From NCBI GenBank assembly GCA_905182985.1, contig CAJJDN010000057.1, positions 4,417 to 68,416 on the forward strand: DNA of 64,000 bases, in the 5' to 3' direction. Shown here piece by piece: positions 1 through 64,000 of the stretch (position 1 is the stretch's first letter; every line of letters begins with the position of its first letter). Source of the stretch: Paramecium sonneborni (taxonomy: Eukaryota; Ciliophora; Oligohymenophorea; Peniculida; Parameciidae). The position numbers and the translations under genes were made by a program. The notes beneath the pieces were generated by a model. It was not told the origin of the DNA, made no database searches, and worked only from the letters and a program-made list of their open reading frames with translations.

Positions 1-218
1 ATATTTAAATAGGAAAAAAATTAAATCAAAAAAATAAGGAATATCGAATCAATTAAATTTAATACATAATAATCATAAAATATCAAAAATATTAATAGTT
101 TTTTGAGAGAATAACACATCTTTAACTTAACTTTTTTTTTAATTGAGATTTCTGAAATTAAATAATTGATTCTCAAATAATAAAGCTATATCTTATATCT
201 TTTGATGGTATTTTGACA

Positions 219-1276
219 CTTTCATTAACAAAAAAAACCAATCTCTCTCTATTTTAGAAGATTTGGCAAAATTCTAATATCAAATCAAATAAATATTGTC
301 GCAGAACAAGACTAATTTCACTAAAAAAGCATTTTCTTCCATTCCTAGAAAGATAATTTCACCCAATATCCATACTAAGCCCCTTATATAAGCAACTTGA
401 ACATTAGATTTCTACCCAAACTACAAAACTATTTATATCTAAATTATGTAACAATTAATTCGGTTTTATCACATTCTCTTCAACTTAAATAAATATCAGA
501 TTCATGAATATAATAAAAAATTACAAATGAATTGTATATTTATTGATATTAGATAAGCTTTTAATACATTTGATAGAAGTGTTTTATACTATACAATAAG
601 CCAAAAGAATATTCTTAATGATAAGAAATTTACTAGCCCACTCAATAACTAAATCTTCTTTTTTGCTTATGGTGTCTCTTAAGGCTTCAGACCCATTATC
701 ACCAACTTTATTTAATATATTTATTCCTAATAATAAAAGTAAGTCTGTAATGTTAATTACACAAGCTTTTAATTTGCTGGTGATATTGTAACAATAATCG
801 AGCATAAATATCCACAAACATATCTAGAAGATTTTATTAATTTATCATCAAAATTTAATTTAAAATTCAATAAGTCAAAAATGTGGAACATTTTACATGC
901 ATAACCATTAATCGAAATGAAAGGAACAATTTTCTTTGATTTTCCAATTGTTAAGAACTATAAATATCTAGGAACATAAATCTCTAATTATGGTAAACTT
1001 TTTCACTGTATATTGTAACTTGAACTTGCTATAACTTGTCTTAATTCTAAAATCACTTGGATGGCAAAAGCATATAATTGGCAACTAAAACTTTAACTTT
1101 TCATGGATATTTAGAGACCGAGTTTAAATAAAAAATTGATTGACTTAGATCAACAAATTCCTTCACCAAAAAATTCAATATATATTATTTCGATTTTGTA
1201 ATAGAAAGTGTAAGATACAATAATATTCACTATCGGATATAAAAATTATAATCTACCATTCTAGCTTCCATTCTGA
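219..1276 (+). mobile_element. decayed LINE-type reverse transcriptase
   Basis: With TAA/TAG read as Gln, two successive open stretches (219-530, ending in TGA at 528-530, and 545-1276 in another frame) encode consecutive reverse transcriptase motifs of a non-LTR retrotransposon. The first carries HPISILSPLYKQLE and NQFGF. The second carries DIRQAFNTF (catalytic motif A, with the usual second Asp as Asn), AYGVSQGFRP, FAGD where YADD is expected, FNKSKM and YKYLGTQIS. The order and spacing match LINE reverse transcriptases. The frame change, in-frame TGA, altered catalytic motifs and lack of any endonuclease domain mean this is a dead fragment. I cannot assign a clade. Confidence 0.8.
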
Positions 1277-2250
1277 ACTTTTAAACCATTTTCAAAATAT
1301 AAAAAAGCCTAAATCCTAAATAAAGAGGCAAATTTAGAAAACCTTCGAAGAAATTAATTAATAAAATAGGTGCCTTCATGAATGATTATTGATCATTATT
1401 ATATTTTTACGTGTTAAATTGAAATAATAATAATGCATTATTTCAATTTAAAAAATAATGGCATTTTCAATAAACTAAAATTTTGTATTAAGCCAAAATT
1501 TGATATGTATATTTACTAAACATTCAATTGCAGCTTAGTGTGTTTAATCGCTAGTCATAAAATGTATTAAGGTTTTTAGAAAATTTTCCAAATGATGAGC
1601 ACAATTAATGTATAGTGATGCACTTTACCCTTTATAATTATTTTATGAAAATTTAGATTGATATGCATAAAATGTGTAACATTTAAACCAAAAGTAATTT
1701 TTGCATTGTAAAATCATTTATTGATATTTGAAATAATCATGAGGGTATTAATTCACACAGCATGGCTCGAGCTTACTAAAATATTTCACAAATAGAAACG
1801 AGCTTGGAAAAAAATCTGATTGATAATAATAATATGAACGATTTTATTTTTTGTTAAACTTTATCATCAAATATTCAAAACTTTCACTACCATTAATGTA
1901 AAAAAAGTTGAAGCTTGAATGATACTGAAACATCGTTTTTGACAGAATACTAACTTTTTATTCTTTTTCAGAAGTTATTGGGCGAAAAATAACATATCAT
2001 TTCTTCGTGTTTATTTTAAGACTTCATAAGTTCCTTTTCGAATTTATTATTTGTGTTTTTTCTTCAATTCTTAACAAAATACATACGCATTTTTCGTCAG
2101 TTAATCTTCCAAATATATGTATCTGTGAAATCTTATAACTTCCTTTATATTTGATGATAAATCGGTTGTAATCTTTCTATTGATTTTTTGGCTTATTAAT
2201 GTTTAATGTTTTTTCTCTTTTATGAATGTATCAATTCTAATTTGGTGTCT
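1277..2250. other. gene-poor region beside the retroelement remnant
   Basis: I see no recognisable protein or RNA gene here. It may contain eroded flanks of the upstream retroelement, but no motif supports that. Confidence 0.4.
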
Positions 2251-2400
2251 TTAAGAATGGCTCAGTTGAGACTGATATTTCGGTTGTACCGAGTGGTCTC
2301 CTCCCCTCCCCTGGATTCGACTCTCTAATATGTTCCTAATATATCTTCACTAGGATGCTCTTTTTATTCTGGGCCATAACCCCACAAATTAAAATTTGAT
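2251..2400 (+). repeat. tRNA-like block with A and B boxes, possible SINE head
   Basis: This block is clearly richer in G and C than its surroundings. It has an A-box-like TGGCTCAGTTGAGA at about 2258 and a B-box-like GGATTCGACTC at 2313-2323, 55 nt apart, within the range used by RNA polymerase III. The T-stem does not pair, and the possible anticodon hairpin (TCGGT/ACCGA) leaves a 3-nt loop, so this is not a functional tRNA. A tRNA-derived SINE head or a decayed tRNA are the two readings. Confidence 0.4.
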
Positions 2401-2760
2401 AAAAATTTTTTTTGGCTTATTCTAAATTATGTTTAATAATCCTTCTTATTTATTTTATTATTATTATTAATTTTTAATTCTTTGAGCTTTAAATTACTAT
2501 CATAGAGATACTGAGGATAAATTTTATATAGAAACCTAGTTCAATTTCATTACATCATCAATCTACTATTGTTAGCAAATTGAACTTCATTTTCTTTGAA
2601 ATTTAAGTTTTCATGAAGCTATAATCCAAAATTACATACTATGAATGTGTTTTGCATCTTCTCTAGAAAGTGAAGTTATTAATTTATTATAGTTGCTAAG
2701 TATAATTGTTTTCATTACTAGAGAAAAGCTTTTTAGGGAAAATCAAGAATCTACAGCTAA
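2401..2760. other. no gene seen
   Basis: AT-rich sequence between the tRNA-like block and the duplicated segment. I see nothing that can be supported. Confidence 0.4.
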
Positions 2761-4034
2761 TTATTTTTATAATTAATTTTAATATTTTTCTTATAAACTC
2801 AAGGACAAAATATTAATACAAGTCTTAATATGCAACAGATTTGCATAAATAAAAGGTTAGCGAACATAATACAACAGAAAAAATGATAATAATACACATT
2901 TGTGTTTTCGATAATCGTGATAATATATAAAATATCATTGTAAATTGTTTTTATCAAATTATTGGTTACAAAATTGTACTAAAAGAATGATGAAATCATA
3001 ATTTAACAATACCAAAATAGCAATATAAGCGATCTTCATCTTTAATTTCTAATTAAACTTCTTGAACAAAATTTGATATTTTTAGGATAAAACTGCTTTA
3101 AATCCTTTTTAAATTAATTAATGATAAGCAAAGATTTAATTAAGCTAATCCTAACCCTTGTAACAATTATATTTCTTCTGTAAAGATTAAACAGATTAAA
3201 TTAAACTAAATCTAATGATACAAGGAGTAGTTTGAATTAATTTAAGATTTATCATTTTTTTAAAGTTCATTAGTTTATTTTAATAATTTTTATTTATTTT
3301 ATTTCTAAATTAATGAAACAAATGTAAGAAAAATTTTTGCAAACTCAAATAGAAAAATAGAAAGTAGAAAAGAATAATAAAAAATTGGAAGCTTAAATTA
3401 AATCATTAAATACTTAAATAGAAACAATTACTCAAAGGTGTACATTTTTAACTGATCAAATAAATCTGGAAAAAATGAATAGTAAAGGACTCAGTTAGCA
3501 AATGCTCTCTTGCGATGTGGTTGAAATGAGTAGTTAATTGACTCAATTCTAAAACTAATAAATATATGAAAAAGATAAAAAAATTTCAGAATTACTCAAA
3601 GAATTAGAATAAAAAAATAATGAAATTTCAAAATTAAAAGCAATAATATCAATTTCAAATTTCACTTGCAGTGGAACAGAATAAAAATTCTAAGAATATG
3701 AATAAGAAGTTGATAAATAGAAATTAAAGAAGGAAAAATTATAAACTAGAGTTGATAAACTTCAATAAACAATAGGAGCAGAAGCATAATTTAGAATTGA
3801 GTTAGAACACTTAAGAGCTGAGAATTAAATTTTTTCATAACTTCTAGGCTTTGCTCCTAGTTTAGAAAATCAAGGTGAATATTAATATAATCCTAATTCA
3901 GTGCAGTTAAAAGTGATAAAAAATATAAAATTTCCAATTAAACCTTAAAATTTAACATTTGATTTTTGCAAAAATTGCAATAGAGAATTTTATCAATACC
4001 GTTCATGTTGCAATCCATTATATTCTTTGAATGA
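2761..4034 (+). repeat. first copy of a 1274-bp direct duplication
   Basis: Reading both lines in parallel, 2761-4034 matches 4036-5309 base for base with an offset of 1275, and the copies meet at the single N. Perfect identity in coding and non-coding parts, with the join exactly at an ambiguous base, suggests overlapping contig ends that were not merged. Confidence 0.9.
3313..4034 (+). pseudogene. truncated duplicate of the coiled-coil gene
   Basis: This is the first copy of the coiled-coil gene described at 4588-5652. It starts at the same ATG and stays open for 240 codons until it is cut at the N at 4035. The missing C-terminal third is found only in the downstream copy. If the duplication is an assembly artefact, this gene does not exist separately. 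Confidence 0.7.
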
Positions 4035-4035
4035 N
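4035..4035. other. assembly gap base (N)
   Basis: The only ambiguous base in the window, placed exactly between the two copies of the 1274-bp duplication. Confidence 0.98.
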
Positions 4036-5309
4036 TTATTTTTATAATTAATTTTAATATTTTTCTTATAAACTCAAGGACAAAATATTAATACAAGTCT
4101 TAATATGCAACAGATTTGCATAAATAAAAGGTTAGCGAACATAATACAACAGAAAAAATGATAATAATACACATTTGTGTTTTCGATAATCGTGATAATA
4201 TATAAAATATCATTGTAAATTGTTTTTATCAAATTATTGGTTACAAAATTGTACTAAAAGAATGATGAAATCATAATTTAACAATACCAAAATAGCAATA
4301 TAAGCGATCTTCATCTTTAATTTCTAATTAAACTTCTTGAACAAAATTTGATATTTTTAGGATAAAACTGCTTTAAATCCTTTTTAAATTAATTAATGAT
4401 AAGCAAAGATTTAATTAAGCTAATCCTAACCCTTGTAACAATTATATTTCTTCTGTAAAGATTAAACAGATTAAATTAAACTAAATCTAATGATACAAGG
4501 AGTAGTTTGAATTAATTTAAGATTTATCATTTTTTTAAAGTTCATTAGTTTATTTTAATAATTTTTATTTATTTTATTTCTAAATTAATGAAACAAATGT
4601 AAGAAAAATTTTTGCAAACTCAAATAGAAAAATAGAAAGTAGAAAAGAATAATAAAAAATTGGAAGCTTAAATTAAATCATTAAATACTTAAATAGAAAC
4701 AATTACTCAAAGGTGTACATTTTTAACTGATCAAATAAATCTGGAAAAAATGAATAGTAAAGGACTCAGTTAGCAAATGCTCTCTTGCGATGTGGTTGAA
4801 ATGAGTAGTTAATTGACTCAATTCTAAAACTAATAAATATATGAAAAAGATAAAAAAATTTCAGAATTACTCAAAGAATTAGAATAAAAAAATAATGAAA
4901 TTTCAAAATTAAAAGCAATAATATCAATTTCAAATTTCACTTGCAGTGGAACAGAATAAAAATTCTAAGAATATGAATAAGAAGTTGATAAATAGAAATT
5001 AAAGAAGGAAAAATTATAAACTAGAGTTGATAAACTTCAATAAACAATAGGAGCAGAAGCATAATTTAGAATTGAGTTAGAACACTTAAGAGCTGAGAAT
5101 TAAATTTTTTCATAACTTCTAGGCTTTGCTCCTAGTTTAGAAAATCAAGGTGAATATTAATATAATCCTAATTCAGTGCAGTTAAAAGTGATAAAAAATA
5201 TAAAATTTCCAATTAAACCTTAAAATTTAACATTTGATTTTTGCAAAAATTGCAATAGAGAATTTTATCAATACCGTTCATGTTGCAATCCATTATATTC
5301 TTTGAATGA
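4036..5309 (+). repeat. second copy of the 1274-bp direct duplication
   Basis: Identical to 2761-4034 as far as I can read. This copy runs on without a break into the 3' half of the coiled-coil gene, so it is the complete locus. Confidence 0.9.
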
Positions 5310-5652
5310 TAAATTATTATATGTACCAGGAGATGCATTTAATTTTGCTTAGGCTTTTAAGAATAAATATTTGAAGACGAAAAATGATTTAGAAATAGAT
5401 GAGCTAATGGAAATACTTTTGTTTGAGCTTAATAAAATTTGGTATGATAGAGAATAAAATCATTTGCAATTATTGTCCAAACATTGCAAAAGTAGGATTT
5501 AAGAGATAAAAAGAGCTAATTCATAAGAACCCCTATCATAAAGAGAGATGTTACAGAATATAAAGAGATTGAAATAACAATTAAAGGAATTATAAAAAGA
5601 AAATTTAGAGCATTTTAACTAAAAATTTGATAGATTAGCCATTTAAATTTGA
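4588..5652 (+). CDS. coiled-coil protein with a Cys-rich segment
   Basis: An intronless frame of 354 residues. The first 200 residues are rich in Gln, Glu, Lys and Leu with heptad-like spacing, which predicts a long coiled coil. The middle carries CKNCNREFYQY followed closely by a CC pair, a possible small metal-binding knuckle. The C-terminal part is again helical and basic, ending just before TGA. The start is the first ATG after an AT-rich, stop-containing leader. I do not recognise a family; a cytoskeletal or basal-body coiled-coil protein is possible but is inference. The PIKfyve-like gene follows on the same strand after about 130 bp. Confidence 0.75.
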
Positions 5653-5780
5653 ATATTTAGAATTAAAATGCCAATTTATTAGTATTTTTAAAGTTTAAAA
5701 TCCTGATCTACGATTTTCTATTTGAAAAAAAGTTCTGTTTAAAATAATTAATATATAAATATACAGAATATAATAATTAT

Positions 5781-8700
5781 ATGAAATAGACTTCTCGATT
5801 TGATATAATAAAGAATGAATTAATTCCAAAAAAAAAGTGGAAGGATGATCAAGAAATAAGCTAATGTGGAATGTGCGATAATAAATTTAATGCTTTATTT
5901 AGACGTAAGCATCATTGTAGAAGATGTGGATATATTTTTTGTTAAGAGTAAATTGATATAACCATGTAGTTGTTCAAACCACTTTTTAGACGGACCTCCT
6001 AATGAAGGTGAGAAAAAAATTCGATTTTGCAGACGTTGTTATGATAAAATTAATTAATTGATTGCTGACAAAGGATTCTTTGTAGAAAATGAAGATTCTA
6101 CTTTAAAAGCAGCCATGAAAAAAGAAGTAAATTCTCAAACTAGAAATGTTTCAAAATAATTTGAGAGTGTGACTACCTATACTTCATCAAAAAGTATTGT
6201 TGTCAAGGGGAATGAAGCATAATAAATGTAAGAAGAGGATGACACACTCTTAGAGATAAATTAAGAAAAAGAAGACATTTCCGAATTTTTCGAAGAGGCT
6301 GATATATCCAAAGATTAATTAACAATATTATAAGAAAAGAGTGCTAATCAATTGGAAAAAATATGTGAATACATATTGTAGAATGTTCTTTAACCAAATA
6401 AATCCTATGAAAAAGTTATTGAATTTTGGAAATCAAAAATGAAAATATTGATAACTTAATGTGTGTAAGAGATTTAATTTCATTCTCTTAATACAAACCT
6501 TATGGATATTAATCATTTCATGAAAATTAAAATTATTGATCATAGTGATGAATAATTAACCAGTTTCTTCCCTGGAGTTATTTTTCGTAAAAATGTGGCT
6601 TTAAAATAAATGTAATCTGAAATTAATAAACCAGCCATAATTATTATAATTGGAGATTTTGATATGGATGGTACTTAAAATTAATTAGAAGACTATATAT
6701 AAAATGAAAAAAAAATCTTAGTTGATTCAATCAATTAAATTTATAAAAATTATGAACCAAATTTAATATTAGTTGAAAAAGGAGCCAATAAGATTGCATT
6801 AGATGAATGTCTTAAGAAAAAGATAACAGTCATAACAAACGTTAAAAAGAAAGTTCTTAAAAGAGTTAAATTGTGTACAAATGCTAAATTTATAACTTTG
6901 TCATCATTGAAGTTATGTATTGAAAGAAAGGAATAAATAGTTGGTTAATGCGAGAAAGTTTTTTTCAAGTCATTTCCAAAAATGGTTTCAGAAAAAGGTG
7001 AGATGCATAAAGATACTACTCTATGTTTCTTAAAAACTTAAACTTGTTAAAAATTCGCCACAATTACGATCAGTGGGCCTTCTGAGGATTTACTATAAAA
7101 GCTAAAATAATGTTTTATAGGATGTGCTAGGTTAGGCAAACATTAAGATCTTGAATCTCATTTTATAACTACTGAATGTTCAATTTTTAAAAACAATCAA
7201 CTTAAAACTATTTCAAATTAAGGAAATTTCACAAACTTCTTATTTGAAAAAGTCCCTTTAAAAGAATTATTTATTATAGAATTAAAATACATAAAAATAA
7301 ATTACGTTATAGCTGATGTGAGCAATTTTAATGACATAAAAGATTTTTCTAGTTTAGAAGAATATAAATCAAAACATCCTACTTAAAGGGATAAATTGGA
7401 AGAATTTTCAATGGCTAGGATGTGCAATAAACCATAAGAAAAAAAGTCAGTATTTTATCATGGAGAAGATGTTTGTCTAGGCTAATTTATCATTTTGAAA
7501 ATAGCTAATAAAGACAACAAATGCGAATTTTGTCATTTACCAAAAATAGCCCATGTTTCATTTTATTACTGTGGGGATAAATATATTAAAATAAGTGTTG
7601 ATTAAAAGAATAGAAGTGGTAGAGTTATATCTACCAATGAACCACCTTAATTATCAAATTAAGTTTCACAGTAGTTTTCTTAGTTGTCAAATGATGATGA
7701 ACCTAGAGATAACGTTTATACAGCAAAAGATATCAGTAAAATTGTTTAGCAATCCCATTCAAATTAAAAAGGGGAAAAAAAAAAGATAAAAATAGAAACC
7801 TATATTTAGTGTAGTAAATGCGATCTTAGTTCAAATATTGTTAAATTATCTAGTTAAAATTTAGATTTTTCTTTTTTTCGATTTATGCAAACCATATTGA
7901 TAACTTAACCAAACATTTATGAAAGACAAACTATTTGTTAGTCCAACAATTGTAATCATTAATTAGAGAGAATATTCACTTACGATGAGTCTATGGTGAA
8001 AATTTTAGTAGGGGAAGTAGAAGTTTTCTCTACTGTAATATAAAATACTTTAAGTTAGGAAATACTGGATAATTTAAAAAAATGGGAAGAAGATTATATA
8101 TAAAATGAAAAAAAAGAACTTTATCAAAGAATTTTAAATACTAATTATTAATTAACTTAATTAACTAAGCCCTTATCCAAGAATGATATAAAAGATAATA
8201 TAGAAATATATTCTAATGAAAAATATTGGTAAGAGAAGTTTTAAGAAATGAAGTAAATATCTGACTTACAAATCTTTACCAATTAATTAAGTATTCAAAT
8301 TTAAGAGCTTAACGATTAAATAAAAGTTGAAATGAAAAGGTTTCAAAGAAATTCTATGTTCCGAAGTTAAAAAGATATCGATCATCAATCTCCTCCCTTT
8401 AATAAAGTTCATTTTTCAGGTTAGGATTGTGAAATCAATCATTCTGATAGTGTAGTTGGTGAAGATATTGAGAATTAGAGTGAATAAATTAGTGATATAA
8501 AATCACCAATGGGAGGTAAACCAATGAAAACTCCATCAAACAAAATTCCTAATATACCATATTCAGTGAAGGATTTAGACACCAATCATTCTTTTATTGG
8601 AGATAGATAACAAAATCCTTAAAGTCATTTAATAAAGGAATGGCCACTATGTCTATTTTAAGAAGAATAGAACAAGTTAAAATTATGTGATAAAAAAATA

Positions 8701-9957
8701 ATTCCTTTTGTGGCTATTTTTGAAAGTCAACCATTATCTTCAATAGCATTTTCTTTGAATCACCCAACTTATCTTAAAGCAATAAATTACTTTGAAAGTA
8801 TATTTAATTATTAAAATTAGATTTTTAAAAGGCTGATTAGTAACAATAAAAATTGATTTTAAGTAAATTAATGTTGATGAAATCTGGATAATAATCAGGT
8901 AAATGGGAATAAGAAGATTAAAGTCTTCCAAGTGAATCTTTACTTACGCTAAATGATACTAATGTGAATACAACTTAATAGTAATCTATTCCTTAAAAAA
9001 AAGAAAAGAACTACATTACAATCACATTATAATATGATAAAGTAAAGGGTTTGAAACCTTCAATGAGTAGAGACTAATTTCAAGATGAGGATAAATCAAT
9101 ATCTTCATAATAATCAGTAGCTAGCGGTTTTGGAAATTAGTAGTTTTAAGCTAAGAAGTCAAAAACTTAAGAAATATTAATTTATTTTCCAAATCAATTC
9201 GAAGCATTAAGGGCTTCTTTTGGAATTACATTAAATTTATTTATTAAATCACTTAGTGTAACAGGATCATGGAATGCAAGTGGTGGTAAATCATCTTCCA
9301 AATTCTTCAAATCTGACAATGAATTATTTGTTGTAAAGAAATTTGATGATGAAAAAGAATTTAGAATGTTTGAATAATTTGCTTTAGATTATTTTAGATA
9401 AATGCACAGACATTTTTATGAATCCTAAAAACCTTCATTACTTTGTAAAATATTCGGAATGTATGAAATTAGAGACAAAGGTTATCCTGAGTTTTATTTA
9501 ATTATGGAAAATTTATATTATGGTGTTGGTAATCCGAAAGATTTATTGGTTTATGATTTAAAGGGAAGTGAAACAAATAGATGGGAAAAGAAAGTAAATA
9601 AAGTTTTATTAGACACTAATTTTATTATAGATAGAAATGCAGAACCGATTCTTATCTAGAATGATTGTTATATTTATAATGATAAAGCATTTTAGGTATG
9701 CTAATTACTTGTATTATTAGAGCGATTGCAAATTTTTATTAAGAAAATAGATTGTTGATTATTCTCTACTATTGATTATCAATAGCAAACAGAAAAAAAT
9801 AAGGATGGGAATCATCGACTATTTAAGATTTTACACTTGGGATAAAGAAACTGAACGGCTATTAAAATTTGTGCTTAAAGGAGGAAAAGTATTATAATTA
9901 AATTACTTAAGGTCCCTACAATAATCAATCCACATGATTACAAATAAAGGTTTTTGA
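5781..9957 (+). CDS. FAB1: PIKfyve/Fab1-type phosphatidylinositol-3-phosphate 5-kinase
   Basis: The protein of about 1368 residues would convert PI3P to PI(3,5)P2 on endosomal membranes. An N-terminal FYVE finger shows RRKHHCRRCG and, after a 22-nt intron (5948-5969), DCSNHF and RFCRRC. A CCT/TCP-1-like domain follows, with IIIIGDFDMDG and ILVEKGANK. The C-terminal PIP-kinase domain has GGKSSSKFF, FVVKKFD, the catalytic DLKGSETNR, and after the last intron IVDYSLL and GIIDYLRFYTWDKE. Other introns are 8798-8820 (23 nt) and 9696-9720 (25 nt); their removal gives one exact frame. The order FYVE-CCT-kinase is that of Fab1/PIKfyve, though the protein is shorter than the yeast and animal ones. It converges with the MAK-like gene with a 78-bp gap. 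Confidence 0.93.
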
Positions 9958-10035
9958 CTGCAGTAGGAAAATATTTTATACATGTTTGAAAAATTATGTT
10001 GTGTATATTTATGTAGATGTAGATTTTTATAAGCA

Positions 10036-11676
10036 TCAATAATACTATTTAAGTGGAGGCTTCCCATATAAGATATCATCAAATTTATATTGTTATTATT
10101 ATTATTGTTATTGATATTTATATCCCATATTTGGGGCAATAGGCAAAGATTTGGGATAATTTTATCCAAGTATTTAATTTTTATTCTATTTGGGCATTTC
10201 CAGTTTAGGTTGAAAAGTAGGCTTAGCAATAGGCATTTATAAAAGATTAAAATCATATATATTTCTTTTTGTTGGTTCATAGGATCTTGATTATTGAATA
10301 CTTAATTATTATTGATTTCTGAGTTGATCTCCAATAGGATCATTATGTCTTAAAAATTTTAATCCAGCTTAACCTTTTTTATTTCTAGAATCAATTCTAG
10401 GATCCATAGAGTCATTTTAATTGTATTCTTTATGTTGATTATTTTAGATCATAGGAAAATTTGATTCTCTATAGTCTTTTTGTGGTTAAAATTCTTTGGA
10501 TTCCTTGACATTACTTTTATGTATTGAGATTTCTTTTTTTGCTGGTCTATCAAACTCAGCCAGTTTTTATTCTAAGATATCTAAAAAATTAGAATTGGAT
10601 TCATTCATTTTATTTCTATTTTCTTTATTGTTGACTTTAGGTAATTCAAATATATCTTCTTATTTTTCATGTCTTTCCATTCTATCTAATTTTGGAAATT
10701 CCTATTTATTCTCGATTTATTGGATCATAGGAAAACAATGATTGGTAAAATATGGATATTCCAAAATTTATTTAGCTGAAGGTCTTTTCTAAGGATCATA
10801 CTTTAACATATCTCTTATAAGTTCTAAAGCTTCTGATGAAGCATTTGGTATAATTTTTTCTAATGAGACAGGAGCATAAGTTGGGAATGTTATATTTGCA
10901 GTATTGGCTAATTTTTATGATTCAGGCCACTAAAATATTCATATTGTATGAAATACATCTCTAATATTTGGTGTACCTAGAGTTTAACAAAGCTTAAAAA
11001 GCTAATCTAATTCGGAACTCCCATTAAATAATGGTTTGAGGGTGTAAAGTTCAGCCATTATACAACCTAATGCAAATATATCAACTGGTGAGTTATAATA
11101 TGGAGATTTTAGTAAGATTTCAGGAGCTCTATACCATCTAAAAATTATAAAATTATTAACCTTGTAGCAACATAATCAGTATATGGTGGTTTTGATCTTA
11201 TTTCCCTAGCTAATCCAAAATCACATATTTTAACAGTTTCCCCTGAAACTAGTAGATTTTCTGGTTTTAGATCTCTACAATATGAGTATCAATTACCTAT
11301 GAAAATATCCTACTTTGTGCATATAGGCCAAACCTTCAGTTACTTATTTTATTACAGACCTAATCTTATCCTCTGGCAAATGCTTTCCATTATTTTGATT
11401 TTCTAAATATTGTTGATAAATATCTTTATCTAAGTATTCAAAAACCAAATTCAACTCATCCTTTTCTTTAAATACTTCAACTAATTTAATGATATTGGGA
11501 TGTTTTAATTTTTATAATGCTTTTACTTCTCTAAGATTTACACATTCATCCCAAGACGTATATTTTTTTTTAAACTTTTTTATAGCAACTGTTTGTCCTG
11601 TATTTATGTTTGTTGCTTTGTAAACGCATCCATAGGTTCCATCTCCCAATCGCTTCACTATTTTATATTAATCCAT
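10036..11676 (-). CDS. MAK/ICK-family (RCK) ciliary protein kinase
   Basis: A Ser/Thr kinase of about 531 residues. The glycine loop [49 protein letters not shown], the activation-loop TDY and [10 protein letters not shown] match the MAK/ICK/MOK family, which sets cilium length and controls intraflagellar transport turnaround. Two introns are seen: 11138-11160 (23 nt) and 11275-11296 (22 nt), the latter splitting the HRD codons. The C-terminal 230 residues are low-complexity, with a run of seven Gln encoded mostly by TAA near the end. The start ATG lies only 12 bp after the stop of the Rce1-like gene on the same strand. Family assignment is firm; the choice between MAK, ICK and MOK is not. 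Confidence 0.93.
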
Positions 11677-11688
11677 TAATAAATAAAA

Positions 11689-12638
11689 TCACAAAACTAA
11701 AACACAAAAAATTAGAAAGGCTACGAAACCAAGCACATAAAACTGTATCATCTCTTAAAATATTAAATTTCATTTTACTTTATCTTTATTCGTTGCTATA
11801 CTTTCCTTTAACTAAATCTAAAAAGTTCGGTCTTCCCATAAAATTCATCAGTCCATGATTTATTATTACTGTCACTATTGTTTTTGTTTAAACCAAAACA
11901 AAAGACAGATATAATCCCAATACTAATGTTTTTAAGAATTCATAACGTGATAGCTATCCATATTTTAATTAATAAGACAATGATTTTGCTAATAAAATTA
12001 TATTTCTTCTTTACTTAAACTATATAACAATGTTGAATATATGATGAACTCAAAATTATTCTAATATCTGACATTTATTGCATTATTCACCAATTCTCTA
12101 AATATAATTTCATCAATTAATGGAGTCTTTTAAAGTTTAATAAAAATGTATACAATAACAATCTTAGTAAAGTAATCCCATCTGAATTTGTTGAACCTAA
12201 TTTTACTAAATTTCTCTCTTAAATTCCCATTCTGACTATAAGTAATTACTTTTTACCCAAAATTCTTAATACACTGGACCTATGTATAATAATAGTGTCA
12301 TATAAAATGATGTTAATATTCCCATCCCTATTTTTTCTGTATCAAATTATTTTAAACATTCAAATATATTCAATTTTTCTGACTATGTGTATCTCAAACA
12401 TAAATTGTAATAATTTTGAACAAAGCATAATAATGTTGGCAAACCCATAATTATAATTTTTATTTTCCTTCTCTAATATCGAAGCACTTTTGCCAATTAT
12501 TTATCATTTGTCGATAATTCTTACTAAAATTAATCTATTACTCTGTTTCTATATTCTATAGATATATTTGCTCATCACATACAAAGTTGCATATAAGAGT
12601 GTGTTTAATATCATCGATGATAACTAAATTAAATCCAT
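11689..12638 (-). CDS. RCE1: Rce1-like CAAX prenyl endopeptidase
   Basis: Predicted membrane glutamyl protease that cuts the last three residues from prenylated CAAX proteins in the endoplasmic reticulum. Splicing four introns (34, 25, 26 and 25 nt) gives 279 residues. Family marks are NDKQLAKVLRYQRR near the N-terminus, TLLLYIGPVYQ, the catalytic PLIDEIIFRELV (normally P-x-x-E-E-x-x-F-R) and the C-terminal TVIINHGLMNFMGRP with the second conserved His. The C-terminus is a hydrophobic segment ending FCVLVL. The first conserved His (normally in an F-G-x-A-H-x-H stretch) is not visible: that place reads YSLTKSLSYQ next to an intron, so the intron border may be wrong. It is divergent from the CCCH gene with 14 bp between start codons. 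Confidence 0.8.
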
Positions 12639-12652
12639 AATAAATTTATTTA

Positions 12653-13300
12653 ATGCACCATTCGATTATTACCATTCCTCAACATGGAAATGGTCGTTTG
12701 TATAAGACATCTATTTGTAGGCATTATGAATATGGAAATTGTTCTATTGGTACCAAATGCTAATTTGCTCATGGCTTAGATGAATTAAGAAATCCAGATG
12801 GTTATATATAGATTTATTCTAGATCCAATACCTATTCATATACCTACTCTTGATAGCAATATCGTTATCACAAACTACAAAAGTAACTTTATTATAAATT
12901 TAAGCTGTTTTATGTAAATATGATTAGTAAGGATTTTGTAAAAATGGTACTGATTGTCCATATGCTCATGGCCAAAATGATAAAAAATAAGCTCGAATAG
13001 CTCCATTACATCTTAGAAAATCTTTTGATAATAAAGAAAATAATGATGATAAAGGTGTTGAATTGTTTTTATCAGAACTAATTACTCGACTCATTAACGA
13101 TGTATCGTATCAAAATGATGAGGTTTGATATTAACTATTCTTAGCCTGCTTTGAATACATTTAGAAAAATATAATTATTAATTGAGGAAAAAAATCATAG
13201 ATTAGCAACTGAAGCACTTTGCTTAGTGCTTTCATCTAATTAAAGATCAAAATAATAATAGTTGGCCTACGAATAAATTTATAATAGTTTAGTTTAATGA
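12653..13300 (+). CDS. tandem CCCH zinc finger protein (TTP-like)
   Basis: A 193-residue protein of the tristetraprolin type, a family that binds AU-rich mRNA elements. Finger 1 is RLYKTSICRHYEYGNC followed by GTKCQFAHGLDELR; finger 2 is NYKTVLCKYDQQGFCKNG followed by TDCPYAHG. Both have the YKT lead-in. Three introns of exactly 22 nt (12801-12822, 12883-12904, 13123-13144) are needed; the second restores the YKT lead of finger 2. The third removes an in-frame TGA and extends the protein by a helical tail with FRKIQLLIEE. If it is retained, the protein ends at 13128. The two fingers are separated by about 30 residues, longer than the classical 18-residue linker. Confidence 0.9.
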
Positions 13301-13524
13301 ATTTAAAATATATGATCAATTTTGTATAAATGTAATACTTTTTAAATCTTACTAAATATGTTATTACCCTTTTATAAATTCTTTCATACTTACTATCTAA
13401 AGTTATTCGATAACTATTCATAAAATTCTAATTTATTTTTTTAAATCCATAACAATACTATATATAATGAGAGTAAAATTTAAAAAATTTTATAACAATC
13501 AATAATTACACCGTCATCATAATT

Positions 13525-14261
13525 TCATGCAAATTTAAAGTTATTGTATTAACGTATTTTTTATGTTTCTTCAAATTTTTATTTCCAAAATTCTTTTTCA
13601 TTTATTAATGCTCTTATTTTTTCCTCTAGCATTGCTAAACCTTAATTTTCTAGCTATTAATATTTTTCTTAAAGTCTTCTGATCTCTTCCTCTTTATTAC
13701 TCAAAGCTATTCTAAGTTTATCTATTTCAATTTCCATATTTAAATTATTATTAGACCTATCGGAATACTAACTTTACTAAAACACAAATTTAGTTTAAAT
13801 TGGTTAAACAGAGTTATTAATTGGGTATTTTTATTAATTTAATTTTTCAAGTTCTGATAGTAATATTTCTTTTGAATTTTATAGGTCAATAAATTTTTAT
13901 TTATAAGTATCTATAAAATTTTATCTTTCTTGTAGTTATTCTGTCAAATAATGAATTTTTTCATATAATTTATCATTTTCTTCTTATACTTTGCTAATTT
14001 TATTTTTAAGCATATCGATTTCATTTAAAAATGGAATTTCTATTTCTTCTCTTGTTATTACTTAAATAAATATTGGTTAAACCGAACTATTGCACTGCTA
14101 AACTTACTAATAATTAAAATTTGAAAATCTACATAAATTTATTAAGGATGAATATAAGTTTTCTAAGAGTATCGATTATCTGCAGTTGTCTCTTTTCTGT
14201 TTGTAAAACTATTATCATCAATTTTAATATCCCTTGGAGTTCTATTTTGTTCTTCAGACAT
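13525..14261 (-). CDS. coiled-coil protein, unknown
   Basis: About 236 residues after removing one 26-nt intron (14107-14132). The N-terminus is polar (MSEEQNRTPRD). From residue 60 on there is a heptad-rich coiled coil, with segments such as LNEIDMLKNKIS and YEKIHYLTEQLQE, a break around YPINNSVQP, and a second coil reading ALSNKEEEIRRLQ. No catalytic motif is seen. The gene lies downstream of the dead PDK1-like kinase on the same strand. I do not recognise the family. Confidence 0.75.
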
Positions 14262-14284
14262 AAAAATTTCAAAAAATAAATTTA

Positions 14285-15469
14285 TGAATTATAATAATAT
14301 TATTCGTAATTTTTTACTTGTTTTTTAACTTCTTTTTAATTTTTTCTACATTTTTCGATAATTTCTAGCCATTTATCGATCGAATGTTCAACTTCTTTAA
14401 TTTAGAATTTCTTATTCTAATCTTTAATTTCCATATAACCACTTTTTGGATGAAAAAACTAATTCTTCTTCGATTGATCAAATTTTTTATTAACATATTT
14501 CAGTTTCTGGATCAATCAAAGCTAATCCCATATTTTCTTTGCCCTCAATTAATACTAAATCTAATGATCTCTAAATAAAGCCTCCAATTTTGTTCAAGTT
14601 ATTATTAAAATATTTTTTCCCACTAAATACCTTTAAAAATAGATGAGATTTCAGATAAATAATAGATTGACTGCATAATCTCTCATTGGAATTCCTAACT
14701 TAGAAAAGTGTCAGGTATTGTTAATTTTATACTTTTCACATTTTAAAATACTAAATATTGACTATCATTAAATGGAGTTACCTCTATAAACATTTTATAA
14801 CAAATAATTTATAAAACCCATAATTCTGCAGCATACCCACAAATTTCTTCTAAAATTTCTGGGGATACATTTTCAGTTCCTACAAAGGAGGCTTTATTAA
14901 TAAAGGACCTATATTGAATTCGAAAAGTAGACTTTATTTGTATATTATTCTACAAAAATTCAGCAGGTACTCTATTCTCATTAAAAACTACAGAAGTACC
15001 AAAATCAATTAATTTTAAATACCCATTCTTTGATAACATCAAATTTTAAGGTTATAAATCTCGATGAGCAATGAATATATTCTAGTCTAAAATTATTTAG
15101 GCTAGATAAAACTATAAAGCTCTTTATATGTATCCTTTATTAATTTTTAAAAATCAAAGAAATCATCAACTATCAAAAAAATAAAAAATATTTAAACAAT
15201 CTCTGGATGTTTTAGATACAAAAGTATTTCCCTTTCAAGATATATATACTTAGTATTATTTTTATTCCTAAGACTTTTTTTTATATATTTAGTCTAGTTA
15301 AGAATTTCTTTTAGATCACTTTTATAGCCACCTATTGATTATCTATTTTTTCTAAGCTAAAATAACTTTTCCATAGGTGGCTCTTTCTAAGAATCTTACA
15401 GATATATAATTTTATCTGTTAGAGTTAATTGATTTTGAAAAGATTTAGTATTACTAACTTAGTATCCAT
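14285..15469 (-). pseudogene. decayed PDK1-like AGC kinase with PH-like tail
   Basis: Fragments in several frames follow the order of 3-phosphoinositide-dependent kinase 1. They are FLERATYGKVILAQ (glycine loop), QQVAIKV (VAIK lysine), HRDLQPQNLML (catalytic loop), LKLIDFGTSVV, SFVGTENVSPEIL (activation loop to APE region), PFNDSQYLVFQNV and a C-terminal SIDKWLEIIEKC that resembles a PH-domain helix. The usual DLWALGC is ELWVLQI. At least one frameshift after the glycine loop, two in-frame TGA codons and the loss of key residues make a working product unlikely. Known PDK1 proteins have this kinase-plus-PH layout. An intact paralogue may exist elsewhere; that is inference. Confidence 0.75.
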
Positions 15470-15520
15470 TAAATTTTATATTTAATGCAATAAAAGGAAA
15501 AAAAATTTGAACCAATAAAA

Positions 15521-16961
15521 ATGCCTATCAAAGCAAAAGGATTAGCAGATGCATAAGTTTAAAAATAGATTACAACAGACAAACATCCTCAAAAGAAAAT
15601 ATAAAAAGTATATAACAATATTAGATTAGCAATAATAAATTCCTTAATCAGAAGAAAGAATAGAATTTTAGGGTAAAGTAAATAAAGAATCAATTGCTGC
15701 AGAGATATTGTGTAATACTTATTTATAATTCAAAAGAAAATGGTTATGTGTAATCCTATGCTGATTTCTTTTATGTGACTAATGAAACTGTCCCAAAATT
15801 ATTTTATTAGCCATCAGGAATTTCATTAGAGGAACATTTTTCAAATCATAGAAGTATTTTGTGTATAGAAATTAGTTCATCAAAAATATATTAATTAAGA
15901 TGAAGAATTCTTATTGGATTTAAAAAAAAGATTATAGAGCGCTGAAGAAAATGCTAAATACGAAAAACCAGACAAAACTTAAGCATTGAATGAATATTTA
16001 AATTTGGCTGAATTCTTTTTTACTGAATATCAAGATTATATAGTAGCAGCTTATTTTTATAAAAGAGTAATATAGATATCAAGATAATATACTGTAAAAT
16101 ACTTATTAATAAAAGGAAGCTAAAGCGGAAGGAAAAGGTAAATTAGGTTATGCAAAATGCCATTATTAAGTTGGATTGATAGATTAAGCAATATAGATTT
16201 TAGAGGAAAGCATGAAATAATGTGAATAATTATAGAATTTGGATTCAGTAGTTGAATAGATGTCAACAGAATTAATCAAGATCTATAATAGAATGGCCTA
16301 GGAATATGAGAAAGGAGATAATGATCAAATAGCATAATCATTAAAATATTATGATAAATGTAGAGAGGCTGCATAAAAAGCTGGAGATTTAGAATCAGAA
16401 GGAGTTATTTGCAATAAAATTGGTGGTTTGTATTTCAAAATGTAGAATATTTAAAAAAGTATATAATATCATCACAAATTTTTGGAAATTGTGAAATAGT
16501 TACATAAAGAAGTATAAATAGTAATATCTATTTAAGGATTCAAAATAAAAAGAAATGGAAGCACATTCATCTTTGGCTTAATGTTATTTAAAGAAAGGTG
16601 ATGTAGATGAAGCCTAAAAGCATTTAGAGAGTTATTATGCATTGGCAAAAGATTAAAAATTATATAATTCATAATCAGATGCTGCATTGCATTTGGCTAA
16701 ACTCTATTAGAGCAAAGGAAACACTGCTAAATCATTGGAATATTTCTAATAACACTTTGATTGTGCTAAATCAGAGAAACCTGAATAAAAGAGTAGAAAA
16801 TTGATTGATAGAGCTAGAGTTACTTATGGTATTGCAAAAGCAAATGCTTTTATGGGTATCAATTATTGTATATAAATTTAGATAATTACATTAAATTAGT
16901 AGCAAATAGTGATAAAAACTTAAAAGCCTTACTAGATTGGAAATCAAAAAGGGATAAATGA
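15521..16961 (+). CDS. TTC29-like axonemal TPR protein
   Basis: Six short introns (22, 25, 25, 22, 25 and 26 nt) leave an exact frame of about 431 residues. The N-terminal part has NGYVQSYADFF, and successive TPR helices follow: KGKLGYAKCHYQVGLIDQA, KYYDKCREAAQKAGD, VICNKIGGLYFKMQN, ALHLAKLYQSKGNTAKSLEY. The C-terminus ends RVTYGIAKANAFM and, after the last intron, NLKALLDWKSKRDK. The TPR pattern and the closing LL-x-W-K-x-R are what I know from TTC29, a factor needed for axonemal and intraflagellar transport function in sperm and ciliates. The first two intron borders are the least certain. It converges with the small membrane protein gene. Confidence 0.8.
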
Positions 16962-17162
16962 AAATGATAAAAACAAATATTAACTTTAATAATTTTATTA
17001 ATGTTTTGCTCTTTGTTTAAATTCTTTAATCTGTTAAATATTCTGACCAATTAATATATCATTTTAATTAATCCTATTAATTCTAAAGATGAAAGTTCTT
17101 TAGTAATTGATGAAATATACACAAAAATAGAGGGATATTGTTAATATCAATTAAAATAATAA

Positions 17163-17441
17163 TCATCGTTTTTGGATTGGCAATTTTTTCAAAATTTTTT
17201 TTGGCTATCTGGTTGGAAAGAATTTGTTAGCAAAATAAATAAATGTAAGTGCTAGGACTATATATGGCAAATATTAGAATAGGGTTCCAAAAATAAGATC
17301 TGCTGCTTCTCTAAATCCTTCATTGATTTATAAATTGTCATTATTAGAATCTAAATCTAAGAGATTGCTTTATCCTCTAATGGAATAATTGATCCCATAT
17401 ACCAAATTTAGTAGAGTGATAAATAGGAAACTTGGTCTCAT
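17163..17441 (-). CDS. small secreted or single-pass membrane protein
   Basis: A 92-residue intronless frame. The N-terminus MRPSFLFITLLNLVYG looks like a signal peptide. A polar Asp/Asn-rich segment follows (LLDLDSNNDN), then AADLIFGTLFQ, one hydrophobic helix PYIVLALTFIYFAN and a basic tail ending KKLPIQKR. The start lies 23 bp after the stop of the broken MsrA gene on the same strand. I do not recognise it, but the arrangement of leader, polar stretch, helix and basic tail is unlikely by chance in this base composition. Confidence 0.6.
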
Positions 17442-17464
17442 TAAATAATAATTAATTTTATTAA

Positions 17465-17955
17465 TCAATTATAACACATAATTATATCTTCACAACCTTT
17501 ATCTGCAGCTTTTTATAAGTATTTATAATGCATTTCTTCTGCTTTCCAATAATTTTAGACTTTAGAAACTTGAATATGGATAGTATCATCATTATTAAAT
17601 TATTTAACTTCTTCTAAAACTCTTTATATTATCTCTCAATCTTCATCATCATAATAAAAGATGCATGAACGATATTGAGTTCCAACATCCAATCCTTATC
17701 TATTTAATTAGGTTGGATCATGTTAATTAAAAAATGAATAGAGTAAGTGTTCTAATTTTATAATTGATTGATCATAATTAACTAATGCTACTTCAGCATG
17801 ATTTGTTTATCCTGTACATATTAATTTAGAACATGGATGATCTATTATTCCACTATAACCAACATCTGTATTTAATACACCTACTAATCGTTACATATTC
17901 AATTCATGCTTCCAAAAACATCCATCTCCAACAATATTTTTTTAGTTTATTCCAT
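17465..17955 (-). pseudogene. msrA: broken peptide-methionine sulfoxide reductase A
   Basis: The translation carries MsrA marks: GDGCFWKHEL with the catalytic Cys, NTDVGYSG, CTGQTNHAEVALVNYD, FFNQHDPTQLNRQG, DVGTQYRSCIFYY and a C-terminal VSKVQNYWKAEEMHY. Two lesions are seen. The only suitable ATG (17955) is out of frame with the CFW region because the A-run that follows has seven bases where eight are needed. An in-frame TGA interrupts the later part (after YYDDED), with a conserved LEEVKQF segment beyond it. The ATG is only 10 bp from the divergent start at 17966. Two sequence errors are possible, but a recent pseudogene is more likely. Confidence 0.8.
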
Positions 17956-17965
17956 TATTAATAAT

Positions 17966-19708
17966 ATGAAAACTTTAGACTTTAAAAACTCAATTGTATA
18001 ACAAAACAATATCCATTCAAATTATGAATTACTTAATCAATTAGAAGCTAGAAAGCTTAAATAGATCATACCTTCAAAAAAGGATTTTGAATACAATTTT
18101 TAAACGGAAGTTGTTAAAAAATAATAAGGCTATGTGATTACAGAATTAAGAGCTTAATTAGATGCAAAATTAGATAATATTATACATCTTTAATTATGCA
18201 CATTTCATTACTTTGAAGTACCATTAGTTGGTCATAAGAAACCTTTAATTATTAGTAAATATTTGCATTAATTTCTTAGATTTTACTTTTACAAATTAAG
18301 CTAAAATGAAGTTTTACATTTCTAGACATACCTTAACACCTAATAGATTTAATTTTGAAGAGGCATTTCAAAGAAAATAAGTATTAAGATATACAGAACC
18401 AGGAGAAGATAATATTTTTACTACTCCATTTTTGTATATGGCTATATTTAGTTAACAATAATCTATTATTCATGCTAAACTTTAATATGGAATGAAAATA
18501 CAGAAATTGTAAAAATAAGATTAGGAAGATAAAGAAAGACCAATGACTTCATTTATGTCTGGTAGAATTAATAGTGCATTATAAAGGAAATAATCTAAAG
18601 ATTTAATACTTATGAATATGAATTTAAGACAATATGAACCTTAAAATCAAAAAAAGTAACTATAACTTAAAAGAGTCTAATCAGCTAAACGTTTTTAAGA
18701 AACTCTAGTCAATAAATTAAACATTGATTAAGATAAACAAGATCTTATCAGAGAAAAATATGAATATTCTTAAAAAAAAAAGATTATTAAAGATATCTTG
18801 AATATTAAAGATCAAATTGATTTATAAATTAAGGATTAATAAAAAACATGGCTAACTAATCTATATTCTATATATATTTGCAGACTTATTCGTGTTTAGT
18901 ATATTGTAAATATTTTTATCATTAATTTAGTAAATGATTAATCATAAGATGAATGAAGCTACTATTGTTAGAAAAAAACATAGAACAAGATTAAATTTAA
19001 GGAAATACCTGATTAAGCATGGTGAAAATATTTAATTAAGGACTAAATTTTAAACATTATAAAGTCTTTGTGTTTTTGCTTAAAATTATTAAAACACAGT
19101 CAAAAAAAGAGCTGAATTTATTTGCTTTTCTTTTATGAAAAGTTATGGGTAGATTGGAGAAATAATTCAAAAAACTTATAGATTTAGAAGACTAATAAGA
19201 ACTGTAATTGAATCCTATAGAAATTACAAAAAAAAAGTTGGAGCTTATGTTTAAAGAATAATCATGTTATGGAATAAATATTGGGGTATTATGTATAATC
19301 AAATACAAAAGGAAGATATTGAAAGTATTTATAATTATTTAAATTAATTAGAGGTAAAGGAGATAAAAAAACAAATGAATAAAACGATTATTAATTTTTA
19401 AGTTGATGAGGAAGTTAAGAAATCACCATATTTAGATGGGTAAAAATTTATTAAAAAATTTAAGTAAATTATAATTTGTAATCGTACAAAATTATTATAA
19501 ATAATTGAAGGCTGAGTTTATTAAAAGTTTTAGATCAGTTTATAAAAAAGGAAAATCTGGTTCTCGTGGAGCATATATAGCTGCATAAGGTTTTGAAGTG
19601 AAGAATCTAAATTTATTTAAATGCGTTGATAAAACCACACTAAAAGAATTAATGTATAAATATATGCTCGAAAAAAGAATGATATAAAGTGTTTTGTTAA
19701 AAAAATGA
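17966..19708 (+). CDS. unknown protein, long and helix-rich
   Basis: After removing introns at 18255-18279 (25 nt), 18930-18948 (19 nt) and 19414-19435 (22 nt) the frame is 558 residues. The first half has YVITELRAQLDAKLD, HYFEVPLVGHKKPL and ISRHTLTPNRFNFEEAF. The second half is very basic, with repeated Tyr/Arg/Lys-rich helices such as RKKHRTRLNLRKY and KTYRFRRLIRTVIE that recall IQ-type or armadillo-like helices. No family is recognised. The 19-nt intron is at the lower size limit; if it is not real, two genes are present, the second starting at the ATG at 18949. Confidence 0.65.
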
Positions 19709-19726
19709 AAATAGAAATTATGATAT

Positions 19727-19766
19727 TTTTATAATATAATTATTTATTTTATAATATAATTATTTA
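19727..19766 (+). repeat. 20-bp tandem duplication
   Basis: The unit TTTTATAATATAATTATTTA occurs twice in succession just downstream of the preceding gene. Confidence 0.9.
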
Positions 19767-19960
19767 TTTTAATAAAAAAGCTATTATATAAACAGCTTAT
19801 TGAAATAGAATTAGAAAATAATAGAAAGAAATAACTTTAAAAAGAAAAAAAAATATTGTTTTTATAAAAATTAGAATAAGGAGAGTACAATTAGGATATA
19901 AAATAAAGATAATGATTTAAGATAAATAGATTTCTGGTTCTATTAGATTTAAAAAGATAT

Positions 19961-20491
19961 ATGAATTTTCCATTTGATACACCATTGCAATTTGATAAAT
20001 AAGCCCAATCACAAAAATTTATATTTACCAATGAAGTCTATAATTGATCCATCATGAAGTAGAAAGAATCAAATACTTCATTAGAAAATCTTAGAATTCA
20101 ACAGTAACATGATGAACTCAAAATTATATCTATCTTAAGTCAGCATACGAGATGGGATTCCTTTAAGAAATAACAGTATCCAAAAAACCAAAATAAACAT
20201 TTACAGAAAGAGAAATCTCTCTAAATATTGTTTAGGATATCAATAAATAAATTTTTAAGGATTTTGGAAGTATGCTGTAATACTGTTTTTCTTTTATTAT
20301 AAAATTTCGATCTTCATTGTAGCAAAAAATTAATTCTTCATACATAATTATACTATATGCAGGTTAAATATCTGCCTACAGTATAAAATAAAGAATACTT
20401 TTCAATGTTATTGTTTCAATAAGCTTATAATTCCAATTATTTTGGTAAATAAAGGAGTGTATTTAAGGCTTCACCAAATTATGCATAATGA
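19961..20491 (+). CDS. orphan reading frame ending inside a duplicated segment
   Basis: A frame of 167 residues if one 27-nt intron containing an in-frame TGA (20036-20062) is removed. It begins MNFPFDTPLQFD and is Lys/Gln/Ser-rich with no recognisable domain. The last seven codons plus the stop lie in the 418-bp segment that is nearly identical to 40139-40556, so the natural 3' end has been replaced. It overlaps the truncated minus-strand copy over 20416-20491. It may be a real gene damaged by the insertion or an accidental frame. Confidence 0.35.
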
Positions 20492-20826
20492 GTTTTATTA
20501 ATACTTTTATAAGCAATTAAATAAGGTGCTTCTCCATTCTTTTAGCATCCAACAAAGAAAGTATCATTGTTATAATTGAATATCCATTCGCAGTTATGAG
20601 TTTAAGTTTTAGGTATAGACATTGAACTTAATACATTAAGATTATCATCAATAATAAGAACTCTTTTTTCAGCTAAGATGGCATCTGTGCTATTTGAAAG
20701 TTTAACATTAGAAATAAATTTTCCAAAATTATTCACATCATATTCAATATATTCGTCACAAAATGCCATATTTATTTATGCCTTACATAGATAAACAGTA
20801 GATAATAAGATATAAATTATTTTCAT
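20416..20826 (-). pseudogene. 5' fragment of the secreted-protein gene at 39.3-40.5 kb
   Basis: From its ATG (20826) this frame repeats about the first 118 residues of the secreted protein encoded at 39319-40494, including the signal peptide MKIIYILLSTVYLCKA. After AQFG at about 20471 the two diverge; the copy reads EALNTLLYL and stops at 20416. The full gene has a similar LNTLF sequence further on, so the copy may also have lost an internal piece. With only a third of the protein left it is most likely a non-functional fragment, although promoter and signal peptide are intact. Confidence 0.75.
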
Positions 20827-20888
20827 TTATTTAATTATTGATATTTCCTTTTTAGTTTGCTAGAATTTGAATTAATCATTTTCTATTA
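20471..20888 (+). repeat. 418-bp dispersed duplication, copy A
   Basis: Matches 40139-40556 without gaps and with one difference that I can see (AT versus AC near 20621). It covers a promoter region, a start codon and the first third of a gene. Confidence 0.92.
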
Positions 20889-21790
20889 TTATTTATTACA
20901 TAACAATTAAATATACGCTAGACTTTATTATAAGTTAGACAAAATCTATTTCATAACATCAGATTAATCTATTTCAATTAATCTAATTAAAGATAGTTAA
21001 AATATTGATCAGAAAAAAAAAATTTGATTATAAAAAGATTGAAGCAAATGTAATCGAAAAGTATTTTTACTAACAAATTAATTTAAACTTAATCATAACA
21101 ACAATATAATAAATTGTTAGAGAAATGAAAAGATGAAATATAAAAAAGTCTGTTCCATAAATAAAATCTAATAAATTCATAAAATTTCTTCTTGATAAAC
21201 ATAAGAAATAATTAATGTTGATTGCAAAAAAAGATAATGCTAGAAAAATTTTTAATCAAAATATTCAGAAATTTAAAATTAATTAATAATAAATTTTATG
21301 AAAATCTATCAGATAAATTCATTTTTAATTCTAAACCAAAACCAGATTCTTTGCACCAATAATCTAAAAAGAAAGTTTTGAAGACAATTAATGATAATTG
21401 ATTAAAAATATTTGGTTAAACTATAAAAAAATATTTAAATACAATAAAAATATGATGGAAAAAAGGAGTCAGAAATAAAATAAAAGTAAGGCAGGTAAAA
21501 AAAAGATTTAGATAAGAGTAACATTAATAAAAAAGAATAATATTATAATCATATTAATGGGTAAAAAAATTACAATATTTAGAATAACATTTTCAATGAT
21601 ACTCTTATTTCTACTTAGGATAAGGTGAAATACGATTTTAGATTAAATAAAATTATTAAATAGAGAAGCTTTAAAGTTAGAATATGAGACAAATAAAAAA
21701 ATTAATTTTTGAAAAGAATAGAAATTGAAGAATTTGCTCAAAAATCAGACATAAGCTTAATCGGCATTATTTAATAACTATAATTGATAA
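20889..21790 (+). pseudogene. eroded coding sequence, partly paralogous to 40.6-40.95 kb
   Basis: Short open stretches in changing frames. One at about 21150-21300 reads NKFIKFLLDKHKKQLMLIA then ARKIFNQNIQKFKI. A related but diverged stretch at 40800-40930 reads EEQLRLITR then YIFNQSIQKQ, so both 418-bp copies are followed by older paralogous sequence. At 21451-21730 there is another weak set of exons beginning MMEKRSQKQNKSKA that needs two 22-nt introns and one doubtful 17-nt intron. I cannot build a full gene from either. Confidence 0.4.
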
Positions 21791-21933
21791 CTAAACTTAG
21801 ATTTTATATTTTACATTTTATATGTTATATTTCTATATATTAAATTAATTGTAATTGATATATAATTCAAAAATTAACTAATTATAAATTTTAAAATGAT
21901 TTGTTTTTTTAAGATTGTGTATTTTTATTATTC

Positions 21934-22272
21934 TCATATTCTCTTATTCTAGGTTCCCAATTTTTTTATCCACTTTATTGGAAGATTTAATGTTTTTTTT
22001 TTCGATTCATCTATTTCAGATGTGTACAATCGAATTTTATCTTCAAAAATGCGAATATCCTCATTCACCTAAGAATGAATTTTTGATTATTTTTGAGATG
22101 TTTTAGAATCAGAGTTTTCTTGAGATTTTTCAACATCCGGTTTAGGTTTCAGTTATTTAGCTTTGTTTTTTTATTTTTTCTATTTTTTTTATTCATGTTA
22201 GCAGATGCACTGATTAATAACAGGCTATTAAGAACTCATAATTTTGAAATTATTATCATTATCAATTGACAT
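21934..22272 (-). CDS. small basic, polar protein of unknown function
   Basis: An intronless 112-residue frame. It starts MSIDNDNNFKIMSSQQ, has a Cys pair (NQCICQHEQ), a strongly basic stretch KKQKKQKNKAKQLKPKP, a Ser/Gln-rich middle and a charged C-terminus with DIRIFEDKIRLYTSEIDE and IKWIKKLG. The composition suggests a largely disordered nucleic-acid-binding or scaffold protein; this is inference only. Confidence 0.55.
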
Positions 22273-22699
22273 TTTAAAATGCTATAATAAATATTAGGTT
22301 ATACACATTAACTATTAGCATTGAATTCAAAAATTTATGTAAAAGGGTTTGAATCAAGATTCTTGCTTTCATTTATAGTTTCAGGTGATCCTTGACATTT
22401 AATGATTAGTTGTTAATTTTTACCTATGAATAATGGAAACAATTCATATACAAGTTTAAATATACAAGTTGAAATCTGAAAATTGTTTAATCAAATCATT
22501 GTTGCAAGAGCACTTCATTGTTTTTATTAATTTTAATTATAAAATAGATTAAATAAAAAGTAATTGGAATTTTTTATAATAAAAAAAGCTGATGAAAAAT
22601 GGAGTAAGAAATAAGATTAGTAATAAGAGGGAATGAAATAAATAAAGTTGATTGAATATATATATAAATATTATAAAATTTAATTTCTATTCAATTCAA
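22273..22699. other. intergenic, no gene seen
   Basis: AT-rich sequence between divergent genes, so it should hold both promoters. I see no long repeat or recognisable site. Confidence 0.5.
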
Positions 22700-23865
22700 A
22701 TGGGTAATGGTTGTTCTTGTCAGTGTTAGGCAAAAGGAAATGAAGAAATAGAACTGAATACAAATTAAAAACAGTAAAGTTAATAAAAACCAAGTGCAAA
22801 AATGGAAGCAGGTTTAAATTAGGAAATTGATGTACAAAAGAAAATAATAATGAATAGGGAAAAGAAAAAATAGGAGTACATTTAAAGGATGAAGATGTTG
22901 CATAAATGGCAGGAGCAAGAAATAACTCAATTGATGATAGTTCTTCTCCAAAATTAATGAAAAGAGAAAATGGTATAATATTATATTAGAAGTTTAGATG
23001 ATAATAAACCAGAAGATTAATACCTATAATTAGTGTAATCAACAAAGGGAAAACTAACAAGAACAAAATTGAGTGCAATAGAAATGAAGAATGGAGGAGT
23101 TTATGAAGGTGAATGGAAAAATGGTTTAAGAGATGGTTAAGGGAAATATGTATGGCCAGATAGAAGTTTTTATGAAGGAGAATGGGTAGAAGATAAAGCA
23201 AATGGATTTGGTAAATTAGGTAGATTAAAATTATAAAATAAAAGTGCATGTTGATGGTGATATATATGAAGGTTAATGGTTAGATGATATGGCAAATGGT
23301 CGTGGAGTTTATATTCATAGTGGTTATTAAATAAGTTATAATATAGGTGGAGCAAGATATGAAGGAGATTGGAAGAATGATTTATAACATGGTTAAGGAG
23401 TAGAAGTGTGGCCAGATGGAGCTAAATATGAAGTATATTTATCTATATGACTATTAGGGTAGATATGAAAATGGAAAGAAACATGGACAAGGTACTCTCA
23501 CTTTTGCAGATGGTAGTTACTATAAAGGTGATTTTGTTGAGAATGAAATTACTGGTTATGGAGAATATTATTGGAAAGATGGAAAATCATATAAAGGTTA
23601 ATGGAATAATAGTAAAATGAATGGAAAAGGTATTACTTAATGGGCTGATGGGAAAAGATATGATGGAGATTACAAAGATGATAAAAAACATGGTTTTGGT
23701 ATATTTTAATGGGAAAATGGAAGAAAATATGAAGGATATTGGATTAATGGTAAATAACATGGAAAAGGAATGATTACATTACCTAATGGAGAAAAAAAAG
23801 AAGGATTGTGGGAAAGTGGAAAAAGAGCAAAATGGCTTAATGTTGACGAATCTCCTAATAACTGA
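22700..23865 (+). CDS. acylated nine-repeat MORN protein
   Basis: After removing five introns (29, 25, 25, 24 and 25 nt) the protein is 345 residues. It starts MGNGCSCQCQ: Gly2 with Ser6 fits an N-myristoylation signal, and Cys5, Cys7 and Cys9 could be palmitoylated, so membrane anchoring is expected. A 120-residue polar linker is followed by nine consecutive MORN repeats, e.g. YEGEWKNGLRDGQGKYVW and YEGYWINGKQHGKG. MORN arrays in PIP kinases and junctophilins bind membranes or act as protein scaffolds. No catalytic domain follows the repeats. A cortical or ciliary membrane role is inference. Confidence 0.9.
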
Positions 23866-24062
23866 TCAATCTATATTGATTTTGAATATATCTACTTATT
23901 ATTATTAGATATTATTCATTTCTATTTATTTTTATAATTTCTCTTTTTTAAAATAATATTATATATTAACAAATTTATATTAACTGCTAATCCTCAATGT
24001 AAAATCAATAACTTGGATAAAAATTATCTAATATTAGTTCAATGATTTAGTAATACTAACCA

Positions 24063-26303
24063 ATGCCTCCAAGTAATTTACTCAAATAATTTTAGACCCA
24101 TCATAAATACTATCTATTCCTTCAACTACACATAACCAAATTTAATAGCCTTAAGTTCTATAATCTATAATGAAGGATTAGAAACAATTTAAATAGTAAA
24201 ATATAGTTATCACATTAGGGATGTATCAGGATTATTGGCAAAATTAGATTAAATATAAAACTAAAATAGTCCTAGAAGAAATTTGGCACCTATCTATGGT
24301 TAAAGTTAAGTGACGCCTTTTCAAAATTAAAACGATTTTTTATTATAACCTACACTTTCTTCCCCTTCAAGTGTATGTGTAGCATTAAATATCCCATAAG
24401 ATCAGAAAAAAACTAAAGAATAAAATACAAATATCTTAAGACAAGCTGAATAACTTGAATTCTTTCTGTAATCCAATAATGAAGTAATTAATCATCTATT
24501 TTAAGTTAAAAAAAGCACTTTAATAATCAAATAATAAAATTAATGAACAACAAAAACAATTGGATTAACTTATTAAGCAAAATGAAGAACAGAAATAATA
24601 ATTAATTGCAAACGAATAAAATAAAATAATATAATAAAAATCATATAATGACTAGATTCTAAATGTTCAACTTACACACTAAAAAGAAATTAAGTAATTA
24701 AAAAACTCTGAAAATTAATTAAAATAATAAATCGAAAGTTAATGGTAGCAAAAATATACATTAAAAGCTAATGAATTAACTTAAGCTACCAAACTACTAA
24801 ACAATAAGATTAATTCATTATAAATGGATGTAAAAGATAAATAAGAATAATTAAACTCTCTTATATTTTAATCAAAAGAACTATCAAATTAATTAGAAAA
24901 AAGAATTGAAGATTTGAATGTAAAAGAAGAATTATTATCCGAAAAATAACTCGAATTAGAACGAATATAAAATGAGTTTAATTAAGCCCTTGAAAAATAT
25001 GAACATAATATTAAAGAATCGATTTAAAATCATTCTCAAGATGTGATTTCTTTAGAGCAGCTTATTGATGAACTAAAATAACATAACATCATTCTAAGTT
25101 AATAAATTATTAATATTGAATAATAAAATGCAAAAGAGGTAGAAACTATCAAAAAATTACATACCTAAGAATTAAATGAGAAATTAGATGAAATAATTAA
25201 AAAAAACTAAATAGAAAAATAGTAAATCTAAAAACACTATGATGAAATTATTAATAAGATAAATTCGGAAAAAAGTTATTTATAATAAAACAAAGATCAA
25301 TAATAATTATTTTTGGAGTAAAAAGTATAAATATTGAATTAAGAATATAAAACAACTTTAGAAACTGTTAAAATGTAATAAGATAAAATATAGATCCTTA
25401 CAGATTAATTGTCTTAGTTAGAAATCCAAGCTAAAAATTTGAATAGAGAAAATATCAATTAAATTGCTTATCTTAATTAAAAATTAAAAGAAATGGGGTC
25501 TGCCTAGCCTTAAAATTAGAATTCAAATTATTGTTAAAATGAATTGAAATCATAAAATTTAGATCTTAGAACTCAATTAGAAGAAAAGAAAGAAAAATTA
25601 GATTAATTAATTAATAATTTAAATTAAGTAATTGAAATAAATTCTACATATAAAATTCAATTAAGCGAATTTTAAGAAAAGTTATCAAATGTTAGTTATA
25701 ATAATGAAAAAGAAAATGAAGCATATTTTAATTAAATTAAGTAATAAAAAATAACTATAGCAGAGTTATAGAAAAAAATTGATTAATATATAAAAAATGA
25801 AGTTAATTTGAATAATTAAATAAATGAACTTAGAAATAATATTCAGTTATTGGGAAATTAAAAATAAGGTTTTAAAGGAGATAATTATGATAAAGAAAAA
25901 GAAGTATAAACTTGTAGTTATTTATTAGTTAAATAAACATCTTATATAAAAAACAAATGAATATAAGCAATAAATTGTTGATTTAGAAAATTTACTTTAA
26001 AGTTTAAAAGAAGAAGTCAAATTGAAAAATTAATTGATTTCTGAATTGAAAATGAATAACAAAGAAATTAAATAATAAATAATGTCATCATAAATTAGTG
26101 GAATTATTTTGAATGAAAAATAAGTTTAAGAATATGAGAGTCATATAATGTAGTTGAAAGATGAAACAAATTCATAAAAAGCTAAGATAGAAAGTTTGTA
26201 ATCTCAATTGAAATAAGTTAGAAAAGATAAAGCTTAATTGTCTATGACTTTAATGAATTCTGGAATGTTAAATATTTAATCAAGTGTAACAGAGAAGAAT
26301 TGA
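24063..26303 (+). CDS. long coiled-coil protein
   Basis: Four introns (23, 23, 22 and 25 nt) leave an exact frame of 715 residues. The first 120 residues are Pro/Ser/Gln-rich and probably disordered (MPPNPSQILSIPST). From about residue 150 to the end the protein is an almost unbroken coiled coil rich in Gln, Glu, Asn, Lys and Leu. It ends LNIQSSVTEKN. An in-frame ATG at 24042 would add seven residues. No motor, GTPase or zinc domain is seen; a structural protein of cortex, basal body or vesicle tether is possible but unproven. Confidence 0.8.
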
Positions 26304-26366
26304 TGAGAATAAATATTTTTTTTTTAATTCTAATTTGTTAGATTTTTTATTAATTTTAATCATTAA

Positions 26367-27843
26367 TCATTATTATTAAATAAGCTGTTTTGTGCAATGA
26401 GCCAGATTTTGGTCCCATAATGCTACTAATTTTTCTTTTAATAAAATAGAAAATTTTTTCATTTACTAAATTAATTAAAATTAGATATACTTCGATTATG
26501 TTAACTTCCTATTAAACTTCAGGATATGTCTATTCTGCAATTTAAAATACAGTATGAAGAGGGATAACTAATTTTTCATTCCAAAATTTTCCCATAAAGT
26601 TTTTTGCTTTGCATAAGAATTAACTAAACTTCATCTAAAATTATTTTATTGGTTACTTTATTATCTTATAAATTTTTGGTTGTTTAATTTGATTATTAGA
26701 TTGAAAATTTTGTAAGGATCCAAACCTATAATGCTTTTTTATAGAAGAGCAAGGCAGGTTATAGAAATCTAACTTTTTCTGTAGTTTTTAAATAATGATC
26801 AGACTAAACGCTAGTTTCTAAAATAATAACAACAAATTATCTAGCTATTTGCCATTATTAATCTTATGAATTATATTTAATTAATTCGGCAAAAACATTT
26901 TGTGTCATTTTTTCCATTTACTTTGTAAATTTTCTCATCTTGTTATTTTGAAGTGCTGCTGTAACTTCTCTGATATCAGATTTACTTCTATCAGTATCTT
27001 TATTTGTAAAAGTTTATGAAATTTAAGAAGATGATAAAGTTGAATCTCTACTATCGTCATCAATATTTAATTCATCAATTCTTTTGATTAAGGATTAATT
27101 CTCATTTTTCCCCTTTTCTCGAAATACTATTAAAGGTTGTACACAACTATCATTATATTAGAGAAAGCATTCTGACTTATGAAAATTTGAAAACTCTTCT
27201 TAGATTGAGACCATTTCTTATGTAAAAATATCAATAAGTCTATCTAACTTCTCATTTTCTACAATTAGTTTACTTAATCTGTTCATTAATTCCTTTTTAA
27301 AGCTTTGAATTCCATCAGACAACCAACTATAAATAAAGATGTCTAAAATAAAATTTTGTGTCACAAATTTTTGCTGTTTTTCTATTAAAATGTGAGCTGT
27401 TGTACTAGCCATCAAAAACCAAACTTTTGGTAATTATTTTATTAAGAAAGTTCTTAATTAGCAACAAACCACTAAATCATCAACTATATTATCTGGTATT
27501 GGTTTGGCAATAGAATAGTAATAAATAAATGGACGATTGGAATCAAATGTAAAAGATTATCCTCTTGGAACATCTAGTTGTTCGAGCTAATTCTACATAG
27601 TTTTATATTGGCTGTTCTTTAAAGTTTATTATTTATAATAATTTGCAAGGTTTGGGAAGAATTTTGCTTTTTTACTTTAAGGAAGATTAGGTCATTACCA
27701 GGATAGTCCAAAAATTACCAATAATTTTCAATATATTAGTTAATTGTTTATGATGCTATAATTATTGTTATAAGGAATTCTTTTTCAAAATTTATTGATG
27801 TTAATTATACTTTATAATTTTTTAAATAAGAATTAAGTTCCAT
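26367..27843 (-). CDS. unknown helical protein, possibly a trafficking factor
   Basis: The well-supported part reads from about 27620 down to 26367. It includes LDVPRGQSFTFDSNRPF, YYSIAKPIPDNIVDDLVV, SWLSDGIQSFKKELMNRLSK, an acidic Ser-rich linker, VTAALQNNKMRKFTKQMEK and, after introns of 22 and 25 nt, HTVFQIAEQTYPEVQQEV and a C-terminal LKEKLVALWDQNLAHC. An upstream exon starting MELNSYLKNYKVQLTS at 27843 is also coding-like, but joining it needs another intron (length 2 mod 3) whose borders I cannot fix. The next in-frame ATG is near 27610. No domain is recognised with confidence. Confidence 0.6.
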
Positions 27844-27978
27844 ATTTTAATTTGATTAATAAAAAATAAAATAAATATTTATCAAATTTATTTATTTTTA
27901 TTACGTCAAAATTATTAAGAATAAGAAATCAAAAAAATCATATTTTATATAAGACAATTGTTATTCAAATTAATTTAA

Positions 27979-29259
27979 TCATTAGTAATGTAAACTAGAA
28001 TGCTTCTTAATAATCTATTTAGCTAAGTTTTAATGCAATTTATTATTATTATTGTTTGGTATTGTATTTTAATTGGTCAAACTATTGATAGTATTATTAG
28101 TTATTTATTTTGTTTTCGTTACTATAATTTTATTGATTGATCCAATAGAATTGGTTTTTGTTCTTCCAATACTGTATTTATTATTAACATTACTGCAATT
28201 TCTCATATAAATACTGTTGGCATTTAAATTTTTATTTTCTTAATGTATATTAGCTCTTTATTAAGTATTACTACTTTATTTATTTGTTTTAAGTTGTACA
28301 TTCTTTTCTTCATTTCTAATTTAAATCTTATCTCTTTAAGTATTTTCATCATCCCAATCGTAGATATATTCCATTCTTAAATCATTTTCTTACATGATTG
28401 AAATAAAGAGGTTTTTAATAAATTAATAATCTGGTTTTTCATCAAATTTTAAATTTTTAGTATAATCTACAAATTACAATAATTAAGATGGGTAATTTTT
28501 ACATAAGGTTTCTGAAGATGTGGCTAATTTTTTTTCCATAATTCTATCGTATTTTTCTTTTTAATTATTTGCTCTTAAATTTTACCAAGGAAGAGATCCT
28601 CTTAAAAAATACATCAAAACATAAGCTAAAGATTCTAGATCATCTCTTCTAGATTATTCTATACCAAGATGTGTATTAATAGAAGCATATCTAGCAGTTC
28701 CAGTTAAAGCTTTGTTATCTTTATAAGGGATATGAAGATCTTTTGAAATATACCTTTTGGCTAATCCATAGTCTACTAAATATACTCTATCCTTTTAAGC
28801 TTTACCCATTAAAAAGTTATCTGGTTTAATATCTCGATGAATGAATTATTTGCTATGTAAGAACTCTATACATTCTAACATTTAAATTCCTAAAACACAA
28901 ACAGTTTGTAGTGTAAAAATACGATTGTTTTCAGAAAAGAGATCTTCAAGTGATTGACCAAGTAATTCCATTACTAAAAAATTATAACCATCTTGAGAAT
29001 AATAGCCATAATATTTTGGAATTCCTTATCCATTATGATTATTCAAATAGTGATATAATTTTGATTCAAATTCTAACTAAGGATGTTTCGAATCAGATTT
29101 CTCTATTTTTATAGCATACTCTAATCCATTTGATTACGAAGAATAAATTTCACCAAAAGCACCAGCTCCTAATTTCTTGATAAGTTTGTATTGTCTAATT
29201 TATTATGAATTGTACTTATTAACAATCGTTCCTGTCATATCTTTTAAAGGGGAGTCCAT
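27979..29259 (-). CDS. casein kinase 1 family protein kinase
   Basis: An intronless 426-residue protein. The CK1 kinase domain covers residues 20-300: [30 protein letters not shown] (CK1-type strand 3 and helix C), [57 protein letters not shown] (the CK1 equivalent of the APE region) and LPWQNL. The metal-binding triad is DYG instead of the usual DFG. The tail of 120 residues is Asn/Gln/Ser-rich and basic. CK1 enzymes act in cytoplasm, nucleus and cilia; the exact role here is not evident. Its start is 46 bp downstream of the MCM4 stop on the same strand. Confidence 0.95.
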
Positions 29260-29305
29260 CTGTTAATTAAAAAATGTAATATTATATAAAATTACTTAAT
29301 ATAAA

Positions 29306-31767
<2,462 letters not shown>

Positions 31768-31796
31768 ATTTAATTAATTATTTATTATATTCCGCC

Positions 31797-31850
31797 AATT
31801 TATTTTTATACACAAAAACTCTTAATTTATTTTTATACACAAAAACTCTT
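31797..31850 (+). repeat. 27-bp tandem duplication in the MCM4 upstream region
   Basis: The unit beginning AATTTATTTTTATACACAAA occurs twice head to tail (31797-31823 and 31824-31850) between the MCM4 start and the divergent gene. It may duplicate a promoter element, but no factor site is recognised. Confidence 0.9.
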
Positions 31851-31928
31851 TATTTATTACTTAATAAAAAAGGTTTAAATAATTTCATTATTTTTATTCA
31901 ATAGACATACTTAATAATCCACTAAAAT

Positions 31929-32794
31929 CTAATGATTATCTTGCAGTTTATAATAAAAATGTATCATTTAAGTTAAACTCATTTTGTTGACTCTATTATT
32001 ATGGTATTTAAGGCAAATAAAAAAATATTATAGGTACTAAAATACAAGGTGTCATTTCTATCATTGAGAAAAAAGTTAAATATACATTCTCTCCAGGTGT
32101 AAATCCTGAATCATTTTTATTATTTAATGGTAAATTACAAAATAATCCTTAAAATGTAGTAAGAGATAAAATTGACATTAAAAATTCTAAAATTGCGGAT
32201 GAACTTAGAACTATCTGCACTGCTGTAGTCTAGTAATTTGCAATTTTAGTCACATTTGTTTTTTCATGTCTGTTCATTTCATGTTTTAATTTTTAACCAT
32301 AAAGTATTGAAACTAAAACACTAAAAAATATTATTATAAATTATAATGCCAATCCTACATCAAAATATATTAAACAATTATTATCATCTATTTTAATCAA
32401 ATTTATTATTATAATCGAAGTAAATACAATATAAAATATAATTAAGCTATATTTTTATTTTAATCTATATCCTTAAAATTCTTCTTTGGAGTACGTAATT
32501 TTATAGTATAAATGAAAAAAGCTTTGAGATATCAATATAAATGTTTGTAAACAAAAGTAAATAATAACAATTTATAAAGAGTTAGTAACTAAAAAAATGT
32601 CATTGATGAAATGCAAAAAAGATTGTATGGCACATGTAGTTAAAGGGATCATTTCATATGAAATTCTACCCATAAATCCATAAAGCTTTATTAAACAATA
32701 GATTGATATAGCAAAAATTAATCCAGAATATATTCCAATAAAAATTCCTCTTCCACAAGATAAACCTGAATCTTAACAAAGTTATTGTATTTGA
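31929..32794 (+). CDS. unknown membrane protein, start uncertain
   Basis: A long coding-like frame reads KLNSFC, then (after an intron of 27 nt, or 41 nt if the start is at 31929) NIIGTKIQGVISIIEKKV, SPGVNPESFLLFNGKLQ and ADELRTICTAVVQQFA. Hydrophobic helices follow (LVTFVFSCLFISCF and LIKFIIIIEV), and after introns of 23 and 25 nt the end reads MAHVVKGIISYEILP and PIKIPLPQDKPESQQS. The best frame has no ATG upstream of it before the MCM4 start, so the given start is a guess that needs an unusually long 41-nt intron. It may be a membrane protein of the nuclear envelope or endoplasmic reticulum, or a gene that lost its start. No family is recognised. Confidence 0.5.
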
Positions 32795-32838
32795 AGCATT
32801 ATTGGAATAATTTTAATTATAATTTATTATAAAATTAA

Positions 32839-33413
32839 TCACTTTTTTTTGTTATCCTTTTTCTCCTTCTCTTTATCTTTCTCTTTCTGTTATGGGTTAA
32901 CTTTATGTTTCTATTAGTCTTAAGTATTTTTTTGTCCATTTGCATCCTTCTATTCTTATTACTTCTTCTAGTTCTTATTTTTCAATGACTAAATTTTTTG
33001 TTCATCTTCATCATCACTTTCTTCTTCATTCTTTGATGCCTTTGTTACTTTCTTAGAACCCTTCTTATTCTTTTTTTTAGCTTATTTGTTTTCTTTAAGA
33101 CACTTTTTAACTTTGTCTTCATCTAATTTGAACTTCTTCAACCACCCAGCATAATCAGTCTTATATTATTCTAAAGCCTTGTCATAATCTTTGTTGTATT
33201 TCTAATAAAAAGGTTCTAATAAAGATATTATACTTCTTTCTTCTTTTCATCCAATTCACCCCACATAGATGATATCATTGAAGTCAATTCAGTCATACTT
33301 TTTTCTTAGTTCTTTTTCTTAAGATCATCATAATTGTCTGCCCTGAATTGCATATAAGCATTTTATGGTTTTTTAGGCATAGCATTCATTGCTTCGTCTG
33401 ATATTTAGTCCAT
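32839..33413 (-). CDS. HMG-box chromatin protein
   Basis: 180 residues after removing one 32-nt intron. One HMG box lies at residues 14-80: MPKKPQNAYMQFRADN, MISSMWGELDEKKKEKY, DYDKALEQYKTDY, with the usual Pro near the start and the Trp of helix 2. The tail alternates acidic patches (NEEESDDEDEQ) with long Lys/Gln/Glu-rich stretches ending KDNKKK. Such single-box proteins bind and bend DNA in chromatin. Skipping the intron, or using an 18-nt version of it, leads to an early TGA, which fixes the exon border. Confidence 0.9.
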
Positions 33414-33519
33414 TTTTTTTTTTAAATTTTAAAATAATTCTAAAAATTTTACTTAGTTCAACTATTAAATAATAAAAATTTCATTAAAATGATATTATTT
33501 TATTCTAAATATTAAAATA

Positions 33520-34920
33520 TTATGAGCTTCGGGAATAAAATTAAGAGACAGATATTAATCAATTTTGGTATTTGGAATTTCAATTTTTTCATATTAATAG
33601 ATTTAGATTTATATGATTACATAATCAATTTCTATGAATAGTGTAGGTCTTTTTTAATGATTGAAAATTGAGTAAACGTTAAGAATAAATTCTGTTGAAT
33701 TAATTTCATCATTTGAAGATTCATAAGCGAATTCAGTAATAAAATAATTTTCGAAGAAATTTAAAGAAAAATAAAAATAAAAAACGTAGGAATGTCATGA
33801 TACTCTTAAATGATATAAAATTGAAACCATCATTTTAAACTTTGTTATTCAAGAAAAATTCTAAAGTATGATTCCAAAATAGGATTATAATCTTAATTAT
33901 GATATCAATTATTCTTAGTGTTATAAGATAAAACCATTAAAATATTTGAAAATGGAATTGTTTATGTATATAAAATTACATTCAGACAAAGAAATAAGTT
34001 TTAAGAACTCAAAGAATTTTTACCCTTTCATTTTTGATATTCTTAAATATTTCAAAAAATATGTAGATTGGGTATTATTGTAATATGAGAATTGATACTT
34101 TGAATAAGCCAATTACTATTCATTTAGTTTTTCTTCTTTGTGCAAACTGTTGATGTAGAATTTTTTGTTTAGACTAATATGAATATTTGGACTTCAAAAT
34201 CTTATCCAAATAAAAAAGGACTTGCGTTAAGTTACAAAGACTCAACTTTGTTAAATTTGATATATTTATTATATTCTTAATTATATTAAACATAAAAACA
34301 TATATTTAATTTCTCACATAATTAATAAAAATGAATCTCTTTTTTTCTTGATCCATCTTTATTAATGTAAATTAAAATTATATGATTCATCTTTAAATTA
34401 ATCTCATACTTTTTGGATAACTTATCATCCCTATGAGAATCATAGAATTATGAGGTTTAAATTTAGAAAACTTAGTATTTTTATTACTATAAAAATTTCC
34501 AATTATTGTAAAACCTTCAAAAATCTTTCAAGTATTTTCAAATGCTTTACAAGCTAATTTTTATATAATTAAACAATAGAAGGGTGATGCTATTCATCAA
34601 TAGATTATATGTTTATACAAAAACTATAAATTGATTTTAATATTTCTTTGATTGAAAAAAGATAATTAGGATTGATAAGCCTTATGATTAAGCTTTAAGT
34701 AAATTTAGTTCATCTTTTAGAATATTATGGTGAATCAATAATATTGATTAGACTATTATAGATTTTGCTGATTTTATTAATAGTTATGTAAATGAAAGAG
34801 TCTTTGATAATAAATGGCACTTGAATGAAAAGGGGGTTGTATTTCTTTTAGTTAGATTCTTAGAGAGGTATTTCTTTAAGGAACTTTAATATAATGATCA
34901 GATTGAGAACTGATTTTAAT
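33520..34920 (+). pseudogene. decayed protein-coding region, family unknown
   Basis: Coding-like pieces occur in changing frames on the plus strand. At 33521 MSFGNKIKRQILINFG, at about 33700 NSVELISSFEDSQANSV, at about 33850 KFQSMIPKQDYNLNYDIN followed by KNSKNFYPFIFDILKYF, and at 34740-34911 a stretch with TIIDFADFINSYVNERV, KWHLNEKGVVFLLVRF and ERYFFKELQ ending in TGA. The TGA codons and frame changes between pieces cannot be removed with plausible 20-34 nt introns. I do not recognise the ancestral protein. Confidence 0.45.
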
Positions 34921-35194
34921 ATATAAATCAAGTACTTCATGCAATTCTTAAATTTAAATGTCTTTTTTCTTTAATTTTATGAAGACTTTTGAAAAGAATT
35001 TAATTTTACTCGTATATACTTTTATGTTTTACAATATCAAGATAATAATTAAATCTACGTAAATTGGTTGTGTTTTTATTGATTTTTAATATTAGGTTTA
35101 ATAAATTTTAATAATTAAAATTTTCTGGAACAATTGTAAAGAATGAACAAGTGACTATTGGATTAAAATATTAATAAAACTATGTATTATTTAA

Positions 35195-36297
35195 TCATTT
35201 TTTTCCAAAAAGATGCTTCTTTAGTTAGTAATATTTATGATATCTAACTTCTACAAAAGCAAGATAATCAAAAACGATATCATTTGATTTAGCCATAATG
35301 ACTCCCCATGCTCTATAAATTATAAATAAATTATATACGCCCAAAAGAAATGCGAGAACAGTTGCCCAATTTTGACTTAATGTAGTAAATTTTGATAGTC
35401 TAATTGCAAGCCTGACTTTTCAATATAGACTTTAACAAAGTCTTTCAATACTTCTTCATCTATCATTTCCTCTTCAATATAGAAATAAGGTGGATTAGGG
35501 TTTTAATAACTAAATTATGATTCAATGAAATAATTAGCTATATCAAATCCCCTGAAATTATAAGAAGAATACTCAAAATCAATGAAAACAACCTTATCAA
35601 AGTTCTAATTGATAAATAAGTATATATAATTACAGGTGGAATCAATAGTATGTTATTTGCTAATAAATCGTTATGAGAAAAAACAATGTCATCTTTTGGT
35701 AGAATTGATCGTAAAAATGAAACTTCTTCTTCTGAGAACCAATTAGCCATGTTAGATAGAATAGATTTTTCTTCTTCTGAAAATAAATTAGAAAAAACTT
35801 TGTCTCTAACTTGCTATAGGAAATCTGAATTTTCTTCCAAATGTTTTTCAAACAAAGGTGTTCTGTCTTTCATTTGACAAGATATATCTATCTAGTGAAA
35901 CTTACATAAAGTTTAAGCCACTAAAGCATAAGTCTCAGGATCTTTCATAGACTCTTAACTCATGACCTCATTCTCAAGGTATTCTTCCAAACGAACCTTT
36001 TATTATTAAATTAGTTAATACATGAGAGGTGTGACCATAAAAATGTGGTCCCATTTTACATTTTGCTACTTATCTTGCAATCTCTAATTCTTATTCTCTG
36101 TTCAAAAATAATCCAACTCCAACTTCACCAAAATGACGAAAGATTATTTTACTTGGTGTAGCATCCGCTTCAATAATATATGTCTTATTTGTTATTCCTA
36201 TAGTCTTTGTGATTCTCAAATCATCACTTTAAAGATGGCTCCAAGATGGAACAAACTTTTATATATGAGAAATGAAGAATTAATCGATATTGTTCAT
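35195..36297 (-). CDS. choline/ethanolamine kinase
   Basis: Cytosolic enzyme that phosphorylates choline or ethanolamine in the Kennedy pathway of phospholipid synthesis. Three introns (25, 29 and 26 nt) leave 340 residues. Visible marks are ITKTIGITNKTYIIE (nucleotide loop), KIIFRHFGEVG, the catalytic FSHNDLLANNILL, VVFIDFEYSSYNFRGFDI with the metal-binding Asp, ANYFIE, HFFWAAWGVIMAK, and the C-terminal FDYLAFVEVRYHKYY. The family is clear; substrate preference cannot be decided. The N-terminus is short, so the start at 36297 is plausible but not proven. Confidence 0.92.
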
Positions 36298-36579
36298 TAT
36301 ATTTTAAAAAAATATTTATGCTTATCTTAACTAACAATTCTCAATTTAAATTACTAGTAATCCGTCATAAATAAACATCAAATATCACCACATGATCTAA
36401 TTAATTATATTATATTTTATAAATCTGATATAGATTGTTTCATTTTATTAAAAATATTCATATTTAAATGTAATCCTCTCTCCTAAACCTATTCCATATT
36501 GTTAAACCAATATTATTGTACATATTTTATATATTTAATAAATTTTATTATAATATAATATACTATAATATATCATTTT

Positions 36580-37560
36580 ATGAGTCAATTAAATAGAACA
36601 GTCATATAGATCTGTTAATATCAATATAATTAAAGGCATTGTTTTAAAGATTGAGCATATGGATAAGTGTACTAAAGAATGGATTTTAAGACTAATGATT
36701 TTTTTGCTATTAAAAAAATGAATTTGCCATTATTTGAAATTTAAGGAATTAAGCTGTTAGTGAATCCTAATATCGTGAACTTCTTTAATATATAACAACT
36801 CAAAGATCTTTATACATCATTACTGAATTTTGTAAAGATGAATATTTATAACAATTTATTTAAAAGAAAAGATTATAAGAAGAAGAAGCATAAATATCTT
36901 TATCAAATATTTCAAAAGACTTAAGAAATTATGTTTTAAATTTTTAATGGTTTAAGAGATTTATAAGTTATAATTGACAGGGAATTTAAATCTACCAACA
37001 TCATAAAGGAATTATTAAAATAGCAGGTATTCTATTAATAAATTCTGGATTTGCTAAATATGTTTATAATTATATTCATCAAAATTTTTCAAATCTTGTG
37101 TTGATCTCCATTATAGAAGACACCTTATTTTTGTTAAGGAAAACTTACTCTACAAAATTTAATATCTGGTCTATTAAAATCTTATCAAAAGGTATTTCAT
37201 TAAATTTCTTGAAAAATAAATATTAAAAAACATTTTAATGAAACTTTTGGTAATGATTAAAATATAAGTTAGATGTAGAACTAATCATTAAAAATGAGTA
37301 GAAATCAATTATGTAAATAATTGATCATTTTCTAATAAATGAAATATCATATTGCCTTGTTTATTTTTGTCAATTTAGAATTATATCAAAAATTAGATCA
37401 AATAAAAAGTATCTTTAGTATAGATTAATAAATAGAAGAATGCATTCTACAATTATCAAGGCTTCTATCGGCTTTTAGCAATCTTTTATTAATATATAGA
37501 AGGAAAATGTGATTCTAGAGAAAATTTATTGATTAAAGGGACTAGTGAGACATATATTGA
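36580..37560 (+). pseudogene. decayed protein kinase, ULK/Atg1-like
   Basis: Fragments in at least three frames show the order of a protein kinase: KTNDFFAIKKMNLP (strand 3 with the lysine), NPNIVNFFN, LYIITEFCKDEYLQQF (hinge), LQEEEAQISLS, then a degraded catalytic loop (DREFKSTNII) and a degraded DFG region (INSGFAKYV). The hinge and FGFAK-like sequence are closest to ULK-type kinases. The catalytic HRD and DFG are lost and TGA codons separate the pieces. Downstream to about 37950 there are only AT-rich leftovers with long A-runs. Confidence 0.6.
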
Positions 37561-38012
37561 ATTTTATAAAAAATAAATAAGAATATTATAAGATATATAA
37601 TTGCAATGATGCATTTTTTTTTAAATTTATACATCAATATGTTACTGAATTGATCGAAATTAAAAAAAAAAAAAATTAGAAGAAAATCTAACAAAAAAAA
37701 TTATTAAGAGATAATTTTGATGAAATTAAAAGGAAGATTGTTATAATAAATCAGTTTATTAATTTCATAATAGATTTAAGGGAGCTTAACTTATTGCAAT
37801 TGAATTGTTATTAGATTAATAAATTATTCATAAAAATATTGTTAATATTACAGAAATCTAATTTTCATAAACTTTGATGTAAAAATGATAAAAGCATGAT
37901 TAGAAAAAGATTTTATAAAGAATAAATAGCAAATGGAAATAATTGTGACATTGTTCATCATCATCATTTTAGATATATATTTATTGTTTATTTAAATTAA
38001 AACTCATTGTAA

Positions 38013-38417
38013 ATGGTTTCAAGATTACTAGTTCAACTTGATTCTGCAACTGATTGGATTCTCATTTTAGGAGTATTCTTTGGAATTTTAATAATTGGAC
38101 TAATTATGTATAGGTTATGCAGAAGGAAACAAAAATCTTAACCTAAATACTAAAATAATTCGAAAAATTTCAAAGATGTACCCAAGTCAGAATAAATTCA
38201 AGATGATGAAAAATTGTAAAACAGAATGGACACATCAATGACAAAGAAGGAATTTTTTGTAATTGAGGAAGAACCCGAAAAAAAAAATGATAATAATGAT
38301 AATTATCATCCTGGGGAAGTTAATGAAAGTATTAATTTAAGCAATGTGTTTAATTTGGAAGGTGAAGGCAAATAGTATAAAAACAGCAGCAAGTATTCAT
38401 AAATTAGATAAAATTGA
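38013..38417 (+). CDS. small single-pass membrane protein
   Basis: An intronless frame of 134 residues. One strongly hydrophobic helix (DWILILGVFFGILIIGLIMY) lies near the N-terminus and is followed at once by the basic RLCRRKQK, so a cytoplasmic C-terminal tail is predicted. The tail is polar with an acidic patch (FVIEEEPEKKNDNND). No family is recognised. The length and topology resemble small accessory subunits of channels or trafficking adaptors, which is inference only. Confidence 0.65.
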
Positions 38418-39318
38418 ATTAATTCCTATATTTATGTAATTTTTATATGTAAATCTATATTTTAATATAAATTTAGAAATACATTTAGAAAATTAACTAC
38501 CCTTCTAATCATTTCTCCATGTGACAATAATCTGGTAATTTTACGTTTTCTTGTTCAACATCTCATTAAGCTGCAAAAATATAAAATTATTTTGCTTGAA
38601 ATGAATTAAGATGAAATATAAATAGCTTTATAGTGAAATAAGAAACTGAACCTTTGAGAATTTCTAAGCTTATTTGAATTGGCAAATATCAAGTAACATA
38701 AAGCTTTAAAATATTCATTTTTTAGTGAATTCTATAATGTTTCAATTTTGGTTAAGGAAGGACAAACTATATAAATCATTCTGCCAGGATATGGAAGTAT
38801 ATAAGATCACTAAACAGAGGAATTGTTCTCATTTTTGTAGACTATGAAACACCTACACATGATATATTAACCAAATTTAAATCTTTGTAAAAAATGTTGT
38901 AAGTGCCCCATTTATTGGGTTTCTATTTATAGTTATTTGTTTCACATCAACCGACTTATTACTCAAATTATTTGCATAAATATATTGAATTATATTAATT
39001 TGCTGATTTGATTTTAAACATCATATTAATTAAGATTAAATTATGCCAAAGAATAAAATATTGATTGATAAATAAACTCTATTATATATTTATTGTTTTA
39101 AATTATATAACAAAAAGAATTTAAATGAGATGATTTTTACAGTTTCTAAAATTGATTTTATACTCTTAGGAGCAGCAAGAATATCAATCTAAAGAAACAA
39201 AATTAATTAAAACAAAAAGGAAAGGCTATATAATAATAAGAAATTCTAATATAATCTATTTTTTCTTTTATAAAAGGTAGAATATGATTGTATTTTATTT
39301 ACTTATTTATGTATAATA
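38418..39318 (+). other. gene-poor stretch with one eroded reading frame
   Basis: At about 38645-39008 a frame without ATG stays open and reads LFELANIKQHKALKYSFF, VKEGQTIQIILPGYGSI and QTEELFSFLQTMKHLHM before becoming hydrophobic and ending in TGA. Upstream pieces are out of frame. I take it as a gene remnant; nothing else is seen. Confidence 0.3.
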
Positions 39319-40494
39319 TCATTCCATTTATAATTTGTAATTGTAAAGATCGCAACTTTATAATTTATTATCTTCTATACTATGCACCACTCTATAGCCA
39401 GAATTAAAATAATATATAGAATAATCTTATGGAGGAGAGGTGAAAGTATCTACTGGTTCATAAGTTGTGGCAGTTAAATTATTTTCGTTTTAGACTGAAG
39501 CATAAGGAATCATGATATTATAAACATTAAAAATGCTTTATTTTAATGTATTTCTACGAAGGATCCCTTACAAGTTTCCAAATACAATTGGTTTACCCCA
39601 TGTTGGCCAGCCATTTGATGAAAAATAATTATTAACTTAAATTGTCGTTTTTGAAGTTGATACATAAACTGCCCTGATGTTTAGATCATAATACTTTTGA
39701 TATAAAAAGAGATTAAAATTAAGTTAAGATACATTTTAGGTTGTGGAATGGATGACAACTGATTGATATTATTTTGAATAGTATTCATTAAAATGTGCTT
39801 AAAGGTTAATTAAGCCAGTTCTAAAAGGTGAGAGTATATCATTTTTTACTACAGCATCTACCCAAAATGCTCCAAGTCTAAATTCAACTACAATCAATTT
39901 ATAATATTATAATTTATCTTCTGAATAAGGTGCATAAGCTATATCTGTGACATTGATTTCAGTAGTTCTTGCAAAATAATTCTTATCCAAAACATTTTGA
40001 GTTGTCTTAATACTCCATTCTGCTGCCGACATTACTAGAGTGAACAATATTACTTTCTTGGCCTAAACTGTAAAAAGTGTATTTAAGACTCCGGTAACTT
40101 TAATAACTGTTTCATTTAAATTAGGGAAGTACACAATATCACCAAATTATGCATAATGAGTTTTATTAATACTTTTATAAGCAATTAAATAAGGTGCTTC
40201 TCCATTCTTTTAGCATCCAACAAAGAAAGTATCATTGTTATAATTGAATATCCATTCGCAGTTATGAGTTTAAGTTTTAGGTATAGACACTGAACTTAAT
40301 ACATTAAGATTATCATCAATAATAAGAACTCTTTTTTCAGCTAAGATGGCATCTGTGCTATTTGAAAGTTTAACATTAGAAATAAATTTTCCAAAATTAT
40401 TCACATCATATTCAATATATTCGTCACAAAATGCCATATTTATTTATGCCTTACATAGATAAACAGTAGATAATAAGATATAAATTATTTTCAT
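39319..40494 (-). CDS. secreted protein of unknown family
   Basis: An intronless 391-residue protein. The N-terminus MKIIYILLSTVYLCKA is a good signal peptide. The mature part is rich in Asn, Tyr, Thr and Val with beta-strand-like alternation and many possible N-glycosylation sites (e.g. LSNSTDA, NYNNDTFF, NLNETVI, IEINVTDI). There are few Cys (FCDEY, NCEWIF, FVGCQKNG, LQSCDLY). No membrane anchor follows. The first third is repeated almost identically at 20471-20826. A surface or secretory-granule protein is possible, but no domain is recognised. Confidence 0.75.
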
Positions 40495-40556
40495 TTATTT
40501 AATTATTGATATTTCCTTTTTAGTTTGCTAGAATTTGAATTAATCATTTTCTATTA
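40139..40556 (+). repeat. 418-bp dispersed duplication, copy B
   Basis: Partner of 20471-20888, gapless with one visible mismatch. Here the segment is part of an intact gene and its upstream region, so this is likely the source copy. Confidence 0.92.
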
Positions 40557-41179
40557 CTTTTTATTAAATAAAAGATAGACTTTATTTTAAAAAATGAATT
40601 AAATTTTATCACTTTAGAATATCAACTTCAATTTATCAGATTAATAATGGTTAAAATTATGATTGGAAACAATTAAATTTTATAAGAAAATGATGAAAGC
40701 AAATTATCATTATCTCATTGCATTAACAATATCATGGCAAAAAATTGTTTAATGAAAAGCTCAGATATAAAAAATATATGTACCATAGATAATACATTTA
40801 TAAAATTTTCTAAAGTAGTTTGAGGAACAATTAAGGTTGATTACTAGAATATAATAAATAAAAGTAAGAAAATATATATTTAATCAAAGTATTCAGAAGT
40901 AGTAAAAGAGATTCAAGATTATTTAAATAAGCATTTCACGAAATTGCCTAATTAAGTGAGTATAAATATTTTTTAATCCTTTACAATCAATTAATTAAAT
41001 ATAAAAAATCTTTCTAATTTTTTTATTTTGTTCAATAATCCTTGTTTAAGAGCAACTTTTAAAGAATTTCTGTTTTTTGAAATCAATAATGAGTATACAA
41101 AAGATTATCAAGAAAGCTTGAGAAGTTATAATATTAATTAAGTATGTTTTCATAATAATTTATAATATGATTTTACAAA
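40557..41179 (+). pseudogene. eroded sequence paralogous to 20.9-21.3 kb
   Basis: Contains FEEQLRLITRIQQ and YIFNQSIQKQQKRFKI in one frame, clearly related to the stretch at about 21190-21290 but with stops in between. The rest of the segment is AT-rich without a recognisable gene. Confidence 0.35.
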
Positions 41180-41668
41180 TCAAAAATAATACTCCAAAAT
41201 TTCTTCTTGTCTCTTTTAGATAAATTCTGATAAATCATTTGAATAATTTTCTACATTTTATGGGTTTTAATAAACTATATGCACTATTTCAAGAAATTTC
41301 TTTAACCCTATTCCACTACAATAAATTGCAATCCAAAATATTAATCCAAAAAAGAAAGTGAATTTAGCAATTATTCTCAAGCTCTTTTATATTGGTTTTG
41401 GAGTTTCAACCATTATATAGTAGCTAAAAATAAATTCAAAAGTTTACAATACTCCTAATATCACTAACAAAACTTCTAGTATGCCTGAAAAGATCAAGGT
41501 ATTTACAATTCTTATATCTTACATCAATATTTTTCCAACTAAGAATTCTATAACTTCTGGCAAAAATGGTTTAAATATCCCTGCCACTAATTCTTTTATT
41601 TCATTACTCAGCTAACATAATTTAAATAATTACTCTTGGACATTAAATTTCAAAATGATCTATATCAT
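41180..41668 (-). CDS. small two-helix membrane protein
   Basis: An intronless frame of 162 residues starting MIQIILKFNVQEQLFKL. It has an amphipathic stretch (NEIKELVAGIFKPFLPEV) and two hydrophobic regions, FSGILEVLLVILGVLQTFEF and AKFTFFFGLIFWIAIYCSGI, linked by a short charged loop (VETPKPIQKS). The tail is polar and acidic (NDLSEFIQKRQEEILEYYF). No family is recognised. Two closely spaced helices with both ends on one side is the predicted topology. Confidence 0.6.
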
Positions 41669-42101
41669 TGTCTAAACATATCAACAAACTCAGCAAAGAA
41701 AATACAGAGTGTATCAAAATATAGAAATAAAAGGTATTCTTAATTATTACAAATAACATTGCTAATTAATTTATTATTTTTTATTGAATAACTTGATTAG
41801 GAATACCATGAATATATCATATATTATAACACAAAATCATGAATTTCAATTTTTATTCTATAAATTAATTTGATTATCAAAAATGAGCTTTTTAATTTCT
41901 TACTCTACACTGTATTTATCTACTTTATAAAAATAAAATAAACTTGTTGTTAATCAAAAAAAAATGATTATATTGAGAAAAAAGAATTCTAAATATTTTA
42001 ATTTTTCATAAACCCTTTAACCACAATTATAGAGCAGAAAGAGATATTAAAATATAAATCAATAAATTAATTGTTTATTATTGTATTATTAATATATTCA
42101 G
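41669..42101. other. intergenic, no convincing gene
   Basis: One plus-strand frame starting MSFLISYSTLYL (about 41883) stays open into the antisense of the SmG gene, but its composition is that of AT-rich sequence read with only one stop codon, so I treat it as chance. Confidence 0.4.
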
Positions 42102-42444
42102 TCAGTCTTTAACTTTATCTAAACATTCCCACATAATAATTGAATTGCCTCTCACAATTGCTTATCCAATATCAACTAATTGATCAGTGACATTTGAAAA
42201 GCCTGGATAAAGATTATCCTTATTTTCTGCTCCTTATCCAGGAATCAATTCTTTACAATGATCAAGAACTAGATTCATAAAAATATCAAATCTAATATTA
42301 ATATGGATTTAATATTTACCCAATAACTGTCCCAATAATAGTTCGTTTTGCATTCAACTTAATTTTTAGTCTTTTTCCAAAATATTTATTTAAATCTGCT
42401 TGATATCCTTATTTATGTTGTTATCCTCTCTTTTATGATTGCAT
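42102..42444 (-). CDS. SNRPG: small nuclear ribonucleoprotein G (SmG)
   Basis: 104 residues after removing a 28-nt intron (42292-42319). The Sm fold motifs are clear: DLNKYFGKRLKIKLNAKR, GTVIGFDIFMNLVLD (Sm1) and AIVRGNSIIMWECLDKV (Sm2). The core RGNSI is the typical RNA-binding Sm2 sequence, and GFD-x-FMNLV is the SmG form. SmG is one of seven subunits of the ring on spliceosomal snRNAs. The loop between Sm1 and Sm2 is longer than in human SmG. LSM7 is a less likely alternative. Confidence 0.9.
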
Positions 42445-42583
42445 AGAAGTAAAATTGTTTAATATAAATATTTTAATTAATAAAAATAATTATATGTTGT
42501 ATATGAATAATATATTATTAAAAGCATGGCCTTTACAAGACAAAACAAAAGTGGCATAGTTAGTCTATAAATAAATCAAAAAA

Positions 42584-43040
42584 TCAATTAGCTTTTTTGG
42601 ATTTGGAATGCTTTTTCACTTATTCTTAATCATTTTAAAGATCTTCTTTAATGTATCGCAGCTTTTTATAATACCTATTTTTTATCATATTCATTGTTTT
42701 TCCTGGAAACTATTTGACTATTTTGTTAAAATTAGGACCAACCTATTAAACTAATTCCAAGATACGCTTATCTTCTTAGAATGTAAATCTGATAGCATTA
42801 ATTGATATTGTTGAAAAAATTACCTTTAGTCATTAATTCTACGCTTTCCAATTTATTATTTAAATTAATCATCTTAATCTGGCTATTATTATTATATTAA
42901 TTAGTTGACTAAATGTTCTAGTGATTCTTCATTTTACATTAACTAAGATTATCTATAAAAATTTAAACATTCCTTTACTGTTCAGATTGATCAATCTTCT
43001 CGTCATCTAAAGGCTATTCAATGAATATTTCTTAATCCAT
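42584..43040 (-). CDS. single Myb/SANT-domain protein
   Basis: 145 residues after removing a 19-nt intron (42824-42842). The N-terminal half is acidic and Asn/Gln-rich. The C-terminal half is one Myb-type repeat: RFTFQEDKRILELVQQVG, NFNKIVKQFPGKTMNMIK, NRYYKKLRY. The pattern FPGKT-x-x-x-I-x-NRY is that of SANT/Myb DNA-binding helices, with Phe in place of the first conserved Trp. A basic tail ends KKHSKSKKAN. The short intron is needed to bring the domain into frame with the ATG. The likely role is DNA or chromatin binding. Confidence 0.85.
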
Positions 43041-43259
43041 GATTATTTTTATATATTATTTTATAAGATTCTTCAATAATTCATCATTTTATAATTCTAA
43101 TAATTTTTCAAAATAAAATACAGGATAAATATTAGCAGTATAATAGAGGAAATCGATATATAATTTTAAACTGTTAGCTTTAAATAAATGATTAATATTA
43201 ATAATAATTAAAAAACAAAAATTTAGATGTCTCTTCAAACTATAAATCAGCTATTCAAA

Positions 43260-43679
43260 TCAATTCCAAAGCCCTTGCTTTTACAATTAGAATCTTTAGG
43301 CATATTTTGTAAACATAGAAATCTCTTAACTTTTCAATTCTTCAACCCTCTATCTTGATGCTAGATTGACCTTATTATTGCTTTTATAAAATGAATTTCT
43401 AAATCCAATATGATTTTCATATTGAGATTTATTCACTGGAGATTTATGAACTGTTTATCTTCTTTTTCTAGTTTAAATCAAAGGTTTTAATTAACTCTTA
43501 AATTCTATTGGGGATATTATTTTATGTTAGTTTTATTATTATTTATCAGAATCTAAATCTTCATCAGCTTCACTAATGGGAAATGGATTTGTTCCTTCCA
43601 TTTCAGCATATAGAAATGGAACCCTTTTAAAATTGCATCCATATATTTAATCAAGTGTTATTTTTTACTAATCTATCAT
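43260..43679 (-). CDS. hypothetical basic protein
   Basis: An intronless frame of 139 residues: MIDQQKITLDQIYG, an acidic patch (SEADEDLDSDKQQQ), then a basic half with PIEFKSQLKPLIQTRKRRQ, SPVNKSQYENHIGFRN and a helical end VEELKSQEISMFTKYAQ. The acidic-then-basic composition suggests a nuclear or cytoskeletal adaptor. No domain is recognised. Confidence 0.6.
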
Positions 43680-43772
43680 TATGAATTTCTAATTAATATT
43701 ATATAACAAAATTGACTAAATTAACTTAGTAATGTACAAAAAAATATTTTTTATTAAAAAATGATAATATAA

Positions 43773-45083
<1,311 letters not shown>

Positions 45084-45344
45084 CATTAAAATAAATTAAA
45101 ATATAATTTATAAAATATAATATAATCCCAAATAATTTTATACGTAATTACAAATCTTTCTTTTATAATTCTATAACACATATTAATAAAATCAAAAGGC
45201 TTTTTTATTAATTATCAAATTATTATTTCTAATAATCTCTTACAAAAATTTTTTTTTTCTGCTTAATATATATTTAAGAATCATATTTTATATCTCTATA
45301 AATTTGACTTTTTAGTTTTTGTTTTATTGATTCCAATAAAGAAA

Positions 45345-45722
45345 ATGGATAAATCTGAAGGTAAATTGTGGACTTAAACAGCTTTCAAACAAAAATAATA
45401 TTAGAGCAGTAAATATATTAAATACATTATTTTAAAATTAATAGTTGATTTTGTAATTTATAAAATAATTCTAAAATATTTAGCTTTAAAATATTAAAAA
45501 GATTTTATTATTATGATTGTTAATGCCTTCAAATTTGATTAGTATTTATTATAATTTAATATCTAATTATAATCTCAACTCAAAAAAAAATAAGTATTAA
45601 AAATATACATGCTACCATTTACCAAAAATATAATACCTATCAAATAAATCCAGAATAAAATTAAATAATAAAATTGCCATTCAATGATGTTATTTAATTC
45701 ATTTACCTCTAGTGGGAATTGA
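45345..45722 (+). CDS. weakly supported small reading frame
   Basis: A 125-residue frame starting MDKSEGKLWTQTAFKQKQ. The first 30 residues look like coding sequence, the rest is Ile/Lys/Gln-rich as expected from AT-rich DNA. No intron is obvious and no domain is recognised. It may be a small gene whose 3' exons I cannot resolve, or chance. Confidence 0.25.
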
Positions 45723-46167
45723 GAATAAAAATAGAAAAATTAAGGCAAATATGTATAAGAATATTAAAAATAATCCTGTAATTAAACACATATAATCCTG
45801 ATAATATTTGTAGATAAACATCCTCACAATATATGCCATTAAATTTGAAAAATGTATTAAATTTATTATTTTTTTGAAATGAGTTTTATAAAAGTATGAA
45901 ATTTATTTGAAAAATAGAGTAAATTTATAAAAATATGAATACTTTTTAAGTTAAATAATTAAAATATATCTTTAGATTTCTATTACAACATCAAAAATAT
46001 TTGTAATGAATTTAAATTATCTAATTATTATTTAGCAGTTAATTAAAATATTTGAATTCAAAGCTAATCTCTTTCTTAAAGAATTCTACTTTGGAATAAT
46101 AAAAAAAATATTACTGATTCACACATGAATGTATAAAAAATTTATAAATGTAAAAATCTTTAGAGAA
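45723..46167. other. AT-rich intergenic sequence
   Basis: Nothing supportable is seen between the weak frame and the gene at 46168. Confidence 0.5.
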
Positions 46168-46656
46168 TCACTCTTCATTAAAAAAAAGTTTACTTTTGGG
46201 CATCGATAATCTACTTGATTAGACTTTTTATAATTAATATTGTAAATTCATTTTTTATTTTACAAGAGGAGGTAATTAATATCTATTTTTTTGATATATA
46301 CCAAAATTGGTTTCACTTCTAAGCATTTATTTATAATTAAGTTATCCTGAGCCACATTTATCTTTAACATTTTATCTATTTAATATTAACATATAATATT
46401 ACAAAATATATGTATCTCTACCTGTTCCATCTCCTTAGTAATTTATTCTAGGTGTTGAATACTCTTATTATACACTAAGATTGTATTTCAATCTTAAAGA
46501 AGTTGGCTATTTGGGTGATACTAAAAATCGAAACTCTTAAGCAAAATTTCCTCCATTGTTATAAGAAATATAAGTATCTCTTCCTTGTCCATCATTTAAA
46601 TAAACGGTTGGCTTTTTTTCAGGAATAGAGCCAGTGTTCAATATTTTTGATTTCAT
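46168..46656 (-). CDS. protein with two GRDTYI motifs
   Basis: 162 residues as an open frame, or 153 if a possible 27-nt intron after the second motif is removed. It has two similar segments: LNDGQGRDTYISYNNGG and YQGDGTGRDTYI, separated by a basic linker (SPKQPTSLRLKYN). The C-terminal part is Gln/Lys/Arg-rich with NYKQMLRSETNFGIY. I have a weak memory of GDG-x-GRD-x-YI motifs in small proteins bound to ciliary microtubules, but cannot name a family with confidence. The absence of hydrophobic helices fits a soluble or microtubule-bound protein. Confidence 0.6.
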
Positions 46657-46708
46657 AATGAATATGATATAAATTAATAATTATCGATAGAAATAATAAA
46701 AGAATTTT

Positions 46709-47722
46709 TCAAAAAGCCAATACATCAATGACCTAAACTTTATTTTATTCAGACTATAAAATTTTTACAACAGATTCAACAGGCTAAAATTAAAATTAAT
46801 CGAAGCAATTACTTTTCTACAAATTAAACACTCTTATTTTTCAGTGAACCATTCTGTAGCACATTTTATACATAATCCACCATGTCCACATGGCATATAA
46901 ACAGCACAACTTTCACTTTAATAACAATTAAAGCATTATGTATCTTTGTCAGAATTAATTTCAGTAAGAGAATTACGATTACTTAATTTTGGTTAGTCTT
47001 GATCAGTTTTATTTCTTTTTATATGTTGTTCTTACTATATTTATTAACCTTGTTTTAATTATTGATTATCATTATCGATAGCTGGCAAAAAGTAAGTTTA
47101 TGATAATCTAATCTTAACATTAATTGTTTATAAATACCAAATATTAAGGGAGTTGAGTTAATATCTATTCTTTACTTTTTGTCAAACGATTTTTATGTTT
47201 AGAACTTGGAGAATTCAATTAATATCTTTATAAATTATCAGTATTTATTCCAAGATTGTTTTCTATCATTCTTTATTGATATATTTCAGAAACAAAAAGA
47301 CTTTAATTAATAATGATATTCTAACCTTAAAGAAATTCTATAATATAAGGTATAGACTATAAAAACAAGGGAATATATTACTGATAAAGTAATTGATAGA
47401 GAATTATAACTGTTTTTGCCTGTTGACAACTTAATTGTATAACAAACCATAGTAAAAGTAGGTAGTCCTGAAATACATAAGATTAATAAATTAATCCATA
47501 ATGATCCTATAACTAAACTTGCTTAATAATTATACTCTACTGATTTATTGATTCTCTACTAATTGGATCTCTTTATTATAATAATTATGTGGCTTTATAG
47601 ATGAAATCAAACAAAAAGATAATTTGAAAAATACAAATTATTGATAGAAATATCCAAAGAATCGTAAATACATAAATCCATTCCCAATCTATCCATTCAA
47701 TCTATTTCAAATTGATCATCAT
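46709..47722 (-). CDS. multi-span membrane RING-finger protein
   Basis: 303 residues after removing four introns (23, 25, 25 and 29 nt). Two groups of hydrophobic helices come first: TILWIFLSIICIFQIIFLF and GSLWINLLILCISGLPTF, then LSVIYSLVFIVYTLYY. A 120-residue polar linker follows. The C-terminus is a RING-HC finger: CFNCYQSESCAVYMPCGHG, LCIKCATEWF and ECLICRKPVESVV. The Cys/His spacing is complete. Such proteins are membrane-bound E3 ubiquitin ligases. The ATG pair at 47717-47722 gives the best start; one further upstream (47807) would need an intron that I cannot place. Confidence 0.85.
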
Positions 47723-48371
47723 TTATTAAAGCACCAAAAAAAATCTAAATAGAACTGTCAACTAATTTAGTTTACAAAATTTACAACTAAAATAAAGCTT
47801 TTTTCATTTTTATTTTTTAAATAATTATGTAATGTCAAAACAAACCAAGTAAGTGTAAAAATTAAGTGCATTAGTATAGGATACTAAATTGGAAATTCTG
47901 TATTTTCTAAAAAATATATTAAGCAGCCCTTTAAAGATATATGATAATATTACATAATAAGAAATAGCGATAATTCCCCAAAAAATCTATATACAACAGT
48001 ATTGATTATTGTATATTTTTCTAGACAAATTTAACTTATTTAAATTTACTTATTATTATAAACACCTATTCGAATGATTTACAGAAAATGTAAAATTGTT
48101 ACATATAGAAGGGATATCTTATAGCTTAAATCAAATGCAATATACGAATTAAAAAGTATTAACAATATTTAAAATATAGCTACTAAAATTTATATCTAAA
48201 TTCCTTATATATGAATTAGATTACATTAGTAATAATTGAAATAGCAGCTCTACTTTGAAATAACTATATAGATTATGTTTGAGGTTATTCTTCATAATCA
48301 TAATTACTTTCTCTTGGTGACTATGCTTATGATAATTATAATTAATTCATTAATTTTCTAATAAATTTAAT
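47723..48371. other. intergenic, no gene seen
   Basis: AT-rich sequence between divergent genes. I see no supported feature. Confidence 0.45.
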
Positions 48372-49694
48372 ATGAGAAGGTAATACCTTAGATTATTTTT
48401 CACTATGGGCACATCATAAAAATTCCCCCATACAATGAGAATTCCATATTATTTATTTTGTTAAGCCACAAAAGCAGATGATTATCGAGCAATTTTATTT
48501 TAATTAAGCTAAATACACTAAAGAAAACAATCAGATCATAAATGTAAATGAATGATTAAATTTCAAAGAGGTATCAAGATTAATACAACAGTTGAAGCCA
48601 TATTTACCTTAATTTGAAAATAAAGAAATAAGAGAATTGGTGTCTATAACATTAACTTAATCAATAAGTGATGAAAATTATGCATAAAAAGTATTCGATA
48701 GAACAACCTAATTATATTTAGAATAGTAATAATTATAATATAATAATTAGGTAAGCTACATTGACAGAAACTCTAGATATATTATCTTTATTGGTACCTG
48801 GAACTTACTCAAAATAATTTTATTAATAATTATTCAATTTTGTTGCAGCAGTATCATAAGCTCCTGAATTAACTCCTACTTAAATTGGATTGTCTATGTT
48901 TATCTATGGTTAAGTTTCATAGTACACAAAATGTAATAATAAGGAAGTAGAAAATTCATTAATTTTAAATTTCAAATAATATATAGATCATTTTAAGTCA
49001 ATTGATTTAAAAAATTTTGCTTTTGGATTGTTATTGGCTAGAATTAAAAGAAAAGATATTTATGAGATTTTAGAAAAACAAAGTTTGGTTACAGAGATGC
49101 AATTTGAAGATTTAATTAGGTTTAATTAATTGTATATAATTATTTTAGAGTTGGAACAGGAATAGCATTATTTGGAAATGGATCTCCTGAATTTTGGAAA
49201 TTATTAGAAGAATAAGCAATAAATAATATCCCAACAACAAATCCTTAAAATATAACAACCTTATTTATGTTGTATAAATAATTAGGACATGGAACAGCTG
49301 AAATTTTTAAACTTTTAGAATCAATATTTATTTAAAGATATGATTAATTTAACAACCTTTAAAAATTACAGATGTTTTCAAGCTTTGCTAAAATTAGATA
49401 TCCATCATCTGCTATTTTTAAGCTTTTTTTCAAAGACATCGTTGGAATAATTTAAAGTGTTAATATTACAGCTGTTTAAATGTTGATATTTGATTGTTAA
49501 AAAGTAAAGATATAATCTATTTAATTTAGATATTCCCATAGTTCCCTAAGCAAGTTTAATAATACTTTATTAATTTCATATTGAAACATTATTAAAAGTT
49601 TAACCCAACAATAAAGTCAAAATTATATGATTCATTTTAAGAATAAAAATTATTGACAGAGGAATTAGAAGTTGCATTATTAAAAAAAAAATGA
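48372..49694 (+). CDS. helical-repeat protein with presequence-like N-terminus
   Basis: Four introns (25, 31, 29 and 26 nt) leave an exact frame of 403 residues. The start MRRQYLRLFFTMGTSQKF is basic and hydrophobic, as in mitochondrial presequences. The body is made of repeated helical pairs: LIQQLKPYLPQFENKEIR, ALFGNGSPEFWKLLEEQA, FMLYKQLGHGTAEIFKLLE, MFSSFAKIRYPSSAIF. This pattern of about 35-residue helical pairs with an F-x-x-L core is like the FASTK/RAP/heptatricopeptide group of organelle RNA-binding proteins. No RAP or endonuclease domain is seen at the C-terminus, so the assignment rests on pattern only. Confidence 0.65.
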
Positions 49695-49774
49695 GTATAT
49701 TATTATATCAATTCACATTTAATAAAATTAAATATAAAAACAAATAACTACTTATATATCAAAAAAATTGTTTT

Positions 49775-50236
49775 ATGCACAGACCCAAACCCTATATAAG
49801 AGTTATTTAAGAAAAAGAAATGTTAGATGGGTAGAGTAGACTTCAATCAATAGGACCATTAATAACCATTCCTAGAAATATTGAAAGAATACCAAATATG
49901 AAGAAAGTTTAGATTTTAGAAGATAGATACACACAAATAGAAAAGGATAATAGATTATTATTAGAGAAGATCACAAATATAATGAATGGTACCAATATCA
50001 AACTTGATAAACCAAAAAGAATAAACAGTTTAAATTCAAGAAAAAAAAATGAATAAGAATAAATTAGAAGAGATAATTTAATATTGTTTTAACATATTTA
50101 AACTAAAAAATCATCATATTCGAAATAATAATATGACAAAGAATGGAATTAAACAAAACAATATTTTTACAATTTATCAGGATCAAGACCCTCAACATAA
50201 AAAAATAAAGCACTTATAAGATCTTTTGAATTTTGA
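49775..50236 (+). CDS. CFAP97-domain ciliary protein
   Basis: An intronless 153-residue protein. The middle holds the CFAP97/hemingway pattern: RYTQIEKDNRLLLEKITNIM followed by RINSLNSRKKNEQEQIRRDN, then ILFQHIQTKK and YDKEWNQTKQYF. The motif E-x-DN-x-LLL-x-KI-x-x-IM with the downstream LNS-x-x-R is what I know from CFAP97 and CFAP97D1, which are needed for motile cilia and sperm axonemes. The N-terminus is short and basic. No signal or membrane segment is present. Confidence 0.8.
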
Positions 50237-50476
50237 ATTATTATTTAAGATTATTAAAATTTTAATTTGTACTCTTATAATTGTTTTAAATTTTTCGTTA
50301 TTTATTCTTATAAATTTATCAATAATATTTCAGTTGCAATTAGGTTTATTAATTCTATGGAAACTAAAATTGATATAAATGAATGATATTTAATTATTTA
50401 TTAAAAATAACATGGCTAATCATTTCTCATTATATTTTGTGTTGTTAATAATTATATAAATTATTTATCTTAAAAA

Positions 50477-51501
50477 ATGAGTGATTAGGATTCATCACAC
50501 ATGGCTATTATAATAGTGTTTAGTATATTAATAGGACTTTACTTACTCATTTTGATGATCCTACATTGTTTTGGAAAGTTCAATAATATAATATTCCCAG
50601 CTCCAGCCCCTATGTATCAAGAAAAAGATTTTTAAGATTAGCTTCATTATGCAAGTATTTACAATTAAGATGGTAATTTGGGTAAAACTAAAATAAACGT
50701 AGTTAATGGAAAACCAATTGATTATTCTTAAAATTTAGAAAAAGTCAGAAGTATTCCTTACGTTTATATAAAAAATAAATATTCAGAAACGAATTTATAT
50801 TTGATATATTTTCATGGTAATGCAGAAGACATGTAAATTTAATATTAAATACCTCAAGGTATTCAGCAGCTTTATTTATGGAATATCTTATGAAAATGAT
50901 TAATGCAAATATTTTTGTTATAGAATATCCTGGGTATGGAATATATAAGAATATATAACCTACTTCAAACTTAGTAGAGTAAGATTCATTAGCATTATAT
51001 GATGAAATTAAAATTGAATTCAATTTAAATGATGATTAAATCTATATTTTTGGAAGGTACTATGAATTAATATATAGATCAATTGGTACAGGACCTTCAT
51101 TTTATCTAGCCAGTCAAAGAAATATTAAAGGATTAATAACTATGTCTGCTTATAAATCAATTAGACATATTATAAATGATTTTTGTTATGGATGTGGTTG
51201 CATTTTAAATTTATTTTGTTGTTTACCTAATTTCTTCAGAAATTTAGAAAGATCTTAATAAATAAAATGCCCCATAGTAATGATACATGGATTAGATGAT
51301 CCTTTAATTAAATCCTATCATTCTTAATAAATTTTCTAAAAGTATCTATACAACTATATAGTTAGTCTTCCTTCGAATATTTAGTAATAATCAAAAATAT
51401 ATTTGAAACCAAGAATGACTCATAATGAATATGATATTGAAGATGATATTGCAAAATCAATATTAGAAGGTTTTATTGATTTAAAATAAAAGAGATATTG
51501 A
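50477..51501 (+). CDS. membrane-anchored alpha/beta hydrolase, copy 1
   Basis: 325 residues after removing introns of 26 and 21 nt. One N-terminal helix (AIIIVFSILIGLYLLILMI) anchors the protein. The hydrolase core shows YLIYFHGNAEDM (oxyanion region), IFVIEYPGYGIY, the nucleophile elbow FGRSIGTGPSFYLASQ with catalytic Ser, IHGLDDPLI with the Asp and RMTHNEY with the His. The HGNAED and GRSIGTG motifs are those of ABHD13/ABHD17-type enzymes, of which ABHD17 removes palmitate from proteins. A Cys-rich stretch (CYGCGC and LFCCLP) near the middle might be palmitoylated. A second copy follows in tandem after 76 bp. Confidence 0.88.
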
Positions 51502-51577
51502 TTATTGTTTTTTTACAGTAATTCTATTAGAATTTTTACTTTATATCCTAAATTTTTTTCATAAATATAATAGAATA

Positions 51578-52641
51578 ATGAATAAATATTAAATTTTATG
51601 GATATGCCTTCTATTAATAATATTAGCATTCTTAGCCTTGATACTTTTTATAATTTCACCTAATAAATGTTCCTCATTTATTAAAAAAATAAAATGTTAT
51701 TCTGGAAGTCTTCTAGATAAACTAATATTTCCAGCAAGATCTTGCAACAAATACTAATATATTAATGAAAAGGATATAAATTACTTTAATGTAGTGAAAA
51801 AAAATGAAAAATTAGGTATGAATTATTTCAATAGTAGAACAAGAGATTTAAAACTAAAATTGCTCAAGTTTAGAATGTAAAAGAACTGTTCCTTATGCTT
51901 TTCTTTAAAATGAGAAATTTAAAAATACAAAAAACTATGTAATTTATTTTCATGGAAATGGAGAAACAATGTAAATGATTGATTATATTAAAAAAGTGAT
52001 GAAGCATCAGAATTTGTTAAATTGCTTATGAACTAATTAAAATTTCATGCTTTTTTAATAGAGTATCCTTAATATGGTATATATAATCATGATGTGACGA
52101 ATGCCTAAATAATTTTAGAAGATTCTATTCAAGCATATAATAGAATAAAAGAAGAATATAAATTAGAGGATTCTTAAATTTTAATATTTGGAAGGTAAAA
52201 TTTATTTAAAAGAAATAGATCAATAGGAACAGGACCAGCTATATATGTTGCATCTTAAGTTTAATGTAAAGGCTTGATTGTTATATCTGCTTACCGATCT
52301 ATAATATAATAAGTTAGAGGAATGCTCTTTGGAATAGGTTTTCTAGTCAGTAAATTTATGGAGGAAAGGTTTAATAATGAGGAAAGAATATCAAATATTC
52401 AATGTCCTACATTATATATTCATGGTCTTCTTGATACTCTTATTCCTCATACTCATTCAATTTTTCTAAATAAAAAGTAAATTTTAAATTTCATTAAAGA
52501 TAGCAAAATTCACATCCAGAATCTTAAGTGAAATTAGAAACATTTGCTGGAATGAATCATAATAACATATCTCAATTCACATATGAAATTTCAGAAAAAA
52601 TTGGATTTTTTTTTGAAGAACTAAATAAAAGTTCTCATTGA
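51578..52641 (+). CDS. membrane-anchored alpha/beta hydrolase, copy 2
   Basis: 322 residues after removing four introns (22, 26, 24 and 23 nt). It has the same plan as the gene before it: N-terminal helix (LLLIILAFLALILFIIS), YVIYFHGNGETM, FLIEYPQYGIY (Gln, encoded by TAA, where copy 1 has Gly), FGRSIGTGPAIYVASQ with the catalytic Ser, IHGLLDTLIPH with the Asp and AGMNHNN with the His. The introns after HGN-(A/G)-E-(D/T)-M and inside GRSIG lie at identical positions in both copies; two further introns are private to this copy. Sequence identity outside the motifs is low, so the tandem duplication is old. Confidence 0.87.
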
Positions 52642-52693
52642 ATAATCTATATATGATTATTGCTTAAATGGAAATATATAACTAATTAAAAAA

Positions 52694-53585
52694 TCATTAT
52701 TAATCTTCATCACTATTTACTTACTCTTCTGCTTCTTAAATTAATTAATTCCAATTTGTTTCTCCTACTTCAGATTGAAATTATTATTTTTTTAAAATAT
52801 CTTCTTATTATATTAACTCCCCTTTTAAAATTCTTTTTAAGAAATCTCTTTCTTCATGTAAAATCTTTTTAACTATTTTATATTTTAATGATTATACTTT
52901 TTTAAAACATTTCTTTTTCTTTAATATTTACTACATTATCTGGTTTTTCTTCTTCTATAACTTCTATAATTTCTTAAGGTTGCCATTATTTCTTTTCTTA
53001 TTCAAAATCAACTTCATCAACTTTTAATTTATAAGTAGGACTCATGAGATGTTATTATAATTCTTTGATATTTTCTTAAGCATCTTCTAAAATAGTTAAA
53101 TTTGTAGTTGTTGCTTTTTCAACATTTATTCTTTCTTTAGATTATAAAAATCTTCTTCTTTTATCATTAAATTCATCTTTATCTAACATTAAACCAAGTT
53201 TAAATATGCATTTGTTTTTTAATTCATCATCTTCTCCAATCACTTCTTCAACTTTTGCTAATCCATTTGTACCATGTGGACTTAATGATGCCCTTCTTTT
53301 TTAGTATTTTTCTGTCCTTTTTAATCTTGGAGGAATTCTTTCTCTAAATTCATTATTATCGTTTGGCATCTAGATGTGTGGTAAACGACTCATCTAAAAT
53401 TATTTTATAATATTTCTTACTAAATAATCTTCAATATCTTCTGATACTTCTGTCACAGAACCTAAAGCAAAGGAGCAACTTCTATTTGCACTTTTTTTAC
53501 TTTTCCTAGATTTTTTATCTATTCCAAAATCACTAAAACATTCTTAAGATCCTTTCCTTGAACTAGATGATGATGATGAACTCAT
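52694..53585 (-). CDS. Ser-rich coiled-coil protein, unknown
   Basis: 288 residues after removing one 25-nt intron. It starts with eight Ser and basic residues (MSSSSSSSSRKGSQE) and has a basic patch KKSRKSKKSANRS. A conserved-looking block follows: FKLGLMLDKDEFNDKRRRF, SKERINVEKATTTNL and EDAQENIKELQQH. The C-terminus is helical and acidic, ending VNSDEDQQ. The Ser run is encoded by TCA/AGT repeats and may vary in length. No family is recognised. The gene converges with the hydrolase tandem. Confidence 0.65.
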
Positions 53586-54490
53586 ACTAATACAATTTAT
53601 TTATATCTTACCTTGTACTACTTGTAAAGAATTGAGTATCCATGACAAAATAATTAAAATATTGACAAATATAAATGCCAACAAAATTACATAAAAACTT
53701 AACTTCATTATCAATTCTCAAAATCTAATTTATTTTTTATGACGCATTTTTATTCTAAATTCTAAATTCAATTTTAACTATTTATTTTTCTTATTTAATT
53801 GTCCAAACTAATTTTGCTTCAAAAACTATTTATTTTATATTTCTACATACTGATTTATAATTTAAATTGCAAAAAGTCACAAATCTTATCCTAAAATAAA
53901 AAAAATCACCATTTTCTCATTCAATCTTATTTAAAACTTAATATTATATAAGGCATGATAATTTATCAAATTTTGAATTAGATAAATATAAATTTAATTT
54001 ATGATATTTACCCAAACATTTTATAAAGCTACTAAGATTAAATATTATTAAATTTTCATGGTTTTGTAGATCTTGAAAATTACAGCATAAATTTTTAAAT
54101 TTTAAATAGCCATTATTTGCAATAAATAATAGTAATTTATTAAGGCAGATAAATATTTAATTATTCACTTAATAAATATATTCAGTTTATTATTTTGAAT
54201 TAATTTTCGTTTTAAATTACAAAATAATTTCTTGGGTGTTTGTGGTTATTTTAAAATAATTTTCTAAATGTAAACATTTTAAAAAGACTATGCTATTGGA
54301 AAAATTTGATTATATTAAGGATAAATTTATTTATATATTAACTCTATTTTCCTCTTATATTAATTTATCTCACATCAATTAAAATAATATATATAAATCT
54401 CCTAGTCTTATGATAGATAATCTTAAGGGTTATTTTTACATCTACTCATAACCATATACGAACATTCATCAACACACAAAAGTAACAAAT
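53586..54490. other. long AT-rich intergenic region
   Basis: About 900 bp between divergent genes, unusually long for this gene-dense sequence. I see no coding frame, RNA gene or clear repeat. It would contain the promoter of the pseudo-histidine-kinase pair. Confidence 0.45.
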
Positions 54491-57400
54491 ATGATTTCTA
54501 TTTACCAACTTTTTGATATGATTATCACAACATTAGATGCATGCATATAAAATGTAGATGGTACAAGAAGAATTTTAATAGCAAGAATTATTGTATATAT
54601 AATATATATCTTTTAGGTTTAAGCAGGATTACTGATACTATTTTGGTTGATTTTTAACTGTTTAAGAAAATTAAAAAATGGGTTTCTAAATGTTGCTACA
54701 TTTATATATTTTATTTCACTTTTTATTTGCTGGACTGAAACTGACTATTATTTATTTTATGAATAGATGAAACCCTATACAAGTTATACAGCTGAAATTT
54801 ATACCTTGTTATTAGCATTAGTGATATTGCAAGAATCTTAAGTTTGTTAAACAATATCTCTATTATTTTCGTTATTCTACTCTCTTTTTCGGTATAAATA
54901 TATTATAAAATATAGAATCTAACTATTCTAAAATAAAATTGATATTCTTTCTTCAATTAGGATAGTTTTAATACATGTCAGCTTTTAAATATTTTTGTTG
55001 TCATTACCATAGCAGAAGTAGAAATTAAATAATTAACTTGTATTCTTGGGTTAGCAGTCTAAAAATTATGTTCCAATTCATAGTAATAGATAATCATAAA
55101 TAAATTAATAATTGAGACTTTCTACGTATATAAATCAACAAGATTTTGATTAAAAATAAAGATTAAAGAATAATATTAAAGAAAATGAAGTTGCAGAATC
55201 TGAAGAAAATAGATTAGATGTAGAGAGGTAAAATTTAGATTAATTCTATGAAAATGTGTTAAATAATATATAAATAGGAATATTTATTCTAGATAATTTG
55301 TAAAGTTCAGTTAGATCTATAAATCCTTATATGTCACATTTAGTATTAAAGGATGATTAATTAAGTGATGAATTTCTAAATTATGAAATGTTTGATTTTG
55401 GTATTGCCTTTGAGGACAATTTAACAGTTTTGCCAAAGTTCCATAGAAGTAAAGATATTGGAAATTTTGTTAAATTTATGCAAACTCTTGAGTAAGAATA
55501 TTTTTTATTATTATTGTGCTAAGAGTATAAATTATGAAAATGGAAATATCGGATTGAAGGAGGTTCAATTTTTTCATAAGTCCATGAAAATGAAAACACT
55601 GATTGAACATTTATTACCTTTTCAGCATTTTAAATTCAATTAATGTTAAAATTTAATTGATTTTTCTCTAAAAATATATCTTAAAAAAGGTATTTTATAT
55701 TATAATATATAATATTCAGATAATCTTTATACATGTGTAGTTTTATCCCCAATATTATCAAGACACAGACCTTAATTAATCTTATTTGTATCAGATTTAA
55801 CAGATGAACCATTTATGACACAATTAAATTAATTTAATTAGAATAGTGATTTATTGGTTTCAGATATATCTTAGAAAATTAAGTAACCATTAAATTGTAC
55901 AATATCAATGTTGGAAATTACAATTGTATATTATTATATAATAATTAATTAGCATTCTGTTCCATTTGAAATTTAGGAGAAGTATTTAAATCCAGCTCTT
56001 GCAGGTTGTAAATTATTGATCAGTACAGCAAATGATATACTTGATTATGTTACAATAAGAAAAAAAGGTAAATTAGAATTATGTTAAATGGATGTTCATA
56101 TAAGGTATGTTTAATAAATAAAATTAGGGAATTTATATCTGATTCAATAAATATAATAAAATCATAAGCATTATTTAGAGGATTGTAGATACAAGTTAAT
56201 ATTCGACATAATGTGCCTGCATTTTTTAGAACTGATCCAAATAGATTGAGATAAATATTATTAAATCTTTTAGTAAGTTCTATTCAAGCTACTATAAATG
56301 GAACAATTGTTGTATCAGCAACCAAATCTACATTAATGTAGGATCATATTGAACTTACTATTAAAGTATAAGCATCAGAAATCAATTAATCTGTTTTAAA
56401 AACTATTGATAAAACTGTAAGATTTTTTAAATCTTAAAATTTATTGGCATCAACTATGATAGATTTAGCAAATGCTGGTCGTAAATATAGTCAATCAATT
56501 TTAATAGCATTTTGTTTATCATTAAGTATTTCAACAATTCCTTTTGAATATCATTATGAGAAGAATATAGATCATGAAGAGTTTTATTTTATAATTTAAA
56601 TTTAAAACAAAAATCCAAACTTTTCATAACAATTAAATTTTAAAAGATAATCTGCTCTTAGTATTCAATAATAGAGTTTTAAATAATCATTTTAAATTGA
56701 TTAAGGGTTTAAAAGGCATTAATCATCGCGATAAAGTTTATTTGATAAAGCAAGCATATCAATTTAAGGATAATTAGAGAAATAGAAATTGAAATAGTAA
56801 TAATAATAATAATAACAGAAATTACAATCTTAATCTTAAGTATTGGTTACTTAACCTTAAAGAAAAGAATCAGCCTTTAAATTATCGACATCTTTTGGTT
56901 AATAAAATTAATCTCGTTTTATAGTACCACGAACATCTTAAGGAGATATTGATGTTGATTTTTTACCTACTTTTAAAACAATAAAGTCATAGGATCAAAG
57001 TAAAAAGATTAAATAAATGCTTTCTCATTCTAAATCAGATATATCGATAGTTTCAGAGTAGGAATCAAAAGAATCAAAAGGTGAAAATGAAAGTTCTCAT
57101 AATAGTTTAGATGTAGGAAAGCAATTAGATTAATTTTTATATAAATAAACAAATGAAAGTGGATAGATAAATGAAAATGGTTCTCCTTTGGTAGTGATGT
57201 AATAATCAATTGCATATACATACAATAATAATGTTACACCAAGTAGAAGAGATTCAATTTTAACATTTGGTGGTAGATCAAGTATGTTTTCATCAATGAG
57301 ATATTCAGCTAGTATTATGTAACCAAATGATTTAATTGATTGTTTTGAAAAGATGGAAAGAATTAAACAATAAAAATATACATAAAAATGTTAAGTATTT

Positions 57401-57818
57401 ATATTAATTTAATTTAAAGTGTCCAAGAATATTGATTTGTGAGTAAAATGATTTTGATTTATATGCTGTATCCCATTAATTAGGAAATATTGGAATGAAT
57501 TATGATTACACTATGTAAAGAACTTAAATACATGAGAAACTAAAAACTGCTTATGAGGTAGAGAAATCATGTTGCAAAGGATATCAATTAATATTGATTA
57601 GTGTAGAATTTGTAGATGAAGAATTAGGAGAATAATGTAATTTGATTAAAAATATAAATTCTTAATTCAAAAAGGAAGCTAGAATTATTGGATTAATAGG
57701 ATTTCATGATGATGAAAATAGGATGGCAATTAAGAAACTACCATTTCATGATTTTCTATCAAAACCTTTAATGATAGATGCTTTATTGTTTATACTAGCA
57801 AAATGGGTCAAATTGTGA
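54491..57818 (+). CDS. membrane pseudo-hybrid histidine kinase, copy 1
   Basis: Six introns (24, 34, 30, 27, 23 and 25 nt) leave an exact 1054-residue frame. Four hydrophobic segments lie in residues 35-190 (e.g. LLILFWLIFNCL, VATFIYFISLFICW). A PAS-like stretch NNIQIGIFILDN follows. The dimerisation helix reads ISQKIKQPLNCTISMLE, matching S-H-E-x-R-T-P-L-N but with Gln for the phospho-acceptor His. The ATPase-like domain has RLRQILLNLLVSSIQ with Ser for the N-box Asn and lacks DxGxG and GLGL boxes. A Gln/Ser-rich linker of about 250 residues (eight Gln in a row) leads to a receiver-like domain, PRILICEQNDFDLYAV, LILISVEFVDEEL (Ser for the phospho-Asp) and LSKPLMIDALLF (Lys kept). The fold looks kept and the chemistry lost; a scaffold or sensor role is inferred. 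Confidence 0.85.
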
Positions 57819-57924
57819 TTGTTAAATTAATAAATAATTTATATAGTAATATATGCTCATGATATCAAATTACTTTAAGTTAAACACTGATACATATTAG
57901 CACTTTATTTTATGGAAATCAACG

Positions 57925-60900
57925 ATGACCATTGTATCCTTGTATTAGTGTTTCGATATTGTGTTAACCATTTCTTCAGCTTTGAATTATGAGATTGAAG
58001 GACAAAAACTAGTTTTTATTTATCGCATCATGGTAATGCAATTAATTAATATCTTAGATCTAAGTATTTTTAATCATTGCTTTTCATATTGCAATGAATA
58101 AGATGAAGAGAGAAACTGCTTTTTTAATTAATATAATCACATTGCTTAAATATTTCAGTCTAATTATTTTATGGTGTGAAACTAATTATGATTTAGTTTT
58201 TACAAATGAATATGAGTAAAGAAGTTATTCTTTTGAAATTTATGGAATTATGATATTGTTTCTAATTGCCATTGAATCATAACTTTGTAGAACACTTATA
58301 ATCATTTTTTCTCTCTTTTATTCTCTTCTAAGGTATAATTTAAAACATTAACTTTAGATTTCCTTCATTTACTAATAACCTCGAAACAATTGGATCTATA
58401 AGAATCATTTTTGGACATGTTATAATCTAATCTTTATCACTCTATCACTTATATCAAACTTAAAACTCTAATGAAGCATTCATTTCTAGAAATTTAACTC
58501 CTTTGCTTACTTAAAGAGCGATTCATACTAATACTTAAAGAGAAGTAACTGAACCACAAAAATAAAAAAATAACATACAAGATTTACAAAATGATGAATT
58601 CGAAAATCTCAACAATTTAAAACAGTTAGAAGAACAGTATGAATTACTATTAATTAATTTTTAATGTGGAATCTATATTTTTGAAAATGCTTAGTAACCT
58701 ATGAGAATTATTAATTCATTCATGTCCCATATTGTTTTAATCAATGAATTATTAAATCCAGAGTTGACCCAACTTGAATTATATGATTTTGGTTTACTTT
58801 AAGAAGAATCATGTACCATTTTACCAAGTTTTCATCGAAGTAAAGACATCAGTAATTTTATCAAATTCACTTAAACCCTTGAGTATTAATATAACAATAT
58901 ATTTGAACTTAGAATATATAATTTGAAAATTTATAAACTGAAGAAAAAAAAGAAATTCAATTTTTTTGTAGAAAAATGTAAGTACAAACCTTAATAGAAC
59001 ATTTGCTTGCTTTTTAACATATAAAATTTAATTTAACAAACTTTGCTTTAGATTTTTCATTAAAAATTTATTTAAAAAAAGGTTATTCTTAAAATAATAT
59101 TTTATAGATAAACTTTACACTCAACTCATTTTAAATCCTGTAATCATCTAAAACAAACCTTAGATTATATTATACATAAATGATTTAACTGAAGAACCAT
59201 TTATTCTATAACTTTAATAGTATCTAAAAAATAGCGATGACATAATTCAAACTATATCCTAAAAAATTAAAGAACCTTTAAATTGTACATTATCAATGTT
59301 AGAATTAGTTTAAGTAATTAATTTATATTATTTTAAAATAGAAAGAAGTTAATTTAGATCTATAAACTAAATATATAGATCCTGCCTTAGCTGGATGTAA
59401 ATTACTTATAAGTACTGCAAATGACATCTAAGATTATGTTACTTTACATAAAAAAAATAAATTAGATCGTAATTTAATGGATATTCACACAAGAGAATTT
59501 ATTTCAGATTGTTTAAACATCATAAAAGCTTAAGCTATATTTAGAGGATTGAATATATAAGTACATATAAAACAAAATGTTCCTATGTTTTTAAGAACTG
59601 ATCCTAATAGAGTTCGATAAATTTTATTGAATTTGTTAAGTAATAATATAATTAACTTTAGTAAAATCTATCTAAGTTACTATTAATGGAAGTATAGAAA
59701 TTTCTTGTTAAAAATCACCTTTGTTGGTTGATCACATTGAAATAATAATAAAAGTTATGGCTCAAAGTATTAATGAAGGGATTCTAGATGATGTTGAATA
59801 AACATTAAAACATCTAAAATAATAGACTTTAGTTAGTAAATAAGTAATAGACATTGTTGCAACATCAAAACAATATTCTTTTTCTATCATTACAGCATTT
59901 TATATATCTTTAGCTGTTGCTATTATGCCTTTTGAATTTAATTCTATAAAAACTGATGATGGTACTTAGTTTTATTTTATTTTATTGATTAAAAATGAAA
60001 ATCCAAATTTTAATAAGTAACTATCATAAAAAAGATAATCTGCATTAATTGCAAATAAATCTCAATATCATTAAGTATTTGGTTAAAGTAGCTAATTTAA
60101 AAGGCATTAATCATAACGATTAACAGAAATAAGTAGAATTTAAGTATAAGAAAAATTAAAAAAAATGAAAAGAGAATCTTAAGAAGAAACAATTTCAGGA
60201 AAAATGGATACATAATTACCATAATTTGGATAGTCTGAACAATCTGATAATTTATAACCTGTAAAATCTTACTCTGTTTCTTAAATCTCAGAATAGGATG
60301 ACTCATAATAGAGTTCCTCATCATAAGATTCAAAGGATGAAATGGTAAAGGCAGAATTTGATGGTGATATTTAATCAAGTAAATCATCACTTTAAATAAA
60401 TGAAAAAATTGAGAAAATAGATAAATAGAAAAAACCTTCTTAATTTCTTGAAACTATGATACGTGTTAAAGAACCTCAAGCAAGAAAAATATCTGTTAGT
60501 ATAATCTAATCAAGACTCACTCCATAAGTATCATAATAAGTTTAATCAAATTAAAGAGATTCATTACTTACTTTTGGAGGACGTTCATCTGTTTATAATT
60601 CAATGAGAGTTTCTTCAGTAAATTTAGGTCCAAATGAATTACTAGATTGTTTTGAGAAAATGGAGAGAATTAAATAATAGTAATTTATTTATAAATGCTA
60701 AGTAAATATGTAAATTTTATTTTAGTGTCCGAAGATTTTAATTTGTGAATAGAATGATTTTGATTTATATGCTATATCTCATTAATTAAGCAACCTCAAA
60801 ATTCCATACATTTATACAATGTAGAGAATGCATATTGTAGATTAACTAAAGAAATAATTTTCATAATTTAAAACCTGTTGTAAAGGGTATCATATAATTT

Positions 60901-61124
60901 TTGTTGGAGTTGAATATCTAAATGATTAATTAAGTTCTGATTGTGCTAATATAAAGGCTGTACTTTCTGAGTATTAAAAGGAAACAAGATTAATAGGATT
61001 AATTGGATTTTAAGATGAAGACAGTAAGATGGCAATAAAGAAGTTAGCATTTCATGATTGTTTGTAAAAACCTATAATGATTGATGCTTTGTTATTCATT
61101 TTAGCTAAATGGGTAAAGTTGTGA
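57925..61124 (+). CDS. membrane pseudo-hybrid histidine kinase, copy 2
   Basis: Tandem paralogue of the preceding gene, starting MTIVSLYQCFDIVLTISS, with seven introns (25, 25, 30, 26, 34, 22, 24 nt). Domain order is the same: membrane helices, PAS-like NFQCGIYIFEN, dimerisation helix ISQKIKEPLNCTLSMLE (again Gln for His), VRQILLNLLIKSIQ, a Ser/Gln-rich linker and a receiver-like domain PKILICEQNDFDLYAI. There the phospho-Asp position is Gly (IIFVGVEYLND) and the conserved Lys is Gln (CLQKPIMIDALL). The spliced length is one base short of a multiple of three. Alignment with copy 1 places the missing base near the A8 run at about 58943-58950, so this is a sequence error or the start of decay. 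Otherwise about 1004 residues. Confidence 0.78.
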
Positions 61125-61274
61125 AACCTTAATCTTTTTTTGATTCTTTATGATATTTGTTATTAAATATTTTCATATGATTCCAATCATAAACTATTGT
61201 TTTTGGATGTAAAAAATAATAGAGAGTAGAATAATATCATGATATATATTAATTAGTTTAAGCTATTAAATTTA

Positions 61275-63106
61275 ATGAAAGCAGTAATTGAAAAAGTTAA
61301 AGGAAATATATCAGTACATAGAATGACTATAAAGGATGTAGTATAAGAAGTTCTGAAGAAGTCTGATCCTGAATTCAATGATGATGAAGAATTGAATGTA
61401 AAAATATGAATAAAATTTATTTTACAGATAATGGTTTAATTGTTAAAGAAATAGCCAACATAAAGAACATAATTGGATGTGGATAAAATTAGATTGTCTT
61501 TCTTTAGATTTAAGTTTTTTTAGGAGTTGGAATAATAAATGGGAGCAGAAATGGTTTCTGGACTATATAAGCAATTGAGTTACGAAATATCATATAGGAG
61601 ATAAACCGTTTTCAATATAGGGGATTTGGGCAAAAAATTTTATATAATTTTGAAAGGAAGTGTTTGGGTATTAGTTTAAAAGAAAGGGTTGTAAGATGGA
61701 TCAGGTCCTACTGAGGAAGATCAAAAATAGGAGTAAGATCTAAAAGATGAAAAAAACAAAGAGATAATGGAAAATGTCAGAAGAAATACAAAGGCTAAAA
61801 GTAAGAAAATGAGGACCTAAGCATTTATTACATAAGTAACATTAGATGATATCTTTGCTACTATGACAGATAATTAATTCTTAGAGACTTAATTTCCTAC
61901 TTTATAAAAGGTCGGTTAAATAAATTCAGGAGAAAGCTTTGGAGAAATAGCTTTAACAAAACAAGTTCCAAGAACAGCAACAATTGTAGCAGCTGAAGAT
62001 ACTCATTTTGCCACAGTGACAAGGGATTAGTTTAATAAATTATTGTCTGCATATTATGAAGCATAATAAAAGATGAATATCGGGTTTCTAAGCAAAGTGG
62101 CAATATTTTCAGACTGGAATGATTAAATGTTAAACTAACTTTACTATCACTTTAAATAAGGAGAGAAAAAATTATTTTAAATAATATACAAAGAAAATGA
62201 AGATGCAAAGTAATCAATTACTAAATTAATTCTAGTTATATTTATTTATTAAAATCAGGAGAAGTTGAATTATCTATTAATATTGATTTAAATTAATCAT
62301 TATAGGCATCAAGCAATCCTGAACTATCTAAATTTTTTATTCAAAATCAACCTAAATTACAATAAGTTAGAATTTCAATTATTACACCTGGATAAATCTT
62401 TGGACATGAAGAAGTATTAGCTGGAATTAAAAGAGAATATAGAGCTATTAGTATAAGTTAAAAAATTGAGTATTTCTAATTGGATAAACAAAGATTTTTG
62501 TAATACTTTTAAAAAGGAGCAGCAATATAAAAATTATAAAAATTTGATTTAAAAAAAATAGGTTAAAGAACTAAATCTCATAATATTATTAAGTAAATAA
62601 GTAAAATTCCTCAGCCTATTGAACATAGAGAGATTCCTTTCATAGAATAAATGTTAAATTAATCTAACCTAAACAATTCTCATTAGAGAATTAAAAATCC
62701 TACATAACCTACAGGTTATTAAATGCTTTAAGGAAATGGCCATATTAATCAAGCACATTATAATTTTAGAAAAAATATTAATTTCCTTTTAGCTAATTTA
62801 AAAGATACAGAATCTTTATCTTTGGACAAAGCATATTTTCAAATGGAAGCTAGCAAAGGTTCTTCAATTAGTATAATTAATAAAGTATCTTTAAAATAGT
62901 TATTTAAGATATTTCCAGCAGCAGCAAGACCAAAATATGTAATACCTGATAGTTAAATTTCGCCAAAAACGATAATTAAGTCTTTGAAGTTACCAAAAAT
63001 TTTAACCAGAGTTGAGAAAGTAATGTTCAATCACGAAAATTCAGATTACTTAGACAGTTTCAAGGCATCATCTATACGAGGATAATCATTAAAAACAATT
63101 ATTTGA
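61275..63106 (+). CDS. cyclic-nucleotide-binding domain protein
   Basis: 591 residues after removing introns of 30 nt (with in-frame TGA) and 26 nt. The first cNMP domain begins VSGLYKQLSYEISYRRQTV and FNIGDLGKKFYIILKGSVW. A charged insert of about 90 residues follows (Lys/Glu/Gln-rich), then the phosphate-binding cassette GESFGEIALTKQVPRTATIV with the conserved Glu and Arg. A second, weaker cNMP-like domain reads YLLKSGEVELSI and PGQIFGHEEVLAGIKREYRA, without a canonical cassette. The C-terminus is Ser/Gln-rich. No kinase, channel or DNA-binding domain is present. It could be a cAMP/cGMP sensor of cilia or cortex; ligand specificity cannot be decided, though the Ala-Thr after the Arg resembles PKA-type sites. 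Confidence 0.85.
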
Positions 63107-63127
63107 TACTCATTTATCTTTATTAAT

Positions 63128-64000
63128 ATGAGTATAATTTGTACAAAGTTGTTTGATCAATTTAATCAACTATACTCTTCTTTTAATCCATCATACTTCA
63201 TCATTGGTGTGACAGCATTCAACTAAGGAATTCAACATTTATCAGATTTAGCTGTAAATTACATGTTAAAAGATGAATATGGACTTTCACCAGCTATGAT
63301 GGGATTTTATTTAAGCTATACGACACTCCCTTGGATGATTAAACCATTTTGGGGAATTATTACAGACTCAAAACCATTACTAGGTTATAGAAGAAAATCT
63401 TATATTATTTTATTTGGAGTATTGGATGCATTAGGTTGGATTATGATGTCTAAAAATAAAGATGGTAGTTTATTAAGTGTATTGCTACTACTATTTTTAA
63501 TTTAATTATCAATTTGCTTTGTTAATGTAGTTGGAGAGGCTATTTTAGTAGAGGTAGCAGCATAGGCATAAAGAGAATAACGATAAGAGAATTTTTAACA
63601 TGGAGCATCAAGAAATGTATCGATATTCTTTGGAGTTAGAGCTGTTGGTTCTTTATTAAGTGCATATTCATCTGGAGCACTTTTACATTACTTTACTTAC
63701 TAACAAAGTATAATAAAATTTGAATAATAGTATTTTTGATAACATCAATTTTTCCTACTATTCTAGTTTTTGTTTCATTATTTTATTAAGAATAAAGAAT
63801 AGATATACAATAATTAGATGAAAATGATAGAAAAAATAATACTGTGTAATGTTTGAAAGATTTTTGGTAATTTTTTAAAAATCCATTAATTTACAAACCA
63901 GTTATCTTAATATTTGCTTTTATGATGGCTCCATCAAGTTCAACAATAATGTTTTTCTTTTATACTGAAGTACTTGGATTTGATCCAAAGTTTTTGGGAT
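63128..64000 (+). CDS. BT1/folate-biopterin transporter (partial)
   Basis: The 3' end lies outside the window. One 23-nt intron (63708-63730) is present. The N-terminal part shows BT1-family marks: GIQHLSDLAVNYMLKDEYG, LSPAMMGFYLSYTTLPW, IKPFWGIITDSKPLLGYRRK with the conserved R-R-K-S-Y, then VGEAILVEVAAQAQ and SGALLHYF. At least six hydrophobic helices are visible in the 280 residues present. The family transports folates and pterins in protists and plants, and belongs to the major facilitator superfamily. The substrate here is inferred from family only. Confidence 0.9.

What the first reader, a model, noticed from the sequence alone, without database searches (positions are those of the whole stretch)
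54491..61124. Tandem pair of giant pseudo-two-component proteins that have lost every catalytic residue
Both copies keep the full order membrane helices, PAS-like, dimerisation, ATPase-like, linker, receiver-like. The same substitutions occur in both: Gln for the phospho-acceptor His (codons TAG and TAA), a lost N-box Asn, no DxGxG/GLGL boxes, and a non-Asp phospho-acceptor in the receiver. Shared changes imply the losses predate the duplication, yet long frames were kept. That suggests selection for a non-catalytic sensor or scaffold. Residue losses are seen directly; the function is inference.
Basis: partly seen in the sequence, partly recalled or inferred. Interest (0 to 1): 0.8.

Follow-up and report, generated by a model that had tools for sequence, protein, structure and literature searches.

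The report
Catalytically dead sensor kinases in Paramecium
Two neighbouring Paramecium genes encode membrane sensor proteins built like bacterial-type hybrid histidine kinases that have lost the residues needed to pass on phosphate, yet evolution keeps their shape and some of their surfaces, so they probably work by binding partners rather than by chemistry.

Summary
The two genes are real, intron-containing Paramecium sonneborni genes (P0001, 100% to copy 2) in one Paramecium clade descended from hybrid histidine kinases. All 22 of 22 retrieved family proteins covering the H-box have Gln there; 23 of 23 lack the N-box Asn, both glycine boxes and the receiver Asp. Tetrahymena relatives show the same local sequence with catalytic residues intact, and intact hybrid kinases persist in P. 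tetraurelia and P. bursaria.

Profiles and models show that the DHp, ATPase-like and receiver folds survive. Between the copies, folded domains are constrained (dN/dS about 0.19-0.33; linkers 0.8-1.2, dS near saturation). In the pseudo-receivers helices 1 and 5 and strand 5 are now among the best-kept parts; the Asp site is not.

Best reading: a non-catalytic membrane scaffold or partner of phosphorelay proteins; ligand and partners unknown. Exceptions: the receiver Lys and one acidic residue remain; copy 2 has an unresolved frame jump; about 1,050 residues is not giant. New variant of known pseudo-kinases; interest 0.5.

The parts
54410..57818 (+). Copy 1 gene (pseudo-hybrid histidine kinase), start to TGA; introns 54593-54616, 54892-54915, 55492-55525, 55690-55719, 55926-55952, 56105-56127, 57395-57419.
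   Evidence: models; upstream ATG; P0013 and P0014 begin at the matching upstream sequence
54410..55054 (+). copy 1 membrane region, six helices in the models (hydropathy alone finds 3 at the strict and more at the loose threshold); two introns inside
   Evidence: helices 19-199 of the P0013 model; hydropathy; end mapped by offset from P0013
55247..55810 (+). copy 1 PAS-like region (boundaries approximate; introns 55492-55525 and 55690-55719 inside)
   Evidence: PAS_8 E=0.048, below cut-off; position
55848..56128 (+). copy 1 DHp (dimerisation and former phospho-acceptor) region, with introns 55926-55952 and 56105-56127 inside
   Evidence: HisKA E=0.0086, below cut-off; alignment to Tetrahymena kinases
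55872..55874 (+). copy 1 His site: Gln, codon TAG, in SQKIKQPLN
56129..56620 (+). copy 1 ATPase-like (CA) domain without N-box Asn, DxGxG or GxGLG
   Evidence: HATPase_c E=0.003, below cut-off; family profile match probability 99.5; fold of its orthologue P0013
56276..56278 (+). copy 1 N-box Asn site: Ser
   Evidence: residue and codon; coordinate counted positions
57420..57815 (+). copy 1 pseudo-receiver (DD to EQ, D to S at 57600, T to I, K kept)
   Evidence: family profile; no Response_reg hit on its own
57853..61124 (+). Copy 2 gene; introns 58033-58057, 58333-58357, 59082-59107, 59314-59341, 59640-59661, 60702-60725, plus an unresolved junction at 58883-58971. ATG 57859 or 57925 also possible
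   Evidence: P0001 is NCBI's protein for it
58883..58971 (+). copy 2 unresolved one-base frame jump near the end of the PAS-like region
   Evidence: the joins that keep a frame either drop a conserved peptide (such as an 89-nt intron) or keep the alternative frame
59230..59494 (+). copy 2 DHp region, with intron 59314-59341 inside
   Evidence: HisKA E=0.032, below cut-off
59260..59262 (+). copy 2 His site: Gln, codon TAA, in SQKIKEPLN
59495..60010 (+). copy 2 ATPase-like domain, with intron 59640-59661 inside; N-box Asn is Lys at about 59664
   Evidence: the N-box coordinate was counted positions
60726..61121 (+). copy 2 pseudo-receiver (DD to EQ, D to G at 60906, T to I, K kept)

Best explanation
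The two genes encode membrane proteins descended from a ciliate hybrid histidine kinase. Their ancestor lost the phospho-acceptor His, its neighbours in the H-box, the ATP-binding residues and the receiver's phospho-acceptor Asp before the paralogues split. They keep the dimerising helices, the ATPase-like fold and the receiver fold. They most likely work by binding, not by phosphotransfer. A signal sensed by the six-helix membrane part and the PAS-like region shifts a DHp dimer, possibly a mixed dimer with an intact hybrid kinase. The pseudo-receiver docks through its helix 1 and strand 5-helix 5 side onto a DHp or HPt partner, damping or redirecting a phosphorelay that intact Paramecium kinases carry out. 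Shown: descent, losses, fold, constraint between copies, and which parts are best kept. Inferred: absence of activity, partner, direction of effect and signal.
Against: No expression, interaction or phenotype data. No ligand or partner is known, and no intact kinase was retrieved from P. sonneborni itself (capped lists). The conservation comparison has a ceiling: catalytic columns are already near 0.8-0.97 in active kinases, so they cannot gain much. Some parts do not fit a simple shift: the N-box helix stays at 0.89 and the H-box at 0.94, helix 4 is only 0.68, and strand 2, not a known docking site, gains +0.30. The kept side could serve homodimerisation or folding alone. dS is near saturation and NG86 is crude in AT-rich DNA. 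Copy 2 may be broken. The well-scored model used 72 non-family kinases among 95 sequences; the family-only model has mean pLDDT 44 and does not test the receiver.
Confidence: 0.45

Rival explanations
1. Homomeric membrane receptor outside any phosphorelay: the whole module was turned into a non-phosphorylating receptor that signals to other proteins (like the plant phytochrome output module), with no tie to two-component partners.
For: Strong fold match to phytochrome A's kinase-related module. The pre-receiver motif (LTFGGRSS..PN.LLDCFEKM) is invariant at 20 of 50 columns in the family and may be a contact site of its own.
Against: The H-box stays as conserved as in active kinases although its His is gone (0.94 against 0.93), and the receiver side kept is one that HPt or DHp partners use (recalled knowledge), which hints at retained two-component docking.
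Confidence: 0.3
2. Decaying pseudogenes: the kinases became redundant, lost their residues, and are now drifting.
For: Copy 2 has an unresolved frame jump at 58883-58971, and NCBI's model of its paralogue P0002 reads the same alternative frame. Eight family proteins are annotated short: P0003, P0004, P0011, P0012, P0020 and P0029-P0031 (516-711 aa).
Against: 23 retrieved proteins in five species; short branches follow the long stem; dN/dS is 0.19-0.33 in folded domains against about 1 in linkers. Copy 1 has no TGA in 1,046 codons (about 1e-8 for random sequence of this composition; this overstates the case, because the splice model was chosen to stay open).
Confidence: 0.1
3. Remaining catalysis of another kind: phosphatase activity or an unconventional kinase.
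For: Copy 1 and the third clade have Gln at His+4 (SQKIKQP), and a Gln can position water in other phosphatase motifs (recalled). The receiver Lys is kept in 23 of 23 (22 in the table, P0012 read).
Against: Copy 2 and its group have Glu at His+4; Glu at His+1 is Lys in 20 of 22 and Arg in 2 of 22, reversing charge; the N-box Asn and both glycine boxes are gone. DivL, with Tyr for His, is reported without kinase and phosphatase activity.
Confidence: 0.1

Closest known systems
Ciliate hybrid histidine kinases (Tetrahymena P0033-P0036)
   Same: Order of DHp, CA, linker and C-terminal receiver; hydrophobic N-terminal segments in P0033 and P0036; shared local sequence in H-box, DHp helix 2 and receiver, including CxC and CC cysteines
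   Different: They keep His, N-box Asn, DTGIGI, GCGLGL, DD, Asp and Thr
DivL of Caulobacter (pseudo-histidine kinase)
   Different: Tyr, not Gln; the paper reports weak ATP-analogue binding by DivL; that DivL has no fused receiver is recalled
RetS of Pseudomonas (hybrid kinase that inhibits GacS)
   Different: RetS also takes phosphoryl groups and acts as a phosphatase (PMC5992135 abstract), so it keeps catalytic function
Plant phytochrome kinase-related module
   Different: No receiver, light-sensing input, soluble (recalled)
Bacterial pseudo-receivers
   Same: Receiver fold without the phospho-acceptor; alpha4-beta5-alpha5 named as the dimerisation surface of many (PMC12632262, passages)
   Different: Here fused to a dead kinase in a eukaryotic membrane protein, and helix 4 is not well kept

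Membership tests
Functional hybrid histidine kinase | Phospho-acceptor His in the H-box | tested here: not met
   Gln in both copies and in 22 of 22 family proteins covering the site
Functional hybrid histidine kinase | N-box Asn, DxGxG and GxGLG for ATP and Mg | tested here: not met
   0 of 23; in the profile alignment the equivalent positions are filled by other residues
Functional hybrid histidine kinase | Receiver DD, Asp, Thr/Ser, Lys | tested here: not met
   only Lys and one acidic residue kept
Histidine kinase superfamily by descent | DHp helical hairpin and Bergerat-type ATPase fold | tested here: met
   Pfam scores of the window proteins are below curated cut-offs
Pseudo-histidine kinase (descriptive class) | HK fold lacking residues needed for autophosphorylation, kept by selection | tested here: met
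Pseudo-histidine kinase (descriptive class) | Demonstrated absence of activity and a role in a two-component network | not testable with these tools
   needs biochemistry and interaction data
Pseudo-receiver | Receiver fold without phospho-acceptor Asp | tested here: met
PAS domain | PAS fold upstream of the DHp | tested here: inconclusive
   PAS_8 E=0.048 below cut-off in copy 1 only; low model confidence there

The most novel reading that the evidence does not exclude
Paramecium carries an old, expanded family of membrane hybrid histidine kinases in which all three phosphotransfer modules are dead. Selection now holds the dimerisation helices and the helix 1 and strand 5-helix 5 side of the receiver, so a complete two-component receptor signals only by conformation and docking, as a built-in partner or brake for the intact ciliate phosphorelay.
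Probability: 0.32. Interest if true: 0.7.

Novelty: new variant of a known kind. Interest (0 to 1): 0.5.

Why it matters
Pseudo-histidine kinases and pseudo-receivers are best documented in bacteria (recalled), where they are a minority: PMC12632262 (section 6) counts 0.9% of sampled bacterial HisKA domains (722 of 76,471) without the His. Here a eukaryotic clade has lost the chemistry in all modules of one protein and kept the architecture. That separates the catalytic from the docking role of each module by natural experiment. P. tetraurelia has at least three retrieved members (P0010, P0018, P0029), so a knock-down test in a standard laboratory species is feasible.

Tried and rejected
Pfam alone: the window proteins fall below curated cut-offs. 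With E up to 0.05, HisKA is seen in 21 of 23 family members, HATPase_c in 4 and Response_reg in 3, and the window's receivers alone give no Response_reg hit. A Pfam-only reading would have missed the receiver; profile and fold comparisons settled it.

Pure pseudogene: thought unlikely for the family, kept open for copy 2.

Intact member of the same clade in Paramecium: none among the 120 best of 582 listed or the 120 best of 323 listed. Both lists are cut and both scored only the candidates sharing most words, so absence is not shown. P. bursaria has an intact kinase (P0138), but no family member from it was listed.

Long (89 nt) intron for copy 2 at 58883-58971: mechanically possible and like NCBI's P0008, but it would remove a peptide that paralogues keep. 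A retained germline segment was considered, because PMC10195154 says that its P. sonneborni assembly contains micronucleus-derived sequence (passage); whether that is the assembly of this window is not known; not tested.

Synteny of the pair in other species rests only on equal 'longest contig' lengths (P0003/P0011 708,052; P0002/P0012 634,334; P0005/P0014 500,337), not on DNA.

Rows dropped: P0029, P0030 and P0059 from the tree because the crop pattern missed them, and P0031 not given; P0010 from the CA profile because its model is garbled there; P0031 from the core conservation set.

Literature: the listings of searches (several cut short, such as 30 of 53 and 15 of 57) named no paper on inactive histidine kinases in Paramecium. 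Only open-licence papers are held. A eukaryote-wide survey of sensor kinases, cited in PMC12632262, is not held, so prior mention cannot be excluded.

Full report
Source and gene models. The window is a Paramecium sonneborni scaffold: the NCBI protein P0001 from that species is 100% identical to copy 2 over the searched part. Read with table 6 (TGA the only stop) and 22-34 nt introns, copy 1 gives an uninterrupted 1,046-residue protein from ATG 54491, or 27 residues more from ATG 54410, where its orthologues begin. Copy 2 gives 302 and 702 residues on either side of one unresolved junction. The copies are 47.7% identical over 991 aligned codons. The next gene downstream matches a cyclic-nucleotide-binding domain, followed by a BT1-type transporter.

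What was lost. At the His site copy 1 has Gln (TAG, 55872) and copy 2 Gln (TAA, 59260). The N-box Asn is Ser or Lys, the receiver pair DD is EQ in both, the Asp is Ser or Gly, the Thr is Ile, and the Lys is kept. The same holds across the family. Of 23 retrieved Paramecium proteins (P0001-P0020, P0029-P0031), 22 cover the H-box and all 22 have Gln. At the N-box 10 have Lys, 4 Ser and 9 Thr. None has DxGxG or GxGLG, and none has Asp at the receiver site. The Lys is present in all 23 (22 from the table, P0012 read). All 224 other proteins returned by the three searches have a His in an H-box pattern. The proteins are representatives of 90%-identity clusters, so gene numbers are lower bounds.

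Descent. The family is separated from everything else in the listing by a wide score gap: 23 proteins at E of 4.4e-222 or better, then 1.2e-33 for an unnamed metagenomic protein and 4e-28 to 8e-24 for Tetrahymena hybrid kinases. Aligned to Tetrahymena, the H-box, the second DHp helix, the N-box helix and the receiver match closely, with the catalytic letters replaced. In a tree of 48 rows, 22 family rows (20 of the 23 retrieved proteins and the two window copies) form one clade with 100/100 support on a stem of 2.16 changes per column, followed by short branches. The position of that clade among ciliate kinases is not resolved (60/16; the tool warned of long branches). The losses are therefore older than the split of the three paralogue groups, and older than this tandem pair. 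Intact hybrid kinases exist in the genus: P0139 in P. tetraurelia, with a rhodanese domain, and P0138 in P. bursaria.

What is in print on ciliate histidine kinases, as far as seen: an expansion of the 'atypical histidine kinase' family in ciliates (PMC3341644, passages), expansion in hypotrichs linked to encystment (PMC10946202, passages), and up-regulation in symbiont-bearing P. bursaria (PMC4029085, passages). None of these passages speaks of inactive members.

Selection. NG86 dN/dS between the copies: membrane part 0.33, PAS 0.25, DHp 0.25, CA 0.32, receiver 0.19; linkers 0.82 and 1.17; whole 0.40. dS is 1.2-2.0 in the folded parts, so the ratios are rough, but the contrast with the linkers inside the same genes is an internal control.

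Which parts are kept. Over shared columns the 23 pseudo-receivers score 0.80 and 15 active ciliate-type receivers 0.60. In the pseudo-receivers strand 1 (0.98), helix 5 (0.95), the Lys turn (0.95), strands 4 and 5 (0.92) and helix 1 (0.90) stand out; the Asp site is 0.79, down from 0.90 in active ones, the Thr site 0.81, helices 2 to 4 0.65-0.68. The largest gains over active receivers are helix 5 (+0.45), strand 2 (+0.30), strand 5 (+0.29) and helix 1 (+0.28). In the kinase core (22 against 17 sequences, 0.80 against 0.66) the gains are +0.21 in DHp helix 2 and the second half of helix 1 (+0.14 in its first half), +0.23 in CA helix 1 and +0.27 in strands 2-3, but +0.06 in the N-box helix, +0.04 in the former ATP lid and +0.01 in the next helix; the H-box stays at 0.94 against 0.93 with Gln in place of His. 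Two cautions: catalytic columns are already near the ceiling in active kinases and cannot gain, and the N-box helix (0.89) and H-box are still well kept in absolute terms. What is solid is that helix 5, strand 5, helix 1 and the DHp helices are strongly held and that the Asp site and the former ATP lid are not special any more. That the helix 1 and strand 5-helix 5 side contacts DHp or HPt partners is recalled knowledge; PMC12632262 names alpha4-beta5-alpha5 as the dimerisation surface of many pseudo-receivers (passage), but helix 4 is not well kept here.

Mechanism. I read this as a membrane sensor that acts by binding. RetS shows that a kinase core can inhibit another kinase with its own dephosphorylation routes disabled (PMC5992135, section 8), and DivL shows that a His-less core can be a sensor rather than an enzyme (PMC4211667, section 12). 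The neighbours of the His are also changed: Glu at +1 is Lys (20 of 22) or Arg (2 of 22), and Thr at +4 is Gln or Glu, so the usual HisKA phosphatase residue (recalled) is gone as well; Gln at +4 in copy 1 leaves a small opening. Partner, ligand and direction are not known.

Limits. Copy 2's junction at 58883-58971 is unresolved; NCBI's model of its paralogue P0002, on another scaffold, shows the same alternative reading, which argues against a simple base-calling error but not against a shared defect or an unusual splice.

Noticed in passing
window 58883-58971: Copy 2 has a one-base frame jump that no single short canonical intron resolves; NCBI models of P0001 and its paralogue P0002 both read an alternative frame here.
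   Followed up: partly
window 57389-57391, 57420-57422 and 57570-57575 (copy 1; coordinates counted): CxC just before and CC inside the receiver are invariant in all 12 sequences of alignment A3, active Tetrahymena kinases included, though not in all active ciliate-type kinases (P0138 and P0139 lack CxC): a possible metal or redox site.
   Followed up: no
P0139 (Paramecium tetraurelia): An intact hybrid histidine kinase carries a rhodanese domain (Pfam PF00581 as listed), an unusual fusion unless the gene model joins two genes.
   Followed up: no
window about 57240-57394 and 60550-60701: The end of the linker holds a motif conserved across the family (DS.LTFGGRSS..SS....PN.L.DCFEKME), a possible phosphorylation or contact site.
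   Followed up: partly
window 57819-57852: Only about 34 bases separate the TGA of copy 1 from the most upstream ATG of copy 2.
   Followed up: no
window 61431-62200, 63128-63739 and 52028-52531: Neighbours: cyclic-nucleotide-binding domain protein (E 3.8e-13) and BT1-family transporter (E 1e-30) downstream; a weak serine-hydrolase match (FSH1, E 0.00076, below cut-off) upstream.
   Followed up: no
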